Source: Nitrospinaceae bacterium
GTDB taxonomy: Bacteria > Nitrospinota > Nitrospinia > Nitrospinales > Nitrospinaceae
Direction of reading: 5' to 3'
DNA: 64,000 bases
NCBI GenBank assembly: GCA_024644405.1
Contig: JAHELC010000003.1
Location: 62,001 to 126,000 of the forward strand
Part shown: piece after piece, positions 1 through 64,000 of the stretch
Numbering within the stretch: the first letter of the stretch is position 1
Layout: every line of letters starts with the position of its first letter
The notes under the pieces: model-generated
The model's database searches: none
What the model saw: the letters and a program-made list of their open reading frames with translations, nothing else
What the model was told of the DNA's origin: nothing
Position numbers and translations under genes: made by a program

Positions 1-1545
1 GGTGTGGAAATTTTGAAAAAGGAAAGCGGTATTGAGGTGGACGTCAATACCGGCTTGGCGAAAGAAGAGTTGATCAAGATCATCCCGGAATACGACGGAT
101 TGATCGTGAGAAGCGCCACCAAAGTCACCGCCGATGTAATTGCCGCGGCGAAAAACCTCAAGGTCGTGGGACGCGCCGGAGTGGGGGTCGACAACATCGA
201 TCTCGACGCGGCGGGTAAAAAGGGCATCATCGTCATGAACGCGCCGGACGGCAACATGATCACCACTGCTGAACACGCCATGGCGTTGATGTTGAGCATG
301 TCCCGCAACATTCCGCAGGCCAACGCTTCTGTTAAACAGGATAGAAAATGGTCTCCCAAAACGTTTATGGGGGTCGAATTGTATGGGAAGACGATGGGCA
401 TCATCGGTCTGGGCCGCATCGGCTCGGTCGTGGCCGAGCGGGCCAAGGGATTCGCCATGAAGGTGATCGCTTACGATCCGTTTGTGGCCAAGGAACAGGC
501 GGAAAAAATCGGTGTGGAGGTTGTCGAGTTGAAGGATTTGCTCCAGCGCGCCGATTTCATCAGCCTGCATTCGCCGAAAGTGGGCGACAAACCCCTCCTG
601 GGCAAAGAGGAACTGAACAGCGTCAAGCCGGGGGTGCGCATCATCAACTGTGCCCGCGGTGAACTGATCGACGAGGGGGCCCTCATCCAGGCCATCAAAG
701 ACGGCAAAGTGGCCCAGGCGGCTCTCGACGTGTACTCGAAAGAACCGGTCAATCCCGACAGTCCACTCATGGATGTTCCGGAAATCATCTGCACCCCGCA
801 TCTGGGCGCGTCGACCGGCGAGGCTCAGGACAAAGTGGCCATTGCCATCTGCGATCAGATAATCGATTTTCTGAAGTATGGGAGTATCCGCAACGCAGTC
901 AATATGCCTTCCATCGACGAAGAGACACTGAAGCAGATCAAGCCGTATCTGGATCTGGGGTCGGATCTGGGCCAACTGGCTTCACAACTGGTCGAAGGTC
1001 CCATCACTCAAGTCAAGGTTCAGTACAATGGTGAAGTGTCGAACCTGAACGTCCAACCCATCACGATTTGCGTTTTAAAGGGATTGTTGACGCGGTCGCT
1101 GGAAGGGGTCAACATGGTCAACGCGCCGTTCATCGCCAAGGAGCGGGGGATTGAGGTGCAGGAGTTGAAGAGCAATGAGATCAAGGATTACACCAGCACC
1201 ATCCAGGTGCAGGTGACCACCAAACAGGGCGCCCGTGATATTACCGGCAGTATCTTCGGCAAAGGCGACCCGCGCATCGTGAGATTCGACGAATACAGCT
1301 TCGAGGCGGTGATCTCCAAGCACATGCTGATCCTGAGCAACAAGGATGTTCCGGGAGTCATCGGCAAACTCGGTAATGTGCTCGGCAAGAACAACATCAA
1401 TATCGCCGGGTTCCATCTGGGCCGCCTGGACAAAACCGGGAATGCGGTATCGGTGATCAATATCGATTCACCGCCGACCAGCGAAACCCTGCGGGAATTG
1501 CGGGAAACGCCTAACGTGATCGAAGTCCATTCGGTCGTTCTCTGA
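1..1545 (+). CDS. serA: D-3-phosphoglycerate dehydrogenase, 5'-truncated by window
   Basis: Oxidises 3-phosphoglycerate to 3-phosphohydroxypyruvate with NAD+, the first step of serine synthesis in the cytoplasm. The reading frame is open from base 1, and the product starts at a point that lies some 15-20 residues into typical SerA, so the true start is upstream of the window. Visible parts are the NAD-binding GLGRIG near residue 135, the substrate and catalytic region around NCARGELID (about 215), the catalytic His in CTPHLGAST (about 266), then the long-form intervening domain and a C-terminal ACT domain (about 440-514, starting near SNKDVPGVIGKLG) that usually mediates serine feedback. A strong hairpin terminator follows 18 bases after the stop. 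The identification is secure. Confidence 0.97.
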   Translation, partial: GVEILKKESGIEVDVNTGLAKEELIKIIPEYDGLIVRSATKVTADVIAAAKNLKVVGRAGVGVDNIDLDAAGKKGIIVMNAPDGNMITTAEHAMALMLSMSRNIPQANASVKQDRKWSPKTFMGVELYGKTMGIIGLGRIGSVVAERAKGFAMKVIAYDPFVAKEQAEKIGVEVVELKDLLQRADFISLHSPKVGDKPLLGKEELNSVKPGVRIINCARGELIDEGALIQAIKDGKVAQAALDVYSKEPVNPDSPLMDVPEIICTPHLGASTGEAQDKVAIAICDQIIDFLKYGSIRNAVNMPSIDEETLKQIKPYLDLGSDLGQLASQLVEGPITQVKVQYNGEVSNLNVQPITICVLKGLLTRSLEGVNMVNAPFIAKERGIEVQELKSNEIKDYTSTIQVQVTTKQGARDITGSIFGKGDPRIVRFDEYSFEAVISKHMLILSNKDVPGVIGKLGNVLGKNNINIAGFHLGRLDKTGNAVSVINIDSPPTSETLRELRETPNVIEVHSVVL

Positions 1546-1562
1546 CAAGCTTCACAAAAAAC

Positions 1563-1594
1563 AAAACCCGCTCTCTTGAGAGAGCGGGTTTTTT
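1563..1594. terminator. Bidirectional rho-independent terminator between serA and the parvulin gene
   Basis: A near-perfect stem (CCCGCTCTC paired with GAGAGCGGG, loop TTGA) has a T6 run on its plus-strand 3' side and an A-rich run on the other side. It can therefore end both serA (plus) and the minus-strand gene that stops at 1651. Confidence 0.9.
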
Positions 1595-1650
1595 ATTGGA
1601 TCCGTCAAAGGCCTGACCTGAAGATCAACTGACCCCCGGTCTTTAGAAAC

Positions 1651-2211
1651 TTACTTGCTGTCTTCTCCAGACTTGGCTTCGATTTTCTGTCCGAATACTT
1701 TGGCGATAACGTCGTTGATGGCGGCCTCACCCAGAATGTTATAGACGGCATTAGCCGACTTGAAATGGGCGCTGGTAAAAAGGCTCAACACTTTTTTACT
1801 GGAATACCCGAGCATCATGAATTCGTGGGCGTAGTTTTCGGCTACCAGGAGCAGGGTTTTATCGTCCGCGTCTTCGTCGCCAGTGGGCGGACCCTCATCC
1901 GGATTGATATCGTCCTTGACTTCGTACACGTAGATCAAATGCCAGCCGAACTCTGTTTTGATAGGCCCGACTACATCTCCTTCCTGCGCGCTGAACGCGG
2001 CTACTTCAAAGGGGCGGACCATGGCGCCCTTTCCGAACCAGCCCAGATCGCCGCCGCGTTTTTTGGAGGGACATTCACTGTACTCCTCGGCCATTTTGGC
2101 GAACTCGGCACCGTCATCCAGTTTCTTCTGTATTTCTTCCGCCAATTCCTTGGTCGCGACCAGAATATGGCGGGCTTGAATTTTTTTGACTTTCTTCTCT
2201 GGATTGCCCAT
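1651..2211 (-). CDS. Parvulin-type peptidyl-prolyl isomerase with C-terminal extension
   Basis: Parvulins catalyse cis-trans isomerisation of peptidyl-prolyl bonds. Residues about 10-105 carry the PpiC/rotamase core: ARHILV at the first strand, GGDLGWFGKGAMVRPFE in the middle, and FGWHLIYV at the end. There is no signal peptide or membrane segment, so the 186-aa protein should be cytoplasmic. After an acidic linker (about 108-126), residues about 127-178 form an additional predicted helical segment (ENYAHEFMMLGYSSKKVLSLF and following) that is not part of the parvulin fold and that I do not recognise. The start ATG has AGGAAAG seven bases upstream. A second small parvulin lies at 62189-62542. 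Confidence 0.88.
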   Translation of the reverse strand: MGNPEKKVKKIQARHILVATKELAEEIQKKLDDGAEFAKMAEEYSECPSKKRGGDLGWFGKGAMVRPFEVAAFSAQEGDVVGPIKTEFGWHLIYVYEVKDDINPDEGPPTGDEDADDKTLLLVAENYAHEFMMLGYSSKKVLSLFTSAHFKSANAVYNILGEAAINDVIAKVFGQKIEAKSGEDSK

Positions 2212-2244
2212 AACTTTCCTGCCTTTATTTTGAATTGATATCGA

Positions 2245-3033
2245 TCAATTTAATTTCAAACCACAACATTTTTTGAATTTTTTTCCGGACCCGCAAGGAC
2301 ACGTTTCATTGCGCTGAACTTTATGAGGCGTGACCTCCATTTTGGGTGAAGACTTCAACAATTCCTCGCCAATCTGCTTGGCTTCCTTGTAACGCTGTTT
2401 CAGAATATCGTTGAGATTGGGAATAAAACCGATAAACTCGACCAGGAGTTCTTGATTGGCCGGTTCGAGCTTGGCTTCCTCTTCTTCCCGTTGTTTCTCA
2501 TTAAAATAATAGTTGTAGGAAAAAATGGAAGGCGGACGATCCTCGGCTGGATCAAATTTGTAAAACGTCAGCTGAACGCTTTTGTTGTCATTGCGAGGAT
2601 CCAGCTCATACGCCTCTTCGGCGAAATGCTTGCTCTCGTTAAATTTAAAATCAAGCAGTTGTTTCTCCCGGGGAAACAATTCCATATAGTTGACATAGCG
2701 TCCCGGCTCGAACACGAGATAAGACATGGGGTTGTTCTCCCCATACGCTTTGGCCTCCATGTACCTCTGCTTGAACAGGATGATCATTTCATCCGTCACT
2801 TCCTCCATGAATTCATTGAGGATGGATTTCTGGGACTCGGTCAATTCCGGATGATTGGGCAGAATTCCATGTGTTTTGTTGAAATTCAACAGGAAGGAAA
2901 ACCGGTTATTGTCGTCTTCCTTGTCACACAGGGAAATGGTGACATGATTGCAATCGCAAAACGGGTTGGTGCAATAGTAATCCTCCAGGATGTAGAGACT
3001 TCTGAAATCCTCTTCCTCAAACCGGTAGGTCAT
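2245..3033 (-). CDS. SEC-C metal-binding motif protein, unknown function
   Basis: The 262-aa protein ends in a textbook SEC-C motif (CPCGSGKKFKKCCG, about residues 244-258). This is a zinc-binding tail known from SecA and from many stand-alone proteins. The N-terminal part has a Cys/His cluster (YYCTNPFCDCNH, about 19-30) that could also bind metal; the middle is not recognised. No signal peptide is visible. In-frame stops upstream and no other ATG support the start used. It lies 33 bases downstream of the parvulin start on the same strand. The SEC-C assignment is certain; the cellular role is unknown. Confidence 0.85.
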   Translation of the reverse strand: MTYRFEEEDFRSLYILEDYYCTNPFCDCNHVTISLCDKEDDNNRFSFLLNFNKTHGILPNHPELTESQKSILNEFMEEVTDEMIILFKQRYMEAKAYGENNPMSYLVFEPGRYVNYMELFPREKQLLDFKFNESKHFAEEAYELDPRNDNKSVQLTFYKFDPAEDRPPSIFSYNYYFNEKQREEEEAKLEPANQELLVEFIGFIPNLNDILKQRYKEAKQIGEELLKSSPKMEVTPHKVQRNETCPCGSGKKFKKCCGLKLN

Positions 3034-3117
3034 GACCGAGTTCAGGCTTTCCTGATTATTGACAACACTGTACGCTTCGATGACGCTTCTCCTTCTTCAC
3101 AACGTTAATTCTTGTGC

Positions 3118-3546
3118 TCACTCTTCTTCCGTGACGGTCCTCACCGCCCGGATGGAATCCTTTGAGGGATCGTCCCGGTTATTGACATTGGCGTGGCCAT
3201 ACCGGTAATAAAAAATCACCGCCCCATTGTGGGGTTTCAGGTCGATGGTCCAGGTGGTGTAACCCCCTCCCGGCGAGAACGCCTTGTCGATAAATATTTC
3301 AAACCGGTCGCAATCGCGAATGGACGTCTCATCGAGAAACAGGCTTTCCGCTTCCTCCAGGTTCGGCATGCGCCAGTCGTTATACCCGGCAAACTTCTTG
3401 TTGTTCAGTTCCCGGATGTAATCTTCGGCCTTGTACCAGGTATGGAATATGCTCTCGTCCTGGAACCCGTCGGTTTGCTTCCACATCAATCCTTCTTCCG
3501 AATCGGTGACGGTTCCATCTCCGTTATCTTTAAACCGTTTTCCCAT
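3118..3546 (-). CDS. DUF1566 (Lcl-type) domain protein, single domain
   Basis: A 142-aa protein made almost wholly of one DUF1566/Lcl C-terminal-type domain. It opens with FKDNGDGTVTDSEEGLMWKQ and continues with the family's GYNDWRMPNLEEAESLF, GGGYTTWT and a final IRAVRTV. The fold is expected to be C-type-lectin-like. No signal peptide is visible. It is the most downstream member of a run of related genes reading the same way (upstream members continue to 7550). Function is unknown; related domains in other bacteria are surface ligand-binding modules, but here a cytoplasmic location seems likely. Confidence 0.85.
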   Translation of the reverse strand: MGKRFKDNGDGTVTDSEEGLMWKQTDGFQDESIFHTWYKAEDYIRELNNKKFAGYNDWRMPNLEEAESLFLDETSIRDCDRFEIFIDKAFSPGGGYTTWTIDLKPHNGAVIFYYRYGHANVNNRDDPSKDSIRAVRTVTEEE

Positions 3547-3567
3547 CGATAGCGCTTATCCGTCCGA

Positions 3568-4029
3568 TCAAATCTTGTTCATATCGCGTACCAGACGGGT
3601 GGATCCCCGCGAAACCCGGTAGACATCGTCGTACATCATTCCGCCCTTGCGAAACCCAAAGCGAACCGCCTGAATTTTATTCCGCACGTCGCTGGTCCAA
3701 CACAAAAACCCGAACCCACCGGGGAAAACAGGATGCAGATACGCTTTTTGCCCCATATGGTCCTTATTGATCTGTTTTTTATCGTATAAACTTTTCGCCT
3801 CTTCCAGAGTGGGAAGCCGCCAATCGTTGTAACCCGCATATTGGGTTTTGCTCAGCTCTTTCGCATAGTCGCGGGATTGAACCCAGTTGAGCCACTTGCC
3901 GGTTATCTGGTACGTATCCTGCTTGAGCCAAACCAGCTTCCGCGTCAGATCGATCACCGTATGCTCATCCGCATCGGCAAACCGTTCCTGAACGGCGGTT
4001 GGGGCGGGCGTGGATTCGGAAGGACTCAT
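3568..4029 (-). CDS. DUF1566 (Lcl-type) domain protein, single domain
   Basis: A 153-aa protein with one DUF1566 domain: VIDLTRKLVWLKQD near residue 25, GYNDWRLPTLEEAKSLY near 75, GGFGFLCWTSD near 115 and STRLVRDM at the end. A short Pro/Ala/Ser/Glu leader (about 20 residues) precedes the domain, with no signal peptide. The start overlaps the stop of the upstream double-domain gene by four bases (4026-4029), so translation is probably coupled. GGAGGAAA lies about 11 bases before the ATG. Function unknown. Confidence 0.85.
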   Translation of the reverse strand: MSPSESTPAPTAVQERFADADEHTVIDLTRKLVWLKQDTYQITGKWLNWVQSRDYAKELSKTQYAGYNDWRLPTLEEAKSLYDKKQINKDHMGQKAYLHPVFPGGFGFLCWTSDVRNKIQAVRFGFRKGGMMYDDVYRVSRGSTRLVRDMNKI

Positions 4030-4919
4030 GACTCTGTTTCCTCCGGCCGCAGGGTACGAACCGCGCGCGTGCCATGGCTGCGCAGTCCCTTTTTGTGAAA
4101 CTTGTAATCTCCGCTGTAATAGTTGAACCGGACCGCTATGGTGTCGTCGGTTTTATGCAGGGTTTTGGTCCAGGTGGTCTGTCCCGCGCCGGGAGGAAAG
4201 ACCGGCACCAGATACAGGGTGTCGCCATAAGTATCGATTACGGGGTTGTTGGGATCGTGGATGGATTGCGCCTCTTTGCGTGTGGGTAATCGCCAGTCGG
4301 AGTGACCGCCGAATTCCTCTTTGCTGAGGACCCCGACATACACCTTGGCCTCCTGCCAGCTGATCCACTTATCCAGTTCCAGGAAGGAATCGTCCCGTTT
4401 CCACATCAATCCCGTTTCCAGATCGCTGACGGTACCGTTATTGTGCACTACATAGCGTTCTTCCGGAGGCAGTTTTGATGCGGCGGTGATGGTGCGGACG
4501 GGGCGGATACCGCTGGGGAATCCTTCGTTTTCGCGGGCCAGCCAATATTCGTAATCGGCACGGTAATCGTAACCCATCGCCGCCTTGGCGCCGCGGGTTT
4601 CAGTGGTCCAGGTCGTGTACCCGCACCCGGCGGTAAACACCGGGTCGATGTGGGTTTCGCACCCTTCCATATCGGTATTGCTGAATTCAGGGTTATACAA
4701 CTCGCGGGCCTCTTGCCCGTTCGGAAACCGCCAGTCGGAGTGTCCGGCGAATTTTTTTTCGTTCAGCTCTTTGATGTACTCCTGGCCCTGCCACCACGAC
4801 ACCAGTTTACCGAGCTTCACCCAGGTATCATCCTTGGCCCACATCAGGTTTTTCCGGGTATCGGTAACGGTTTCATCCCCGTTATCCACAAACCTGGACT
4901 TTACTTTGGTTCCGCTCAT
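4026..4919 (-). CDS. Tandem DUF1566 (Lcl-type) protein, two domains
   Basis: The 297-aa product holds two DUF1566 domains in tandem, the first about residues 8-150 (RFVDNGDETVTD ... GIRPVRTI) and the second about 155-290 (RYVVHNNGTVSDLETGLMWK ... TRAVRTL). Each has the DWR(F/L)P core and a G-x-TTWT segment. I chose the ATG at 4919 (protein start MSGTKVK) because GAGGAAA lies nine bases upstream; an earlier in-frame ATG at 4955 falls inside the preceding gene. The Trp and Gly core is kept in both halves, so both are probably folded. No signal peptide. Function unknown. Confidence 0.85.
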   Translation of the reverse strand: MSGTKVKSRFVDNGDETVTDTRKNLMWAKDDTWVKLGKLVSWWQGQEYIKELNEKKFAGHSDWRFPNGQEARELYNPEFSNTDMEGCETHIDPVFTAGCGYTTWTTETRGAKAAMGYDYRADYEYWLARENEGFPSGIRPVRTITAASKLPPEERYVVHNNGTVSDLETGLMWKRDDSFLELDKWISWQEAKVYVGVLSKEEFGGHSDWRLPTRKEAQSIHDPNNPVIDTYGDTLYLVPVFPPGAGQTTWTKTLHKTDDTIAVRFNYYSGDYKFHKKGLRSHGTRAVRTLRPEETES

Positions 4920-4932
4920 AATAGTGGTTTCC

Positions 4933-5442
4933 TCAAGATTTTCTTCTGCGGCCAACGGTTTTGACCGGATCTTTCCGGCAGATTCTTACGGACCCGAAAG
5001 CGTATTCATCGGCACTGGCAACCTGGCCCTGGGTGTAATCGAACCGGGGCCGCCGGGTGGAAGTGTCCGCCATGGTCCATTGCATTTTGAACGAACCCTC
5101 GGGAAACAGGGAATCGATATGAAGCGTTTCGCCGGTTTTACCGGTGTTCTCCCATTCCTCATCGTACAGGGTGGCCGCCTCTTCGTTGGTCGGCAAGCGC
5201 CAGTCGGCAAACCCGCCGATTTTACGCACATTCTTTTTTTCGGCGAAGTCTTTGGCTTCGTGCCAGTTGAAATATTTGCCCCGGTCCAGCCAGGAGTCTT
5301 TTTTCAGCCAGTAGAGTCCCGTTTGAGTGTCCTGGATGACCAGCGGCCCGTGTTCCACGAACCGCTTGGGACCTTCTTCAACGACTTCCAATTCTTCCGA
5401 TTGCGCGTCATGAACGACCGGTTTGATTTCTTCGTCTGCCAT
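4933..5442 (-). CDS. DUF1566 (Lcl-type) domain protein with acidic leader
   Basis: A 169-aa protein. Residues 1-35 are acidic and disordered-looking (MADEEIKPVV...), followed by one DUF1566 domain (LVIQDTQTGLYWLKKDS, GFADWRLPTNEEAATLY, KMQWTMAD, FGSVRICRK). The usual D-N-G-D-G-T opening has degenerated to G-P-L-V-I-Q-D here. The ATG at 5442 has GGGAGA nine bases upstream and is preferred over the in-frame ATG at 5493, which overlaps the next gene. Member of the minus-strand array; function unknown. Confidence 0.83.
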   Translation of the reverse strand: MADEEIKPVVHDAQSEELEVVEEGPKRFVEHGPLVIQDTQTGLYWLKKDSWLDRGKYFNWHEAKDFAEKKNVRKIGGFADWRLPTNEEAATLYDEEWENTGKTGETLHIDSLFPEGSFKMQWTMADTSTRRPRFDYTQGQVASADEYAFGSVRICRKDPVKTVGRRRKS

Positions 5443-5458
5443 AGCGTAACTTCTCCCT

Positions 5459-5674
5459 TTAATCGGTATAACCGATTTCGACGTTATCTTCATCGACGTT
5501 CACAATCACCGGAACCACGTAATCCCCGTTGGAATATTCCAGCATTTTTTCAAGACCCTGCGGATTGTTTTCCACATTGACATAGATAAAAGGTTTGCAC
5601 TGTTTCTTATAATCCTGACGGGCCTTGGTGGTGTAAGGACAATCGTCTTTTCCAAATATCATGTAATGGCTCAC
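5459..5674 (-). CDS. Glutaredoxin-like small redox protein with CPYT motif (UXX-star-like)
   Basis: A 71-aa thioredoxin-fold protein: beta strand MIFGK, then DDCPYTTKARQDY with a CPYT active site, then YVNVENNPQGLEKMLEY and the cis-Pro segment VVPVIVNV. Length and the D-D-C-P-Y-T-x-x-A-R pattern recall the UXX-star family, in which the first active-site residue can be Cys or selenocysteine; here it is an ordinary Cys codon (TGC). I use a GTG start at 5674 because GAGAGG lies seven bases before it and because the longer open frame would overlap the upstream gene. It is inserted among DUF1566 genes on the same strand and is probably co-transcribed, hinting at thiol chemistry in that group. Confidence 0.75.
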   Translation of the reverse strand: MSHYMIFGKDDCPYTTKARQDYKKQCKPFIYVNVENNPQGLEKMLEYSNGDYVVPVIVNVDEDNVEIGYTD

Positions 5675-5715
5675 AATAACACCTCTCTTCAGGCCCCCAT
5701 CAGGCCCAAGCGATA

Positions 5716-6366
5716 TTAACCATCGAACTTTTTGGTCTCGGTCCGCCAATCGGGTTCCCACGACTCTTTCTGTTCATCGCGGACGGCCCGGACATGGCAA
5801 TATTCATTATCCTTGTGTTCCCATTTCTCGTTACCGGTCACGTAGCTGAACATCATGGCGTATTGCTGATAGTCCGGCTTTTCCTCGTAGGTCCAGGTAT
5901 TGTGTCCGCCGCCCGGCTCAAACAGGGGATCGATATGCAATTCGGCACCGTCTTTGTCCCGGTTGGACACGGCAAACGCGAACAGCGATTTGGCCTCCTC
6001 AAAACCGCACAGCCGCCAATCGTCGAAACCGGCGAATTTTTTCTCGTTCAGATCCTCAATATAATCGTTGGCCTCAAACCAGTTGATGCCGTACCCAAAC
6101 TCGGCTTGGGAGTCGCTTTTTTTCCACATCAGATTGGATTTCGAATCGCTGATGGTCTCGTTGCCGTTGTCAACAAACTGAGGAACATCCAGCTCTTCCT
6201 CTGCTTCCTCCTCCTCGACCTCCTCCCAATCGTCGTCACCGATCCACTCGTCGACATCGAAGGCTTCTTCATCATCGAAATCGTCATCGAGCGGCAGGGT
6301 CTTTTTGGCTTCCTTACCGGGGGGTTCTTTTTCTTCCGACGGGTCCTTCACTTCTTCTTCAGGCAC
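5716..6366 (-). CDS. DUF1566 (Lcl-type) protein with long acidic N-terminus
   Basis: The 216-aa protein begins with about 60 residues very rich in Glu and Asp (for example DDDFDDEEAFDVDEW and EEVEEEEAEEELDV), then one DUF1566 domain (FVDNGNETISDSKSNLMWKK, GFDDWRLCGFEEAKSLF, GGHNTWTYE, CHVRAVRDE), then a short tail with WEPDW. The same WEPDW string ends the NHL protein at 10441-11475, so the two share a C-terminal tag. The GTG start has AAGGAG seven bases upstream. No signal peptide. The acidic head resembles those of the TPR, NHL and unknown proteins further upstream. Confidence 0.84.
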   Translation of the reverse strand: MPEEEVKDPSEEKEPPGKEAKKTLPLDDDFDDEEAFDVDEWIGDDDWEEVEEEEAEEELDVPQFVDNGNETISDSKSNLMWKKSDSQAEFGYGINWFEANDYIEDLNEKKFAGFDDWRLCGFEEAKSLFAFAVSNRDKDGAELHIDPLFEPGGGHNTWTYEEKPDYQQYAMMFSYVTGNEKWEHKDNEYCHVRAVRDEQKESWEPDWRTETKKFDG

Positions 6367-6413
6367 GATGGTTCTCCTTGTCGCCCACCTTGTTAAGACG
6401 GAGGGTCATGATG

Positions 6414-6854
6414 TCACGCATCCCTCACCAGGCGGACCGAGGTTCCCGTGGTTGAGACCTGCTGGTCCACGCATACTTCTTTGATGACGGGGAAATAGCA
6501 TTTCCAGGCATAGGAATCATACCGGGTTTCCGAAGTCCAGTAACTCCATTCCCCACCCGCCTGGTAATTGGATACAGAACGTTTTTTTTTGGCGGGAAGG
6601 TTCATGAACAGCTCCTCATAGGCCTCCTTGGCCTTGAGCAGACCCCGAATTTCGCTTTTTGTGGGCAATCGCCAGTCGGTGGTTCCCAGGTAACTCTGTT
6701 CGTTACAGGCATCCCGGTAGGCATTGGCCTCGTCCCAATTGAGCCATTTGCCCAATTCCTGCCGGGAGTCTTTTTTGGACCAGATCAAATCCTCGTCCAC
6801 TTGAGCTACAGTGCCGTCACCGTTGTCTTTAAACAATTTTTCCCAATCTGCCAT
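6414..6854 (-). CDS. DUF1566 (Lcl-type) domain protein
   Basis: A 146-aa protein with one DUF1566 domain starting almost at once: LFKDNGDGTVAQVDEDLIWS, GTTDWRLPTKSEIRGLL, GGEWSYWTSE, TSVRLVRDA. The spacer between the second and third motifs is rich in Lys/Ala and differs from the other copies. The ATG at 6854 is the only normal start near the domain; an upstream TTG at 6878 lies within a hairpin-forming repeat (6866-6894), and no convincing Shine-Dalgarno site is visible, so the start is uncertain. Function unknown. Confidence 0.8.
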   Translation of the reverse strand: MADWEKLFKDNGDGTVAQVDEDLIWSKKDSRQELGKWLNWDEANAYRDACNEQSYLGTTDWRLPTKSEIRGLLKAKEAYEELFMNLPAKKKRSVSNYQAGGEWSYWTSETRYDSYAWKCYFPVIKEVCVDQQVSTTGTSVRLVRDA

Positions 6855-6865
6855 ACAATTGCCAA

Positions 6866-6894
6866 AACCCAAAACCAACTTCTCGTTTTGGGTT
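6866..6894. repeat. Perfect inverted repeat just upstream of the DUF1566 gene start
   Basis: Two 10-bp arms, AACCCAAAAC (6866-6875) and GTTTTGGGTT (6885-6894), are separated by nine bases. The element ends 12 bases before the ATG at 6854 of the minus-strand gene, where a hairpin in the mRNA could affect ribosome access. It lacks the T-run of a terminator in the minus direction. The rest of 6895-7055 holds no gene that I can see. Confidence 0.55.
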
Positions 6895-7055
6895 CTTGTG
6901 AATTTTTCAGAGCGGCCCTACCCCTCGCAGGGTGGCCCCCTAACACCCTAAATTTTAAGAAAGTTTACAGTTAAAGTATCACCCGCCCAGCCATAATACA
7001 ATACCTAACCCGGTGAAAACTGCCTGGCCGCCCAATATTAACAAACCCTTTAAAA

Positions 7056-7550
7056 TCAGCGTTGATCGCTGATCATCATGCCTCGTTTAGGCGGGATTTT
7101 CCCCAGGGCGGCTTTGGCCTCTTCGTCCATGGTTCCCCGTACCAGGCGAACGCTGGTATCCAGGGTGTCGTCCACCTCCTTATGGCCGCCAGTTCCGCTG
7201 GCAAAGGAAAACACGTATGCGGTGATCTTTCCCCGGGAATTGCTGGTCCAAGTGTCATAGCCACAGCCCTCGCTAAAGGCCGGGTCGATATACAAAGCCA
7301 TTTCATACTTGTCCTGGATCGATTTTTCCTTCTCCCGGTAGTACAGGGAATGCGCCTCCTCCTTGCTGGGCAGTCGCCAGTCGCTGTACCCGGCGAAGGA
7401 TTCTGCATTCATTTTGGCCATGAATTTTTTCGCGGCGGAATAAACCAGAAATCTCCCAAAAAAGTTATAGGAATCGTCTTGCATCCACATCAGTTTGGCT
7501 TTGTGGTCGGTCACGGTTCCGTCGCCATTGTCAACAAATCGTTCTTCCAT
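7056..7550 (-). CDS. DUF1566 (Lcl-type) domain protein, first gene of the array
   Basis: A 164-aa protein with a complete DUF1566 domain: RFVDNGDGTVTDHKAKLMWM at the N-terminus, GYSDWRLPSKEEAHSLY, GCGYDTWTSNS and TSVRLVRGTM, then a 20-residue basic tail ending in MMISDQR. AAGAGG lies five bases before the ATG. No signal peptide. A 201-bp spacer separates it from the next DUF1566 gene (ATG 6854), so the downstream genes may have their own promoter. Function unknown. Confidence 0.85.
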   Translation of the reverse strand: MEERFVDNGDGTVTDHKAKLMWMQDDSYNFFGRFLVYSAAKKFMAKMNAESFAGYSDWRLPSKEEAHSLYYREKEKSIQDKYEMALYIDPAFSEGCGYDTWTSNSRGKITAYVFSFASGTGGHKEVDDTLDTSVRLVRGTMDEEAKAALGKIPPKRGMMISDQR

Positions 7551-7620
7551 ATTGGCCTCTTAAAATCCTATCACAAATAACAACTTGAAGATTAGATTAG
7601 CCCCAGGAAACATTGGGTTC

Positions 7621-7656
7621 AAAAAAAAAGCCGGAAGGTCGAGACCTTCCGGCTTT
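7621..7656 (-). terminator. Rho-independent terminator after the secreted protein gene
   Basis: On the minus strand a 12-14 bp stem (AAAGCCGGAAGG paired with CCTTCCGGCTTT) is followed by an uninterrupted run of T residues (complement of A 7621-7629). It ends transcription of the minus-strand gene that stops at 7682. Confidence 0.9.
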
Positions 7657-7681
7657 GATAAATCTAATGTAAGAGTGAAGC

Positions 7682-8173
7682 TTAGCGATTCAGTTCAGAA
7701 CGGTGACCCGAAACTGCGCCGATACCGCGCTCGGTACCATCCGGCTGACCCAGACCCGGCTCGATGTACGTGCCCGGTTGTACGTGGTCCATATGGTAGT
7801 TGGACTGATACGTTTTACCGGAACCCGCGTCGATTTTCCAGTCATGGCGGTCATAGCGCTGACGCTGACAGTTTACGATAACCTCTCCCGGACCTTTGTT
7901 GGTGAACGAGGTCTTCCGGGCTAGAGCGTTGGCTTGATAACCGCCCGCGGGAATGGTGCGGGTTACGTCTTTTCCCCAGCCATAAGCAATGGGACCCACA
8001 TTGAATACCAGATTGGTATCTTGTGTTTCGCTGGTGTTGTAAGCGATCCACGAAGCATTTTCACATACAGAGCTTTGCCCTGACTTCAGAGTGGTTTCAT
8101 TGGCTGCGGCCAAGGATGCGAAGGCCAGCAGAACGAAAGCCACGGACAGGACGGCAATTAATTTTCTTACCAT
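7682..8173 (-). CDS. Secreted protein of unknown function
   Basis: A 163-aa protein with a clear signal peptide: MVRKLI, a hydrophobic stretch (VLSVAFVLLAFASLA) and a likely cleavage after AAA. The mature part has two Cys (SVCENASW, VIVNCQRQR) that could form a disulfide, and repeated Gly/Tyr/Gln-containing segments. I do not recognise a family. The ATG at 8173 has AAGGGGGAG five bases upstream, better than the in-frame start at 8212. A long leader (more than 200 bases) precedes the gene and a strong terminator follows it, so it is probably a single-gene unit. Confidence 0.78.
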   Translation of the reverse strand: MVRKLIAVLSVAFVLLAFASLAAANETTLKSGQSSVCENASWIAYNTSETQDTNLVFNVGPIAYGWGKDVTRTIPAGGYQANALARKTSFTNKGPGEVIVNCQRQRYDRHDWKIDAGSGKTYQSNYHMDHVQPGTYIEPGLGQPDGTERGIGAVSGHRSELNR

Positions 8174-8481
8174 TGTGCTCCCCCTTTCAAATTGGTGGTA
8201 TTTTAAGAACACTACTTTTTATATATTTACAAAAGTCGATAAGACTCAAAAACTCTTTTTCAACGCGGACAGCGCTTTTGAATAACCTTCAAAACCCGCA
8301 CGTTAGACATGGCTCCATGGCCAGCCCCTCGTGAGAGCCCACCACTAGTCTCATATGGAGGGAAAACTATCAAAACCCGCCTACCAAGTCAAGGTATAAA
8401 TTTTACCACAATCTTTGATTAATATTTCTTTTAATAACAATTACTTACGTGAAAACGTGCGGATCGCCCATAAAGCCCTTT
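8174..8481. other. Intergenic leader region with a possible structured element
   Basis: No gene is seen. Within it, 8286-8391 contains two copies of TCAAAACCCGC (8289-8299 and 8371-8381) enclosing GC-rich complementary segments such as CTCCAT and ATGGAG. Part of this stretch resembles 11556-11660, which lies at a similar place upstream of another minus-strand gene. It might be an RNA element in the leader of the secreted protein gene. The resemblance was judged by eye. Confidence 0.35.
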
Positions 8482-8877
8482 TCAGACCTGAAATTTGAGG
8501 GAAGTCAAATTAATCAAGTGTGTGGAGTTCATCAGCGCCCGCTCCCCCTCTTCAGTCAAATCGTTGACAACCAATTGAATGGATTTCAGATTGGACAAGG
8601 TGGTGGAATTGGCAAGAAAATCAGCGCCGACATCGGTGATCCGGTTGGACTTCAAGTTCAACGTTCTCAAATTGGAAAAGACCGGCGACTCGGCAACCGC
8701 CTTGACTCCCTCATCTCCGATATCGTTTTGCGAAAGGTCCAACGCACGCAAGGCGGACAACTCTTCGCATTGAGACAGTTCCCTGGCGCCGACTTCGCGA
8801 ATATATTTTGCTTTCAGATTGAGCACTTGTCCATCTTTGCTCAAGTGGGTTTTAATCAGTTTTTTTATATCTGCCAT
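8482..8877 (-). CDS. Small leucine-rich repeat protein
   Basis: A 131-aa cytoplasmic protein with leucine-rich repeats of the ribonuclease-inhibitor type. Consecutive units are LRALDLSQNDIGDEGVKAVA, LRTLNLKSNRITDVGADFLA and LKSIQLVVNDLTEEGERALM, each about 28-30 residues, after an N-terminal cap (about 1-40). Such proteins form curved protein-binding scaffolds. No signal peptide. It is followed on the same strand by the secreted protein gene after a long spacer. The binding partner is unknown. Confidence 0.85.
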   Translation of the reverse strand: MADIKKLIKTHLSKDGQVLNLKAKYIREVGARELSQCEELSALRALDLSQNDIGDEGVKAVAESPVFSNLRTLNLKSNRITDVGADFLANSTTLSNLKSIQLVVNDLTEEGERALMNSTHLINLTSLKFQV

Positions 8878-8916
8878 GAATGACCTGCTTCTCCGTTCAT
8901 AAAAATTAAATTGCGT

Positions 8917-9729
8917 TTATCCCAAGCCTTCGATGTGCTTGGCTTCAAATCCGTATTCGTCAAACGCCTTCCATCCTTCGGCCAGCATTTTCTTGGCGTA
9001 CTTGGACATCAAGTTGGCCTGGGAATGATTGGGATCGATTTCCAGGGTCTTTTTAATCAGCTTCAGGGCTTTTTGGACATCCTGAATTTCACTGCCATAC
9101 TTGGCGATCTGACGGGATTTGTCGATCAGGTCCGAACCCCATTTGTAATATATATTGGCCAGTTGAACCGGTGCTTCCTTGCCGATGTAGTCCACCAGTT
9201 CATCATCGGCTTTTAACTGCGGCAGAAACTCCATCGCTTTCTGGAAGTGATGAATGGGAACCGAGTAATCTTCGTCGAAAACTTCGATGATGGAATCCCC
9301 CGGCTTGTGGGCGGAATGCAACCCGATAGAACTCTTCACCACCACGGATTGGATACCGGACAGCAGCTGATGAAAAATCAGATTGCCCATTCCGTAGTGG
9401 ATAATAGCATGGAAGTCCTGTTCCGTATCACATTCGAGAGCACGTTCGTATTCGGCCTTGGCTTCTTCCCGATCTCCCAACTCTTCCAGAGCTTCGGCCA
9501 GATTGTAATGATGAACACAGTTGTCCGGATCTTCCTCCAGAGCGTCGCGAAACTCCTCGATTTGCGCTTCCAGATCGAACTCCGCCAGATCCCCGCCTTC
9601 CTTCTCAAGCTTGTCGCGGGTCGCCTCGTCCTCTTCGTCCTCCCCGGTTTCCTGCAGGTTGGGATCGATTTCTTCTTCAGCCGCCGTAGGTTCCGGCGCG
9701 GTATTTTCTTCCTTGTCTTCCGGGCTCAT
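8917..9729 (-). CDS. TPR protein with acidic N-terminus
   Basis: A 270-aa protein. Residues 1-60 are Glu/Asp/Pro rich (AAEEEIDPNLQETGEDEEDE). Residues about 60-105 form TPR-like helices (EDPDNCVHHYNLAEALEELG, then AKAEYERALE), and another TPR-like part occurs near 225-260 (LKLIKKTLEIDPNHSQANLM). The middle (about 105-220) is helical but unrecognised. TPRs mediate protein-protein contacts. No signal peptide. It lies between the LRR gene and the secreted DUF1566 gene on the same strand. The acidic head is like that of the NHL protein upstream. Confidence 0.82.
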   Translation of the reverse strand: MSPEDKEENTAPEPTAAEEEIDPNLQETGEDEEDEATRDKLEKEGGDLAEFDLEAQIEEFRDALEEDPDNCVHHYNLAEALEELGDREEAKAEYERALECDTEQDFHAIIHYGMGNLIFHQLLSGIQSVVVKSSIGLHSAHKPGDSIIEVFDEDYSVPIHHFQKAMEFLPQLKADDELVDYIGKEAPVQLANIYYKWGSDLIDKSRQIAKYGSEIQDVQKALKLIKKTLEIDPNHSQANLMSKYAKKMLAEGWKAFDEYGFEAKHIEGLG

Positions 9730-9758
9730 GGTTTATAGAATCCCCATCGGTCGAAGGC

Positions 9759-10424
9759 TCATTTTTTAGCCAATTCCGAACCGTTGTTATCGCGGACAGC
9801 GCGTATCACGCTGAGTGAGTGCTGGATGCCCCCCTTCATGCTCAAATAAGGCTTGCCCCGGATGTAATTAAACCCCCAGGCCATATCCCCCTTGGCCTCT
9901 TCGCTGGACCAGTAACAGCAATGGCTCTTGCCGAATATGGGATCGATATGCAGTTCGTTTTTGGTCCAGTAATAGTTCCAGGGAATCGACTGCGTCTCAT
10001 CAAAGAGAGCGGCCAGCTCTTTACGGGTCGGCAGGCGCCAGTTGCCCGCTCCCCCAAATTGGGTTTCATTCAATTCGCGAATATAATCCTGAGCCTTGTG
10101 CCAGTTGATCCACTGCTTACGGGTCTGATACGAATCGATCTGAACCCAGACCAGTTTTGTCTCGAGATCGGTCACCGTTCCGTTTTTATTGTCCTGGTAA
10201 CGGGGATTATCAGAGGTGGGCGGTTCTTTTGTTTTCGGCTCGGTCAACGTCAAAATCTGCCCGTCGAATTCATAATCCTTCTTGTCTTCCCTGGCCTGTT
10301 GTGCCGCCGGGTTATCCGGCTCGCCTGCCCACCCTGCAGAAGGAACCATCACCAACATGATCGCCAGAAAGAGGATTGCCAATACGGGTACTGTCTGCCC
10401 TCGAAACGGATTGATCTTTGTCAT
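9759..10424 (-). CDS. Exported DUF1566 (Lcl-type) domain protein
   Basis: A 221-aa protein and the only DUF1566 member here with a signal peptide: a basic N-terminus, then VLAILFLAIMLVMVP and a cleavage site near GWAG. After a charged linker (about 35-80) comes one DUF1566 domain (RYQDNKNGTVTDLETKLVWV, GAGNWRLPTRKELAALF, CCYWSSEE, LSVIRAVRD). The ATG at 10424 has GAGAGG nine bases upstream; the longer open frame starting at 10544 would overlap the upstream NHL gene. It is probably periplasmic or surface-exposed, unlike its cytoplasmic-looking relatives. Function unknown. Confidence 0.85.
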   Translation of the reverse strand: MTKINPFRGQTVPVLAILFLAIMLVMVPSAGWAGEPDNPAAQQAREDKKDYEFDGQILTLTEPKTKEPPTSDNPRYQDNKNGTVTDLETKLVWVQIDSYQTRKQWINWHKAQDYIRELNETQFGGAGNWRLPTRKELAALFDETQSIPWNYYWTKNELHIDPIFGKSHCCYWSSEEAKGDMAWGFNYIRGKPYLSMKGGIQHSLSVIRAVRDNNGSELAKK

Positions 10425-10440
10425 CGGAGGTATCCTCTCG

Positions 10441-11475
10441 CTACTCGTCCATGGGAACCCAATCCGGTTCCCAGGACAGGCACAACCCGGAAGGATTGTG
10501 AAACTGTTTTTCTTCGTTGCCCACCGATCCCCATTTGGCGACAAAATTCAAATCCGGATCGAACTTTTGAATACGGTGGTTCAGTGTGTCGACGACAAAC
10601 ACAAAACCGTACGGATCTTCCACCACGGCCATGGGACAGTTGAACTGGCCGTCGCGTTTTCCGAATTCGCCCACGACCCGGATAAAGTTTCCTTCGCGGT
10701 CGAACAATTGCATCCGGTTCTGGCTTTTTTCCACCACCAGCAGGGTGCCGTCGTTGCGCACGGTTATATCGCAGGGAAAATTAAAGCGCCCTTCCTCGAA
10801 TCCGTACTCGCCGAACTTGGACTGAAACTGTCCATCTTCGTTGAAAATCTGGATGCGCTGGTTGTCGCGGTCGGCCACGTAAATATTGCCTTCCTGATCA
10901 ACCGCGATACCCGAGGGAAATTTGCAGAACCCGTCGAAGTCCCCTGGAAAACCGAACCCCAGCAGATAATCGCCGTCGTCGTCGTAGCGCTTCAAGGAAT
11001 GGTTGTGGGTATCGGCCACCAGAATGGTTCCACCGGGTTCGGCCAAGATGGCCTCCGGCCAGTAAAACTTTTCCTGTCCCCAACCCTCGGTTCCCACCGA
11101 AAGGATAAAATCGCCTTCCGAGTCGAATTTCTGGATACGGTGGCATCCGGTATCCGCCACCCAGACATTGCCTTCCTTATCTACCGCCACATCGAAGGGT
11201 CCTTTAAACTCGCCTTCGCGATAAGGGGGACGGGTGCCGGCGGTTTTACCAAACTGGAACAGAAATTTACCGTTCCCATCGAATTTCTGGATACGGTCAT
11301 TGCCGGAATCCGCCACCCAGACATACAATTTGGAGTGGTCGACATCCGCCCATTTCGGTTGCTCTTCGGGAAGAATCTCTTCCGCCTCCTCGATCACCTC
11401 CAGGGTGCCGGTACCGACGGACTCCTCGGAGTCTTCCTGCTCTCCTGAATCCTGTTCTAATGCCTCGTTCGCCAT
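10441..11475 (-). CDS. NHL-repeat beta-propeller with acidic N-terminus
   Basis: A 344-aa protein. Residues 1-40 are acidic (EEAEEILPEEQP). The rest is a six-blade NHL propeller whose blades carry VADSGNDRIQKFD, VADTGCHRIQKFD, VADTHNHSLKRYD, VADRDNQRIQIFN, VVEKSQNRMQLFD and VVDTLNHRIQKFD, each spaced about 45-50 residues. NHL propellers bind proteins, RNA or ligands. No signal peptide. The C-terminus ends in WEPDWVPMDE, sharing WEPDW with the acidic DUF1566 protein at 5716-6366. It is followed after 16 bases by the exported DUF1566 gene. Confidence 0.88.
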   Translation of the reverse strand: MANEALEQDSGEQEDSEESVGTGTLEVIEEAEEILPEEQPKWADVDHSKLYVWVADSGNDRIQKFDGNGKFLFQFGKTAGTRPPYREGEFKGPFDVAVDKEGNVWVADTGCHRIQKFDSEGDFILSVGTEGWGQEKFYWPEAILAEPGGTILVADTHNHSLKRYDDDGDYLLGFGFPGDFDGFCKFPSGIAVDQEGNIYVADRDNQRIQIFNEDGQFQSKFGEYGFEEGRFNFPCDITVRNDGTLLVVEKSQNRMQLFDREGNFIRVVGEFGKRDGQFNCPMAVVEDPYGFVFVVDTLNHRIQKFDPDLNFVAKWGSVGNEEKQFHNPSGLCLSWEPDWVPMDE

Positions 11476-11542
11476 TGGGTCGTTTTCCTGTAACCGCCGC
11501 CGATGACCGGCGCGGTGTTTTCCTGATTGCTAAAGACTCTTC

Positions 11543-11574
11543 TAAACGAAAACGGAAGCCGGTGAAGGCTTCCG
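11543..11574 (-). terminator. Hairpin with U-rich tail in the NHL gene leader
   Basis: On the minus strand, GGAAGCC and GGCTTCC (loop TTCACC) form a stem followed by TTTTCGTTT. It lies 90 bases downstream of the stop at 11664 and 68 bases before the NHL start at 11475. It may end the upstream gene, or act as an attenuator in the NHL leader. Confidence 0.6.
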
Positions 11575-11660
11575 CATTGTATGTGTTCGCGGCTCGATCA
11601 CGAGCCCGTGTTTATATGCCACACCCGTCATGGGGAAAACCTTCAAGACCGTCCATTGCG
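11556..11660 (-). other. Possible structured leader element, related to 8286-8391
   Basis: The stretch contains a GGCTCG/CGAGCC hairpin (loop ATCA), flanked by short complementary segments, and a segment GGGGAAAACCTTCAAGACCG that resembles GGAGGGAAAACTATCAAAAC at 8357-8376. Both copies lie roughly 80-220 bases upstream of a minus-strand start codon. I cannot match either to a known riboswitch. Confidence 0.35.
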
Positions 11661-11663
11661 GCC

Positions 11664-12272
11664 TTATTCCACCATAAATTTTTTCACATCCAGTATCTGG
11701 TACTCGAAGTCACAGGCGCCCTGCAGTTCATTCAAACGGTCGTTCCATTCGCGTTTGAAGTTGTCCAGATTTTCCATATTGGGTTTTTTCTTCATCAAGC
11801 TGACTTCCTTGTACACCGGCTTGACGAGATTTTTGTGAATTTCCTGAATCACGTTGCGGACCCGGATAATACAATCCTTGGTGACCGTCTCGCGGGTCAC
11901 GCCATCCACTTTCTCCAACAGACGCAGGAAACCCTGGATGGAGCCGAGATGTTTGAGATAGGCTTCCGCCAGCATGTGGTTGTATTTCAAACCGCAATCA
12001 ATGTAACCGGCCATCAGGTAAACGCCGACATGATGATCGAACTGCACCGACAGGGTGATGAGTTTCTGGAGATAATCGACCTCGCGGAGATCCTCGTCCT
12101 CTTCCTCACCTTCTTTGAGCTCTTTGGCCGCTTTGGCTTTCTCGGCCTCCAGCTCTTTTTTTATTTTTTCCAGCTCGGAAAGGTCGCCTATGGGATCTTC
12201 CTGACGCTGATTGGCCTCGGCTTCCGCAGCCTCGTCCTTTACTTCTTCTGTTTTGGTCTCTTGTTCACTCAA
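11664..12272 (-). CDS. Acidic helical protein of unknown function
   Basis: A 202-aa protein. Residues 1-65 are charged and likely coiled-coil (for example ELEKIKKELEAEKAKAAKEL followed by EGEEEDEDLREV). The remainder (about 66-200) is predicted helical with QFDHHVGVYLMAGYIDCGLK and KLVKPVYKEVSLMKKK; I recognise no family. No signal peptide. AAGGAG lies eight bases before the ATG. A near-consensus sigma-70 promoter sits about 95 bases upstream. It may begin a minus-strand unit that continues into the NHL, DUF1566, TPR and LRR genes, though a hairpin follows it at 11543-11574. Confidence 0.75.
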   Translation of the reverse strand: MSEQETKTEEVKDEAAEAEANQRQEDPIGDLSELEKIKKELEAEKAKAAKELKEGEEEDEDLREVDYLQKLITLSVQFDHHVGVYLMAGYIDCGLKYNHMLAEAYLKHLGSIQGFLRLLEKVDGVTRETVTKDCIIRVRNVIQEIHKNLVKPVYKEVSLMKKKPNMENLDNFKREWNDRLNELQGACDFEYQILDVKKFMVE

Positions 12273-12368
12273 TGCCTTATCTCCTTCAAAAAAACAATAG
12301 TCCGCCGGAGGTATTCCGAAAATATATTCAAAATTAACGGTTTAGACGATTTTTTTGGAATCAGTCGG

Positions 12369-12398
12369 ATTATATCTGTTTCCCGTCAAGAGTGTCAA
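12369..12398 (-). promoter_or_regulatory. Sigma-70-type promoter for the 11664-12272 gene
   Basis: On the minus strand a perfect TTGACA (12398-12393) and a perfect TATAAT (12374-12369) are 18 bases apart. Transcription would start near 12362, giving a leader of about 90 bases. The rest of the 12273-12591 spacer between divergent genes shows no gene that I accept. Confidence 0.8.
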
Positions 12399-12591
12399 GA
12401 CAATAAGCCCCACCGTTTCACAGGTTTTTCACAATGGGGTTCCATGTAAAACCCCTTGACCCTCAAGATCTTATACGCCATCTACCAGGAGGCGGAAAAC
12501 CCAAATACCCAAACCCCTGATTGACAGGGAGGAGGCCCCTCAACTATGATGAACATCAACAAATTCCAACTATTGAGCCGATTGTTCTGCC

Positions 12592-14403
12592 ATGAAAACA
12601 GCTTTGATATTTCCCCCGCAATGGTTTCCCAGCCAGCCTTATCTGGCTCTGCCCACGCTGACCGCCTTTCTTCAGCACCACGGCCATGCGGTGGATCAAT
12701 TTGATTTCAATATCGAGAGTTACGACACCTTCCTCCACCGCGACTATCTGGAGGAATGCCTCGGAAAAATCAAAGCACGCCTCAACCAGCCCGCCTACAC
12801 TCCGGAAGAAAATGAGATCAAAGGCGTGTACCGGGAAATCCTGGGAGACACCGATTTCCTGGAATCCGTCCTGGACGGGGTGGAAGATGCCAAAAACGCA
12901 CTGAGGGACGAGGAGATGTTTTTCCAGTTCCCGGTTTACAAGAGGGCCTACACCACCCTGAAGGTGGCCATGCAGCTGATCTCCTACGCCCATTTCCCGA
13001 CCAAGGTCGACCTGGAGTCGTTTTTCATGCAGGGCAATCCGGAGGAAAACCTGGAGGGGATACTGCAGGCCACGGCGGACCCGGTCACCAACCCGTACCT
13101 CAGTTTGTTTGAAAACCAGATGCTGCCCCGGGTGCCCTGGGACAACTATGGGTTGGTGGGCATCTCGATCATTCACGTCGGGCAGGTGATTGCCGGGTTG
13201 ACGCTGGCCCGCCTGCTCCGCGCCAAGTATCCGCATCTGCACATCTGCATCGGCGGCAGTGTGTTCACTCGGCATTCCGGGATCATGGAAAACAAGCAGG
13301 TGCTGTTTGAAAAAATATTCCACAGCATCATCCAGTTCGAGGGCGAATATCCCCTGCTGAAGCTGGTGGAACAACTCAAAGCCGGCGGTTCGTTAAGTGA
13401 GGTGCCGAACCTGACGTTTCTCGATCAGGACAAGGTGATCACCAACCCCAAGTCCGAGTCTCTGCCTTACGACCAGTTGGTGCGGCCGACGTTCGACCAA
13501 CTGCCGCTCGAAAAATACCTGATGCCCTACCCGGTCCTGCCCTACATGGCCAGCCGGGGCTGTTACTGGGGCAAGTGCACCTTCTGCACTCACAGCCACA
13601 TCTACGACTCCTATTACCGCAAGGAAAACGAGGAGCGCGTGGCACTCGATCTCGATTACCTGGGCAAACGGTATGGCACGCGCTACTTCACCTTCTCGGA
13701 TGAAGCCATCTCGCCCAACGCGTTCAAGCGCATGTCTTATTCCCTGCTCAAGCACAAAGTGGACATGAAGGCGCTGGGCATGATCAAGTTCGAGGCCGAC
13801 ACCGTTGAAAGCGAGGACCTGTTCCAGGATATGTTTGAGGCGGGATTTATCATGCTGTTCTTCGGACTGGAGAGTGCCAACGACCGCGTGCTGTCGATCA
13901 TCGACAAGGGCTGCGACCAGGCCACGGAAAAAACCGTTCTCGAAAACAGTTCGCGCGCCGGGATCTGGAATCATTTGTACCTGTTCTTCGGTTTTCCCAC
14001 CGAGGAACGGGAGGAAGCGGAAGACACCATCCAGTTCACCATCGATTACGGGGAACGGGGTGGAGGGTTCATCCATTCGGTCGGGCAATCGACCTTTACG
14101 CTGGAAAAGGACTCGGCCATCTTCCACAATCCACAAAAATTTTCGATCGACCGCATCCTGCACGACCCGGACCGCGACATGGCGATCATTTTCGATTACG
14201 AAATCCAAAAAGGCATGCCGCGCGAGGAAGTGATGGAAGTGTACGAACGGTTCGACGAGGTGCTGGAGGAGCAATTCCCCTCCCGCAAAATCTGGAATTA
14301 CCTGTCGCGGGAGCATTTTCTGCTCTACCTGGACCGTTTCGGACGGGAGGAACTGCTGAAAATGGCGCAGGACGAGGCAGTGACCGAAACGGTGGGAGCC
14401 TGA
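12592..14403 (+). CDS. Cobalamin-binding-type radical SAM protein
   Basis: A 603-aa protein. The N-terminus (ALIFPPQWFPSQPYLALPTL) and the segment GISIIHVGQVIAGLTLARLL followed by ICIGGSVF (about 187-225) match the B12-binding domain layout of class B radical SAM enzymes, although the usual DxHxxG is not evident. The radical SAM core follows, with the iron-sulfur motif ASRGCYWGKCTFCTHSH near residue 320; the spacing is CX4CX2C rather than CX3CX2C. Further core motifs are FSDEAIS (about 365), FFGLESANDRVL (about 423) and FFGFPTE (about 463). Such enzymes methylate or rearrange unreactive carbons. The substrate is unknown. No strong Shine-Dalgarno site precedes the ATG. A TPR gene and a methyltransferase gene follow on the same strand. 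Confidence 0.85.
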   Translation: MKTALIFPPQWFPSQPYLALPTLTAFLQHHGHAVDQFDFNIESYDTFLHRDYLEECLGKIKARLNQPAYTPEENEIKGVYREILGDTDFLESVLDGVEDAKNALRDEEMFFQFPVYKRAYTTLKVAMQLISYAHFPTKVDLESFFMQGNPEENLEGILQATADPVTNPYLSLFENQMLPRVPWDNYGLVGISIIHVGQVIAGLTLARLLRAKYPHLHICIGGSVFTRHSGIMENKQVLFEKIFHSIIQFEGEYPLLKLVEQLKAGGSLSEVPNLTFLDQDKVITNPKSESLPYDQLVRPTFDQLPLEKYLMPYPVLPYMASRGCYWGKCTFCTHSHIYDSYYRKENEERVALDLDYLGKRYGTRYFTFSDEAISPNAFKRMSYSLLKHKVDMKALGMIKFEADTVESEDLFQDMFEAGFIMLFFGLESANDRVLSIIDKGCDQATEKTVLENSSRAGIWNHLYLFFGFPTEEREEAEDTIQFTIDYGERGGGFIHSVGQSTFTLEKDSAIFHNPQKFSIDRILHDPDRDMAIIFDYEIQKGMPREEVMEVYERFDEVLEEQFPSRKIWNYLSREHFLLYLDRFGREELLKMAQDEAVTETVGA

Positions 14404-14534
14404 TTCCGACGCCCACCTCGCCCCTGCCGTCTGGAGAAACCTTGGATTAGCGTTTGACACACAGCCGATGGATAACCTAGAATCAGATCATCCAAATTTA
14501 TTTAATTTTTTGAGCATTTGAGAGGACCGAAGTT

Positions 14535-15641
14535 ATGGCGGATATTGATGTCAATGAGGATTTCAACCCTCAGGAATTCCGGGAAAAACAGGAAAGCAAA
14601 AAGCAATCGGACTTGATCACGATGAAAATCCATCCCGAAATCTGGGATGAGCTGGGGGTGCGCGACCCGGAACAGATCAAGCTGGAAACCGCCATCATGA
14701 AGAAAACCCGGCAGATCAAAAAAGAGCTCCGGACCGATCCCGACAACCTGGACAAGCAGGTGGAGCTGGGCACCCTTTACATCGACGGGGGCAACTACGA
14801 GGACGCCATCAAACTGGTCCGGACGGTGGTCAGCAAAGACCCCAAACATGCCCGCGCCCGTAAAGTCCTCGGCACCGGTTTCGCACTCAGCAACCAGGAA
14901 GATGAAGCCATCCGGGAACTCAACCGCGCGATAGAGCTGGACCCCGACGATGTGGAAACTCATTTCAATCTCGGCGGGGTGTATATGCTGCAGGACTCGT
15001 TTCCGGCCGCCGAACGGGAGTTCAAAAAAGTGGTCGAGCTGGATCCGTCGGATACCACCGCCTACGCCAACCTGGCGGCCGCGTATACCATGCAGAAAAA
15101 TCACCTGGAAGAAATCCGGACATTGAAAAAAGTGCTGATGTTCGATCCGGAAAACAAGGAACTGCGCTCCGCCCTCAGCAACGCTTATTTTCATATGGGC
15201 GACTTCGACGAATCGCTCACCAGCGCCCTGTGCGTCATCGAACTGGACGAAAAGGACCCGCAGGCCTACTGCAACCTGGGCAGTATCTACTCCGCCCAGA
15301 ACATGGTGGAAGAAGCGGTGCAGGCGTTCCAGAAAGCCATCGAGCTGGATCCGGAGTATTCACTCCCGCACACCAACCTGGGCAGTCTGTACGGCACTCT
15401 GGGACGGGTCGAAAGCGCCATCAAGGAATTCAAAAAAGCCACCACCCTCAATCCCGGCGACGCTCAGGCCTGGCTGAATCTGTACCATTCCTATAAAGAT
15501 ATCGGACGGCAGGAAGACGGCACCAAAGCCTTTCAGCAATATGAAATGCTGACCAAGGAATCCAAACCTGGCGGAAGCCAAACGGAATTCTCAGGCATTC
15601 CCGGCGGCGTGTCCACTTCCGGCGATACCGCGAGTGAATAG
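14535..15641 (+). CDS. TPR-repeat protein
   Basis: A 368-aa protein with a charged N-terminus (about 1-70) and some seven tetratricopeptide repeats from about residue 72 to 340. Typical units are AIRELNRAIELDPDDVETHF, AEREFKKVVELDPSDTTAYA and AVQAFQKAIELDPEYSLPHT. The Gly/Ser/Thr-rich tail looks disordered. No signal peptide. GAGAGGA precedes the ATG by about 10 bases. TPR arrays act as scaffolds; the place between a radical SAM gene and a methyltransferase gene suggests, but does not prove, a role in presenting a protein substrate. Confidence 0.88.
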   Translation: MADIDVNEDFNPQEFREKQESKKQSDLITMKIHPEIWDELGVRDPEQIKLETAIMKKTRQIKKELRTDPDNLDKQVELGTLYIDGGNYEDAIKLVRTVVSKDPKHARARKVLGTGFALSNQEDEAIRELNRAIELDPDDVETHFNLGGVYMLQDSFPAAEREFKKVVELDPSDTTAYANLAAAYTMQKNHLEEIRTLKKVLMFDPENKELRSALSNAYFHMGDFDESLTSALCVIELDEKDPQAYCNLGSIYSAQNMVEEAVQAFQKAIELDPEYSLPHTNLGSLYGTLGRVESAIKEFKKATTLNPGDAQAWLNLYHSYKDIGRQEDGTKAFQQYEMLTKESKPGGSQTEFSGIPGGVSTSGDTASE

Positions 15642-15802
15642 CGGGCTAGCCCCCGCTGGCCGGGCAAGGCCCGGAGCAAATTTTACAATTGGAAACGCGC
15701 CCAAGGATCATCGCCAGCAGGTAACTGTCAGCAAATTGCCTCCGGCGCTAGCCGGCGTCATCCTGAACCTGTCGAAGGATGATAACTTGATGTAAAGGTC
15801 TC
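15642..15802. repeat. Intergenic stretch with palindromic repeat units
   Basis: Short palindromes follow one another: GCGGGCTAGCCCCCGC, GCCGGGCAAGGCCCGG, then GCAAATTGCCTCCGGCGCTAGCCGGCGTCA (15731-15760), then TCATCCTGAACCTGTCGAAGGATGA. The third unit has a relative at 18451-18478 and the fourth resembles 27547-27573. They look like REP-type interspersed repeats. No gene is seen here. Confidence 0.6.
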
Positions 15803-17182
15803 ATGCCCGATCCACAACTGCTGCCCCTCGGTGATTTCAAACCCTCGGATGAGTGGCAGACGCACGTCAACGCCATTTTCTACGGGATCAAGGGTCCCGC
15901 CATCCACCACCACTTTCAAACCTACGTCAGCCGCGATTTCCGCCTCGCCCATGCCCTGGCCGATGAGTTCCTAAAAGAGGTGCAGGAGCAGGGTCCGGCC
16001 GATGGCTCAATCACCGTGCAGGAGTGGGGTGTCGGCAACGGCAACCTGGCGGCGCGCTTCCTGTCGCGTCTAAAAGGCAATGATGCGGATCAAACCGTTT
16101 ATCCGCGCATCCACTACACGCTGTGCGACTACTCCGAGGAAATTCTGAACGGCGTGCGCGCCAATCCGAATCTACAGGAGCACGAAGGCCGTTATTTTTT
16201 GAAGCCGATGAACGCGGAAGCGCAGGACGACTCCGAGCCGCGCTCGGTGCATAAAATCATTTCCAACGAAATCTGGGACGACCTCGCGACATCCGTTCTG
16301 CTCAAAAACGACGGCATGCTGTACGAGGAATACCTGCAACCGCTGTTGCCGCCCAACATCCCGAACGTTCCCATGGAAACGTTTATCGAACAATTCACCG
16401 AAAAAGATCTGGACGCATTGAAAAACCATCCTCCGTTTCTGGAACAGATCGTGTGGGAACGCAGTTTCCAGCGTACCGATATTTCGGACTGGCCGTACGG
16501 TGCAGTCATCCTCAAACACCTGGAGCGGCTGGAGGACGAAATTCCCATTCCTGTCAACACCGGCGCGTTGCAAACCGTCGAGCGGGCGAAGCAACTGCTG
16601 GCCGAAAAAAATCTGGGGTACTCCTCGTTCGACTACGGCATGCTGTCGGATCACGAACTCAACTGGCGGGGCCGCCCCTATTACAAATTGTACGGCGGGC
16701 AGTACACCTCGATGGTGAATTTTCCGTTGATCGCGGAGGTGGCACAGTCCTTGGGATTCGCCAACGTTCAATGGGAGCATCAACACGATTTTGTAGGGCG
16801 CCATGTATCGGAGAAGGTGTTGAGCGCGCTGGAGCTGGTGCAGGTGCATCCTAAAATTTCGCGCATGGAACCGTGGGACGCGGACCTCCTGATGCTTCAA
16901 ACCCTGCAGGCGTTGAACGCCTCGTACCGCAGTCCTTACAAGAGCACAATGGATTATCCCGCCCTGCCCGGCACTCCCAAGAAACAGAGAAAACAGATCG
17001 CCGAACTGGCCAGGAACCTGAGCGCCACCGGTGTGCCGGATACCGTGGCTTACATCACTGAAAGCGAAGTCGAAGAATCATCCGGTCGACTCAAAAAACT
17101 CGGCTACGGCGAACGCGATTTAAAAGCCGCGTTCGACCGCTCCAGCCAGCCCATCGCCTTCGGCCACATGACGTTGCGGTAA
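15803..17182 (+). CDS. MidA-like SAM-dependent methyltransferase
   Basis: A 459-aa protein with a class I methyltransferase fold of the MidA/NDUFAF7 (DUF185) type. Motif I is EWGVGNGNLAARFL (about 73-86), followed by YTLCDYSEEIL (about 109), SNEIWDDL (about 154), YSSFDYGMLSDHEL (about 273) and RGRPYYKLYGGQYTSMVNFP (about 290), where family members read out a catalytic Asp-Tyr-Gly and substrate pocket. NDUFAF7 methylates an arginine in complex I; in bacteria the substrate is mostly unknown. About 110 extra residues follow the core, with a charged C-terminus. It lies between TPR and radical SAM genes on the same strand. Confidence 0.72.
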   Translation: MPDPQLLPLGDFKPSDEWQTHVNAIFYGIKGPAIHHHFQTYVSRDFRLAHALADEFLKEVQEQGPADGSITVQEWGVGNGNLAARFLSRLKGNDADQTVYPRIHYTLCDYSEEILNGVRANPNLQEHEGRYFLKPMNAEAQDDSEPRSVHKIISNEIWDDLATSVLLKNDGMLYEEYLQPLLPPNIPNVPMETFIEQFTEKDLDALKNHPPFLEQIVWERSFQRTDISDWPYGAVILKHLERLEDEIPIPVNTGALQTVERAKQLLAEKNLGYSSFDYGMLSDHELNWRGRPYYKLYGGQYTSMVNFPLIAEVAQSLGFANVQWEHQHDFVGRHVSEKVLSALELVQVHPKISRMEPWDADLLMLQTLQALNASYRSPYKSTMDYPALPGTPKKQRKQIAELARNLSATGVPDTVAYITESEVEESSGRLKKLGYGERDLKAAFDRSSQPIAFGHMTLR

Positions 17183-17303
17183 ACAGCCCCCTCCCTTTGG
17201 CCTTTTTCACTTAGTCCCCACGAAATTTCATCGTTTCAAACTCCCAATGCGGGGTGGGAACGGGTATGATGTGGGGTAATCACTCTTTTGGGATGTTTTT
17301 GTT

Positions 17304-18323
17304 ATGCTCAGTATTTTTGTCGAGGTCAGTTGCGGTCGCTACCTGAAGGACGAGTGCACCTTCTGCCATGTCTACGAACCGCTCATGCAGATGCCGAAGT
17401 CCGACTGGCACCTGACCCCCGCCCAGGCGCAATTGATGGCGGATAAAATCAAGCAGGTGGAAGTGCTGAACACCCTGGCCCAGCACGAGATCAACCTGAC
17501 CGGCGGCGAGGCCTCGCAGAATCCGGACATCGTCGACATCTTCAAGATCTTCAAAACCGTCACCCCCAACGTCTGCCTGCACACCAACCTCGACATCAAG
17601 TCGGAAGAAACCAAACGCTGGCAGAAGCTGGTAGAGATCATGCAACTCGGCGGGCGTATCGACATCACCCTCTACCCGACGGTGTGGCACGAGCGGCAGA
17701 AACCGTTACTCCGAGAGATGATGACCCTGCAGAACAAGCTACTCGTTAACGTCGTTTTCGAATCGGTGACCGATCTCGCCATGCAGTTGGGTCTGCTGGT
17801 GGATTTTTACCGTGACCTGAAACCGGAGGTGCCGGAGATCGCCACCCTACTGAACGAATACCTCGGCAAGGTCCAATACCTGGCGGAGAACAACCCGGAT
17901 TGCGACGAGACGATTTACACGACGCACATGGGAGATACCGGATCGTTCACCCGCTCGGGGGATTTTATTTTCGGCATCAATTTACTGCCGGCGTTCGGGA
18001 TGGATGAGTCGGGGCGGCGCGCCATGACGTCCAATCCCTTTCCGAAAAATCCTTACATGCTGGAATGTGTGGCGGCGCGGGGATCGATTGAAATCATGAC
18101 GGTCCAGCAGAACGGCAACATGACGCCCTGCTGTGACGTCGGCAATTTAAAATGCCTGCCGACGTTCGGCAATTTGTTTGAGGATTCGCCGCAGGAAATA
18201 GAACAAAAATTCGAGGCATCGCGCCAAAAAATAGAGGCGGGGATTCATAAGAACAAGGCTAACCTGAAAACCGAGAACGCCGGACAATGGGTGGAAGAAG
18301 GCATCCCGCCCTATTGCGTCTAA
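17304..18323 (+). CDS. Radical SAM protein with atypical CX7CX2C motif and C-terminal Cys
   Basis: A 339-aa protein. The N-terminus reads VEVSCGRYLKDECTFCHVY (about residues 6-24): the three cluster-binding cysteines are spaced CX7CX2C in place of CX3CX2C. The SAM-contacting motif is LTGGEAS near residue 65. A Cys-rich C-terminal part (TPCCDVGNLKC near 273-283 and the terminal PPYCV) recalls SPASM-type auxiliary cluster ligands. No membrane segment. The substrate is unknown; SPASM relatives often modify peptides. The ATG has only a weak Shine-Dalgarno site. It is the last gene of the plus-strand group starting at 12592. Confidence 0.75.
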   Translation: MLSIFVEVSCGRYLKDECTFCHVYEPLMQMPKSDWHLTPAQAQLMADKIKQVEVLNTLAQHEINLTGGEASQNPDIVDIFKIFKTVTPNVCLHTNLDIKSEETKRWQKLVEIMQLGGRIDITLYPTVWHERQKPLLREMMTLQNKLLVNVVFESVTDLAMQLGLLVDFYRDLKPEVPEIATLLNEYLGKVQYLAENNPDCDETIYTTHMGDTGSFTRSGDFIFGINLLPAFGMDESGRRAMTSNPFPKNPYMLECVAARGSIEIMTVQQNGNMTPCCDVGNLKCLPTFGNLFEDSPQEIEQKFEASRQKIEAGIHKNKANLKTENAGQWVEEGIPPYCV

Positions 18324-18370
18324 CCCGGCGGAGTGCCTCCGCTTGCAATTTTAAAAACTTCGACCGGATC

Positions 18371-18418
18371 ATTAAAATAAAAAACGGCGGGACCCTGATC
18401 AGCATCAGAGTTCCCGCC
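18371..18418 (-). terminator. Rho-independent terminator after the second NHL gene
   Basis: On the minus strand, GGCGGGA (from 18418) pairs with TCCCGCC (to 18386) around an inner CTGAT/ATCAG pairing, then GTTTTTTATTTT follows. It ends the minus-strand gene that stops at 18476. In the plus direction the tail is less T-rich. Confidence 0.85.
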
Positions 18419-18450
18419 ATAATAAAATTCTATCAGTAATCAGTCCCGGA

Positions 18451-18478
18451 GAAATTTGCTCCGGCGCTTCGCCGGTCA
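18451..18478. repeat. Palindromic repeat unit related to 15731-15760
   Basis: GAAATTTGCTCCGGCGCTTC followed by GCCGGTCA matches GCAAATTGCCTCCGGCGCTA followed by GCCGGCGTCA with few changes. Both contain a CCGGCG palindrome and occur between genes; this one runs into the last codon of the NHL gene. Confidence 0.5.
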
Positions 18479-20002
18479 GGCCAGTTCTTTGGGAGCCTCT
18501 TCGTCTTCTTCCTCGTCATCCATGAAATCGTCATCGTGGCCCATGAGCAGTTCGGGATCCTCGATGGCCGGATGATCGATCTCTTCCTGACTGCCCTCTT
18601 TGCTGAAATCCGGGAGTTCTTCCCAGATCACGACCCGGGAATTTCCCCGGTCACAGATATAGAGTTTTCCAATATCCTCTTCATCTTCCGGGTCCTCGTC
18701 GATAAACATACCGTAAGGATCGTTGAGGGAGCATTCAGAGGCCTCGCCGCCCCGGTTGAACTTGTGTCCGGAGAAAGTGTTCTGGCCGATCACCAGGTCC
18801 GCCGGCTGACCGTTCTCGGTCGGCAGTTCCTTCCAAACCAGGACCCGGTTGTTGCCGGAGTCTGACACAAACAGTCCCTTGCGGCCGAACACCACGTCAG
18901 TGGGGAAATACATGCTGCCCGCATCGCACCGTTTCATGCCCATGCCGGAATTGACCTCGCGGCTGTAGAAATCCTTTTGACCCAACACCAGGTCCGCGGG
19001 TACGCCGTTGTTCGAGGGCAGTTTATTCCAGATCAGGACGCGGTTGTTGCCCTGGTCCACTACAAACACTTTTCCGGTTTCCGCATGGTAGAAAGCGGAG
19101 GTGGGAAAACTCAACGTTTCCGGAGTCACATTGTCGAAATCGCCGCGGTTGGGCTCGCGTTCGTCCATGCCGAATTGTCCCAGGCAGACATCGGCGTTCC
19201 AACCATCATTGAAAGGAATTTTTTGCCAGATCAGAATCCGGTGATTGTCCTTGTCCGCCACGATGACATGCTGGTCGTCGCCGGAACGGATGGAGAAGGG
19301 GAAAAACAGGGATCCCGACCCAACCAGCCCACGCCGGTTGGCTTCACCGCATTCCAGATTGTCCTGGCCCAGAACGAGACCCGGAACTTCACCATCCTCG
19401 GAGGGCAGGCCGTTCCAGCGCAGGACACGATGGTTGCCGCTGTCGGACACGTAGAGTTTGCCGTCAATGACGGAAACCCCCGCCGGTGACGAGATGGTGT
19501 CTTCTTCCGGTTTACTGATGGTGAAACCTTCCAGGTTTTCATCACCCAGGCCGGAAGTCATTTCGTCGAGTGTGGTGCTGATACCGCGGTTTTCCAGACA
19601 GTCGGAGAAATCCTCCTGGCCCAGTACAATACTGGCGGGTTCGCCGTTTTCTTCGGGAAACTGGTTCCAGACCAGGACCCGGTGGTTGCCCCAATCGCTC
19701 ACAAACAGCATGTCACCATAGCGGCAGATGAATTGCGGTTCGGAAAGAGTGTTGTCGCCGGGATCGTCGGCCCCGCGGTTGGCTTCGCGGGTGGAAAAGT
19801 CGCCCTGGCCGATAACCATAATGGCGCCGATTTCCTTCTCTTCATCTTCCTCACCTTCGATCTCATCGAATTCATCCATTTCCTCTTCAGTGAGGGCATC
19901 TTCTTCGATTTCCTCTTCTTCTACCGCTTCGAGCCCTTCTTCGGCCACTTCGGTGGCCTCATCCTTGAGCTCTTCTTCTTTTTTGACCTGGTCTTCAGAC
20001 AT
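18476..20002 (-). CDS. NHL-type beta-propeller with strongly acidic N-terminus
   Basis: A 508-aa protein. About 60 N-terminal residues are dominated by Glu/Asp (EEEEIEEDALTEEEMDEFDE). Then come about six long repeats, each with V(S/A)D-x-GN(H/N)RVL-x-W and an intervening VLGQ-x-(D/N)-x-x-x-x-x-NRG: for example VSDWGNHRVLVWNQFP, VSDSGNHRVLRWNGLP, VVDQGNNRVLIWNKLP and ICDRGNSRVVIWEELP. The tail is again acidic (DDDFMDDEEEDEEAP). No signal peptide. The ATG at 20002 is preferred over a GTG at 20011 because GAGGTG sits eight bases before it. The role is unknown; it resembles the NHL protein at 10441 in plan but not in repeat length. Confidence 0.85.
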   Translation of the reverse strand: MSEDQVKKEEELKDEATEVAEEGLEAVEEEEIEEDALTEEEMDEFDEIEGEEDEEKEIGAIMVIGQGDFSTREANRGADDPGDNTLSEPQFICRYGDMLFVSDWGNHRVLVWNQFPEENGEPASIVLGQEDFSDCLENRGISTTLDEMTSGLGDENLEGFTISKPEEDTISSPAGVSVIDGKLYVSDSGNHRVLRWNGLPSEDGEVPGLVLGQDNLECGEANRRGLVGSGSLFFPFSIRSGDDQHVIVADKDNHRILIWQKIPFNDGWNADVCLGQFGMDEREPNRGDFDNVTPETLSFPTSAFYHAETGKVFVVDQGNNRVLIWNKLPSNNGVPADLVLGQKDFYSREVNSGMGMKRCDAGSMYFPTDVVFGRKGLFVSDSGNNRVLVWKELPTENGQPADLVIGQNTFSGHKFNRGGEASECSLNDPYGMFIDEDPEDEEDIGKLYICDRGNSRVVIWEELPDFSKEGSQEEIDHPAIEDPELLMGHDDDFMDDEEEDEEAPKELA

Positions 20003-20124
20003 CGAACCCACCTCTTTTAAAACTTAATAAATGGCTCAACCGGCCGAAAACTCTCGAGTCCCCGGATACCGGTGAATATAAAATTGTCAATGTACTGTAT
20101 TAATATCCCATACCGGGGTTTCGA

Positions 20125-21714
20125 TCAAGGTAAATTCAACCTTTGCCACATGGAAACCATCTTTCTACCATTGCGGTCCTGATAGGCTCCATCCCACACC
20201 GCAAAGGCGATCAGGATGGGCTGTTTCTTTCTGAACTTCACGTCCCACTTGTTGAGAGACTTTAAAGACCGACGAAAAACCACGTGCCACTGGCCATCTT
20301 TCCAGATCCCCTGGCCGATAATATTCTGCTTGGTTTTCGGTTGTGGGGTCAGCGTGCCGAACCCTTCAGCGTTCAATTCCTCGATGGGCACATTGCGGAA
20401 GGGGTTCAGGGACTCGACCGGGTTCACCTCGCCGCCGAAAATCATGACGTCCATATCCATGCCCTTGGTCGCATATTCCAGTTCCTCTTTGGTTTCGATC
20501 TCCGATTGCCAGTCGGCGCGCCATTGCCAGATGTTGACCGGCTTGGACCGGTTGCCCATTCCAAAGAACGGTTCGTTGTGACCATGGGTGTGCAGCAGCA
20601 CGTCACCCAGGGCGAATTCCAGCGCCACCGCGTCTTTGAAATCCTGATGGCGGCTGGAGGTCCGGTTGGCGACCGGATCGTCCCACACCACCCGGATGGC
20701 GATTTCCTTGTCGTTGACGACCGACTGAAACCGCACCCGGTTGACGGGATTTTTGCGGGCATTCAGCGCGATCAACTGCACGTCGTGGCTGGGTACGTCA
20801 TTCCAGAGCGGGCTTTCCGGATCGTCTACAATCTTTTGATCAGTTTTTTTGGAATAAAGATCGATTTCAAACTCGGCCTTCTGGAGCGTGTCCAGCTGGA
20901 TTTTGGACCGGACATAGGCCACCAGGTCCCAGCGTTCGGTATCGGTCAAATGACTGAACGATTTCATGGGGGTGCCGTCGATGCCGGTGGTCAGGGTCAT
21001 AAACAGATCCCGTTTTTCATAGCCGAATTTATTGATGTTGGGGTTGGTCAAATCGTAGACAAAGGCCCGGTGATCCCAGATGTCATACAGGGTGTCGGCC
21101 ATCGGTCCGCCGCCTTTAAGGTCGGTGCCGTGACAGCGGGAACATCGCATCTCCTGGTACACCTGCTCGCCTCTTTTTATGGAGTCGGGGGTCGTGGCAG
21201 GTGTGGGACCGGGTTCGATCGGCTTTTTGGGTCTCTCCGTTTTGAACCGGCTCGAAAAACTTTTGAGGTATTCCACGACCGCCCAGGTCTCGTCGTCGGT
21301 CAGGGCCGATTCCCAGGCCGGCATGGCGGTTCCCTTGATGCCCTTGCTGATGGTTTTGAAGATATCGGAGTCGAGCGGCAGGGAACCGGACGGGGTGGAG
21401 CGGTGTTTGAATACGCCTTTGCGGAAATCGCGCGGCCAAGGGTACAGGTAGGCCATCGCCTTGCCGCCGCCGTTGCCGTCTTCGCCGTGGCAGAACGTGC
21501 ACATGTGCTTGTACACGGTTGCGCCGATGGTTTTGCTGGTCTGCGTTCCGTGACCTTGATGACCCTCGGGGTCGTCGGTGTGGGCATACAGCCAACCGCT
21601 ATCCGGTCCGATAAACCCGAGAACCAGGGCGGCGACCAGAAGGCTCGGCAAAAAAAGACTTCTAACGGACCTGTATTTGGGGTTTCGATAAGGTGTATAA
21701 GGTTTCATTACCAT
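20125..21714 (-). CDS. Dihaem cytochrome c with EB_dh-type haem domain (NxrC-like)
   Basis: A 529-aa exported protein. After a hydrophobic signal (about 20-37), two cytochrome c domains carry CTFCH (72-76) and CSRCH (191-195), each followed by a candidate Met ligand region (GTAMPAWE near 129 and GTPMKSFS near 245). The C-terminal part (about 285-529) resembles the ethylbenzene dehydrogenase gamma-subunit haem-binding domain, with LALEFALG-like and AFAVWDGAYQDRNG segments. This domain occurs in gamma subunits of type II DMSO-reductase-family enzymes, including candidate nitrite oxidoreductase NxrC. It probably passes electrons from a periplasmic molybdoenzyme to cytochromes. The start overlaps the upstream gene by 53 bases, so coupling is likely; a second ATG at 21708 is possible. 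Confidence 0.72.
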   Translation of the reverse strand: MVMKPYTPYRNPKYRSVRSLFLPSLLVAALVLGFIGPDSGWLYAHTDDPEGHQGHGTQTSKTIGATVYKHMCTFCHGEDGNGGGKAMAYLYPWPRDFRKGVFKHRSTPSGSLPLDSDIFKTISKGIKGTAMPAWESALTDDETWAVVEYLKSFSSRFKTERPKKPIEPGPTPATTPDSIKRGEQVYQEMRCSRCHGTDLKGGGPMADTLYDIWDHRAFVYDLTNPNINKFGYEKRDLFMTLTTGIDGTPMKSFSHLTDTERWDLVAYVRSKIQLDTLQKAEFEIDLYSKKTDQKIVDDPESPLWNDVPSHDVQLIALNARKNPVNRVRFQSVVNDKEIAIRVVWDDPVANRTSSRHQDFKDAVALEFALGDVLLHTHGHNEPFFGMGNRSKPVNIWQWRADWQSEIETKEELEYATKGMDMDVMIFGGEVNPVESLNPFRNVPIEELNAEGFGTLTPQPKTKQNIIGQGIWKDGQWHVVFRRSLKSLNKWDVKFRKKQPILIAFAVWDGAYQDRNGRKMVSMWQRLNLP

Positions 21715-22162
21715 TCAAACCATCTTCAGCAACATCGATCCATATATTCGTGCAATTGCGGCGGTAGTCGACCCCCATACAGTAAAACAGGGGATACTTT
21801 GAGGTGAAATAAATCACCGGTTTGGAAACGTATACCGTCAGATGGTCGATTCTCGCACTCTGGATCGCGTCCTGGATGGACATTTTTTCGCTGGATCCCT
21901 TCCGGATGATCTTGCGAATGACCTGGTAATCGAGCTTTCCATCCAAATTCAGATCGTAATAGGTGGCGATCAAGCCGGGAATACTGATCAATTCCCATCC
22001 GCGGTAGGAAGGGTCCGCCCATCCCGGTTCCTTGGGAATCTGCACTTCACCGGACTTTTTGGGTAAAGGAGAGAAGGGGCCCTGGGCGTATGCCGGACTT
22101 TTGAACCCCATCATGTGAATCAGAACCAGTCCCACAAGGAAACCGGCAGACTGTACCTTCAT
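21662..22162 (-). CDS. Secreted protein of unknown function upstream of the NxrC-like gene
   Basis: A 166-aa protein with a signal peptide (MKVQSAGFLVGLVLIHMMGF, cleavage near AYA). The mature part has YYDLNLDGKLDYQVIRKI (about 69-86), an EF-hand-like D-x-N-x-D-G-x-x-D segment that could bind calcium, and two Cys (FYCMGVDYRRNCTNIW). I recognise no family. It ends 53 bases inside the following cytochrome gene, so the two are probably made together and may act together in the periplasm. Confidence 0.7.
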   Translation of the reverse strand: MKVQSAGFLVGLVLIHMMGFKSPAYAQGPFSPLPKKSGEVQIPKEPGWADPSYRGWELISIPGLIATYYDLNLDGKLDYQVIRKIIRKGSSEKMSIQDAIQSARIDHLTVYVSKPVIYFTSKYPLFYCMGVDYRRNCTNIWIDVAEDGLNGNETLYTLSKPQIQVR

Positions 22163-22354
22163 CCCAATGCTCCAGTAAATTCACCCCCCAATACGTCAAT
22201 TAAAGCCTAAGATCCCAAAGTACCACACTTTCCAGAGCAAAGAAAAGAATATAAAAAACTGCCCGCACCACTCTAAGTAACTGTATTTTAACAATTTAAA
22301 AAAATGCCTGCCGGCGGTCGGCCAACCTAAACATCCCTGTATATCCTTAATGGA

Positions 22355-23098
22355 TTACGGTGCAGGGGTGTTATACAGCCGATCTGATACTTCAGGGGTG
22401 AGTCCTTCGGGTGGGCCGTCGTAGACGATTTCTCCGGAGTGCATGGCGATGAGGCGCAGGCCGTATTCGCGCGCGAGTTCCGGCAGGTGCAGGTTGCACA
22501 GCACGGTCACGCCGTCTTCCCGGTTGATGCGGCGCAGGATGTCGAGGATGGTGCGGGAGGTGGCGGGGTCGAGGCTGGCCACCGGCTCGTCGGCGAGAAT
22601 AATTTTCGGTTGCTGCATCAGGGCGCGGGCAATGCCCACTCGCTGCTGCTGGCCGCCGCTCAATTGATCCGCCCGCTGCCCGGCCTTCTCGCCGATCTCC
22701 ATGCGCTCCAGGTGATGGTGTGCCGCGGCGATCTCGTCTTGCGCAAAATAATTGATCAATGCCGACCAGGCGGACGTTCGGCCCAGGGCTCCGGCCAACA
22801 CATTGGTCCGGACCGACAACCGCGACACAAGGTTGTAGTTCTGAAAAATCATCCCGATGTTTTGGCGTTGGGACCGCAGACGTTTGCCGTCCATTGCAGT
22901 CACTTCCTGATCTTCGAAAAAGATTTTGCCCGAAGTCGGTTCCACAAGGCGGTTGATGCATCGCAGGAGGGTGGATTTACCGGCGCCGCTTTTGCCGAGG
23001 ATGACCACAAACTCCCCAGCTTCAAATTTCAGCGAAACATTATTCAGAGCGCGGGTGCCATCGCCATAAATTTTGGTTACCTGTTCGAGACGCAACAT
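22355..23098 (-). CDS. phnC: Phosphonate-type ABC transporter ATP-binding protein
   Basis: A 247-aa ATPase with Walker A GKSGAGKST (about 35-43), Q-loop FQNYNLVSRLSV, signature LSGGQQQR (about 144-151), Walker B IILADEP (about 165-171) and the switch His in CNLHLPE. The MIFQNYNLVSRLSVRTNVL segment is typical of PhnC. It lies 11 bases after the PhnD-like gene on the same strand. No permease gene (phnE) follows: the next 190 bases downstream are non-coding and are followed by the secreted-protein gene that starts at 22162. The true substrate may be phosphate, phosphite, phosphonate or another oxyanion. Confidence 0.87.
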   Translation of the reverse strand: MLRLEQVTKIYGDGTRALNNVSLKFEAGEFVVILGKSGAGKSTLLRCINRLVEPTSGKIFFEDQEVTAMDGKRLRSQRQNIGMIFQNYNLVSRLSVRTNVLAGALGRTSAWSALINYFAQDEIAAAHHHLERMEIGEKAGQRADQLSGGQQQRVGIARALMQQPKIILADEPVASLDPATSRTILDILRRINREDGVTVLCNLHLPELAREYGLRLIAMHSGEIVYDGPPEGLTPEVSDRLYNTPAP

Positions 23099-23109
23099 AA
23101 CAGTCTTTT

Positions 23110-24024
23110 CTAGGGGTTGGCTTTTTTCAAATCCAGGTGGAGCAGGCGGCCCGCCTCGCGCACCGGATCGAAAAACGCGTCGAAATCCATGAGCCCACTG
23201 ACCCCGTACAGCCGTTTGAAGACACGACTGCCTTCCGGCGTCTTCACCAATTGCATCAGGCCGGTTTTGATTTTCTGCCTGAGGGCCGGAGCGAGGTCCT
23301 TTCTGGCAGATATCGTGTCGTTGGGAATGTCTTTGGTGTAGGCAATCACGCGGAGCCTGCTGAACACTTCCGGATACGTTTTGGCGACGGTGGCGCGGGC
23401 ATCATCATACGTCGCTCCGGCGTCGACCTCCCCTTTGAGGACGGACAGGATCACCGCGTTGTGCGATCCGGCAAACAGGGACTGAGAAAACAGCTGGTCG
23501 GGATTCAGTCCTTTCGACAACAGCAGGGACTTCGGGTACAGGTGGCCGGAGGTGGAAGCGGGATCCACGAACGCGAATTTTTTTCCTTTCAAGTCGGACA
23601 ACCTGTGGATGTTACTGTCGGCACGAACGATAATCTGTCCCCGATAAAACGGACTGCCAAAGCGAACGACGATCAGCAATAAATCGACATCGTATTTCTG
23701 TTTCGCCAGCACGTAGGAAAAAGAGGCGAGCCATCCGATATCCACTTTGCCGGCACCCATGGCCTCGATCACCGCGGCATAGCTGGAGGCGATCGAGGTT
23801 TTGAAATGCAGGCCGGTGATTTTCTGCAGGCGACGGGCGATCTCCTCGCCGCCTTCCAGAATGGTCTGTGCTTCGCCGGAAGGCACGAACATCATGCGAA
23901 TCGGGTGTTGCACTGTACCCAGCCGGTCTTCGGCGAATACCAGGGCTGGATGAACAAGTGACAGGACCAGAACCCAGGTTCCGGCTTTCAAAAACGATAT
24001 TAGGGTTGGACTCGGTTGCCGCAT
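23110..24024 (-). CDS. phnD: PhnD-type phosphate/phosphonate substrate-binding protein
   Basis: A 304-aa periplasmic binding protein with a signal peptide (FLKAGTWVLVLSLVHPALVF, cleavage near AED). Family features are MMFVPSGEAQTILEGG (about 45), GKVDIGWLASFSYVLA (about 92), FVDPASTSGHLYPKSLL (about 151), AGSHNAVILSVLKGEVDAGA (about 184) and IPNDTISARKDL (about 232). The ATG at 24024 has GGAGAG four bases upstream; a GTG four codons earlier is less likely. Forms a two-gene unit with phnC and lacks a nearby permease. Several PhnD-like proteins in nitrifiers might bind other anions, so the ligand is open. Confidence 0.85.
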   Translation of the reverse strand: MRQPSPTLISFLKAGTWVLVLSLVHPALVFAEDRLGTVQHPIRMMFVPSGEAQTILEGGEEIARRLQKITGLHFKTSIASSYAAVIEAMGAGKVDIGWLASFSYVLAKQKYDVDLLLIVVRFGSPFYRGQIIVRADSNIHRLSDLKGKKFAFVDPASTSGHLYPKSLLLSKGLNPDQLFSQSLFAGSHNAVILSVLKGEVDAGATYDDARATVAKTYPEVFSRLRVIAYTKDIPNDTISARKDLAPALRQKIKTGLMQLVKTPEGSRVFKRLYGVSGLMDFDAFFDPVREAGRLLHLDLKKANP

Positions 24025-24083
24025 CGTTCTCTCCACTTGTTTCGAGGAACGTTACCATACCGGATTTTCAGAAAACAGACATA

Positions 24084-24120
24084 AAAAAAGGGCAAAGCGC
24101 CCAAGCGCCTTGCCCTTTTT
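24084..24120 (-). terminator. Rho-independent terminator after the small cytochrome c gene
   Basis: On the minus strand, AAAAAGGGCAAGGCGC pairs with GCGCTTTGCCCTTTTT and a run of T follows. It lies 14 bases beyond the stop at 24134. In the plus direction it also ends in five T. Confidence 0.9.
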
Positions 24121-24133
24121 AAAAACTTTAAAT

Positions 24134-24565
24134 TTATTTCATCAATTCCGTGCGGATGTATTTGATGACGTTCCAGATATCTTTGTCTTTAAGAGTTTTC
24201 TGTGCCACCATTCCGGTTCCCTTGGAGCCGTTCTTGATGATATAAAACATCTGACCCGGGGGGATGTCTTTCATGGTTTTGGCACAGGTAAAGTTGCGGG
24301 GCTTCGGTTTCAAAGCCGCGCCCAGTTTACCGTTACCGTCGCCTTTGTCGCCATGACACATTTTGCAAGCCATCGGCTTGGCGGTTTTGTCATAGATTTT
24401 TTTGCCTGCGGCGGCATCGGCGCTGGCGGTCTTATCCTTTTTAAACATACCAGAAGGAGCTTTTTTGGTTTTGCGGGGCTGAGGACACTTGGTACCCGCA
24501 AAGGCAGTGTTGACCATGAACAAAGTCAAAACGGCGAAAATTAGAAACATTACAGATTTTTTCAT
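24134..24565 (-). CDS. Small periplasmic cytochrome c (monohaem, class I)
   Basis: A 143-aa protein with signal peptide (MKKSVMFLIFAVLTLFMVNT, cleavage near AFA) and one haem-binding CKMCH (67-71). The distal ligand is probably Met119 in GSKGTGMVAQ. The layout GDKGDGNGKLG after the haem site and DIWNVIKYIRTE at the end are typical class I cytochrome c helices. Two other Cys (27 and 94) could form a disulfide. It is a likely electron carrier between periplasmic enzymes and a terminal oxidase. It has its own consensus promoter and terminator, so it is a single-gene unit, probably strongly expressed. Confidence 0.9.
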   Translation of the reverse strand: MKKSVMFLIFAVLTLFMVNTAFAGTKCPQPRKTKKAPSGMFKKDKTASADAAAGKKIYDKTAKPMACKMCHGDKGDGNGKLGAALKPKPRNFTCAKTMKDIPPGQMFYIIKNGSKGTGMVAQKTLKDKDIWNVIKYIRTELMK

Positions 24566-24710
24566 CGGTGTAATCCTTTCAAATTGAATGAAGGTATATC
24601 AAACCAAACGGTAAACACTAAAAACCGGAAAAATCGAATTTATCCGCCGGATGCAAATAGGAGATGGGAACCAGAGACCGCGCCAGTTACCGGCAAAAAA
24701 TGAGTGCTAA

Positions 24711-24738
24711 ATTATATTAAATTTGAGACCTGTGTCAA
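24711..24738 (-). promoter_or_regulatory. Consensus sigma-70 promoter of the small cytochrome c gene
   Basis: On the minus strand a perfect TTGACA (24738-24733), a 16-base spacer and a perfect TATAAT (24716-24711) are present. The predicted start near 24704 gives a leader of about 140 bases. The remainder of the 24566-24876 spacer between divergent genes shows no gene. Confidence 0.85.
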
Positions 24739-24876
24739 CCCAAAATCCCTCAGCAGACGATCCGGAAAATTTCGGTATCACCCGGTCCCATTTACTTATC
24801 CGGATTTTAGGTTATCCTGTAAATAGATATAAAATAAGAGCTTAGGTTATTTATCTGTGGTTTTCTCCGATTTGGG

Positions 24877-26814
24877 ATGGCAACCGTTTTTCGAGAGCCT
24901 CTTTTCCAATCCATGGACCTTCTCCTTTTCGCGATCATTTTTCTGACGTTTTTTCTGGCGGGCGAAACCCTGGCTTCCTTCTGGAAACCCGTCTATTCCC
25001 ATATCCTGGAGCGACTGGTGTTTCATACCCTTCTGGGTCTGGTGGGGGTGGCGTTACTGACCCTGGCGCTGGCTTTTGCCGGAGGCATTTATCCGGCTAC
25101 CGGCTGGATCATTGTGGGAATCATTTTTCTGGTTTCCGCCAAAACCTGGCTGCAAGGCTGGCCGGAAGCTTCCAAATTTTGGTCGGCTCTTGGAAACTTT
25201 TGGAACAGGGAGCGCCCGGTCCGTATTTTTCATGGATTCAATGTTTATGTCCTGACGGTTCTTGTGATCCTGGCACTGATCCTGGCGCTCGCCCCCCCGG
25301 TGAAAACCGATGCGCTGGTGTACCATCTGGCCATTCCCAAGGCTTATCTGGAACACCACGGCATCGTCAATCTCCCCAACAATATGTACTCCTTCTTTCC
25401 CCTGTTGTTCGAGATGGTGTACCTGTTTGCCATGACCTTCGGGGTGGAATCGCTCCCCGCGCTGTGCGGACTGGGAATGACTTTTCTGCTTCTCCTGGGA
25501 TTGGGGGTTTATTGCCATCAATACCTTTCCCCGCGCCTGGCCTGGTTTGTACCGGTATTGTTTTTCAGCACGCCTACCTTTTTCGAGATTTCGGCTTCCG
25601 CGTATATTGATCTGGCGCTGGCGGGCTTCATGTTTTTTACCTTTTATGCCTGGGACCGCTGGCGGGAAACCCGCCTTCGCTTCTGGTTCTTCTACATGGC
25701 CCTGTTCGCGGGCGCGGCCTGGTCTACCAAACTGACCGGGTTGATGGTGCTCCCCCTGGTTGTACTGGGCATCGCTGTGGAAGGGAAAGAAGACAACAAC
25801 CCGGCACGGGTGTTGAAGCATATCGCAATCTTCTCCGGCATCGTCTTTTTGTTCATGGCTCCCTGGTGGTTGCGCAATTACCAATACTCCGGCAATCCTT
25901 TTATGCCGCTGTTGATGCAGTTTCTGGGCGGGGAGGACCGTGTCAACTGGGATCCCAACAGGGCGCTGATGTTCAACAGCTATGTCAGTAATTTCGGCAT
26001 GGGAAGAGACCTATGGGACCTGCTGTTATTGCCCTACAACCTCACCTTCAAAGCCCAGCCGCATTCTTATTATTTTGACGGCCAGATCGGCATCGTGTTT
26101 TTCATGCTGATTCCCGCGCTGATCGCCGGCCTGTGGAAACCCCGCCCGCCGCGATGGGTTCCACTCGGGGTATGTTTCGCCGTGCTGATAATCTTCTGGT
26201 TCGTTTACTTCCAATATGTCCGGTTTCTGGTACCTGCTTTTACAATGTTGACCTTGTTAAGTGTCGCCGGGCTGGACAAGGTGACCCGGCCCGACGGGAA
26301 CGGTTCCCCGCCGCGCTGGCTGAGTCAAATTCTGCTGGGCGTGGTGGCGTGCGGGGTGTTACTCAATCTTTATCTGATTTGGGATGTCTGGCTGAAAAAA
26401 GCACCGGGAAAATATGTCATCGGCCAGGAAACCCGCGACCAGTATCTGGCCCGGAACGTTCCCCGATATCCCATGTACCGGGCGATGAACCGACTGGACC
26501 CGGGGTCAAAGGTGCTGTTTGTCTATATGCGCAATCTGGGTTATCTGGCGGAGAGGTCGTTTCACAGTGACAGCGTGTTTGAGGCGCACACCCTGCAAAC
26601 GCTGCTGGCCCGGGACGCCTCTCCCGACGGACTCCGCCGGCAATTGCACTCTCTGGGCGTTACCCACCTGATGTTTGACCGGAATTACGTGTTTGGGAAA
26701 GAAGCCACATTTTCTCCGGACCACCAGACCGTTCTGGAAGGCTTTCTGAAAGACCGCGGCCAACTGCTGGAGCAAAGGCAGGATTTTTTCCTGTACCGTC
26801 TGGTATTGGACTAA
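24877..26814 (+). CDS. Polytopic membrane glycosyltransferase, GT-C/GT39-like
   Basis: A 645-aa inner-membrane protein with about 12 hydrophobic segments and a soluble C-terminal part (about 520-645). The first large loop has PPVKTDALVYHLAIPKAYLE (about 145-164), with an Asp-Ala-x-x-Tyr-His pattern like the catalytic loop of GT-C enzymes such as the ArnT/PMT group. The loop after the middle segments includes FMAPWWLRNYQYSGNPFMPL, common in uncharacterised GT39-like proteins. It probably moves a sugar from a polyprenyl carrier to an envelope acceptor. An alternative start lies at 24913. Four codons after a stop-rich spacer another gene begins at 26908. Confidence 0.7.
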   Translation: MATVFREPLFQSMDLLLFAIIFLTFFLAGETLASFWKPVYSHILERLVFHTLLGLVGVALLTLALAFAGGIYPATGWIIVGIIFLVSAKTWLQGWPEASKFWSALGNFWNRERPVRIFHGFNVYVLTVLVILALILALAPPVKTDALVYHLAIPKAYLEHHGIVNLPNNMYSFFPLLFEMVYLFAMTFGVESLPALCGLGMTFLLLLGLGVYCHQYLSPRLAWFVPVLFFSTPTFFEISASAYIDLALAGFMFFTFYAWDRWRETRLRFWFFYMALFAGAAWSTKLTGLMVLPLVVLGIAVEGKEDNNPARVLKHIAIFSGIVFLFMAPWWLRNYQYSGNPFMPLLMQFLGGEDRVNWDPNRALMFNSYVSNFGMGRDLWDLLLLPYNLTFKAQPHSYYFDGQIGIVFFMLIPALIAGLWKPRPPRWVPLGVCFAVLIIFWFVYFQYVRFLVPAFTMLTLLSVAGLDKVTRPDGNGSPPRWLSQILLGVVACGVLLNLYLIWDVWLKKAPGKYVIGQETRDQYLARNVPRYPMYRAMNRLDPGSKVLFVYMRNLGYLAERSFHSDSVFEAHTLQTLLARDASPDGLRRQLHSLGVTHLMFDRNYVFGKEATFSPDHQTVLEGFLKDRGQLLEQRQDFFLYRLVLD

Positions 26815-26907
26815 TGGCGGTTTTCCTCTATAATCCAAACCTTCTTTTAAATCCGGCAGGACACCCGCCCAGCTCAAGCTATTGGGAGGAACAGGAGAAA
26901 TATAGCG

Positions 26908-27507
26908 ATGGCACGTTTGGAAGGCAAAAATATACTGATCATAATCCCGAAGGATTATTACAACGAGGAGGAGCTCGAGTTTCCTTTAAAAAAATTCCGT
27001 GAAGAGGGAGCGGATGTACGCATTGCATCCTCCAAACTCAAGGAAGCCGTAGGCATGAAGTCCGGGCGTGTTATGCCGGATTTTCTGATCGTGGACGCCA
27101 TCGAGGGCATTACGGGAGACAGTTATGTGACCGGGGGCAAAGGAACGCGCCAGGTGCTCGGCGTGTTTCACGGTGTGGTGGTCATCGGCGGGCGGGGGGC
27201 TCGAAAATATGTGTGGCCCGACAAGCTGTCACGTTTACTGATACTGGACCGGTTCAAAAGCGACATGGTGGTCGCCGCCATCGGACAAGGTGTTCCGGCA
27301 TTGGGCATCGCGGGATTGTTGGAAAATATTGAAGTGGCGGCGCCACAAGATAAGCACACCCTGCCGGAACTGGACAAAGCCGCCGCCATTATCGCGGAGG
27401 AAAACATGGTGGTTCACGACCGGATCATCACCGCGGTCGGGGCCGAGGCGGTCGAAGAGTTTACCGAAGCCGTCATCAAGGCCGTGATAGAAACAAAAAT
27501 AAAATAG
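26908..27507 (+). CDS. DJ-1/PfpI family protein lacking the catalytic cysteine
   Basis: A 199-aa protein with the DJ-1/PfpI alpha/beta fold: NILIIIPKDYYNEEELEFPL (first strand and helix with the conserved acidic residue), GVVVIGGRGARKYVW (about 88-102, the GG-x-G turn) and VVAAIGQGVPALGIAGLL (about 120-137). The family normally has A-I-C-x-G at the nucleophile elbow; here Cys is Gly (AIGQG), and the whole protein has no Cys. It is thus unlikely to act as a Cys-based deglycase, chaperone switch or protease. AGGAG lies about nine bases before the ATG. Confidence 0.85.
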   Translation: MARLEGKNILIIIPKDYYNEEELEFPLKKFREEGADVRIASSKLKEAVGMKSGRVMPDFLIVDAIEGITGDSYVTGGKGTRQVLGVFHGVVVIGGRGARKYVWPDKLSRLLILDRFKSDMVVAAIGQGVPALGIAGLLENIEVAAPQDKHTLPELDKAAAIIAEENMVVHDRIITAVGAEAVEEFTEAVIKAVIETKIK

Positions 27508-27597
27508 GGATACCCGCCTACCCGTGACTGTTGCGTCACCGTGTCACCTGACCCTGTCGAAGGGCTCACCATGACACCGATGGCAGAACCTCATTCC
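27508..27597. repeat. Intergenic stretch with a CCTGTCGAAGG-type repeat
   Basis: TGACCCTGTCGAAGGGCTCA (about 27548-27567) resembles CATCCTGAACCTGTCGAAGG at 15760-15779. Both are short imperfect palindromes between genes, of a kind scattered in many bacterial genomes. No terminator with a T-run is evident for the preceding gene. Confidence 0.4.
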
Positions 27598-27963
27598 TCA
27601 AAGCCCGAGCTCGTCTCCTGCTCCTTCTCTCTCTTTTTGCGACTGTATTATTTTCTGGCGTATTTTAAACGCGTTGTTTAGATCCTTAACAACGTTTTCC
27701 TTGGCGTCGGGCAAGTGTATTTTTTGATTGAACTCATCCAGAGAGCGTTCTTCGAGCAGTTTGGCAAAAGCCTCGTCCATGAAAGGGCGGGTCATCTGCA
27801 CCACATTATCCAGCGATATGGAAATCCGCTCGTACCGATCCCAATTGCCCAGGATATGTTTTCTGAGAGACTCGGCCGAAGGCGAGCCATCCTCCGAGGT
27901 ACGGCCCGAGAGCATATCGTTCCCCATAAATTTATACACATTTACGATTAATTCGTTTTCCAT
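27598..27963 (-). CDS. STAS-like (DUF4325-type) small protein
   Basis: A 121-aa protein. The core ISISLDNVVQMTRPFMDEAFAKLLEE (about 47-72) and the following FNQKIHLPDAKENVVKDLN fit the STAS-like DUF4325 pattern, in which a beta-strand and a Ser/Thr-containing loop lead into a helix; the region that holds a phosphorylatable Ser in STAS proteins reads MTRPFMDEA. Such proteins are thought to act in protein-protein switching. The C-terminal tail is charged. No signal peptide. It precedes no obvious anti-sigma kinase gene, and its partner is unknown. Confidence 0.65.
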   Translation of the reverse strand: MENELIVNVYKFMGNDMLSGRTSEDGSPSAESLRKHILGNWDRYERISISLDNVVQMTRPFMDEAFAKLLEERSLDEFNQKIHLPDAKENVVKDLNNAFKIRQKIIQSQKEREGAGDELGL

Positions 27964-27996
27964 GGTTTCTTCCTGAACGGGGTTCTAACGAAAATA

Positions 27997-28485
27997 CTAT
28001 TCCTCAACAATGGCAACGGATTTCATTTCCATCCGCTGATCCGGATTGTCGTTGGAGTCGCGGGATTCATTGACGATCTTATCCGCCACGTCCATACCCT
28101 CGGTGACCTTGCCGAACGCCGTGTACTGGCCATCCAGAAAGAACGAATCCTTGACGCAGATGAAAAACTGCGATCCCGCGCTGTTGGGATCTTGAGATCG
28201 CGCCATGGAGAGCACGCCGCGCTCGTGCTTGACGTCGTTGAATTCGGCGTCGATGCTGTATCCCGGGCCGCCTGTGCCGTGGCTGGAACGATTGTCGGAT
28301 TTCGAATTGGGGTCTCCCCCCTGGATCATAAAACCGGGAATCACCCGGTGAAACGTGGTGCCGTCATAAAAATTCTTACCGGCCAGTTCCTTGAAATTTT
28401 TGACGTGTCCCGGAGCTTTGTCTTCAAAAAATTCCACTTTAATATTCCCGTGTGTGGTTTCGATTACTGCGACTTCCTTACCCAT
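27997..28485 (-). CDS. Cytoplasmic cyclophilin-type peptidyl-prolyl isomerase
   Basis: A 162-aa cyclophilin with FHRVIPGFMIQGGDP (about 45-59, catalytic Arg and Phe-Met-Gln), LSMARSQDPNSAGSQFFI (about 93-110) and FLDGQYTAFGKVTEGMDVAD (about 115-134). The prokaryote-type short loop is present. No signal peptide, so cytoplasmic. It is 23 bases downstream of a close homologue that carries a signal peptide (28509-29057), evidently a duplicated pair serving two compartments. Confidence 0.95.
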   Translation of the reverse strand: MGKEVAVIETTHGNIKVEFFEDKAPGHVKNFKELAGKNFYDGTTFHRVIPGFMIQGGDPNSKSDNRSSHGTGGPGYSIDAEFNDVKHERGVLSMARSQDPNSAGSQFFICVKDSFFLDGQYTAFGKVTEGMDVADKIVNESRDSNDNPDQRMEMKSVAIVEE

Positions 28486-28508
28486 AAAAAGCTCCTTTGG
28501 CTTAAGAA

Positions 28509-29057
28509 TTATTCTTTGGATTTAATGATAATTTTCATACTGATGGATTCGAGGGGATTGTCCCTTGCGTCCCGCGAAACGTTCACGATTTTATCCGCCA
28601 CGTCCATCCCTTGGGTCACTCTGCCGAATACAGTGTATTTTCCGTCGAGAAAATGAGCATCTTTGACCACGATGAAGAACTGTGATCCTGCGCTATCCGG
28701 ATCCTGGGAGCGGGCCATGGACAAAATTCCACGGTCATGCTTGGTACCATTGAACTCAGCCTTGATGTTATAACCGGGCCCGCCCATGCCGTGCATGGAA
28801 CGATCCGGCTTTTTGGAAAAGGGGTCGCCGCCCTGAATCATGAACCCGGGGATCACCCGATGAAAGAGAGTCCCATTGTAAAACCCCGTCTTAGCGAGAG
28901 TCTTGAAATTTTTGACGTGACCGGGGGCCTTGTCCTCGAAAAATTCCAATTCGATATTGCCGAACTTGGTTTCAATAACGGCAATGTCCTCCGCCAGCGC
29001 CGAACCCGCACCTCCTGCCAGCAACGCAACCCAAAGCAATATAATGATCTTTCGCAT
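28509..29057 (-). CDS. Exported cyclophilin-type peptidyl-prolyl isomerase
   Basis: A 182-aa cyclophilin with a signal peptide (MRKIIILLWVALLAGG, cleavage near ALA) followed by the same core as its neighbour: FHRVIPGFMIQGGDP, LSMARSQDPDSAGSQFFIVV and FGRVTQGMDVADKIV. It should act in the periplasm on exported proteins. The ATG at 29057 gives a normal signal peptide; an in-frame ATG at 29090 would add 11 residues and cannot be excluded. It is probably co-transcribed with the cytoplasmic copy. Confidence 0.93.
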   Translation of the reverse strand: MRKIIILLWVALLAGGAGSALAEDIAVIETKFGNIELEFFEDKAPGHVKNFKTLAKTGFYNGTLFHRVIPGFMIQGGDPFSKKPDRSMHGMGGPGYNIKAEFNGTKHDRGILSMARSQDPDSAGSQFFIVVKDAHFLDGKYTVFGRVTQGMDVADKIVNVSRDARDNPLESISMKIIIKSKE

Positions 29058-29158
29058 GGAACCCCCGAAAAAATGATTTAAACTATTCATTAACCCCCAA
29101 CGGTCCCAATACCGATCACCAGGCTATCGAGGGTCTGTAGTGGGGCCATTGTAAAGGA

Positions 29159-31282
29159 ATGAAAACTTTGTTGTCAATTGACATGCGAAATCGTGGTCCC
29201 CGGCTGCGCTCCTGTTTTGTCGGTTTCAGCTACCTGCTGGCTGCATTGGGGCTGGCCTGTCTGATTTTCGGAGCGGTGATTCCCCTGGCGGCTGGCATCC
29301 TGTTTTTGACGGCCCTGATGGTGTGTTTCACTCTGGAAACCTATCAGAAAATTCCGATCCACCCCCCGATCCGCTTTTCCATCTGGGTGACCGGGCTGGT
29401 CCTTGTTCCACTGATTTATTTAGTATGGAAGCCCCCGATCCTGGACCTCACGGTCTGGTTTCTGATTTTCATCCTGCTCACCCGTTTCGTGTTCAAATCC
29501 GAACTCAATGATTATCTTTACGGTTATTTGATCTCCATCGTATGCCTGTTGATTGGGGCCCTATTCATTCAAGACATGGTTTTCGGCCTGCTGTTCCTGT
29601 CATTTTATCTCGTGTTGTGCTGGTGTTTGATGTTTTACAACATGATGGTGGAGCGGGTGGGAACCCATTGCCCGCCATCGGAATTTCGCCATACCGGGGA
29701 ACACGAAGCCACCGGTTTTTCCTTATTTGCCTTGTCCGCAACCATGATCCTGGCCAGTTTTCTGCTGACAGCGGTTATCTTCGTCAGTTTTCCAAGGTTG
29801 GGGCTGGGGTTTCTGGCGCTGGACTCCGGAGGCGGGCCGGTCAGCGGTTTTTCCAACCAGGTGGAACTGGGAGAGGTGGGCCGCATCAAACAGAACGACA
29901 GTGTCGTCATGCGGGTGGAGTTTCGCAAAAACGGCCAGGTGTACCGCCCTCCTTATAAAGTCCTCTGGCGAGGCGTGAATCTGGATCACTATGACGGCAA
30001 AACCTGGTTCTCCACCATGCCCCCGGCCTGGCAGGCTTTAAACATTCGTGACCGTGGGGCGCAGTTGTTCACGGTACCGGCGCCCCGGGAAATGGTCATC
30101 CAGGATATTTATATGGAATCGTTCAATTCACCGGTGGTATTCACATACGGAATTCCCCTAGAAATTGAGGGGACCTTCAGGAAGCTTCAAATGGATCAGG
30201 GGTATTCCCTGAAGTCCCTGGACAAACACACCGGACCCCGACGCTACACCACCATCGCCGATATTGGGAATCCCATAACCAACTATCCCCATCCCACCCA
30301 CTTCAATATACGCAATATCTATCCGGACCGGTTTTTGCAATTGCCGAAGACCAGCCCCAGGACTCTCAAACTGGCCCGAAATTTGGTGAATGCGGGCGAC
30401 CCTGAAACGGTCAAGGCGCACAAGATTCTCAAGTATTTGAAAAGAAATTACGGTTATTCCCTGGATATGAAACGTAAAACCCATGAATCCGCGCTGGATG
30501 AATTTTTATTCGAGCGCAAAGAAGGCCACTGCGAATATTTCGCCTCCGCCATGGCCGTCCTCTTGCGTCTGAACGGGATACCGTCACGGATCATCAACGG
30601 TTTTGCCGGAACGGAATGGAACGAACTGGGCCAATACATGGTGGTCCGCCAGACCCATGCCCACTCCTGGGTGGAAGCGTATATTCCGGGCCTGGGCTGG
30701 CAAGTCTACGATCCCACGCCTCCCGATCCCACCGCCGTCTCCCATTCTCCCAATATGCTGGCCCGCAGGCTTGATCTCATGCGTCTGTACTGGCAACGAT
30801 ACGTCATTCGATATTCCATGCAGGACCAGATGCAACTGGTGGATTATTTCGGCCAGGAAACCCAGAACTTCAAAGACCGGTGGAAAAACTGGAAGGCCCC
30901 CAGTTTTAAGGAAATGCTGAGCACCCTCCAAAACCACCCCTGGGTGCTGCTTTTAATCGTGGCAGGATTTCTGGGATGGCGGTTTGGGTCCAAAAAATAT
31001 CAATGGCGGATAACTCCGTGGGCACCCCGATGGCCCTTTGCGGTTCAAATGTACCGTCAAATGCTGAAGCGCCTGGAGTCCCAGGGAATCTTCAAACCTG
31101 ATCATTCAACACACCTTGAGTTTCTGAATACACTGACCGGCCTGCCTCCGGAACAACGGGAAGCTGTGGAGTCAATCACACAATTCTACGAACGAAACCG
31201 ATTTGGCAACCGACCCTGCTCGTCCAGTGAGCAACATCATATCCAATCCCTGATCCGGCAAATAAGAATCCCCGGCCCTTGA
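29159..31282 (+). CDS. TgpA-like membrane transglutaminase (DUF3488, transglutaminase, DUF4129)
   Basis: A 707-aa inner-membrane protein. Residues about 15-225 contain six or seven hydrophobic segments (DUF3488 region), then a large periplasmic part with a transglutaminase-like core. The Cys-His-Asp triad is visible as EGHCEYFASAMAVLLR (Cys near 456), QTHAHSWVEAY (His near 502) and WQVYDPTPP (Asp near 519). A last membrane helix (about 595-612) precedes a cytoplasmic DUF4129-like tail. TgpA in Pseudomonas is needed for growth, but its substrate is poorly known. The ATG lies four bases after GGAAT; no strong Shine-Dalgarno is visible. Divergent from the cyclophilin pair. Confidence 0.9.
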   Translation: MKTLLSIDMRNRGPRLRSCFVGFSYLLAALGLACLIFGAVIPLAAGILFLTALMVCFTLETYQKIPIHPPIRFSIWVTGLVLVPLIYLVWKPPILDLTVWFLIFILLTRFVFKSELNDYLYGYLISIVCLLIGALFIQDMVFGLLFLSFYLVLCWCLMFYNMMVERVGTHCPPSEFRHTGEHEATGFSLFALSATMILASFLLTAVIFVSFPRLGLGFLALDSGGGPVSGFSNQVELGEVGRIKQNDSVVMRVEFRKNGQVYRPPYKVLWRGVNLDHYDGKTWFSTMPPAWQALNIRDRGAQLFTVPAPREMVIQDIYMESFNSPVVFTYGIPLEIEGTFRKLQMDQGYSLKSLDKHTGPRRYTTIADIGNPITNYPHPTHFNIRNIYPDRFLQLPKTSPRTLKLARNLVNAGDPETVKAHKILKYLKRNYGYSLDMKRKTHESALDEFLFERKEGHCEYFASAMAVLLRLNGIPSRIINGFAGTEWNELGQYMVVRQTHAHSWVEAYIPGLGWQVYDPTPPDPTAVSHSPNMLARRLDLMRLYWQRYVIRYSMQDQMQLVDYFGQETQNFKDRWKNWKAPSFKEMLSTLQNHPWVLLLIVAGFLGWRFGSKKYQWRITPWAPRWPFAVQMYRQMLKRLESQGIFKPDHSTHLEFLNTLTGLPPEQREAVESITQFYERNRFGNRPCSSSEQHHIQSLIRQIRIPGP

Positions 31283-31308
31283 AAAACTGTGTCAGGTGTC
31301 GGCGGGAA

Positions 31309-31350
31309 TTACGACCTTTTATTGACAACCTGTGGTCGTAAATATATATT
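31309..31350 (+). promoter_or_regulatory. Sigma-70 promoter with overlapping inverted-repeat operator
   Basis: TTGACA (31322-31327) and TATATT (31345-31350) are 17 bases apart, near the consensus. An inverted repeat, TTACGACC (31309-31316) and GGTCGTAA (31334-31341), encloses the -35 box, so a dimeric regulator bound there would block or alter transcription of the outer-membrane protein gene at 31390. Confidence 0.75.
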
Positions 31351-31389
31351 CGCAAACCTGAGTCCACCGTTCATCAATTGGAGATACAC

Positions 31390-32010
31390 ATGCCTCGCCT
31401 GCGGGTTTTTATGATCACCCTGGGACTGCTCCTGACCCTCACATCAAATGTTTGCGCAGAAGGCAGCGGTATCTATATCGGCGGCATTGCCGGCCTGTCG
31501 CTTCGGTCGGATACTATCCTTACGAGTCCGACCCTGGGATCCACGGTAATGGAATTCAGTCCGGGGTACACGTTCGGTGGATTTCTCGGCTACGATTTCG
31601 GAAACAACCTTCGGCTTGAAGGAGAGCTCTCCTATCACGAAAATCGACTGCGTACCGGCGGCGGGAAAGACCCTCAAGCCGTGACATCCTCCATGATGCT
31701 CAATGGGTTTTACACTTTACCCTCTAAAACACCATTGAGTCTTTACTTTGGGGGCGGCTTCGGGGTGGCGACCGCACAACTGGAAACGATCTCGCTGAAC
31801 CAGGTGATCGACGCCAATGAAACCGTATTTGCTTACCAGATTGAGGCTGGTGTTGGATGGGACTACAACCCAAAAGTGAACTTCAGCCTGGGGTACCGAT
31901 TCTTCGACGCGGCCAATCCTGAATTTGTATTGCCCACGGGGCACCGGACCCGAATGGAACTGGCAAATCACGAACTCATCCTGAAAATGAGGTATATATT
32001 CAACCTTTAA
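31390..32010 (+). CDS. Small outer-membrane beta-barrel protein
   Basis: A 206-aa exported protein with a signal peptide (MPRLRVFMITLGLLLTLTSN, cleavage near VCA) and an eight-strand-like OmpA/OmpX-type barrel: alternating hydrophobic strands such as SPGYTFGGFLGYDFGNNLRL, LYFGGGFGVATAQL and FSLGYRFFDA, ending in a C-terminal aromatic strand (LKMRYIFNL). GGAG lies six bases before the ATG. A promoter with an inverted-repeat operator precedes it. It is related in plan to the two barrels that follow, but more distant. The role is unknown; possibly adhesion or permeability. Confidence 0.85.
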   Translation: MPRLRVFMITLGLLLTLTSNVCAEGSGIYIGGIAGLSLRSDTILTSPTLGSTVMEFSPGYTFGGFLGYDFGNNLRLEGELSYHENRLRTGGGKDPQAVTSSMMLNGFYTLPSKTPLSLYFGGGFGVATAQLETISLNQVIDANETVFAYQIEAGVGWDYNPKVNFSLGYRFFDAANPEFVLPTGHRTRMELANHELILKMRYIFNL

Positions 32011-32171
32011 GTGCCATTCCCACCAGACGTCACCGCCTTTTCCATCAAACTCTTTGATTAAGGGTTCTTTAAATATTTCCAGTGGAACGTGATTTTAAAT
32101 TCGGTTGCGGCGTTCCCAGCCATTTGCTATTCTCCACACAATTTCAAAATGGTCTAACTTTGGGAGGGGAT

Positions 32172-32783
32172 ATGAAACGAATTTTTGGATTGGTTATCGG
32201 GGTACTGGTACTTCTGACTGCGGCACAGGTCTGGGCGCAGGTTCGTCCTCAAGCCATGTATCTTTCCGGAAATATCGGATTCGGAGTACGCCCGGACGCC
32301 AACCTCAGCGGCGCGACGGTGGACATACAAAACGATCCCGCCTTTGTGATCAATGGCGCGATTGGTGTGGAACTGAACCCCATGATCCGGGTTGAGGGAG
32401 AAATCGGATACCACCTTAACACCGCAGACCTTTTGCCCTTTACCAACGAGTTCACATTTTCGATGGTCAGCTTTATGGGCAACGGTTATTTTGATATCCC
32501 CACCAATTCTCCTTTAAGGCCTTACTTTGGAGCGGGAGTGGGATTTGCGGTGGCGGGAGTAGAAGAGGACGTTGGCGGAATCACCTCAACGGATTCAGAT
32601 CTGGTCGGTGCGTTTCAACTGATGGCCGGCATCGGTTTTGACATCAGCCCCAGGGCAACCCTTACTTTCGGGTACCGTTATTTCACCACCACCGATCCCA
32701 ATTTCTTTGTCGCCTTCGCCGGACCGTTTGAAACCGAATTCACCAGTCACGATTTCCTGTTCGGCGCCCGTTTCCGGTTTTGA
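32172..32783 (+). CDS. Outer-membrane beta-barrel protein, copy 1 of a tandem pair
   Basis: A 203-aa protein with a signal peptide (MKRIFGLVIGVLVLLTAAQV, cleavage at WAQ) and an OMP_b-brl/OmpA-like barrel: YLSGNIGFGVRPDANL, INGAIGVELNPMIRVEGEIG, YFGAGVGFAVAGVEE and LTFGYRYFTTTDPNFFV, with the terminal strand FLFGARFRF. GGGAGGGG lies just before the ATG at 32172; longer open-frame starts upstream would spoil the signal peptide. The next gene, six bases on, is a close paralogue. Function unknown. Confidence 0.88.
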   Translation: MKRIFGLVIGVLVLLTAAQVWAQVRPQAMYLSGNIGFGVRPDANLSGATVDIQNDPAFVINGAIGVELNPMIRVEGEIGYHLNTADLLPFTNEFTFSMVSFMGNGYFDIPTNSPLRPYFGAGVGFAVAGVEEDVGGITSTDSDLVGAFQLMAGIGFDISPRATLTFGYRYFTTTDPNFFVAFAGPFETEFTSHDFLFGARFRF

Positions 32784-32789
32784 GGACCC

Positions 32790-33416
32790 ATGAAACGTAA
32801 TTTTGAGCTGGTGATCGGGGTTCTGGTATTTCTTTTTGCGTCTCAGACCTGGGCGCAGGATCAACCTCAAAAGGCGCAGGATCGTCCTTACAATTTGTAC
32901 CTGTCGGGAAATTTTGGATTCGGGATTCTACCGGATGCCGAAGTGACCGGTTTGTCAGGAAAATTTGAAAACGACCCTGCTATTGTCTTCAATGGAGCCA
33001 TCGGCATCACGTTGCTGGAGTATTTCAGGCTCGAAGCCGAAGCCGGATTTCATTTAAATTCAGCCGATCGAACGACCACATTTGTCGACTACAACTTTTC
33101 CGTGCTCAGCCTCATGGGCAACGCCTATTTCGATATCCCCACCACGACCCCTCTGAGCCCTTATGTGGGGGCAGGTATAGGATTCGGTATTGCCGGCGCC
33201 AGCGAGGATTTTTTTGATTCTAACGACTCGGATCTGGTCGGCGCTTTTCAACTCATGGCCGGTCTCGGTTATGAGATCAACCCCAAAATCACTTTAACGC
33301 TCGGATACCGATATTTCACCACCACCGACCCGGATTTTGTCCTGGCGCCTGCAGGATTTTTTGAAACGGAATACACCAGCCACGATGTCCTGTTCGGAGC
33401 CCGCTTCCGTTTTTAA
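32790..33416 (+). CDS. Outer-membrane beta-barrel protein, copy 2 of a tandem pair
   Basis: A 208-aa protein, clearly paralogous to the previous gene: same signal peptide plan (MKRNFELVIGVLVFLFASQT), same barrel order (NLYLSGNFGFGILPDAEV, VFNGAIGITLLEYFRLEAEA, YVGAGIGFGIAGASE, LTLGYRYFTTTDPDFV) and a nearly identical terminal strand (VLFGARFRF). Extra Gln/Asp-rich residues follow the signal peptide. GAGGA lies four bases before the ATG. A recent local duplication is likely. No clear terminator follows. Confidence 0.88.
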   Translation: MKRNFELVIGVLVFLFASQTWAQDQPQKAQDRPYNLYLSGNFGFGILPDAEVTGLSGKFENDPAIVFNGAIGITLLEYFRLEAEAGFHLNSADRTTTFVDYNFSVLSLMGNAYFDIPTTTPLSPYVGAGIGFGIAGASEDFFDSNDSDLVGAFQLMAGLGYEINPKITLTLGYRYFTTTDPDFVLAPAGFFETEYTSHDVLFGARFRF

Positions 33417-33635
33417 GAGAACACCTCCCCCCGCCCTGTTTATTCCCTTCTTCCATTGAATTTCTGCAAAAAGGGCCTATATTTTTTCCATAGGTTGTGA
33501 ACCCACGGGGTACCCCTGCCCGGACAGGGCGTGCACAGGGACACCCGGCTTTGTGTTCCCAGTTGAAAACCATCGACCGCGGAGGTCCATTTCTCCTGGC
33601 CCTGTCAGGCGGTCATACCGGAAAGGGGGTTACCC

Positions 33636-34739
33636 ATGTACCGGTTGATTTTCAAGATGCCACTCGTTTGTGCCTTCACCTCGCTCCTCTTGTTCCACCC
33701 ATCACTAGTACAATCCGACCACTCCGAGAACCGCAACGGCATTTCTGCCCGGTCAGCGGCTGATCTTGTCCACGGTGTGATTGAAGCCGGCCGCACCACT
33801 TACTCCCAAGCTATTGTGGACCGTCTCGGAAAATCCCATTCCCTTAAAACCACCGAGAATTGGAAACAGGAAAACACCCTTCCCCTGCCGGCGCAATTTT
33901 TGATGATGTCCTCCCGCATGTCAAATCAGCGTGGGATCGGAATGCGATACCGTTTGATGAGCCTGTGGCCCATTAATCCCCAAAATGCTCCACCCTCCCA
34001 AACGGAGCAACGCGGTTTGAATCAGGTGGCGCAACAACCCGGGGAGCCCTTTACCTGGGTCGTCCAGAAAAACGGTCTCTGGTTTTACGAAGCCATCTAC
34101 CCGGACAAAGCCGTGGCCGAATCCTGCGTCTTCTGCCACAACCATCACCCGAAAAGTCCCAAGACCGATTTCAAAGTCGGAGACGTCATGGGCGGTATCG
34201 TGATTGATCTTCCCCTGGGCAGGCGATTCAACAAAAAACCGAGCGACCAATTTCTGTTTCCTCCGGAAGTGGTGGCGGACTATGTCCATTCCATCCTGGA
34301 ATCGAACCGGGCCGTCTACGCCAAACATGTAGTGGATCGCCTGGAAAGCAGGGGGGTGATGTCCTCCAGCGAAAATTGGGAACAAGACCAGAGCCTGATG
34401 CTCCCGGCGCAGTTTTTGATGAATACCAGCCGGCTGATCCGGAGAAAAGGCCTGGGCCTCGACTTTCAACTGATCAGCCTGTGGCCCATCAATATGAAAA
34501 ATAGCCCGGGGAATGAGTTTGAACAGGTGGGGCTGGAAACGGTCGACTACCATCCCATTCGGCCCTATAGCGGCCGGGTCAAAATAGGACGCAAACAGTT
34601 TTTTCAATCGATCTACCCGGATCTGGCGGTCGCCCCGGCTTGCATCGAATGCCATAACGCACATCCGAAAAGTCCCAAACGGGATTTTAAATTGCTGGAT
34701 GTCATGGGCGGGATCGTCGTCACACTGCCCGTGCGTTAG
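33636..34739 (+). CDS. Tandem DUF3365 (Tll0287-like) dihaem cytochrome
   Basis: A 367-aa exported protein with two DUF3365 domains in tandem (about 40-195 and 215-365). Each contains AQFLM near its start, an R-L(I/M)SLWPIN strand and a haem-binding CxxCH (CVFCH near 164-168; CIECH near 335-339) followed by the shared HPKSPK-x-DFK-x-x-DVMGGIV. DUF3365 is a PAS-like haem sensor or electron-transfer module in other bacteria. An N-terminal signal peptide (LVCAFTSLLLFHPSL) puts it in the periplasm. AAGGGGG lies six bases before the ATG. Possible roles are haem-based sensing or electron transfer; neither is proven. Confidence 0.8.
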   Translation: MYRLIFKMPLVCAFTSLLLFHPSLVQSDHSENRNGISARSAADLVHGVIEAGRTTYSQAIVDRLGKSHSLKTTENWKQENTLPLPAQFLMMSSRMSNQRGIGMRYRLMSLWPINPQNAPPSQTEQRGLNQVAQQPGEPFTWVVQKNGLWFYEAIYPDKAVAESCVFCHNHHPKSPKTDFKVGDVMGGIVIDLPLGRRFNKKPSDQFLFPPEVVADYVHSILESNRAVYAKHVVDRLESRGVMSSSENWEQDQSLMLPAQFLMNTSRLIRRKGLGLDFQLISLWPINMKNSPGNEFEQVGLETVDYHPIRPYSGRVKIGRKQFFQSIYPDLAVAPACIECHNAHPKSPKRDFKLLDVMGGIVVTLPVR

Positions 34740-34741
34740 AA

Positions 34742-34779
34742 ACAAAAAAACCCGGGAGCCTGAGCTCCCGGGTTTCTTC
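34742..34779. terminator. Bidirectional rho-independent terminator
   Basis: A stem of about 11 bp (AACCCGGGAGC paired with GCTCCCGGGTT, loop CTGA) has seven A on one side and TTTCTTCT on the other. It ends the cytochrome gene on the plus strand and the MlaC-like gene on the minus strand. Confidence 0.88.
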
Positions 34780-34802
34780 TAAAACCGCCTGTCGAGGGGG
34801 GA

Positions 34803-35492
34803 TCAGGCGGTTTGTTCTTCAAGACGTTTTAACAGTCCTTTAAATGACTCCTGCCGGATCACTTTCGTAAACTGGAAACGGTAGTTGCGGACCATGCTGA
34901 CTCCCTGCACCAGAAAATCATACACCCGCCACTCTTTGCCGACCCGTTTCAACTTGTAATAGATGGCAATCGTCCGGTCCGTGCTCACAATATTGGTCTT
35001 GATAAAAGCGTAGTCCCCTTTCACCCGCTCGCTCAGGAAATGCACCTGGCCGCCCTGGAAATTTTCGATCATGTGCATATACGATTTTTCCAGGAGCTTT
35101 TTGAACAAATGGGTGAACTGAGTCTGCTCTTTCCGGGACCGGCGGCTCCAAACATTATCCAGAGTATGCATGGCCATCTGCCGAAAATCGAACCGTTGCC
35201 CGATCACTTTACGGAGAGCCAGCCGGCGTGACTGAACATCCTTCTTCATATTCTCGTCAGTCACAATTTCAAGAACCTGATCCACTGTCATTTTCAAATC
35301 GGTCGCGGCTTCGGAAAACCCGAAACCCGTTGTGCCCACCGCTGCTACTTTAATCGTCTCGGATTTGGAAATTTTTTTCTGGGAGGGGTCCGCTTTGGAC
35401 GTTATCGCATTTTTGGATAACGCCAGGGGAGGTGCGATCAGCAGAATAGAAAACACAACGCTCATCAAATAAAATTTTCGGTTACTTCTCAT
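34803..35492 (-). CDS. MlaC/Ttg2D-type phospholipid-binding protein
   Basis: A 229-aa exported protein of the MlaC family: the periplasmic carrier that shuttles phospholipids between the outer membrane and the MlaFEDB complex. A signal peptide (MSVVFSILLIAPPLALS) is followed by VDQVLEIVTDENMKKDVQSR and FDFRQMAMHTLDNVWSRRSR, TQFTHLFKKLLEKSYMHMIE, and IAIYYKLKRVGKEWRVYDFL, all at family positions. No other mla gene is in the window. The ATG at 35492 has AGGAGGAAGG upstream; the frame is open further to 35546. A strong terminator follows. Confidence 0.88.
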   Translation of the reverse strand: MRSNRKFYLMSVVFSILLIAPPLALSKNAITSKADPSQKKISKSETIKVAAVGTTGFGFSEAATDLKMTVDQVLEIVTDENMKKDVQSRRLALRKVIGQRFDFRQMAMHTLDNVWSRRSRKEQTQFTHLFKKLLEKSYMHMIENFQGGQVHFLSERVKGDYAFIKTNIVSTDRTIAIYYKLKRVGKEWRVYDFLVQGVSMVRNYRFQFTKVIRQESFKGLLKRLEEQTA

Positions 35493-36101
35493 GAAATCCT
35501 TCCTCCTCACTGCTAGATCCTTAATCTCTTGCACTCTCCATGCCACACGGAGAAAATATAAGGTCGTAACAGCGCATATCCTTCTAAATCAAAATAAACA
35601 TTAAGGAAAATCAATTGGCGTATTAGTAATTTAACATGGAAAAAGAAGGTAAATCAACAAAATTTCACACATAATTGATCGGAATAAAGACACTTTTCTA
35701 TACACTTGAGCTTACTGATTGATTTTATTGGTCTAGAGATGTAATGTTTTTTTGATGCCCTTTTGGGGGGACTTTAAAATAGAGACATAAATGGCACTGA
35801 TGAAAACCGGGACATCATGCGTCGGGCATTCGTCCCACTACCAAAGGGGTTCGTGCCGAGAATTACCGCCGCTTCCGGACCGCCGGGGCAGGGTGTGATA
35901 ACAGGGCAGATACGGGACTGTTTTGGCCGACCTCCTTCTCGTTTCGACTCAATCCCGGTTCCCGGAAAAATATACTCTTCTCACCCCAGCCCAATTACAT
36001 CTTTCAGACGGTTGTTGCAAAAAATTATTGCAACAATCAATATTCCTGAGTATGATTCGCCGTGAAACCTAACCTCTTCCAATTTTATATATCCAAACCT
36101 T
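35493..36101. other. 609-bp intergenic region between mlaC-like and activator genes
   Basis: The first 300 bases are AT-rich (several poly-A/T tracts) and the next 150 GC-rich, with an 82-codon open frame at 35817-36065 that has no signal or family features and that I do not accept. Near the activator there is a perfect inverted repeat at 36012-36036. Promoters for both divergent genes must lie here, but I cannot place them with confidence. Confidence 0.5.
36012..36036. promoter_or_regulatory. Perfect inverted repeat, candidate operator or enhancer site
   Basis: TTGTTGCAA and TTGCAACAA (9-bp arms, seven-base AAAATTA centre) form a perfect dyad 66 bases upstream of the sigma-54 activator start. 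Its size and symmetry fit binding of a dimeric helix-turn-helix protein, perhaps the activator itself. I did not find the same sequence beside nirK. Confidence 0.6.
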
Positions 36102-37418
36102 ATGCCCTCAAAGCACGAAAACTATCTCGATACGGTCTTCAACACCCTCAATGAGGCGGTTTTTGTCTACGATCAGAACATGGAGATCAAGTATTTCAAT
36201 GCTGCGGCGGAGAAGATCACCGGCCACCTCAGCAAGGACGTCCTTGGAAAACGATGTACCACCCTGTTCGATAAAAGCCTGTGTCTGAACAATTGCGACT
36301 TATGCATGACGGTCCGGGACGCTAAAAACGACAAGATCAATTTCAACTCTCCCTTCGTCCGCAAGGATGGTGCCCGGCGCATCGGAGATTTTCACGCCGG
36401 GCTGCTTCGCAAGGACCCCCAGGGCAACACCGAAGTGCTGGTGTCGCTGACCGACGTCACCGAAGTCACCCGCCTGAAAAAGGAACTGCAGGAAACGCAT
36501 TCGTTTCGCCACATGGTAGGCAAAAGTCCGCAGATGAAAGAGGTGTTCGGGACCATCCAGAATGTAGCCCACTACGATTCCACCGTTTTCATCGACGGCG
36601 AAAGCGGCACCGGGAAAGAACTGGTGGCGAGCGCCATTCATTACGAAAGCCCGCGCGCCGGGGAAAACCTGATCAAGGTCAACTGCTCCTCCTTTTCCGA
36701 CAGCCTGCTGGAAAGCGAGCTGTTCGGACACATCAAAGGCGCGTTTACCGGAGCGCTCCAGGAACGCATAGGCCGTTTCGAGGAAGCCAACCAGGGCACC
36801 ATCTTTCTCGATGAAGTCGGCGATATGAGCCCCAACATCCAGGTCAAGCTTTTGCGTGTCCTGCAGGAGAAGGAAATCGAACGGGTCGGCGAAAATCGCA
36901 CCCGTAAAGTCGATATCCGCATCATCGCCGCCACCAACAAGAACCTCAAGGGTGAAGTCGACGTCGGCCGGTTCCGGGAGGACCTCTATTACCGTCTGAA
37001 CGTCTTCCCCATTCACATGCCGCCCCTGCGCGAACGCAGTGAGGACATCCCGCCACTGGCCGACCGGTTTATCGAGCGGTGGAAATCGAAACACAAGAAG
37101 CGCATCACCGGCCTGTCCGATGAAGCACTCGGAAAACTGATGGACCATTCCTGGCCCGGCAACGTGCGTGAACTTGAAAATGCCATCGAGCACGCCTGCA
37201 TCAAATCCCTCGGCCCGGCGATCGAAATGCGCGACCTGCCGGCTTACCTGAAAAACAACGGCAATAGCGTAAGATTCAAAAGAAAACGCAAATGGCTGAC
37301 CCGGAAAATCGTGCAGGAGGCCTTAGAGTTATGCGATCAAAACCAAACCCGCGCCGCCGAACGCCTCAACGTCCACCGCATCACCCTCTGGCGCAAAATC
37401 AAAGAGTTTAAACTCTAA
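36102..37418 (+). CDS. Sigma-54-dependent activator with N-terminal PAS domain
   Basis: A 438-aa bacterial enhancer-binding protein. PAS domain (about 8-125) with a Cys cluster CTTLFDKSLCLNNCDLC (about 52-68) that could sense redox state or bind a metal centre. AAA+ domain (about 135-370): Walker A GESGTGKE, GAFTGA loop for sigma-54 contact (intact), Walker B TIFLDEVGD, and the arginine-finger region. Fis-type helix-turn-helix at the end (ALELCDQNQTRAAERLNVHR). No receiver domain, so it is not a classic response regulator. It ends 92 bases from the end of nirK, which has a sigma-54-like promoter. The target is inferred only. Confidence 0.93.
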   Translation: MPSKHENYLDTVFNTLNEAVFVYDQNMEIKYFNAAAEKITGHLSKDVLGKRCTTLFDKSLCLNNCDLCMTVRDAKNDKINFNSPFVRKDGARRIGDFHAGLLRKDPQGNTEVLVSLTDVTEVTRLKKELQETHSFRHMVGKSPQMKEVFGTIQNVAHYDSTVFIDGESGTGKELVASAIHYESPRAGENLIKVNCSSFSDSLLESELFGHIKGAFTGALQERIGRFEEANQGTIFLDEVGDMSPNIQVKLLRVLQEKEIERVGENRTRKVDIRIIAATNKNLKGEVDVGRFREDLYYRLNVFPIHMPPLRERSEDIPPLADRFIERWKSKHKKRITGLSDEALGKLMDHSWPGNVRELENAIEHACIKSLGPAIEMRDLPAYLKNNGNSVRFKRKRKWLTRKIVQEALELCDQNQTRAAERLNVHRITLWRKIKEFKL

Positions 37419-37434
37419 AGCCGACCGCACAAGA

Positions 37435-37466
37435 AAACCCCCTGTGGACGTTATGACGTCCACAGG
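37435..37466 (-). terminator. Rho-independent terminator of nirK
   Basis: An 11-bp perfect stem (CCTGTGGACGT / ACGTCCACAGG, loop of four) is followed on the minus strand by GGGTTTTCTT. It lies 45 bases beyond the nirK stop. On the plus strand, after the activator gene, the T-run is missing. Confidence 0.75.
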
Positions 37467-37510
37467 AGGCTCTGAGGAGAGTGAACGGGCCGGGGAGCAA
37501 CGACCCTCAG

Positions 37511-38539
37511 TTATTTCCCCGACCGGAACACTCCGGGGTTTTCCGGTCCTTCCACCACCAGCTGGCCGATAGCGCCCTTGGCCACACGGAAGATGCTGTG
37601 ATCCACCAGCGTGTAAGCACCCGGCACGGCCACCTTGAACTCGACAATGGTCGCCCCCGCCGAAGGCACCAGCGTGGTCTGGACTCCGGTGTTCACCGTG
37701 CCACCGAGGCCGCCTTCCGTATATACCGTGTCGAAAATCTCTCCGATAATATGGAATGAGGATATACCGTTGGGACCGATGTTGCCGAAGTACATGCGTA
37801 CCGTCTCACCCACTTTGGCTTTCAAGACATTGGGACCCATCAAGCCGCCCTCACGACCGTTGAACACCACATAGGTCGGATGCTCCTCCAACCCTTTAGT
37901 GATATCAAATGCGGCCACGCCGTTTTCATCCGGCTCGCCGGTGAAAAACTCACTTTCCATCACATAAAACTCGCGGTCCACCGGCGCCAGGCCGCCTTCC
38001 GGCTCCACCAGGATCAGGCCGTACATGCCGTTGGCGATGTGGTCGACGATCGATCCCGCCGCGCAATGGTAAATGAACAGACCCGGTGCCTGCGCCTTGA
38101 AGGTGAACACCTTCGACTCACCGGGGGAAACGGTATTGATCGCCGCGCCGCCGCCCGGTCCGTTCACGGCATGGATATCGATATTGTGTTGCTGGGTGTT
38201 GGACGCCGGATTGCTGAGGTGAAACTCCACCGTATCGCCCACCCGGACCCGCGCCATCGGACCCGGCACCGTCCCGTTAAAACTCCAGTAGTTGTACTTG
38301 ACGCCCTCGGCAATCTCGCCCACATATTCCTTCGCCTCGAAACTGAGAACAACCGTCTTGTTGCCCGACCGCATGAGCGGCGGCGGCACGTTCGGTGCGG
38401 TCGTCAACTGACCCTCTTCCTTACCCGACGTATCCCCCTGGGCAATACTGTGAGCAACACCGGTAGTCGCGTTGCATCCCGTCAATCCCCATATCATCAG
38501 CAAGCACGCGAGTGCGGCTGGCACAATATTTTTGTTCAT
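37511..38539 (-). CDS. nirK: Copper-containing nitrite reductase, lipoprotein
   Basis: Reduces nitrite to nitric oxide with a type 1/type 2 copper pair. All expected ligands are visible: His118, Asp121 and His123 in QQHNIDIHAVNGPGGG; His158-Cys159 in GLFIYHCAAGS; His167 and Met172 in VDHIANGMYGLILVEP; His263 in SSFHIIGE; His314 in LVDHSIFR (numbering from the ATG at 38539). A lipobox (GLTGC, Cys22) suggests a membrane-anchored lipoprotein in the periplasm. GGGGAG lies seven bases before that ATG. A sigma-54-like promoter lies about 47-63 bases upstream of the start and a terminator follows. Convergent with the sigma-54 activator gene. In nitrite oxidisers the role of NirK is unsettled. Confidence 0.93.
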   Translation of the reverse strand: MNKNIVPAALACLLMIWGLTGCNATTGVAHSIAQGDTSGKEEGQLTTAPNVPPPLMRSGNKTVVLSFEAKEYVGEIAEGVKYNYWSFNGTVPGPMARVRVGDTVEFHLSNPASNTQQHNIDIHAVNGPGGGAAINTVSPGESKVFTFKAQAPGLFIYHCAAGSIVDHIANGMYGLILVEPEGGLAPVDREFYVMESEFFTGEPDENGVAAFDITKGLEEHPTYVVFNGREGGLMGPNVLKAKVGETVRMYFGNIGPNGISSFHIIGEIFDTVYTEGGLGGTVNTGVQTTLVPSAGATIVEFKVAVPGAYTLVDHSIFRVAKGAIGQLVVEGPENPGVFRSGK

Positions 38540-38585
38540 GCAGGTTCTCCCCATCCATAAAGTTTATAAATTCATCCTTACCTAA

Positions 38586-38602
38586 TACAAGGATTGTGCC
38601 AA
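38586..38602 (-). promoter_or_regulatory. Sigma-54-type promoter of nirK
   Basis: On the minus strand TTGGCACAATCCTTGTA has the GG (-24) and TTG (-12) elements at the right 10-base distance; the usual GC at -12 is GT. The start would be near 38574, 35 bases before the ATG. The rest of 38540-38960 holds an inverted repeat (ACTTATT/AATAAGT near 38618-38635), a sigma-70 promoter for mobBA, and no gene. Confidence 0.55.
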
Positions 38603-38841
38603 TCACCGAAAAAACAAAAACTACTTATTTTTCAATAAGTTATATATTTGCGGAATCAGGCTGAGAGTGCAATGAAACATTACATTAATTTAATGCAATA
38701 CTTCAGCAACATCTACAGAGGGGATCGAGGTAAGGCCAGCAAGGCGCGAGTAAATTGCAAACCATGAATTGCGCTGCAAGAGTATCGGCCGCCATTGACG
38801 GTCAGCAAGTTCCCTCCCCGGGTAGGGGTCGATAAATCCAG

Positions 38842-38870
38842 TTGACAGCACCCGGCGAATTGAGAATAAT
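38842..38870 (+). promoter_or_regulatory. Sigma-70-type promoter of the mobBA-moeA operon
   Basis: TTGACA (38842-38847), a 17-base spacer and AATAAT (38865-38870) lie 90 bases before the mobBA start. Only the first base of the -10 box departs from consensus. Confidence 0.7.
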
Positions 38871-38960
38871 ACACATAATTTCCCATATTTGAATGGGTTA
38901 ACAGACCTCCTCGCATGGGCCGTGCCCGTTTGTATTTTAAAGAGATAAGGCATTTCATTA

Positions 38961-40088
38961 ATGGACCGATACTGGGAACGATTCAAAACCCCTTTCATCT
39001 GTTTCGCAGGGTTTTCCGGGGTGGGGAAAACCACTCTGGTGGAGCATATGATCCGGCGCTTCAAGGAAGACCGTATCCGTGTGGGTTATTACAAACACGA
39101 TGCCCACCGGTTCCAGGTGGATAAAAAGGGCAAGGACACCCAGCGCGGCGCCGAGGCGGGAGCGGGCATTGTCACCATCAACGATCCCGAACATTTCGCA
39201 GTGATCGGCGACAATCCTTTCAAGAAACGCACCATCACTCACGCGCTGGAGCAATGCGACTGTATTCTCATCGAAGGCTACAAGAAATCGCCGTTCGACA
39301 AGATCGTATTGCTTGACGCTGAAGGCAAACTGCCCATCGCCGCCGATGACCCCGGCATCAAGGCCATCATTCATCAGGGCGTGGTCGAGGACACCTCGTT
39401 CACGGAACACGGCATTCCCCTGTTCCACCGCGACGAAGCCGATAAAATTTACGAGTTCGTGAAGGATCACTTTTACAACTGCACCAGCCCTATGCTCGGC
39501 GGCGTGTTCATCGGCGGACAGAGCAAGCGCATGGGCAAACCCAAATTTTCGCTCTCTTACCAGGGTCAGTCGGAAACCGAGCGCATGGTGCATATGCTCT
39601 CCGATTTTTGTGACCAGGTGTATCTCTCGGCCCGGCAGGAACAGGATCTCGAAACCATCGGCGGCTTGCCGCAATGCGGGCGCATCAACGACGAACATTA
39701 CGGCCTCGGCCCGGTCGGCGGGCTCGCCACCCTGATGGGCACCCATCCCGACAAGGCCTGGCTGATCACCGCCTGCGACATGCCGTTCCTGCAGAAAGAC
39801 GCCATCGAGCGCATCGTGAGCGAGCGTGATCCGCTTCGCTACGGCACCTGCTTTTTACAGAAAGGCGGGATCGGGGTGGAGCCGATGTGCGCCATCTACG
39901 AACCGAAGTTCATCGTGCCGCTGTTCGAAGCATTATCGCGCCGCGAGTTGTCCCTGACGCGCATCATCAACGAACTGCCCTTCAAACATGTGACGGTGAC
40001 TCCATCCGACCGGACGCATTTCACCAACGTCAACACCCCGGAAGAATACGAAGTCGCCCGCACGCAACGCGAACAGGAAGAGAACTAG
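38961..40088 (+). CDS. mobBA: Bifunctional MobB-MobA fusion, molybdopterin guanine dinucleotide synthesis
   Basis: A 375-aa fusion. Residues 1-170 are MobB: Walker A FAGFSGVGKTTLVEHM (about 15-30), YYKHDAH and CILIEGYKKSPFDKI. Residues about 178-375 are MobA: GGVFIGGQSKRMGKPK (about 180-195, nucleotide binding), YGLGPVGGLATLM and LITACDMPFL. MobA joins GMP to molybdopterin to make Mo-bis-MGD, the cofactor of DMSO-reductase-family enzymes such as nitrite oxidoreductase. The order MobB then MobA in one chain occurs in some bacteria. Directly followed, with no gap, by moeA. Confidence 0.93.
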   Translation: MDRYWERFKTPFICFAGFSGVGKTTLVEHMIRRFKEDRIRVGYYKHDAHRFQVDKKGKDTQRGAEAGAGIVTINDPEHFAVIGDNPFKKRTITHALEQCDCILIEGYKKSPFDKIVLLDAEGKLPIAADDPGIKAIIHQGVVEDTSFTEHGIPLFHRDEADKIYEFVKDHFYNCTSPMLGGVFIGGQSKRMGKPKFSLSYQGQSETERMVHMLSDFCDQVYLSARQEQDLETIGGLPQCGRINDEHYGLGPVGGLATLMGTHPDKAWLITACDMPFLQKDAIERIVSERDPLRYGTCFLQKGGIGVEPMCAIYEPKFIVPLFEALSRRELSLTRIINELPFKHVTVTPSDRTHFTNVNTPEEYEVARTQREQEEN

Positions 40089-41303
40089 ATGGCGATGATC
40101 CAGGTAGACGAGGCACGTGAGATCATCCTCGCCAAAATAGAATTCAAGGGTGTCGAAAAAGTTTCGCTGGATGACGCCCTGGGACGCATACTGGCCGAAG
40201 ATATCATCGCGCAGCGCAGCAACCCCCCGATGGACAACTCCGCGATGGACGGCTATGCCGTCATCACCGCCGACATTCAATCCGCGACTCCCGACAATCC
40301 TGTCAAACTGGAAGTGGTGGACCACGTCCCCGCCGGGTCCGTGGCCGGGGTGACCCTTAAAAACAAGCAAGCCATCCGCATCATGACCGGTGCGCCCATA
40401 CCGAAGGGTGCCGACGCGGTGTTGATGCAGGAAGACACCGATCAGAACGGCAACGGCATTCTCGCGAAAGATAAAACCGAAGTCGGCGAAAACATTCGTC
40501 TCGCCGGGGAAGACGTGAAGGAGGGCGATCTCGTCATTCAGAAAGGCGCGGCCATCACCCCCTCGCACATTGGGATGATGGCGGTGGTGGGCCGGTCCAA
40601 CATTTACGTCAGCCAGCGGCCGACGGTGGCCATCCTTTCCACCGGCGATGAAATTGTCGAACTGGACGGCAACCCGACGGGACCGTGCATCTACAACAGC
40701 AATGGCTACATGCTGGCGGCGCAGATTCGATCCGCCGGGGGCATCCCCTGTTACCTGGGAGTCGCCAAAGACGACGAAAAAGATTTGATGGAAAAATTCG
40801 ACTGGGCGCTGAAGTGCGACATCGTTGTTTCTTCCGGCGGGGTGTCCGTGGGCGATTACGATCTGGTCAAGGCCACCCTCGAAAAAATGGGCAACGAAAT
40901 GGCGTTCTGGAAAGTGGCGATGAAGCCGGGCAAACCCCTCGCCTTCGGCAAGATCGGGGAGATACCGATTTTCGGCCTGCCGGGCAATCCCGTTTCATCT
41001 TTTGTTTCCTTTGAACAGTTTGCGCGGCCCGCCATTAAGAAAATGATGGGCGCCAAAGACATTCTCCCCCGGACCGTGCAGGCCAAACTGACCCGCACGA
41101 TCCACAAGAAAACCGGCCGCCTGCATTTCATGAGCGCCGTGGTCTCGTGGGACAGCGGCGAGTACACCGTCTCTCCAGCTGAAGAACAGGGGTCGGGTGT
41201 TCTCAAGTCCACCGTCAACGCCAACGGTCTGCTGGTGTTTCCACTGGAAAAAGACGAACTTAAAGGCGGCGAGTTGGTGACCGTCCAACTGTTGGAGGTT
41301 TGA
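40089..41303 (+). CDS. moeA: Molybdopterin molybdenumtransferase MoeA
   Basis: Inserts molybdate into adenylylated molybdopterin. A 404-aa protein of normal length, with PPMDNSAMDGYAV (about 43-55), VRIMTGAPIPKGADAV-like segment (about 98-113), LSTGDEIVELDGNP (about 181-194), SSGGVSVGDYDLVKATLE (about 249-266) and IFGLPGNPVSSFVSFEQF (about 295-312). AGGAAGAG precedes the ATG inside the mobBA end. Forms one transcription unit with mobBA and, three bases after its stop, the next gene. Confidence 0.96.
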   Translation: MAMIQVDEAREIILAKIEFKGVEKVSLDDALGRILAEDIIAQRSNPPMDNSAMDGYAVITADIQSATPDNPVKLEVVDHVPAGSVAGVTLKNKQAIRIMTGAPIPKGADAVLMQEDTDQNGNGILAKDKTEVGENIRLAGEDVKEGDLVIQKGAAITPSHIGMMAVVGRSNIYVSQRPTVAILSTGDEIVELDGNPTGPCIYNSNGYMLAAQIRSAGGIPCYLGVAKDDEKDLMEKFDWALKCDIVVSSGGVSVGDYDLVKATLEKMGNEMAFWKVAMKPGKPLAFGKIGEIPIFGLPGNPVSSFVSFEQFARPAIKKMMGAKDILPRTVQAKLTRTIHKKTGRLHFMSAVVSWDSGEYTVSPAEEQGSGVLKSTVNANGLLVFPLEKDELKGGELVTVQLLEV

Positions 41304-41305
41304 CG

Positions 41306-43162
41306 ATGCGCGCTCGCTCTTCCCGAATCTTCAAGTTCTGGTTTCCTTTATTAATCCTCCTGGTCGCTTTCAGCCAGGACGCGCCCGCCGACAACAGTGC
41401 TGCGGGCGTCGAGCGCATGGTCCGCCAGATCGAGACCCTGTTCCCCGTTGTGGAGGGTTATGTGTTGTCAGTGGAAGGCGATCGGGTGGCGATTGACCTC
41501 AAACGCGGTCAGGCGGTTTCGCCGGGCCAGACGCTCAAGCTGATCCGCTACGGGAACCCCATCACCCATCCCGTCACCAAAAAAATTGCAGGCCATGAGG
41601 AAACCGATCTGGGCCAGGTCAAGGTCCTGGAGGTGCGCAAAGATTATTCCATCGCCCAAGCCATGACCCCCGGCGTGCAGGTGCAGAAGGGCGACGGGGT
41701 GCGCAGTCTCTTTAAAAAGGTAAAACTCATCGTTGCACCGGTTCAAGCGGATCCCGGGGTCACGGGGAATCCGCAGGCGCTGGGGCTGGAAATCGAAACG
41801 CAACTCAACCGCCATATCCGTTTCGAGGTTCCCGCATTCGATCTGGGCGTCTGGCTGTTGGAAAACGAAGTTACCCTGCCCTCCCTGACCCAGCCGGAAA
41901 ACCTCAAACGCCTTCGCCAGAATGTGGCGGCGGACGCTATCCTGCTCACCCGGGTTCAGGACATTAAAGACCAAAACATTTTGAATTACCGGCTGGTGTC
42001 ATCGAGTGACGGCAGCATTCTAAAGGAAGCGCGGGTGTTGGTCCCATCCTTACCGGCTGTTGCGTCGTTGCCGGAACAGGAAGTGCAAACCGATCTTCGC
42101 AAGAAAAAGGAAGGCCTGTTCCATTTTGCCGGCAAACAGGATTTTGATTTTGAAATGGTCGATTTTGCGGTAGGCGATCTGACGGGGAAAGGACACAAGG
42201 ACTTTGTCCTCATCGACGACCACCGCGTTATGATTTACCGGCATCAAAAAGGAAAATTCAAAAAAGTGGGGCAAGTCAAATTACAAAAAAATATTCACCG
42301 GTTTCTCTCCGTGGACGTGGCGGACATCAACGGCAACGGCCGCGACGAAATCTTTGTGACCAATTCTCTGGGAGACAATCTCAGTTCGTTTGTTCTGGAG
42401 GTGGTTCCGGGGAAAAAGGGGCTCACTCCGATCTGGGAAAACGTGAACCTCTATTTCCGTGTGCTCCGCGATTTCGATGCACCCCCCCTGCTGGTTGCCC
42501 AACACCCCTCTCTGGATTCACCTTTCCGTCCCGGAATATTTGTAGTGGACTTTAACAACGGAAAATACAAGACTGGTTCCGAATTATCCCTCAAAGTGGG
42601 TATATCTGAGGATTTAATTTTGTATGGACTGGCTTTGGGACAAGTGGCCTCAAGTAGAGGCAGAGAAACAATATTCCTTGACAATAATTACCGTTTAAGA
42701 GTATATTCTCCCGGCGGTCGCCTTCTCGTAAGCTCGGACGAGTATTTCGGCCATGATCCCCGCGTGATTGAAGTGGGAGTAAACCAGGTTGTTCCTGGAG
42801 TAGTCAACAGCGCGGGGGACCCTCAGCCTGTACGATTTAAGGGGAGAGTGCAACTCACCAAAAAGGGTAACGAGAGGTTTCTTGTGTTACCCAAGAATCA
42901 TTTGTTCGGCGGGTCGTTTCTATCCAATCTAACCGCAGTGGGAAGCGGCAGTTTGGTGGTTTTTGAAATTACTCGTGAAGGGCTCAGCAAGATTTACGAA
43001 ACCAAAAAACAAACCGGTTACTTGGCGGCTTTCCAGGTAGTACAAGGCGTCAACAGTCACAGCAAACAAGTGCATATGGCTAACGTATCCGACCATGGGG
43101 GATTTTTAGGCGTAGGCCAAAAAAAAATCAGCACAATCTATACCTACACGTGGGGTAAGTGA
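41306..43162 (+). CDS. Exported FG-GAP/VCBS-like protein with FlgT-like N-terminal part
   Basis: A 618-aa protein with a signal peptide (FKFWFPLLILLVAFSQDAPA). Residues about 35-135 contain VEGYVLSVEGDRVAIDLKRG and EVRKDYSIAQAM, reminiscent of FlgT-type domains; the central part (about 140-230) looks like a FlgT/TolB N-terminal Rossmann-like domain; residues about 280-600 have FG-GAP-like Asp-rich loops (VGDLTGKGHKDFVLID, VADINGNGRDEIFV). Likely an outer-membrane-associated or periplasmic propeller. The ATG has GGAGGT seven bases upstream and follows the moeA stop by two bases. Base use becomes markedly AT-richer from about 42,530 to the end. Confidence 0.7.
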   Translation: MRARSSRIFKFWFPLLILLVAFSQDAPADNSAAGVERMVRQIETLFPVVEGYVLSVEGDRVAIDLKRGQAVSPGQTLKLIRYGNPITHPVTKKIAGHEETDLGQVKVLEVRKDYSIAQAMTPGVQVQKGDGVRSLFKKVKLIVAPVQADPGVTGNPQALGLEIETQLNRHIRFEVPAFDLGVWLLENEVTLPSLTQPENLKRLRQNVAADAILLTRVQDIKDQNILNYRLVSSSDGSILKEARVLVPSLPAVASLPEQEVQTDLRKKKEGLFHFAGKQDFDFEMVDFAVGDLTGKGHKDFVLIDDHRVMIYRHQKGKFKKVGQVKLQKNIHRFLSVDVADINGNGRDEIFVTNSLGDNLSSFVLEVVPGKKGLTPIWENVNLYFRVLRDFDAPPLLVAQHPSLDSPFRPGIFVVDFNNGKYKTGSELSLKVGISEDLILYGLALGQVASSRGRETIFLDNNYRLRVYSPGGRLLVSSDEYFGHDPRVIEVGVNQVVPGVVNSAGDPQPVRFKGRVQLTKKGNERFLVLPKNHLFGGSFLSNLTAVGSGSLVVFEITREGLSKIYETKKQTGYLAAFQVVQGVNSHSKQVHMANVSDHGGFLGVGQKKISTIYTYTWGK

Positions 43163-43358
43163 GAGGTGGATCCTACCATATCTTGTTGCTAAGGAGGGCA
43201 AATCAGATAATCCAACCCGAATTACTTTAATAGTAATACGTTTTTCTATAGATTTTACTGCAAGATGTTGTATTATTGATAGTTAGCCTGCGTAGCATAA
43301 GTATAAATTAAGAAGTCTTTTGATGTCTAATCTGGTTGATTACTTGGAGGAGGTAAGC

Positions 43359-44849
43359 ATGACTAAAAGATTTTTAACAATTACAGCTTTGATGGTCGCG
43401 ACCCTGATGGGGAGTTCCATTGCAGCTCAGGCGGCAGACGTCAGTTTCAGCGGCCAGCTGCGGCCGCGCTGGGAACATTTTGAGCAAGGTGATTTTAGGA
43501 ATGACCTTGATGCGACCCAGATCCTCAGCACCCGCATCCGCTTGAACGCTGATGTCAAGATGAGTGAGAAAATTGGGGCCTTCATCCAGTTCCAGGCCCG
43601 TGGCGTGTACGGTTCTGGCACCGGTGGCGGTATTCCTGACGGAAATACCGGTGCTGGATCGCGGAATGCGGCCATTCCGGCGGATGATGTGACCGATGTC
43701 GGACTGCACCAGGCCTATTTCACGGTTAAGGATCTTTTTAACATGCCGGTTAACCTGAAAATGGGACGGCAGGAAGTCATTCTGGACGGTCACCGCCTGT
43801 TCGGTAACACCGGATGGACCCAGGGCGCACAATCGTCCGACGCCATCCGCCTGGACCACCATCACGGCGATCACACCATTTCTTACATCTACATCAAGGC
43901 GATCGAAGCAACCGGTCTTGCCCCCTTCGTCCTTGGCGGTAACAGCGGTGGCGGGCCCATCAACCTGGGCGGTGCGGGCCCCGGCGGTCTGCTCAGCCAG
44001 GGTACTTGTACCCGCGGTACGGGTTTCGCCGGCGGTGACCCCAACGACAGTTGTGACCGGGACGACCACGTGCTGTGGGCCAATCTGAAAGGGTTGATCC
44101 CCAACAGTCAGGTTTCCCTGTATTTCGTTTACACTGTGGACCAATCCTGGAATGGGTTGGTGGGCGGTTCATCCACGGATAACGACACGTACACGCTCGG
44201 CGGTCGGATAGCAGGCCAAATAGCGGGTCTGGATTACCGCGGTGAGTTGTACTACCAGGGCGGCGATGCCAATGGTATTGCCTCTGTATATGGATTTCAA
44301 GGTGCTGCGGCCCCGGCCAGCGGTAGCGACCGTTCAGCCTGGATGTTTGGCGCACGGATCGGAAAAACCTTTAAAAATGTATCCATGAAACCCGGTATTA
44401 CCCTGTGGTACGATTATCTGTCCGGCACCACTCCCAGTGATGCCGCGGCCGGTGACTGGAAAACGTTCGATACGCTTTATGACACCGGTCATAAGTACTA
44501 CGGTTTCATGGACACGTACCTGAACGCAACCGGAGCCGATACCAACTTCCTCGGTCTTCAGGATTTGGCGTTGAAAGCCTCGATAAGCCCCAGGGCCAAT
44601 TTAAAGGTCAAACTGGATTGGCACCATTTCCGTACTGCGGCCTTAAATACGGGTTTGGGCCATGAGATTGACCTGACGGTCGTTCACAAGTACAGTTCCA
44701 ACATGAACATCAGTGTCGGTTGGTCCACGTACATGGCCTCGAACGCCTTTCACGGGATTAACACACGGGTTTCCGGTGTTGGTGCGGGTGGTACGAACGA
44801 TGATGAGTTTGCCCAGTGGGCTTATGTCATGTTGGATTTGAAGTTCTAA
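43359..44849 (+). CDS. Outer-membrane porin, alginate-export-like
   Basis: A 496-aa exported protein. Signal peptide (MTKRFLTITALMVATLMGSS, cleavage near AQAA), then a large beta-barrel: VSFSGQLRPRWEHFEQGDFR, then TRIRLNADVKMSEKIGAFIQ, the conserved KMGRQEVILDGHRLFGNTGW (about 133-152), and a terminal strand (WAYVMLDLKF). This matches the alginate-export porin group. An external loop near 195-245 is Gly-rich and holds two Cys (GTCTRGTG and NDSCDRDD). GGAGGAGG lies just before the ATG at 43359. Strong terminator downstream. Substrate unknown; likely a major porin. Confidence 0.82.
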   Translation: MTKRFLTITALMVATLMGSSIAAQAADVSFSGQLRPRWEHFEQGDFRNDLDATQILSTRIRLNADVKMSEKIGAFIQFQARGVYGSGTGGGIPDGNTGAGSRNAAIPADDVTDVGLHQAYFTVKDLFNMPVNLKMGRQEVILDGHRLFGNTGWTQGAQSSDAIRLDHHHGDHTISYIYIKAIEATGLAPFVLGGNSGGGPINLGGAGPGGLLSQGTCTRGTGFAGGDPNDSCDRDDHVLWANLKGLIPNSQVSLYFVYTVDQSWNGLVGGSSTDNDTYTLGGRIAGQIAGLDYRGELYYQGGDANGIASVYGFQGAAAPASGSDRSAWMFGARIGKTFKNVSMKPGITLWYDYLSGTTPSDAAAGDWKTFDTLYDTGHKYYGFMDTYLNATGADTNFLGLQDLALKASISPRANLKVKLDWHHFRTAALNTGLGHEIDLTVVHKYSSNMNISVGWSTYMASNAFHGINTRVSGVGAGGTNDDEFAQWAYVMLDLKF

Positions 44850-44873
44850 TTCATCCTCTACTCCAGTATTACC

Positions 44874-44907
44874 ATCCCCGGGCGGTTTCGCCCGGGGATT
44901 TTTTTTG
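44874..44907 (+). terminator. Rho-independent terminator of the porin gene
   Basis: An 11-bp stem ATCCCCGGGCG / CGCCCGGGGAT with loop GTTT is followed by eight T. It lies 25 bases after the porin stop. Confidence 0.93.
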
Positions 44908-44995
44908 CGTCAATGAATCGAGTTTCCTGTTCGCCCCTTCCCCTCAATTCCGATATAATGACCGAAAAGAGTACTTACATATTCGGAGTGAAGTC

Positions 44996-45523
44996 ATGGA
45001 AAACTCACCTGGGTTTCAATTTATTTTCAGGACCCTATTGTTCCTTGGACTTGCCCTGGTCACCCTTTCCGTTCCTGCAGAGGCGAGACTGGGGGCAAAG
45101 GGAGAGCTCGTATTGTACAAGGTGGATCCCTACCTCTACGGGGCCTGCGGGTGGTGTACCGATCTGTTCAGCCTTAAGGAAGATGACAATCGCAAGGACT
45201 TCTATTCTTACAATCGGTACAATCAGACGGGTCGCTATGAAATCCATCTAAAAGGACCGGCGGGGACAACCGTCACCCTGTTCGGAGCCCGTGATCATAT
45301 ATTGAAGCGAGGGTATCTGATTATAGTCAAAAAAGATAACCGTCCCATTGAGGTGGGGGACCTGCACAAGCTGCCGCCGCGCCAGTGGGTGGATGTGGGG
45401 ACTCTCGACACCGGGGTCATTTCGGTGTGGTACCATCCGGCCGCCCATTTCCAGGAACGTATCGCCTCGGTACGCTGGGGGCAATGGTGGACCGGACAGC
45501 CGCCTGCAAATGGAAAGGACTAA
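44996..45523 (+). CDS. Exported protein of unknown function
   Basis: A 175-aa protein. A signal peptide (FIFRTLLFLGLALVTLSVPA, cleavage near AEA) is followed by a mature part with YGACGWCTDLF (a CxxC that is not followed by His, so not a haem site), YHPAAHFQERIASVRWGQWW at the C-terminus and a beta-rich middle. I recognise no family. GGAGTG lies six bases before the ATG at 44996. A TATAAT at 44955-44960 could be a -10 box. It is followed after seven bases by a SurA-like chaperone gene. Confidence 0.72.
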   Translation: MENSPGFQFIFRTLLFLGLALVTLSVPAEARLGAKGELVLYKVDPYLYGACGWCTDLFSLKEDDNRKDFYSYNRYNQTGRYEIHLKGPAGTTVTLFGARDHILKRGYLIIVKKDNRPIEVGDLHKLPPRQWVDVGTLDTGVISVWYHPAAHFQERIASVRWGQWWTGQPPANGKD

Positions 45524-45530
45524 GGACCTG

Positions 45531-46583
45531 ATGAATCTCATGACGACCCTTCCCCGCTCTCTGGCCCTGGGCCTGATCCTGACCCTTGCATCCCCGGCCG
45601 TTGCTCCCGCGGATCCGTTCAGGGTCAACGGAAAACCAATTCCCGATAAAGTCGCTTCCGTCAACGGGGTCACGCTGGATTCGCAATTGCTGATCAGCGA
45701 AATCAAGGTTTATCGCCTGATGAACCGGCAGAAAAACAAGGCCCTGTCGGATAAAGAGATGGCCGAGTTTTCCCACCAGGCGTTGTCCCGCCTGGTGGAT
45801 CAGGAATTGATTTACCAGGAAGCGCAAAAGAAAAAAATAACGGCCGATCCCAAACTGCTGGAGCAACGGGTCCAGGAAGTCCGCAAACAGTTCCCCTCCG
45901 AGGAAATGCTGCAAACCGCGCTGGACATGCAGGGACTGACGATGACCCTGCTCAAAACCAAATTCGAAAAACAAATGGTGGAGGAGGCACTCATCCGTGA
46001 GGAGGTGGTTCCGAATGTGAAGGTGAGCGATCCGGAAGTGGAGGCCTTCTACCAGGAACATTTGGACAAGTTCCAAACCCCGGAGCAATACGAGGTTCAC
46101 CATATCTTCGCCGCCGCCCTGCAACCGGATGCGCACGACCAAACCATCCATGACCCGGCCCTGCGCAAGAAAGCCGAACGACTGAACATCCTGCTGGATC
46201 AGGACGCGGCAGAGAAAATCAGTGATCTGCATCGGCAACTGCAAGCGGGTGCGGATTTTGCGGAACTGGCCAAAGAACATTCTGAAGACGGCAAAAGCGG
46301 CTCCCAGGGCGGAAGCTGGGGTAAGGTGTCATTGAGCGAACTGCCGGAGTCTCTGGCCGGCGAATTGAAGAAGCTGAAGCAGAATGAAATCAGCGGGCCG
46401 ATCCGCTCTCCTTACGGATACCATATTCTGAAATGGACCAAGATCATACCTGCAGGGCACGTGCAATTATCCGAGATTAAAACGGATATCATGAACGCAC
46501 TGTTGCGGGAGAAAACCCTGAGCGAACATCAGAAGATGATCTCCAAAATGAGGGAACAGGCGGATATCCAGCTTTTTTATTGA
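45531..46583 (+). CDS. SurA/PrsA-like periplasmic peptidyl-prolyl isomerase
   Basis: A 350-aa exported protein. Signal peptide (LALGLILTLASPAVAPADPF), SurA N-terminal-like helical chaperone region (about 35-175; IPDKVASVNGVTLDSQLLIS and VDQELIYQEAQKKKI), then a parvulin domain (about 180-300) with VHHIFAA, DFAELAKEHSEDGKSGSQGG and SGPIRSPYGYHILKW. It probably helps fold outer-membrane barrels, several of which are encoded nearby. The ATG (MNLMTTL) lies 12 bases after AAGGAC; longer open-frame starts overlap the previous gene. Confidence 0.9.
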   Translation: MNLMTTLPRSLALGLILTLASPAVAPADPFRVNGKPIPDKVASVNGVTLDSQLLISEIKVYRLMNRQKNKALSDKEMAEFSHQALSRLVDQELIYQEAQKKKITADPKLLEQRVQEVRKQFPSEEMLQTALDMQGLTMTLLKTKFEKQMVEEALIREEVVPNVKVSDPEVEAFYQEHLDKFQTPEQYEVHHIFAAALQPDAHDQTIHDPALRKKAERLNILLDQDAAEKISDLHRQLQAGADFAELAKEHSEDGKSGSQGGSWGKVSLSELPESLAGELKKLKQNEISGPIRSPYGYHILKWTKIIPAGHVQLSEIKTDIMNALLREKTLSEHQKMISKMREQADIQLFY

Positions 46584-46743
46584 AAGCCACCCGGGACAGC
46601 AAGGGATGAAAATGGCTGGAAAATTTCTTATAATAGTATTGTGATGACACAGTCCGGACGCAACGGTTTCCGGCCGGAGATCCCAACCACTCCCCGTGGC
46701 TCTGGGCTGCATGATAAATTCCTCTCATTGATCTGTAGGACCT

Positions 46744-47571
46744 ATGGAATTTCTGGAACTTCTGTTGGGAACGATTTGGTTGCGTCCCTATGTGTTTATT
46801 TTTCTCTCCAGTTATCTGGCCATTGCCATCCTTGACATGGGCCTCAAACGGTCGATTCTGTTTACCGTATTGGCTTTCGGCATCGCCTTTGCGGCGGAAT
46901 ACTCCTCGACCCGGAACGGGTTCCCCTTCGGATACTACACTTATATCGATACGACCCGTGACCGGGAGTTATGGTTTTCAAATATCCCCTTCCTGGACCC
47001 GATTTCTTTCAGCTTCCTGTCTTACGTCAGCTATACCCTAAGCCTGTTTCTGTGGTGTCCTTTAAAAAAACGCGGATGGGATATCCGGCTCGCGGCAACG
47101 AACGCCGTCAAGCACTCCTGGCGGGTCATCCTGACCGGAGCGGTGTTGATGATGATGTTGGATGTGGTGATCGATCCGGTTTCGTTTTTGGGCGACCGTT
47201 GGTTTCTGGGACAAATATATACTTACAAGGAGCAGGGAGAATATTTTAATATTCCGCTCACCAATTTCGCCGGCTGGTTTGTCGTTGGCTTTGTCATTCT
47301 TTTTATTTTTACGCGAATCGATGCCTGGTTGATGCGCCGGGGATTCCGGGATATCGGCATGCGGCAGGTTCCGGGGCAGGCCCTTCTGGGACCGGCGGTG
47401 TACTTCGGCGTTTTGGTATTCACCCTGGGAGTGACGTTTTATATCGGAGAGTTTTCGATGGGGTTGTGCGGATTGGGCGTGGCGTTTTTACTTTTATCCC
47501 TCCCTCTGGTTAAAGTGTTTAGAAAGGAGAAGGAATCGACACCGATGGATTCACCGATAATTAGTGAATGA
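46744..47571 (+). CDS. Carotenoid biosynthesis (CruF / DUF422) membrane protein
   Basis: A 275-aa protein with about seven membrane helices. The family motifs are [19 protein letters not shown] (about 59-77), a Trp-His-like [20 protein letters not shown]-type helix with DVVIDPVSF (about 141-149), and [16 protein letters not shown] (about 167-182). CruF-type enzymes hydrate the end of acyclic carotenoids. No other carotenoid gene is seen nearby, so the substrate is inferred only. It converges with, and overlaps by 21 bases, the minus-strand yajQ gene. Confidence 0.78.
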
Positions 47572-48048
47572 CATGGCGACCCCGAAATCCTTTTCCTTGA
47601 GTTCGGCGATCACCGCCTGCAGATCGTCCCGGTTTTTTCCAGAAACCCGCACCTGATCGTCCATCACCTGCCCCTGGACTTTGGTCTTCATCCCTTTAAT
47701 GGCTTTGACGATTTCCTTGCCCTTTTCCTGGGGAATGCCCTGTTGCAATTGGATCGCCTGGCGGACGGTGTTGCCGCCGGCGGGCTCCACGTTGCCGTAA
47801 CTCAGAGCTTTGAGTGAAACCTTTCGCTTGATCAGTTTGCCCTCCAGGATATCAACGACCGATTTCATTTTATGTTCGTCGTCGGAAACCAGGTTGAGTG
47901 CGGGCACTTTTTCATCGAGGGTGATCTCGCTTTTACTGCCCTTGAAGTCAAACCGCTGGCGTATCTCCATCGTGGCCTGGTTGACGGCGTTCTTGACTTC
48001 CTGAAGATCAATATTTGAAACTATATCAAAGGAACAATTTTTTGCCAT
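47551..48048 (-). CDS. YajQ-family nucleotide-binding protein
   Basis: A 165-aa protein with the full YajQ fold: [20 protein letters not shown] at the N-terminus, [14 protein letters not shown] (about 36-49), [20 protein letters not shown] (about 113-132) and [20 protein letters not shown] to the end. In Xanthomonas and others YajQ binds cyclic di-GMP and regulates transcription. The ATG at 48048 starts the conserved sequence; the longer frame from 48102 is not needed. Converges with the CruF-like gene, with a 21-base 3' overlap. Confidence 0.93.
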
Positions 48049-48110
48049 CGGTACCGTGTCCTGTACAATGAATAAAAGAGAAGAGGCCCCGTTCCAGGGC
48101 AAGGCAAAGG

Positions 48111-48338
48111 TTAATGCATCTTGGTGTTCATGTAAAACCCGTAAACAAACATGATGATGACTCCGACAATAATGGAGTCGTCGATCAGAATCTCTTTCCA
48201 GCTCGGGGAACCGTCATGGAGCACCCAGGGAACCGCTATGAACAGAACACTCAAAAACCCAATCCCCAGCAATCCCAGGATGGAATATACCAGTAGCTTT
48301 TCGTTGATTGGGGGTTCGGGCTTCTCTGGTTCATTCAT
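48111..48338 (-). CDS. Small two-helix membrane protein, unknown function
   Basis: A 75-aa protein: a Pro/Glu-rich N-terminus ([14 protein letters not shown]), two hydrophobic helices ([20 protein letters not shown] and [20 protein letters not shown]) and a Lys/His end. AAGGAG lies seven bases before the ATG at 48338. I recognise no family. It diverges from the LOG-family gene with a 56-base spacer. Confidence 0.7.
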
Positions 48339-48394
48339 GATCCACTCCTTGTTCAAATCAAACTCAAAAATAATCGATTCAACGGAGAAGTGCA

Positions 48395-49432
48395 ATGCCT
48401 AAATCGAATTACAGTGTAGGAGACCCCCAGGCCGAGCAAATGATTCAGAGTCTGGTGGACTTCTGCGACAACCCCGTCGTGTCGGACCTTCTGAAGGAAA
48501 TCATGACCACCGTGGTGAAACTGGGACTGGAGCACAAGGACCGGGGGGATTTCAAATTGACCAATAATACGCTCAAGGAACTGCGCCATTCCTATCGGGT
48601 GTTTCTGCCTTACCGCGAAAAGCGCAAAGTGGTGATCTTCGGTTCCGCGCGCACTGCGGAATCCGACCCCAGTTATCAGATGGCCCTGGATACGGCACGG
48701 ACATTGGTCGAGAAAGGACATATGATCATCACCGGGGCGGGGGGAGGCATTATGGAAGCGGCCAACCGGGGTGCCGGCAGGGAAAACAGTTTCGGCATCA
48801 ACATCCGGCTCCCCAAGGAACAGCAGGCCAACCTCCATATCGACGGCGATTCAAAACTGATGCAGTTTAAGTATTTTTTCACCCGCAAGCTGATGTTCAT
48901 CAAGGAATCAGCCGCCACCATTCTCTTCCCCGGCGGGTTCGGGACCCTCGATGAAGGGTTCGAAAACCTCACTTTATTCCAAACCGGCAAATGCATGCCA
49001 CGCCCGGTTATCCTGGTGGAACCTAAAAATGGAACCTATTGGGAAAGCCTGGTTCATCTGCTCGAGGAGGAGGTTTTGTCCAGGGGATACATATCGACCA
49101 TAGATATGAATCTGTTCCACATCTGTCATTCGGTCGAGGAGGCGGTTCAGCATCTTGAGGATTACTACCGCTATTACCACTCCCTCCGCTATGTCAAAGA
49201 GTTCACCGTCCTCCGTTTTACCAGGGCCCTGTCCCCGGCGGTGGTGGAATACCTGAACCATGAATTCCGGGATATTCTCAGGGAGGGGGACTTTCAGGCC
49301 TCGGAGGCGCTGGACAATGAAAAAGCCCAGAACGAATTTCCCGACCTGCCTCGTCTGGTTTTTCAGTTCAACAAGCAACATTTTGGACGGCTGAACGAAA
49401 TGATCCTGTGGATCAACCGAAACCTGATCTAG
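48395..49432 (+). CDS. LOG-family (TIGR00730-like) nucleotide monophosphate N-ribosidase-like protein
   Basis: A 345-aa protein, longer than the usual 180-220 aa of LOG proteins. The Rossmann core (about 70-235) has VVIFGSARTAESDPSYQ, IITGAGGGIMEAANRGA, and the signature PGGFGTLDEGFENLTLFQTG. LOG enzymes release ribose-5-phosphate from cytokinin nucleotides; bacterial forms act on AMP or related nucleotides. Helical N- and C-terminal extensions (1-70, 240-345) are present. GGAGAAG lies four bases before the ATG. Confidence 0.86.
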   Translation: MPKSNYSVGDPQAEQMIQSLVDFCDNPVVSDLLKEIMTTVVKLGLEHKDRGDFKLTNNTLKELRHSYRVFLPYREKRKVVIFGSARTAESDPSYQMALDTARTLVEKGHMIITGAGGGIMEAANRGAGRENSFGINIRLPKEQQANLHIDGDSKLMQFKYFFTRKLMFIKESAATILFPGGFGTLDEGFENLTLFQTGKCMPRPVILVEPKNGTYWESLVHLLEEEVLSRGYISTIDMNLFHICHSVEEAVQHLEDYYRYYHSLRYVKEFTVLRFTRALSPAVVEYLNHEFRDILREGDFQASEALDNEKAQNEFPDLPRLVFQFNKQHFGRLNEMILWINRNLI

Positions 49433-49702
49433 TCCTCTAACCTACCCGGCAACAGGGTTGTTGCAGGAAACGCTTTTGGAATTGTTATCGATTGTATAAT
49501 TTTCCACGCAGGATTTATCATTTTCTGCACATTGCCCCTTTATCTTCGCTTTCTCCAACCCCTTTCATAAATATAAAATAACTTGATTTTATGCGGTTTA
49601 CATTCAAATGTCCGTTTCCACACCGTATTGGCCAGCGTTTTGCAATGTTTCTCCGCATATCCACAAAAATTAACACCATACTTTCTCGGGGGAGAATGAA
49701 CC

Positions 49703-50086
49703 ATGACAGCGATCCAATATATGAAAAAAGGGCAGGTTATTTTCAATGAAGGTAACCGCAGTGACTATGCATTTATCATCGAGGACGGACAGGTCGAAGT
49801 ATCCCGAAAACGCAAGGACGGCAACATTGAAGTCGTCGACATTTTAGGACGCAACGATATCTTCGGGGAAATGGGGATGATTGACGGCAGGCCCCGCTCG
49901 GCCACGGTCACGGCTCTGGAAAACAGCAAGGTCACTTTGATCTCGCGCGATGATTTAAATGCCATGACCCGTAAAGATCCCAAAGCCTGGTTTCCCATCG
50001 TGAAAGCGATGTCAGCTCGATTGCGGCGTTCCACAACCAAGGAAAAAAAATACCTGCGTAACGCGGGTCTGGTGCGTAAAAGCTAA
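49703..50086 (+). CDS. Cyclic nucleotide-binding domain protein, stand-alone
   Basis: A 127-aa protein that is essentially one cNMP-binding (CAP-type) domain: YMKKGQVIFNEGNRSDYAFI (about 6-25) and the phosphate-binding cassette FGEMGMIDGRPRSATVTALE (about 52-71) with the Glu and Arg that contact cyclic nucleotide both present. There is no DNA-binding domain; the C-terminus (SARLRRSTTKEKKYLRN) is basic. It may be a regulatory subunit or sensor. GGGGGAG lies eight bases before the ATG. Confidence 0.87.
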   Translation: MTAIQYMKKGQVIFNEGNRSDYAFIIEDGQVEVSRKRKDGNIEVVDILGRNDIFGEMGMIDGRPRSATVTALENSKVTLISRDDLNAMTRKDPKAWFPIVKAMSARLRRSTTKEKKYLRNAGLVRKS

Positions 50087-50151
50087 CCGGCATTTTTTTT
50101 GACTTGGTTTACTTCGCAGTGCTTCTGGGCTAGAATGTTCGGCCAGATCGA

Positions 50152-51353
50152 ATGGCGTGGGCATCTCGCATGAGATTCACCCCCAAACCCGAAACCTTCC
50201 GGCCCGGCGAAACCTTGAGAATCCTGAGAACCATCGACTCCTTCCTGCCGAACATTTTGGAACCTGCCCGGCAAGCCTGGCAGATTTCCAATCGGCTGGA
50301 GCAAAAGGGCATTCGATCCCCGTTGCTCACCACGGTCTCCTCACCGGAAGACCGCTCACCCAAAAAGGAAACCCTGGGGCAGGTTCAGATCACCCGGGTT
50401 CCCGTTCAGTGGGCGCTGGGGCGGTACAAGTTCAGTTTCGGCATGATGACCTACCTGCGCCAGTATCAGCTCCTCCACAGCCACCTGTACCGCTCGTTTC
50501 AAACGGACTGCGCTTTTTTTTTGCGTTGATCCGAAAAAAACCGTTTGTGCTGAGCACCCACGGCTCACTGCTGGATTACAAAAAAGACCATCAACCCGCC
50601 GCCAGCCATTTTCCCTACAAACTCTATGATGTTTTGACTTTCAGGACTACCGCCAGGCGGGCCGATGCCGTTGTGGTGGCCTCTCAAATGGAATACGAAG
50701 AGGCGCTGGAATTCGGTATCCATAAGAACAAATTGCATATCATTCCCGACGGCATCGAAGGTTCCGGTCCGCCGGTCGACCGCTCCTCCCGGCAGGGGAC
50801 GCCTTTGAATCTGTTGTTTGCCGGACCGATGACCCGGTTCCGGCGGCTGGAATTGCTGCTCCGGGCCGCCCGCAAGCTGACCCTGCCCTTCCGGGTCACC
50901 CTGGTCGCCACCAACAATGTCGTCACAACCGGCGGCTCAACAGAATATCTGGCGGAACTGAAAAAGCTCGTCAAAACATTGGGCATCGAGGACCGGGTGG
51001 AATTTCTGGGCAGCCCCTCCCCGGTAGACATGAAAAATTGCTATGCCAACGCCGACCTGTTCATCAACCCCTCCACCTACGAAACCTCCGGCAAAACCCT
51101 GCTGGAAGCCGGAGCCAGCGGATTGCCCCTCATCTCAACCCCCGTCGGCCTGGCCAACGAAATCGTCACGTCGGGAGAAAACGGGTTCATCGTTCCCGCC
51201 GACCCGGACATGATCTGCGACCGGATCCTGCAACTCAGCAACCCGGACACGCGGAAAAAATTCGGGAACCACATCCGCACGAAAGTGCTGAACGAATTCG
51301 GCTGGAACTCGGTCATGGACCGCTACATGGAGCTTTACGGTTCGCTCAAGTAA
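50152..51353 (+). pseudogene. Glycosyltransferase family 4 gene split by a -1 frameshift in a T9 run
   Basis: Two overlapping frames together encode one GT4 protein of about 395 residues. Frame 1 (from ATG 50152 or 50170) gives ILRTIDSFLPNILEPARQAW ... LLHSHLYRSFQTDCAFF and stops at 50529. Frame 3 resumes with KKPFVLSTHGSLLDYKKDHQ and runs to the stop at 51353 with the family's NADLFINPSTYETSGKTLLE and EAGASGLPLISTPVGLANEI. The switch lies in T 50514-50522: one more T would restore a single frame. It could be a real mutation, a sequencing error, or slippage. A methyltransferase and another GT4 gene follow on the same strand, so it belonged to a sugar-transfer gene group. Confidence 0.8.
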
Positions 51354-51433
51354 CTCTATACTGGTTAAAAGAATTCGTGAATCCCTGGACCCTTTAAAAT
51401 TCTTTTCCTCAATCCAATCCAAAACCGGAATCC

Positions 51434-52216
51434 GTGAAAACCAACATCGCCCTCTACCAGGAAAGCCTGAAATCCGATCAGGTGGATTATGAAACGCCTT
51501 ATGAATCCGTTGCCACGGACTTCTACCGGGAGCTGATTACCGGCGTGATCCAGGATCGATCGGCACGCATTCTCGATCTGGGATGCTTCAAGGGTATCCT
51601 CGTCGACAAGTTGAGTGATTATGCAACGGTTGGATTGGATGTCACCACCGCCGGGTTCATGAAGCCCGGCAAATACGTGCTCGGCATCGGAGAACAACTG
51701 CCATTTAAAAACGATTCATTCGATTGCGTGGCGATGACGGAGGTCATCGAACATATCCTGGAACCGGAAAGGGTGTTTGTGGAAATTCAGCGGATTCTCA
51801 AGGACGGCGGCTACCTGCTGATCACTCATCCCAACAAATACAACCTGCTGGATGAGGCTCTCGAATGGTTCAAGGAGAACCGGTGGATCCGCAAAATGCT
51901 GAACCGGCCGATCTACCAGGGCGTCCAGCACGTGCAATCATTTTATTACAGCGACACCATCAAGGCACTTCGGCCCTTTCATTTTGAAATTCACTCGCGG
52001 CATGCCCTGACCTTTTCCCTGTTCCGCCTGTTTTCCATGTTCGTGTACGGTCGTTTCAAATGGGACAATTTGTTTGGATTTCTTAAAAATTTTATCAAGT
52101 GTGAAAAATTCATCATCCAGCGTTTGGGACGGCTGGGTCAGTTGTTGTCCGGCAGTTGCATCATGCTGTTTCAATTGAAAAAATCGGGGACCCCGGCCCC
52201 CGCTCCCCAGAAATGA
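51434..52216 (+). CDS. Class I SAM-dependent methyltransferase
   Basis: A 260-aa protein. Motif I is ARILDLGCFKGILVDKLSDY (about 44-63), then GLDVTTAG (motif II), FDCVAMTEVIEHILEPERVF (about 96-115) and LKDGGYLLITHPNKYNLLDE. This is the Methyltransf_11/23 group, often found acting on sugars or polyprenyl products. The start is a GTG (51434) with no strong Shine-Dalgarno site. It sits between two glycosyltransferase genes and its stop overlaps the next start by four bases (ATGA), so it is likely part of a glycan-modification operon. Confidence 0.85.
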   Translation: MKTNIALYQESLKSDQVDYETPYESVATDFYRELITGVIQDRSARILDLGCFKGILVDKLSDYATVGLDVTTAGFMKPGKYVLGIGEQLPFKNDSFDCVAMTEVIEHILEPERVFVEIQRILKDGGYLLITHPNKYNLLDEALEWFKENRWIRKMLNRPIYQGVQHVQSFYYSDTIKALRPFHFEIHSRHALTFSLFRLFSMFVYGRFKWDNLFGFLKNFIKCEKFIIQRLGRLGQLLSGSCIMLFQLKKSGTPAPAPQK

Positions 52217-53421
52217 AAAAGAAACTGCTGTTATTCGCATCCACTTTTCCCCGCTGGGAAAACGACACGGAAATCCCGCGGTTCGTGCTCGAACTGGGAG
52301 TGGAACTGCGCAGATACTTCGAGGTCTATGCCCTGGCGCCGCACACCCCCGGCGCGGCCCAATCCGAAAATCTGGAAGGGATACAGGTCATCCGGTTCCC
52401 TTATTTTCCGGAACGCAAGCAGTCGCTGGCTTACGGCACCGGCATGATGGCCAGTCTGAAATCCAACCCCTGGGCGTACCTGCAGGTCCCTTCCTTTTTA
52501 TTCTGTCAATGGCGGGCCCTGCACCGCACCGTCCGTGAACACGGCATCGACATTGTCAACAATCATTGGATGATTCCGCAGGGCTTCATCGCGTCTCTTC
52601 CCCCAAGACTGCCCTGCAAGCAGGTGTTGACCATTCATGCCGCCGGATTGTTCGCCTTGCGGCGCTTGCCCCTGGGCAAGTTTATGGCGCGGCGGATGGT
52701 CCGCCGGTCCGATCTCATTTACAGCGTCAGCTCTTATAACCAGGAGATTCTGGAACAACTGGTCCAGCACAAGGTCGACTGCCGTATTTTACCCATGGGG
52801 ATCGACACGTACTATTATGAAAACCCATCCGACCCGGCCACGCTCCGCAACACGTTGGACCTGCCTGCCGGAAAAATTATTCTGTATGTCGGAAAACTGA
52901 ACGAAAAAAAAGGAGTGACCTACCTGCTCAAAGCCTTTCACGCCATCGCACAGAAACAGCCCGACAGCCATCTGGTCATCGTCGGGACCGGTTTACTGGA
53001 AAATGCGCTCAAGCGCGAAACCCAAAGGTTGAAACTGGAAACCCGCATCACCTTTGCCGGACAACAGGGCAAGGAAGCGGTGCGCAACTATTTCCGGGCG
53101 GCCGATCTGGTGGTGGTGCCGTCGATCATCGACTCTACCGGCGAAACGGAGGGATTGCCGGTGGTCCTGCTGGAAGCGCTGGCCTGCGGCAAACCCGTCG
53201 TCGCCACCCGTGTCGCCGGCGCGCCGGATGTAATCTCCGACGGTTACAATGGATTCCTGGCGAAACCCGAAGATGGCAAAGACCTCGCCGATAATATGGT
53301 GCAGGCCCTGAACGCCGATGCCGCCGCTCTTGCCCAAAACGCACGCGACTCCGTACAACCCTACGACTGGGAAATGATCGGCAAAGACTACCGCGACCGC
53401 ATACTCGGCCTTTTCGATTAA
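52213..53421 (+). CDS. Glycosyltransferase family 4
   Basis: A 402-aa GT-B enzyme. The N-terminal domain has LLFASTFPRWENDTEIPRFV (about 5-24); the C-terminal domain has KIILYVGKLNEKKGVTYLLK (about 218-237) and the E-x7-E signature GLPVVLLEALACGKPVVATR (about 316-335). It moves a sugar from a nucleotide sugar to a glycan or lipid acceptor. The ATG overlaps the preceding stop (ATGA), and MKKKLLLF is the natural start; the longer open frame adds residues with no family match. No signal peptide. Confidence 0.9.
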   Translation: MKKKLLLFASTFPRWENDTEIPRFVLELGVELRRYFEVYALAPHTPGAAQSENLEGIQVIRFPYFPERKQSLAYGTGMMASLKSNPWAYLQVPSFLFCQWRALHRTVREHGIDIVNNHWMIPQGFIASLPPRLPCKQVLTIHAAGLFALRRLPLGKFMARRMVRRSDLIYSVSSYNQEILEQLVQHKVDCRILPMGIDTYYYENPSDPATLRNTLDLPAGKIILYVGKLNEKKGVTYLLKAFHAIAQKQPDSHLVIVGTGLLENALKRETQRLKLETRITFAGQQGKEAVRNYFRAADLVVVPSIIDSTGETEGLPVVLLEALACGKPVVATRVAGAPDVISDGYNGFLAKPEDGKDLADNMVQALNADAAALAQNARDSVQPYDWEMIGKDYRDRILGLFD

Positions 53422-53457
53422 AACCTGCTATTCATTCGCTTTAATACAATTTTTAAC

Positions 53458-53714
53458 CTATAAGAACCAATCCTTATTTTCTTCAGTTAAAAATTGTCGG
53501 AGTGGTTTTAGATCTATATTGTAACGTTGGAAAATGGCAATAAGCTCTCTTAAATCCGTGTCATTTAAATCAGAAGGCACCTCTAAGTAAAGACACCTAC
53601 CTTCACCGTAATATTTTTTACTGAAGGGATCTTATCTAACCAGCCGAAAAACTGATCTTCATCTATATTCGAGCAAAAACTCATATTCCAACATTCGAGT
53701 GTTACAGTCTCCAT
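53458..53714 (-). pseudogene. Small gene split by a one-base deletion in an A6/T6 run
   Basis: Too short and broken for one open frame. From the ATG at 53714 the frame reads METVTLECWNMSFCSNID ... DKIPSVKN, then the other frame continues Y-Y-G-E-G-R-C-L-Y-L-E-V-P-S-D and on to QFLTEENKDWFL before a TAG at 53458. The switch is at T 53614-53619 (A6 on the minus strand); one more A would give an 85-aa protein. I do not know its family, although small WFL-ending proteins with LRELIAIFQRYNIDLK are familiar as stand-alone genes. It starts three bases after the RNase Z-like stop, with AAGG about 10 bases before the ATG. Confidence 0.6.
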
Positions 53715-53716
53715 AT

Positions 53717-54724
53717 TTATTTACCTTGGAAGGTGTCTTGCGCTTCGCGGACGAGGCGGTCGGTCTGGTGGGAATGGCGTTTGGAATAATGGAAGGTTTT
53801 CAGTTGTTTGACGCCGGCTTCTTTCGCCAGCAAGCCCGCCTGGCGGGTGGTCAAATGGCACCGGTCCCGCGCCCGGTCTTCTTCTTCGGCGGTGAACGGG
53901 GATTCGCAAAACAGCAAGTCTGCCTCGCGAACCAAATTGACTATGCGTGGAATATTCGTCGGCGTATACACCGTGTCCGTGATGTAGGCGATTTTCTGCC
54001 CCGGCGTGACGGTCACCAGCTTTTCTTTCAATGTCCCCAGTGTATATTCCCGCGTCTCCTGCGTGCCGTTCACGCCTACCGGCACCTGCACGACAAGGTC
54101 ATCGGCTGCGCCTTCGTAGATGTTCTGCTTGACCCGGTTCAGCCATTCACCCGGTTCAAGAGACATCGCCGTCAATCCATCCTTGTTAATATTAACGTGA
54201 AATTTTTCTTTAAGGGCGAATCCCAGGCACGGCACCCGGTGCTCCAGAATCGTCGCCGAAACCGATAACGCCGGTTCGTCCAGGATCAATCCGCCGTCCC
54301 ACGGCTCTTCCCGTTCATCGCTTCTTTGAAACCGTTCAATCGCGCGGAACGTCGCTTTGTGCAATCGTTCCCGATGCACTTCCACCACGTCGAGGGTGAG
54401 CGATTCATCATACCGGTCGACCAGGTTCCAGGTGAACCCGGCCAGCTTGCCTTCCACATTGGCGATGAAGTTTTCCGGGCCGTACAGGGTGATCGTCTTT
54501 TCCCGCCCGAACATGAGGCGCAGAAACCGGTCGAATCCGATGAAATGGTCGATGTGGGTGTGGCTGACAAACACGTGCGTCACCTTCAGCAGGTCGGCGT
54601 TGGTGAGCGGCGACTGGTCTCCCATGTCGAACAGAAACGCCCGCTTCTCATACAAAAACTGCACGAACAGTCCGGGGTCGCCCAGCGGATCGTTCACCAG
54701 CGATGGCTGTAGAATCGGTTTCAT
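53717..54724 (-). CDS. Ribonuclease Z-like metallo-beta-lactamase protein
   Basis: A 335-aa protein of the MBL fold: VSHTHIDHFIGFDRFLRLMF (about 54-73) supplies the HxHxDH metal-binding motif, AYITDTVYTP (about 242-251) the metal-bridging Asp, and FHYSKRH near the end the last His. The segment HRVPCLGFALKEK matches the RNase Z exosite region of ElaC-type proteins, so tRNA 3' processing is likely, though other MBL activity is possible. The ATG at 54724 is only 16 bases after the prfB stop; a GTG at 54736 is an alternative. Confidence 0.82.
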   Translation of the reverse strand: MKPILQPSLVNDPLGDPGLFVQFLYEKRAFLFDMGDQSPLTNADLLKVTHVFVSHTHIDHFIGFDRFLRLMFGREKTITLYGPENFIANVEGKLAGFTWNLVDRYDESLTLDVVEVHRERLHKATFRAIERFQRSDEREEPWDGGLILDEPALSVSATILEHRVPCLGFALKEKFHVNINKDGLTAMSLEPGEWLNRVKQNIYEGAADDLVVQVPVGVNGTQETREYTLGTLKEKLVTVTPGQKIAYITDTVYTPTNIPRIVNLVREADLLFCESPFTAEEEDRARDRCHLTTRQAGLLAKEAGVKQLKTFHYSKRHSHQTDRLVREAQDTFQGK

Positions 54725-54739
54725 GGTTTGAAACACCGC

Positions 54740-55844
54740 CTAAGCGGTGACATTCTCCTTCAATAAATACGCTTCGATAAACCGGCCGATATCCCCGTCC
54801 AGCACCGCTTCGACGTTGCCCATTTCCACCCCGGTCCGCAAGTCCTTGGCCATCTGGTAAGGATGTAACACGTAGGAGCGAATCTGGCTGCCCCACTCGA
54901 TTTTCTTCTTCTCCTTTTCTTTGGCCTTTTTCTCTTCGTCTTTCTTTTCCATTTCCACTTCGTGGAGACGAGCCCGGAGAACTTTCATGGCCGAGGCTTT
55001 GTTCTTGTGCTGGGACCGTTCGTTCTGGCACTGCACGACGATGCCCGTCGGCTGGTGCGTGATGCGCACGGCGGAGTCGGTCGTGTTCACGCCCTGCCCT
55101 CCCGGACCGGAAGCACGGTAGACGTCTATTTTGAGATCATCCGGATTAATTTCGACTTCGACATCCTCGGCCACTTCCGGATAAACGAATACCGAAGCGA
55201 ACGACGTGTGCCGCCGCTTGTTGGAATCGAACGGCGAGATACGCACCAGCCGGTGCACTCCGATCTCCGCCTTCAGATACCCGTAAGCGTAATCGCCGGT
55301 AAAATTCACCGTCGCGCTTTTGATGCCGGCTTCCTCGCCGTACTGCATGTCGAGCACTTCCGCTTTGTAATCGTTGCGCTCGCCCCAACGGAGGTACATG
55401 CGCAACAGCATTTCCGCCCAGTCTTGCGACTCGGTACCGCCCGCACCGGAATTGATGGCGAGGATCGCGTTGTTGCCGTCACTCTCTCCGGAAAGCATGG
55501 CCTTCAGTTCCGCCGCCTCCAACTGCTTTTTCAGATGGGAAACGACCGTCTCGCATTCGCCCAGCAGGGACTCGTCCTCTTCTTCGGCCAGCAACATCAG
55601 CGTAGCTTCCAAATCATCGTTTTCCTTGGCCAGATCTTTCCAGAGATTGACACTGCGTTGAAGGTTGGCGCGTTTTTGGAGGGTTTTCTGGGCGGCCTCG
55701 TTGTCGTTCCAGAAGTCGGGAGCGGCTACCGTTTTATCGACGGAATCGAGTTCCTTTAATTTATTATCGACGTCAAAGAAACCCCCGGATGCGCTCGATG
55801 CGTTGGGTCATTTCCTGATGCTGTTTCTTCAGCTCGTCAATCAT
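54740..55844 (-). CDS. prfB: Peptide chain release factor 2, programmed +1 frameshift
   Basis: Release factor for UGA and UAA stop codons, about 367 aa after frameshifting. The first 23 codons (from ATG 55844; MIDELKKQHQEMTQRIERIR) end in CTT TGA C at 55778-55772. A Shine-Dalgarno-like CGGGGG lies three bases before the CTT, exactly the spacing of the known RF2 frameshift site. Reading then continues in the +1 frame to 54740. The main part has the GGQ motif (SGPGGQGVNTTDSAVR), needed for peptide release, and the SPF tripeptide (VRISPFDSNKRRHTS) that reads the stop codon. The frameshift lets the cell autoregulate RF2. GGGAGTG precedes the start. Confidence 0.96.
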
Positions 55845-55900
55845 GAATCACTCCCACACTAAAATGTTAACGGTATTGTCTATTTTCCGAAAAATTCGGG

Positions 55901-56809
55901 TTAACGCGAATTCCGTATCGGATAAGGAGGGTTGAAAAACGGATCGTTCCGGTTGTTCCGCTTCACCGCCTTGAAAAATTCCGAGATTTCGAAGTCATCA
56001 TTGAACACCGAGCCGCTGGACTCGACCGAACTCCCGTTTTCGATCATATCCATATTTTCCAGCCAGGACAAGTTTCGTTGAACTTTTTCCGGCAAAATAG
56101 AAATATATTTGCGGAGTGTTGCCAGTGACGCGTCTTCATCCCTGAGAATCGCCACACAAACCGTCGCCACACGCTCGGCATCTTCAAAAAAAGCAACCCG
56201 CGGAAACACCGCCTCCAATGTTTTCCGATCGCGCGGTTTCAGCGCATTGCTTTTTCCATAGAGGTTGGTGACCAGCAACCCTGATTCAGTCAGCAATTGA
56301 GCGATCTCCCGGTAAAATTCGACGGTCTTGAGATGATACGGCACTGCTCCGCCTTTGAAGGCATCCAGAAACACCATGTCGTATTGTCGACTGCGCTGTT
56401 TGACAAATGCACGTCCGTCCTTTTCGAAAACCCGCAGGCGTGGACTCTCTTTGAAACCGAAATAGCGCCGGGCCAGTTCGGTCACGCGAGCGTCCACTTC
56501 CACCACATCGATTCCGATATCCGGGTAAACCTCGTTCAAAAACCGGGGAAGCACTCCGCCACCCAATCCGATCATCAGGATCCGGGAGGGATCCGGGTTC
56601 CAGATCAAAGGAGCGAGGAGCAGACGCGTATAGATCAGGGCCAGGTCAGCAGGCCGGTCGAGATTGATACGGGTCTGCAGATAGAACCGGCCGTTGCCCT
56701 GAAACCACATTTCCCTCAGGTTTTCCCGTTCGATGACGAAAATATCATTGAAGGGAGACCGGGTGCGGCTCAAAATCTTAAGTTGCTGGGTTTCCGTGGT
56801 CATCATCAT
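55901..56809 (-). CDS. Spermidine synthase-like protein
   Basis: A 302-aa protein with the aminopropyltransferase fold: ILMIGLGGGVLPRFLNEVYP (about 77-96, nucleoside-binding glycine loop), IDVVEVDARVTELARRYFGF (acidic ribose contact), and YDMVFLDAFKGGAVPYHLKT (about 142-161), with the conserved Asp. Some catalytic residues of true spermidine synthases are not obvious, and many relatives are of unknown substrate. Three ATGs in a row (56809, 56806, 56803) follow GGAGA, so the exact start is open. A 200-bp spacer separates it from divergent pckA. Confidence 0.82.
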   Translation of the reverse strand: MMMTTETQQLKILSRTRSPFNDIFVIERENLREMWFQGNGRFYLQTRINLDRPADLALIYTRLLLAPLIWNPDPSRILMIGLGGGVLPRFLNEVYPDIGIDVVEVDARVTELARRYFGFKESPRLRVFEKDGRAFVKQRSRQYDMVFLDAFKGGAVPYHLKTVEFYREIAQLLTESGLLVTNLYGKSNALKPRDRKTLEAVFPRVAFFEDAERVATVCVAILRDEDASLATLRKYISILPEKVQRNLSWLENMDMIENGSSVESSGSVFNDDFEISEFFKAVKRNNRNDPFFNPPYPIRNSR

Positions 56810-57028
56810 TCTCCGGAGCGGTCCGGAAGGGCTGTAAAAATAGCCCTGCTTCGTGTAAAATCAGCCAAATTCGGCAACAAATACAAAAATTTTTCAAACC
56901 TCCGGCACTTATGATACCATGAGCTTATTGGTCGAATTTTGATATTTTACTGTAAATCCAAGCACCGGAACCCTTCCCGGTCGGTTTATTACATATCTTA
57001 AAACTTCTTCTGATGATGGAGTCTTGGA

Positions 57029-58672
57029 ATGCCTAAAAGAGTCTTGAAACATAAAGTCGGGCTGGAACACCACGGCATCAAAAACGTCAAGGAAATCTTC
57101 TGGAACCTGACCACCCCCGAATTATATGAACATATTGTAAGAAACCAGGAAGGCGTGATTTCCCACCTGGGTCCCATTTGCGTGAAAACCGGTGATCATA
57201 CCGGCCGCTCCCCCAACGATAAATTCATCGTTCAGGAACCCACCAGCCAGGACAACATCTGGTGGGGCAAGGTCAACAAACCGTTTCCTGTCGACAAGTT
57301 TGACGCTCTGTACGCACGCGTGCTGGCCTACATGCAGGGAAAAAACCTGTACGTGCAGGATTGCCTGGGCGGATCTGATCCCAGCTATCAGCTCCACATC
57401 CGCGTGATCACGGAAATGGCCTGGCAAAGCCTGTTCGCCCGCAACATGTTTATCCAGATCAAGGACCTCGAAAAACTGGAGAACCACGCCCCGGCGTTCA
57501 CCATCATCGGATTGCCCGGTTTCAAAGCGGTGCCGGAAATTGATGGCACCAATTCCGAAACTTTTGTTATCGTCGACTTCAGCAAACAGCTGGTCCTGAT
57601 TGGCGGTACCCGTTACGCCGGTGAAATCAAGAAATCGGTTTTTTCCATTCTCAATTACCTGCTCCCCTACAAGCACAATGTCCTGTCGATGCACTGCTCG
57701 GCCAACCTCGGCAACAAGGGAGACACCGCCGTCTTTTTCGGCCTGTCGGGAACGGGTAAAACCACCCTGTCGGCAGATTCCACCCGCCAGTTGATCGGTG
57801 ACGACGAACACGGCTGGAGCGAAGACGGCGTGTTCAACTTTGAAGGCGGCTGTTACGCCAAGGTGATCAAACTCAACCCGGAAGCGGAGCCGGAAATCTT
57901 CGAATGCACCCGGCGTTTCGGCACCCTGTTGGAAAACGTGGTGATGGACTACAACACGCGGCGGCTGGATCTGGACGATTCCAGTTTCACGGAAAACACC
58001 CGCGCGGGCTACCCGCTCACGCACATCAGCAATTCGGTGCCGGATAGGCGCGGCGGCCATCCCAAAAATGTGATCATGCTGACCTGCGACGCTTACGGCA
58101 TCATGCCGCCGGTGGCCAAGCTGACCCCCGAGCAGGCCATGTACCATTTTATTTCCGGTTACACCGCCAAGGTCGCCGGAACCGAACGGGGAATGAGCCG
58201 CGAACCGTCGGCCATTTTCAGTACCTGTTTCGGGGCGCCGTTCATGGCGCTGCATCCTTCGGTTTACGCCAACCTGCTGGGCGAGAGAATCGCCAAGCAT
58301 AAAGTCGACTGCTGGCTGGTCAACACCGGCTGGACGGGCGGACCCTACGGTGTCGGGAACCGGATGGAAATTGCGCATACCCGTGCCATGATCAATGCCA
58401 TACTCAACGGCGACCTGAAAAAAGTACAACTGAAAACGGACCCGATTTTCGGACTGCAGGTTCCCGAGTCCTGTCCGGGAGTGCCCGATGAAGTGCTCGA
58501 TCCCAGGGGCACCTGGAAAAACCCTGAAGCCTACGATGAAAAGGCCCGGGAGCTGGCGGTTCAGTTCATCGAAAACTTCAAGGAATACGAAGACAGCGTC
58601 GGACCGGAAGTCATCGCTGCGGGACCTCAGTTGCCCTCCGGCAAAAAAGCGGCGATCAAACAAATCAAGTAA
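57029..58672 (+). CDS. pckA: Phosphoenolpyruvate carboxykinase (ATP)
   Basis: Interconverts oxaloacetate + ATP and phosphoenolpyruvate + CO2 + ADP. A 547-aa protein of normal length. Kinase-1a loop FFGLSGTGKTTLSADSTRQL (about 238-257), metal-binding DDEHGWSEDGVFNFEGGCYA (about 262-281), SRGGHPKN-like region at RRGGHPKNVIMLTCDAYGI (about 344-362) and NTGWTGGPYGVGNRMEIAHT (about 432-451). It supports gluconeogenesis, or carbon fixation by the reductive TCA cycle if this is a nitrite-oxidising autotroph. TGGAG lies six bases before the ATG. Confidence 0.97.
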   Translation: MPKRVLKHKVGLEHHGIKNVKEIFWNLTTPELYEHIVRNQEGVISHLGPICVKTGDHTGRSPNDKFIVQEPTSQDNIWWGKVNKPFPVDKFDALYARVLAYMQGKNLYVQDCLGGSDPSYQLHIRVITEMAWQSLFARNMFIQIKDLEKLENHAPAFTIIGLPGFKAVPEIDGTNSETFVIVDFSKQLVLIGGTRYAGEIKKSVFSILNYLLPYKHNVLSMHCSANLGNKGDTAVFFGLSGTGKTTLSADSTRQLIGDDEHGWSEDGVFNFEGGCYAKVIKLNPEAEPEIFECTRRFGTLLENVVMDYNTRRLDLDDSSFTENTRAGYPLTHISNSVPDRRGGHPKNVIMLTCDAYGIMPPVAKLTPEQAMYHFISGYTAKVAGTERGMSREPSAIFSTCFGAPFMALHPSVYANLLGERIAKHKVDCWLVNTGWTGGPYGVGNRMEIAHTRAMINAILNGDLKKVQLKTDPIFGLQVPESCPGVPDEVLDPRGTWKNPEAYDEKARELAVQFIENFKEYEDSVGPEVIAAGPQLPSGKKAAIKQIK

Positions 58673-58717
58673 ACTGGTCCAGCCCACCGGCCCTGTGGGA
58701 CCAGGGGGAACCTTATT

Positions 58718-59716
58718 GTGGAAAACCGCCCGCTCATTGCCATCACCATGGGTGACCCCTCAGGGATCGGCCCGGAAATCATCGTCAAGGCCCTGACCTC
58801 CCCGCCCGATGTCTGCCGCAGCGTCGTCATCGGCGATGCCGCCTGGCTCCAGCTGCACGCGGCACAGTGGGCGCCGCAACTCTCGATCCGCCCCATCAAA
58901 GACCTGAGCGAAGCGCGCCACGCACACGGCGTTCTCGAAGTCGTGGACCTCCACAACGTTCCTGAAAATCTACCTATAGGCCGCGCCACCCCTGAAGGAG
59001 GAAAAGCCGCCGTCGAATACATCCGTATAGCGGTCGAGCTGGCGACGGCGCATCAGGTCCACGCCATCACCACGGCTCCCATCAACAAGGAAGCCATACA
59101 TCTTGCGGGATTCAAATATCCGGGGCACACGGAAATGCTGGCCGACTTCACGCACACTCCGGAAGTCGCTTTGATGCTGGCAGGGGGCAGTCTGCGCGTG
59201 GTGCTGACCACGACCCACGTGCCTCTGAGTGAAGTGCGAAACCTTATAACCCGCGACCGTATTCTGAAAACCATCCGGTTGACCCATCAATGGCTGACGC
59301 AGGTGGGGATTGAGCGCCCGCGCCTCGCCGTGACCGGCCTCAACCCGCACAGCGGCGACGGCGGGATTTTCGGCGACGATGAAACCGAAAGAATACTCCC
59401 CGCCATCGAAACCGCGCAAAACGAAAAAATCGAGGTCACCGGTCCGTTCTCCGCCGATGCCCTGTTCGGCCGGATTCATGAAGCCTCGTATGACGCGGTG
59501 ATCACCATGTATCACGATCAAGGCATGATCCCGATCAAAATGGTGTCGATGGACCGCGCGGTCAACATCACCCTCGGCCTGCCCATCATCCGTACCTCGG
59601 TGGATCATGGCACCGCGTTCGACATCGCCGGTCAAGGCCTCGCCAAACCGGACAGCCTGCTGGAAGCGCTCAAGGTCGCCGCCACGCTCGCCCAATCTTC
59701 ACTTGTGACCCCATGA
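58718..59716 (+). CDS. pdxA: 4-hydroxythreonine-4-phosphate dehydrogenase
   Basis: Part of the DXP-dependent pyridoxal 5'-phosphate route. A 332-aa protein with AITMGDPSGIGPEIIVKALT (about 8-27), TTAPINKEAIHLAGFKYPGH (about 119-138), GLNPHSGDGGIFGDDE (about 209-224) and MYHDQGMIPIKMVSMDRAVN (about 267-286). Start is a GTG with AGGGGGAA about 11 bases upstream. Its stop overlaps the rsmA start by four bases (ATGA), the usual pdxA-rsmA pairing. Confidence 0.96.
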   Translation: MENRPLIAITMGDPSGIGPEIIVKALTSPPDVCRSVVIGDAAWLQLHAAQWAPQLSIRPIKDLSEARHAHGVLEVVDLHNVPENLPIGRATPEGGKAAVEYIRIAVELATAHQVHAITTAPINKEAIHLAGFKYPGHTEMLADFTHTPEVALMLAGGSLRVVLTTTHVPLSEVRNLITRDRILKTIRLTHQWLTQVGIERPRLAVTGLNPHSGDGGIFGDDETERILPAIETAQNEKIEVTGPFSADALFGRIHEASYDAVITMYHDQGMIPIKMVSMDRAVNITLGLPIIRTSVDHGTAFDIAGQGLAKPDSLLEALKVAATLAQSSLVTP

Positions 59717-60501
59717 GAAAGAAACAACCGCTCGGCCAGAATTTCCTGACCGATCCGCAAATCGCGTCCGAGATTGTCCGCCTGGCTCACATTCAGCCGG
59801 AAGGACGGGTGGTGGAGATCGGCCCCGGCAAAGGTATCCTGACCCAACACCTGCTGGAGCAGGCCGGGTCCCTGCTGGCCGTGGAAGTCGACCCCAGATT
59901 GTGTGGACTCCTGCGCCGGCAGTTCGGCAAACATCCCAAATTCCAGCTGGTGGAAGCCAACGCCATGACCTACGACTACAGCGCTGCCGGGAATTGCTAT
60001 CAGGTGGTATCGAACCTGCCCTATTACGCCGCCATGCCCATCATGAAACGTTTGATCCACTACAAGGAACATATTACAGACATGACGCTGATGCTCCAGA
60101 AAGAAGTGGTGGACCGCCTGGTCGCCCGGCCGGAGACCAAAGCCTACGGTTCGCTCTCGGTGTTCACTCAGTTCCACTGCCGGGTGGAGCGTCTTCTGGA
60201 AGTGAAAAGGGATGCGTTCTACCCGCCACCTAAGGTGCATTCGTCGGTGATCCGGCTGACTCCCCTGAAGCAGCCGCCGGTGACCGTTGATAACCTCAAA
60301 ACCTTTCACCATGTGGTGAACACGGCTTTTTTTCACAAGCGGAAAATGCTCCGGAACAACCTGAAAGGTTTGAACAAGCCGTATCACATGGATATAAAAA
60401 AAATAGAAGCCGCGGGCATTCAGCTGGACCGCCGGGGAGAAACCCTGACGCTGGAAGAATTCGCCGCACTCGCCAACCTGATCGAGGCGAACCATGACTG
60501 A
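59713..60501 (+). CDS. rsmA: 16S rRNA dimethyladenosine transferase
   Basis: Dimethylates A1518 and A1519 of 16S rRNA, a late small-subunit maturation step. A 262-aa protein with QNFLTDPQIASEIVRLA at the start, motif I EIGPGKGILTQHLL (about 36-49), and NLPYYAAMPIMKRLIHYKEH (about 101-120), the catalytic NLPY motif, followed by LMLQKEVVDRLVARP and FYPPPKVHSSVIRL. Overlaps pdxA by four bases and the cobA-hemD gene by eight, so it is in one operon with them. Also known as ksgA. Confidence 0.97.
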   Translation: MRKKQPLGQNFLTDPQIASEIVRLAHIQPEGRVVEIGPGKGILTQHLLEQAGSLLAVEVDPRLCGLLRRQFGKHPKFQLVEANAMTYDYSAAGNCYQVVSNLPYYAAMPIMKRLIHYKEHITDMTLMLQKEVVDRLVARPETKAYGSLSVFTQFHCRVERLLEVKRDAFYPPPKVHSSVIRLTPLKQPPVTVDNLKTFHHVVNTAFFHKRKMLRNNLKGLNKPYHMDIKKIEAAGIQLDRRGETLTLEEFAALANLIEANHD

Positions 60502-62026
60502 TCGCCCGCACACAACCGGAAAAGTCGCGCTGGTCGGCGCCGGGCCCGGAGACGAAGGCCTGCTGACCCTGCGGGGCAAGGAGTGGCTGGAACGGGCGGA
60601 CGTGGTTATTTACGACCATCTGGCCAACAAACGGCTCCTGCGCTTCGCCCCACCGGGAACCGAGTTCATCTACGCCGGTAAAAAAGAAGGACGGGTTACA
60701 CTCTCGCAGGACCAGATCAATGTCCTGTTGATCGAAAAAGCGAGGCTTGGCAAAATCGTCGTGCGGCTGAAAGGCGGTGATCCGTTCATCTTCGGACGGG
60801 GTGGCGAGGAAACCCAGGCCCTCACGCAAGCCGGCATTCCGTTTGTCGTCGTACCGGGAGTCACCTCCCCCATCGGCGTCGCGGCTTATGCGGGAATCCC
60901 ATTGACCCACCGCGACTTTTCCTCGACGCTCTCGATCATCACCGGGAGCAACGAAAAAGGGAAAGAAGATGCGCATATCGACTGGGAAAAAATCGCCAGC
61001 CGTTCGGGGACCCTTATTTTTTTGATGGGCGCACGCAAATTGAAACGCATCACCGAAAATCTGATGAAGTTCGGCAAAGATCCCGACACGCCGATTGCGG
61101 TGATCCAGTGGGGCACAACCTACCGGCAAAAAACCTGGACAGGAACACTGAACACCATCGTCGAGATCGCCTCGAAGGAAAATATCAAACCGCCGGCATT
61201 GACCATCGTTGGCGAAGTCGTTAATTTGAAACCGCACACCGACTGGTACGAAACCCTGCCGCTGTTCGGCAAGACCGTCGTCATCACCCGCCCGGAAGAG
61301 CAATCGGAAGCTTTCATGCAGGGATTGTTGGAACGCGGCGCCGAACCGTTTATGTTCCCGGTCATCGAAACCGTACCTCCGGAGGATTGGAAACCGCTGG
61401 ACCAGGCGATTCAGAAACTGGACAGCTACGATGGATTGATCTTCACCAGTGTCAACGGGGTGAAGTTTTTCATGCGGCGCCTCAAAGAAAAGGAAAAGGA
61501 TGTTCGCGAACTGAAGGGGTTGCGACTGTACGCTATCGGGCCCAAAACCGAGCGGGCGGTGAATGCACTGGGCATAAAGGTGGACGTCGTGCCGGAAGAT
61601 TATGTTGCCGAATCGTTGATCAAAAGCCTCGGAAAAGAAAACATCAAAGGTAAGAAATTTTTACTGCCGCGCGCCGCTGTCGCCCGCGAAACCCTGCCCG
61701 ATCAATTGCGGGCCCAGGGCGCTGTCATCGATGTCGCTCCCGCCTACCGGACCGTCCGTCCACAAACCGATACCGATGAATTGATCCGCCGTTTAAAGGA
61801 AGGCAGCATTCATGCGGTTACATTCACCTCATCCTCCACGGTGACGCATTTCATGGACTTGATCGGCGGGAAACTCAAGCCGCAACTTGCAAAAATCGCC
61901 GTCGCCTGTATCGGCCCGGTCACCGCCAAAACCGCCGAGAACGCCGGATTGAAGGTCGATATCATGGCCGAAGAATATACCGTCGACGGCCTGATCGCGG
62001 AGCTGGAAAAGCACTTCGGGAAATAG
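60494..62026 (+). CDS. Uroporphyrinogen-III C-methyltransferase / uroporphyrinogen-III synthase fusion
   Basis: A 510-aa fusion of two tetrapyrrole enzymes. Residues 1-250 are CobA/SUMT: LVGAGPGDEGLLTLRGKEWL (about 14-33), VVRLKGGDPFIFGRGGEETQ (about 92-111) and PLTHRDFSSTLSIITGS (about 135-151). Residues about 255-510 are HemD: KTVVITRPEEQSEAFMQGLL, GLIFTSVNGVKFFMRRL and VTFTSSSTVTHFMDLIGGK. Together they make uroporphyrinogen III and divert part to siroheme or cobalamin. The start overlaps rsmA by eight bases. Confidence 0.95.
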   Translation: MTDRPHTTGKVALVGAGPGDEGLLTLRGKEWLERADVVIYDHLANKRLLRFAPPGTEFIYAGKKEGRVTLSQDQINVLLIEKARLGKIVVRLKGGDPFIFGRGGEETQALTQAGIPFVVVPGVTSPIGVAAYAGIPLTHRDFSSTLSIITGSNEKGKEDAHIDWEKIASRSGTLIFLMGARKLKRITENLMKFGKDPDTPIAVIQWGTTYRQKTWTGTLNTIVEIASKENIKPPALTIVGEVVNLKPHTDWYETLPLFGKTVVITRPEEQSEAFMQGLLERGAEPFMFPVIETVPPEDWKPLDQAIQKLDSYDGLIFTSVNGVKFFMRRLKEKEKDVRELKGLRLYAIGPKTERAVNALGIKVDVVPEDYVAESLIKSLGKENIKGKKFLLPRAAVARETLPDQLRAQGAVIDVAPAYRTVRPQTDTDELIRRLKEGSIHAVTFTSSSTVTHFMDLIGGKLKPQLAKIAVACIGPVTAKTAENAGLKVDIMAEEYTVDGLIAELEKHFGK

Positions 62027-62188
62027 AGCAAACCTCTCAACCTATTGATACTTATACCCTTTTTATCCGCCTAACGGTTGGATTTTATAAACGAGCGCAT
62101 CTCCATCCGTCGCGAGGACGTTAAAATTTTGTTTCGATCTTGAAACAGGGTACAATTTCTTCCATCAATTGATATAAGGAATTGTTTT

Positions 62189-62542
62189 ATGACCATGCGA
62201 TCCATCCGCGTCAGCCATATACTTTTGACCACCGAAGATTTGGCCCTGACGATCCATGACATGTTGAAAGAAATCGACGACCAGGAGTTGCTGTTCAAAA
62301 CGTTCGGGCGTCTGGCGAAAAAATACAGCGCCTGCGGCACCCGTGACAAGGGCGGCGATCTCGGATTTCTCGAGTTCAACACCAACGCCAAGGAACTGGA
62401 AGACGCCGCCATGGAAGCCGCTCAGGGCGAGGTCGGCGGACCGGTGAAAAGCAAATTCGGTTTTCACGTGTTCATCATCACCGAGGAAGAACAGATGGGG
62501 GATACGGGGATCGACGGCATTCACCAGGTCACACTCCGCTAA
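62189..62542 (+). CDS. Small parvulin-type peptidyl-prolyl isomerase
   Basis: A 117-aa stand-alone parvulin: VSHILLTTEDLALTIHDML at the N-terminus, FGRLAKKYSACGTRDKGGDL (about 38-57) and VGGPVKSKFGFHVFIITEEE (about 83-102). It corresponds to one catalytic domain without chaperone parts. AAGGA lies nine bases before the ATG; MRSIRV (third codon) is an alternative start. No signal peptide. It is one of five PPIase genes in the window. Confidence 0.88.
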   Translation: MTMRSIRVSHILLTTEDLALTIHDMLKEIDDQELLFKTFGRLAKKYSACGTRDKGGDLGFLEFNTNAKELEDAAMEAAQGEVGGPVKSKFGFHVFIITEEEQMGDTGIDGIHQVTLR

Positions 62543-62639
62543 CCGCCCTTTACAGGGCAGGATACTTGCTGACCGTTGACAACAAGCGATAGTCGTTGAG
62601 CGCTTAAAAAACTGGACCCCCTGCATACCACATTTTCCC

Positions 62640-63710
62640 ATGATTGAATCCATATTGAAGAAGGCACTCGAAGGCCAGCGTATTGACGGCGCCGAAGCGT
62701 TGCAGTTGTTTGCGTGCACGGACATGAACCTGCTCGGCAACGTGGCAACGCGTCTTGCCCGCAAGCGACGGGAAACCGACGACAACGTGGTGACTTACAT
62801 TATCGACCGCAACATCAATTACACCAATGTCTGCATCACCGACTGTTCGTTCTGTGCCTTTTACCGTCACGAAGGCCATGACGAAGCCTATGTTCTGCCG
62901 TTCGAAACCATTGCAAAAAAAATTGAAGAGATGATCGCTATCGGCGGCCGACAGATTTTAATGCAGGGCGGGCACCACAAGGATTTGCGCATTGATTATT
63001 TCGAGGATCTGTTCAGGCGCATCAAGGAACGGTTCGATGTTCACCTGCACGCGCTGTCTCCGCCGGAGATCGTGCACACCAGTAAAATTTCCAAAATCCC
63101 GCTGAAGGAAACGCTGGAGCGTTTGATCGCAGCGGGGTTGGATTCCATTCCCGGAGGCGGCGGGGAAATCCTGGTCGACCGCGTGCGCAAGATCATCAGT
63201 CCCAAAAAATGTTCCGCCGACCAATGGCTGGAGGTGATGGACCAGGCGCACCAGCTGGGTCTCGCGACCACTGCCACCATGATGTACGGCCATGTCGAAA
63301 CGCTGGAGGAACGCGTCGAACACCTTCTGCGTATCCGCGATCAACAGGACAAGACCGACGGATTCACCGCTTTTATTCCGTGGCCGTTTCAACCCGGACA
63401 CACGGAACTGGCGGTTCAGATCAATCCGCAACCCAACACAGGGCTGGACTATCTGCGTACCCTCGCCATCTCCCGCATCGTGCTGGACAACATCGACAAC
63501 ATCCAGTCCTCGTGGGTCACGCAGGGACCGAAGATCGGCCAGATGGCTTTGTATTACGGCGCGAACGATATGGGAAGCGTGATGATGGAGGAAAACGTGG
63601 TGTCCGCCGCTGGCACGACGTATGATCTCGACGAAAAGGAAATCTGCAGGTTGATCATCGACAGCGGACACACGCCCCAGAAAAGGAATATGCGCTACGA
63701 ATTTGTCTGA
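62640..63710 (+). CDS. mqnC: Cyclic dehypoxanthinyl futalosine synthase (radical SAM)
   Basis: Catalyses ring formation in the futalosine route to menaquinone. A 356-aa radical SAM enzyme: NYTNVCITDCSFCAFYRHEG (about 60-79) holds the CX3CX2C cluster motif, GGRQILMQGGHHKDLRIDYF (about 102-121) and GLDSIPGGGGEILVDRVRKI (about 166-185) are conserved MqnC features, and AAGTTYDLDE (about 323) is near the end. No other mqn gene is in the window. It suggests that the organism makes menaquinone by the futalosine pathway. Confidence 0.95.
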   Translation: MIESILKKALEGQRIDGAEALQLFACTDMNLLGNVATRLARKRRETDDNVVTYIIDRNINYTNVCITDCSFCAFYRHEGHDEAYVLPFETIAKKIEEMIAIGGRQILMQGGHHKDLRIDYFEDLFRRIKERFDVHLHALSPPEIVHTSKISKIPLKETLERLIAAGLDSIPGGGGEILVDRVRKIISPKKCSADQWLEVMDQAHQLGLATTATMMYGHVETLEERVEHLLRIRDQQDKTDGFTAFIPWPFQPGHTELAVQINPQPNTGLDYLRTLAISRIVLDNIDNIQSSWVTQGPKIGQMALYYGANDMGSVMMEENVVSAAGTTYDLDEKEICRLIIDSGHTPQKRNMRYEFV

Positions 63711-63711
63711 T

Positions 63712-64000
63712 TCAAGTGTAGGCGGGAGATTTTTTGTACCAGCCAATACCCCGGCGCATGAGGACGTTGATTACCGCCGCCGCCGGCACCGCCAGAAAGA
63801 CGCCGAGCAAACCGAACAGCTCCGCACCCACCAGTACCGCCAGCATGATCGCTACCGGATGCAGTCCGACTTGATTCCCCACCACGCGGGGAGTGATGAC
63901 CATGCCTTCCAGCATCTGCACCACACCGAAAACTGCGACCACTCCCAGTACCGGGCCCCATTCCTGATACTGCAGAAAGGTCAACAGCACCGCCGGCACC
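63712..64000 (-). CDS. AI-2E-family permease-like protein, C-terminal part only
   Basis: The gene continues past the window end; 95 or so C-terminal residues are seen. EWGPVLGVVAVFGVVQMLEG, GMVITPRVVGNQVGLHPVAI and LLGVFLAVPAAAVINVLMRR match the last helices of the AI-2E family transporter group (PerM/YdiK-like), with the typical P-x-x-x-G-x-x-x-x-L-H-P turn. Convergent with mqnC, with one base between stops. Substrate cannot be told from this part. Confidence 0.85.
   Translation of the reverse strand, partial: VPAVLLTFLQYQEWGPVLGVVAVFGVVQMLEGMVITPRVVGNQVGLHPVAIMLAVLVGAELFGLLGVFLAVPAAAVINVLMRRGIGWYKKSPAYT

Follow-up and report, generated by a model that had tools for sequence, protein, structure and literature searches.

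Among known marine nitrite oxidizers, the Nitrospinota are the most abundant, and how electrons leave their nitrite oxidoreductase (NXR) is not settled. In Nitrospina gracilis, alternative NxrC proteins (alt_NxrC1-4) carry one to three c-haem sites together with a haem-b domain of the DMSO reductase type, and alt_NxrC2 and alt_NxrC4 are predicted to be periplasmic (PMC3578206, Luecker 2013). A comparison of three Nitrospinae revealed homologs of all putative NxrC proteins in other members of the group (PMC8026999). Both papers leave open the role of NxrC-like proteins in nitrite oxidation (PMC3578206, PMC8026999), and the second also leaves undecided which of these many proteins are involved. 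In Nitrospira moscoviensis, transcription of the gene for the dihaem alternative NxrC is about 4-fold lower than that of nxrC (PMC6606698), which speaks against this cousin being a core subunit of NXR; nxrC of Nitrospira is unlinked to nxrA and nxrB (PMC6606698).

Here we describe a cytochrome encoded in a 64-kb stretch of DNA (the window; G000:C21:62001-126000) from an assembly of 2.98 Mb that is 96% complete and belongs to the Nitrospinota, the near relatives of the genome in the named collection being Nitrospinaceae. In kind, the protein is one of the alternative NxrC proteins, a group first described in 2013. To this we add its separation from the type found in Nitrospira and anammox bacteria, a match in architecture to operon-borne gamma subunits, a conserved gene trio and a gene overlap that appears to be selected. 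Like alt_NxrC of N. gracilis, the cytochrome combines c-haem motifs, within the range of one to three, with a haem-b domain, and it resembles alt_NxrC2 and alt_NxrC4 in being predicted to be periplasmic, but a coupled partner, an NHL gene and a match to operon-type architectures are not described for the N. gracilis proteins in the parts of PMC3578206 and PMC8026999 used here. With alt_nxrC_2 of N. moscoviensis and its anammox equivalent it shares the order of two cytochrome c domains followed by an EB_dh domain as well as export. It differs in lacking the C-terminal transmembrane helix of the N. moscoviensis protein (PMC6606698) and in its gene neighbours, which in the Nitrospira alt_nxrC_2 or bd-cluster type are a dihaem cytochrome and a bd-like oxidase.

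Domain structure and haem ligands of the cytochrome

The cytochrome gene occupies positions 20125-21714 on the minus strand, as do all features given below, and encodes 529 amino acids. Pfam, NCBIfam and PDB matches identify the product as a predicted dihaem-c/haem-b orphan of the NXR gamma (EB_dh) lineage. A Sec signal peptide comprises about residues 1-44 (21583-21714; hydropathy scan, cleavage site by eye) and precedes a first cytochrome c domain (PF13442, residues 63-150, 21265-21528), a second one (PF00034, residues 179-270, 20905-21180) and a C-terminal EB_dh domain for haem b (PF09459, residues 303-518, 20161-20808) that scores 89.2 bits against a cut-off of 33.3. The CXXCH motifs begin at residues 72 (CTFCH, 21487-21501) and 191 (CSRCH, 21130-21144), and their cysteines and histidine are invariant in 18 of 18 aligned orthologs. 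The same holds for Met386 (20557-20559) and Lys518 (20161-20163), which align with Met155 and Lys305, the haem-b ligands of Kuenenia NXR-C (PMC8387239). Because Met386 and Lys518 occupy these ligand positions and both CXXCH motifs are present, the cytochrome should carry one haem b and two haems c. Domains, haem motifs, expected haem-b ligands and export signal can all be read from the sequence itself.

The top NCBIfam match is TIGR03477, the haem-b subunit of DMSO-reductase-II enzymes, at 122.9 bits, which is below the cut-off of 169.85; the operon-borne NxrC of the same genome likewise stays below it (132.0 bits). Among solved sequences, the c part is closest to the Kuenenia dihaem cytochrome 6h5l_B (7.8e-45), which has no EB_dh domain, and the EB_dh part to subunit C of Kuenenia NXR, 7b04_C (1.1e-28). 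The latter, like the NxrC proteins from nxrABC operons, shares with the cytochrome the EB_dh fold, the Met and Lys ligands and the NAEGFGTLT motif (LNAEGFGTLT in the cytochrome and in Kuenenia NXR-C), but lacks c-haems and is encoded together with nxrA and nxrB. A further motif of the cytochrome, WQWRADW, has near-identical counterparts in the operon-borne gamma subunits introduced below. The hydropathy scan showed no C-terminal transmembrane segment, and since the signal peptide is the sole hydrophobic stretch, a role as membrane anchor was ruled out. The structure model of the cytochrome is poor (mean pLDDT 54).

NXR genes and EB_dh proteins of the host genome

Genes for the alpha and beta subunits of NXR are absent from the 64-kb window, just as the initial annotation had remarked. 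That note had also allowed for a genome devoid of NxrA and NxrB, and here the wider search gave a clear answer: the end of contig C33 carries, in this order, nxrA (944 amino acids, cut by the contig end), nxrB (425 amino acids) and nxrC (337 amino acids), and the genome is that of a Nitrospinota nitrite oxidizer. The cytochrome gene lies on a different contig, C21, and is thus not encoded with nxrA and nxrB. Six EB_dh proteins were found in the genome, namely NxrC, one adjoining a TorD-type chaperone and resembling NxrC3 of N. gracilis, a further single-domain protein, the cytochrome described here, a dihaem protein of 625 amino acids on contig C23 and a trihaem protein of 650 amino acids on contig C24. 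This set resembles that of NxrC and alternative NxrC genes in N. gracilis (PMC3578206), and the cytochrome is, as had been proposed, one of several stand-alone candidates of NXR gamma type. The more general proposal that two c-haems fused to EB_dh constitute the gamma plan of NXR fits the alternative NxrC candidates (PMC3578206, PMC6606698) but not the operon-borne NxrC, which in this genome consists of EB_dh only, without c-haems. The trihaem protein has lost the haem-b methionine, and its gene adjoins those for a trihaem cytochrome and a 1639-residue protein with multicopper oxidase domains, the whole group lying at 114-8442 of L016 (G000:C24).

Enzymes for chlorate, selenate, ethylbenzene and dimethylsulfide use EB_dh domains too (PMC3578206), and the cytochrome might accordingly be taken for the gamma subunit of a different molybdenum enzyme in this organism. 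We consider this very improbable. The three other PF00384 proteins of the genome, of which roughly 4% is unassembled, are NuoG-like (two) and FdhF/YdeP-like, so that NxrAB is the only DMSO-reductase-II pair found; no other type-II alpha subunit was found in the genome.

Phylogenetic position and operon-borne gamma subunits

Full-length homologs with about 36-40% identity to the cytochrome are encoded after nxrA-, nxrB- and torD-like genes in Elusimicrobiota, Acidobacteriota, Desulfobacteraceae and Planctomycetota (L112, L113, L114, L205, L206). Judged by sequence comparison, the architecture of the cytochrome matches that of these operon-borne gamma subunits, which also keep the haem-b ligands; they differ from it in their linkage to genes for alpha, beta and TorD, and homologs of the partner or the NHL protein were not detected in these five loci. 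One Nitrospinales genome (G049, L167/L227) also has a set of nxrA, nxrB, torD and dihaem gamma genes. The nxrA and nxrB of this set (L227, G049:C73, 2095-9696) share no more than about 59-62% identity with their counterparts in the window's genome. On two contigs labelled Nitrososphaerales (L120, L121; isolates Arabian11_MAG_28, ETNP2_MAG_84), nxrA-, nxrB-, gamma- and torD-like genes follow one another.

A tree was calculated for EB_dh proteins. The alternative NxrC type of Nitrospira and anammox bacteria, which adjoins a separate dihaem cytochrome and whose assignment to these organisms is based on phylum and gene order as well as on the nxr cluster of L210, forms a clade of its own (100/100) that does not contain the cytochrome. 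The latter lies on the opposite side of the tree, which also holds all operon-borne gamma subunits; there it forms a clade of Nitrospinales proteins (100/99) with the C23 paralog and a third paralog. The cytochrome is therefore, as far as this tree reaches, not part of the Nitrospira/anammox alternative NxrC clade, and it is one of three orphan paralogs specific to the order. A sister relation of the orphan clade to the Nitrospira/anammox alternative NxrC clade was not rejected by the AU test (p 0.16), nor was one to the core NxrC of Nitrospinota (p 0.11); since the first of these topologies is allowed, a nested position of the cytochrome among the operon gammas is not claimed. Methionine and lysine ligands are kept in all 13 rows of the cytochrome's clade and in every operon-borne gamma sampled. 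Both are mostly lost in the Nitrospira-type alternative NxrC rows; most anammox-type rows keep them. A grouping with unrelated EB_dh cytochromes, the objection foreseen in the initial annotation, was thus not recovered: the cytochrome falls among gamma subunits of NXR type and has both haem-b ligands.

Conservation across the Nitrospinales

Orthologs of the cytochrome are present in 56 of 64 Nitrospinales genomes, and their identity of 62-91% across the order shows that the open reading frame is not a chance one. A second gene, termed partner in the following, was found in 55 of these 56 genomes; in 53 the two lie on the same contig and strand, with the matched segments overlapping or at most 197 bases apart. 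The partner occurs without the cytochrome in two further genomes, and six of the 64 have neither gene. Among these six, the single-contig genome G057 has a run of N beside its NHL gene, and in G065 the C-terminus of the cytochrome appears at a contig end, again beside the NHL gene, so that gaps in the data account for at least some of the exceptions. A loss of the cytochrome in G057 is not evidenced, since the run of N is its expected place. A contig filed under Neomarinimicrobiota (L091) encodes this Nitrospinales cytochrome at 61% identity and is probably misassigned.

A start codon inside the partner gene

The reading frames for the cytochrome and for the partner (21662-22162, 166 amino acids) were confirmed, and they have exactly 53 bases in common (21662-21714). 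The overlap measures 53 bases in 36 distinct ortholog pairs, 47 in 14 and 11 in three, so that all but three of the 53 pairs have one of the two longer overlaps. The start ATG of the cytochrome sits within the codons for an invariant Asn-Gly-Asn-Glu of the partner, and protein conservation alone could therefore keep it, in which case pairing and overlap might be an accident of annotation. If selection acted on the partner protein alone, AAT and AAC should be used at these asparagines as elsewhere. The start-forming asparagine is encoded by AAT in 48 of 52 cases, compared with 159 of 275 (58%) other asparagine codons (Fisher p 5e-7, an optimistic value as the sequences are kin and not independent). 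The only three sequences with neither ATG (L055, L101, L105) have AAC at both sites, and L055 is, by its coordinates, among the three pairs with the 11-base overlap, an indication that the start codon has shifted in this group. Together with the adjacency of the two genes in 53 genomes, these observations render an annotation accident barely credible. The simplest reading is that the start inside the partner gene is under selection, and hence that the two genes are translationally coupled.

The partner protein

The partner is predicted to be secreted (signal peptide by eye) and has an invariant cysteine pair and two loops rich in aspartate and asparagine. Loop 1 (DLNLDGKLD, residues 70-78, 21929-21955) has Asp70, Asp74 and Asp78 invariant in 19 orthologs, and the EF-hand-like loop that had been noticed in this protein is thus real and conserved. 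Loop 2 (DVAEDGLNGNE, residues 143-153, 21704-21736), the NGNE codons of which hold the cytochrome's start, is even more conserved, with Asp143 and the residues from Glu146 to Glu153 invariant. No family in Pfam or NCBIfam, including the Pfam EF-hand, matched the partner, and a fold search with its model (pLDDT 73, i.e., moderate confidence) gave no trustworthy match among solved folds (best E 0.2). Searches of the phylum beyond the order did not recover it; in Nitrospirota there were short C-terminal matches only. Elsewhere in the genome, two loci encode distant paralogs of the partner with clearer loops of the DxDxDG type, which favours calcium binding, and the partner probably binds calcium through its two loops. 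From the tight coupling we infer that it is an accessory to the cytochrome. The paralogs are likewise secreted (L052, 4456-4941; L053, 4746-5207), and one of them lies about 2 kb from a gene for a mono-haem cytochrome c. An identity of the partner with the tubule protein NXR-T, a four-helix cytochrome with a single haem (PMC8387239), was ruled out because the partner lacks any haem motif.

A proposed role in electron transfer from NXR

On balance, we think it probable that the protein acts in the periplasm as a b+c+c cytochrome, relaying electrons from NXR to carriers of the c type with help from the calcium-loop partner. It would derive from the gamma subunit of a molybdenum enzyme of NXR type and no longer lie beside genes for alpha and beta. 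Its haem-b domain would take electrons from NXR, either at NxrB, where it would stand in for NxrC, or from the haem of NxrC, and its two c-haems would pass them to soluble c-type cytochromes and on to the terminal oxidase, while the small, periplasmic and translationally coupled partner would help it to fold, stay stable or dock. Docking to NXR, the direction of electron flow, haem loading, calcium binding and the partner's role are inferred from sequence data, and service in nitrite oxidation is an unproven candidate role. Support for the relay comes from the domains and relatives of the cytochrome, its retained ligands and motifs, the operon-type architecture elsewhere and the nxrABC genes in the genome; order-wide orthologs, tight pairing and the AAT bias at the start speak for a relay with this partner. 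Against it count the absence of nxrAB beside any of the orthologs in Nitrospinales, the poor structure model, the permitted sister relation to the Nitrospira/anammox clade and the lower transcription of the dihaem alternative NxrC in N. moscoviensis.

An orphan locus without nxrAB would also suit a free periplasmic electron-transfer cytochrome that has kept the gamma fold, never docks to NXR and moves electrons between different donors and acceptors in the periplasm, for instance those of a stress system or bc-type complexes serving reverse electron flow. In line with this, the signal peptide is the only transmembrane-like segment, the three diverged paralogs suggest different partners, and none of the neighbours (NHL protein, PhnD/PhnC-like proteins, mono-haem cytochrome c) is an NXR gene. 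We nevertheless regard it as rather unlikely, as the haem-b ligands and gamma-typical motifs are invariant, although the ligands are gone from many Nitrospira alternative NxrC rows, and NxrAB is the sole pair of its type in the genome. In a stricter form of the relay, some of the NxrAB complexes would contain the cytochrome instead of NxrC, as a genuine alternative gamma subunit whose two additional c-haems provide a second electron exit, e.g., under other oxygen or nitrite conditions. The shared architecture with gammas of nxrA-nxrB-torD operons in other phyla, the NxrC-like ligands and motifs and the full set with dihaem gamma in the Nitrospinales genome G049 make this possible, if less than likely, because the orthologs have no adjoining alpha and beta genes and NxrB would need to accept both NxrC and the cytochrome. 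Quite unlikely in our estimation is a still more specific scheme for Nitrospinales, in which one NxrAB core would serve two kinds of gamma subunit and the translationally coupled partner, as a hitherto undescribed calcium-loop protein of the periplasm, would control assembly or docking of a dedicated three-haem gamma at the second exit. Whichever role applies, the cytochrome stands out by its order-wide conservation, its competence for haem b as judged by residues and its tie to a specific small partner, and it can now be told apart from the alternative NxrC proteins found in Nitrospira and anammox bacteria. Together with its partner, it offers a concrete target for study in cultured Nitrospina.

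Gene neighbourhood

A third conserved gene (18476-20011) encodes an NHL-repeat (PF01436, beta-propeller) protein of 511 amino acids in which we saw no signal peptide. It lies directly downstream of the cytochrome gene in the relatives examined and is kept there even in a distant family that lacks the upstream Phn-like genes. By gene order, the conserved unit therefore appears to comprise partner, cytochrome and NHL protein, so that the coupling of the cytochrome to a secreted protein, as originally described, is borne out by the pairing but captures only part of a larger unit. Upstream (22355-24036, minus strand), genes for a PhnC-like ATPase and a PhnD-like binding protein lie side by side without an adjoining permease gene; the pair is kept in several relatives and absent at that place in G009 and G018. 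Further along the window (27997-29090, minus strand), two adjacent similar reading frames of 162 and 193 amino acids look, by eye, like tandem peptidyl-prolyl isomerases of the cyclophilin type.
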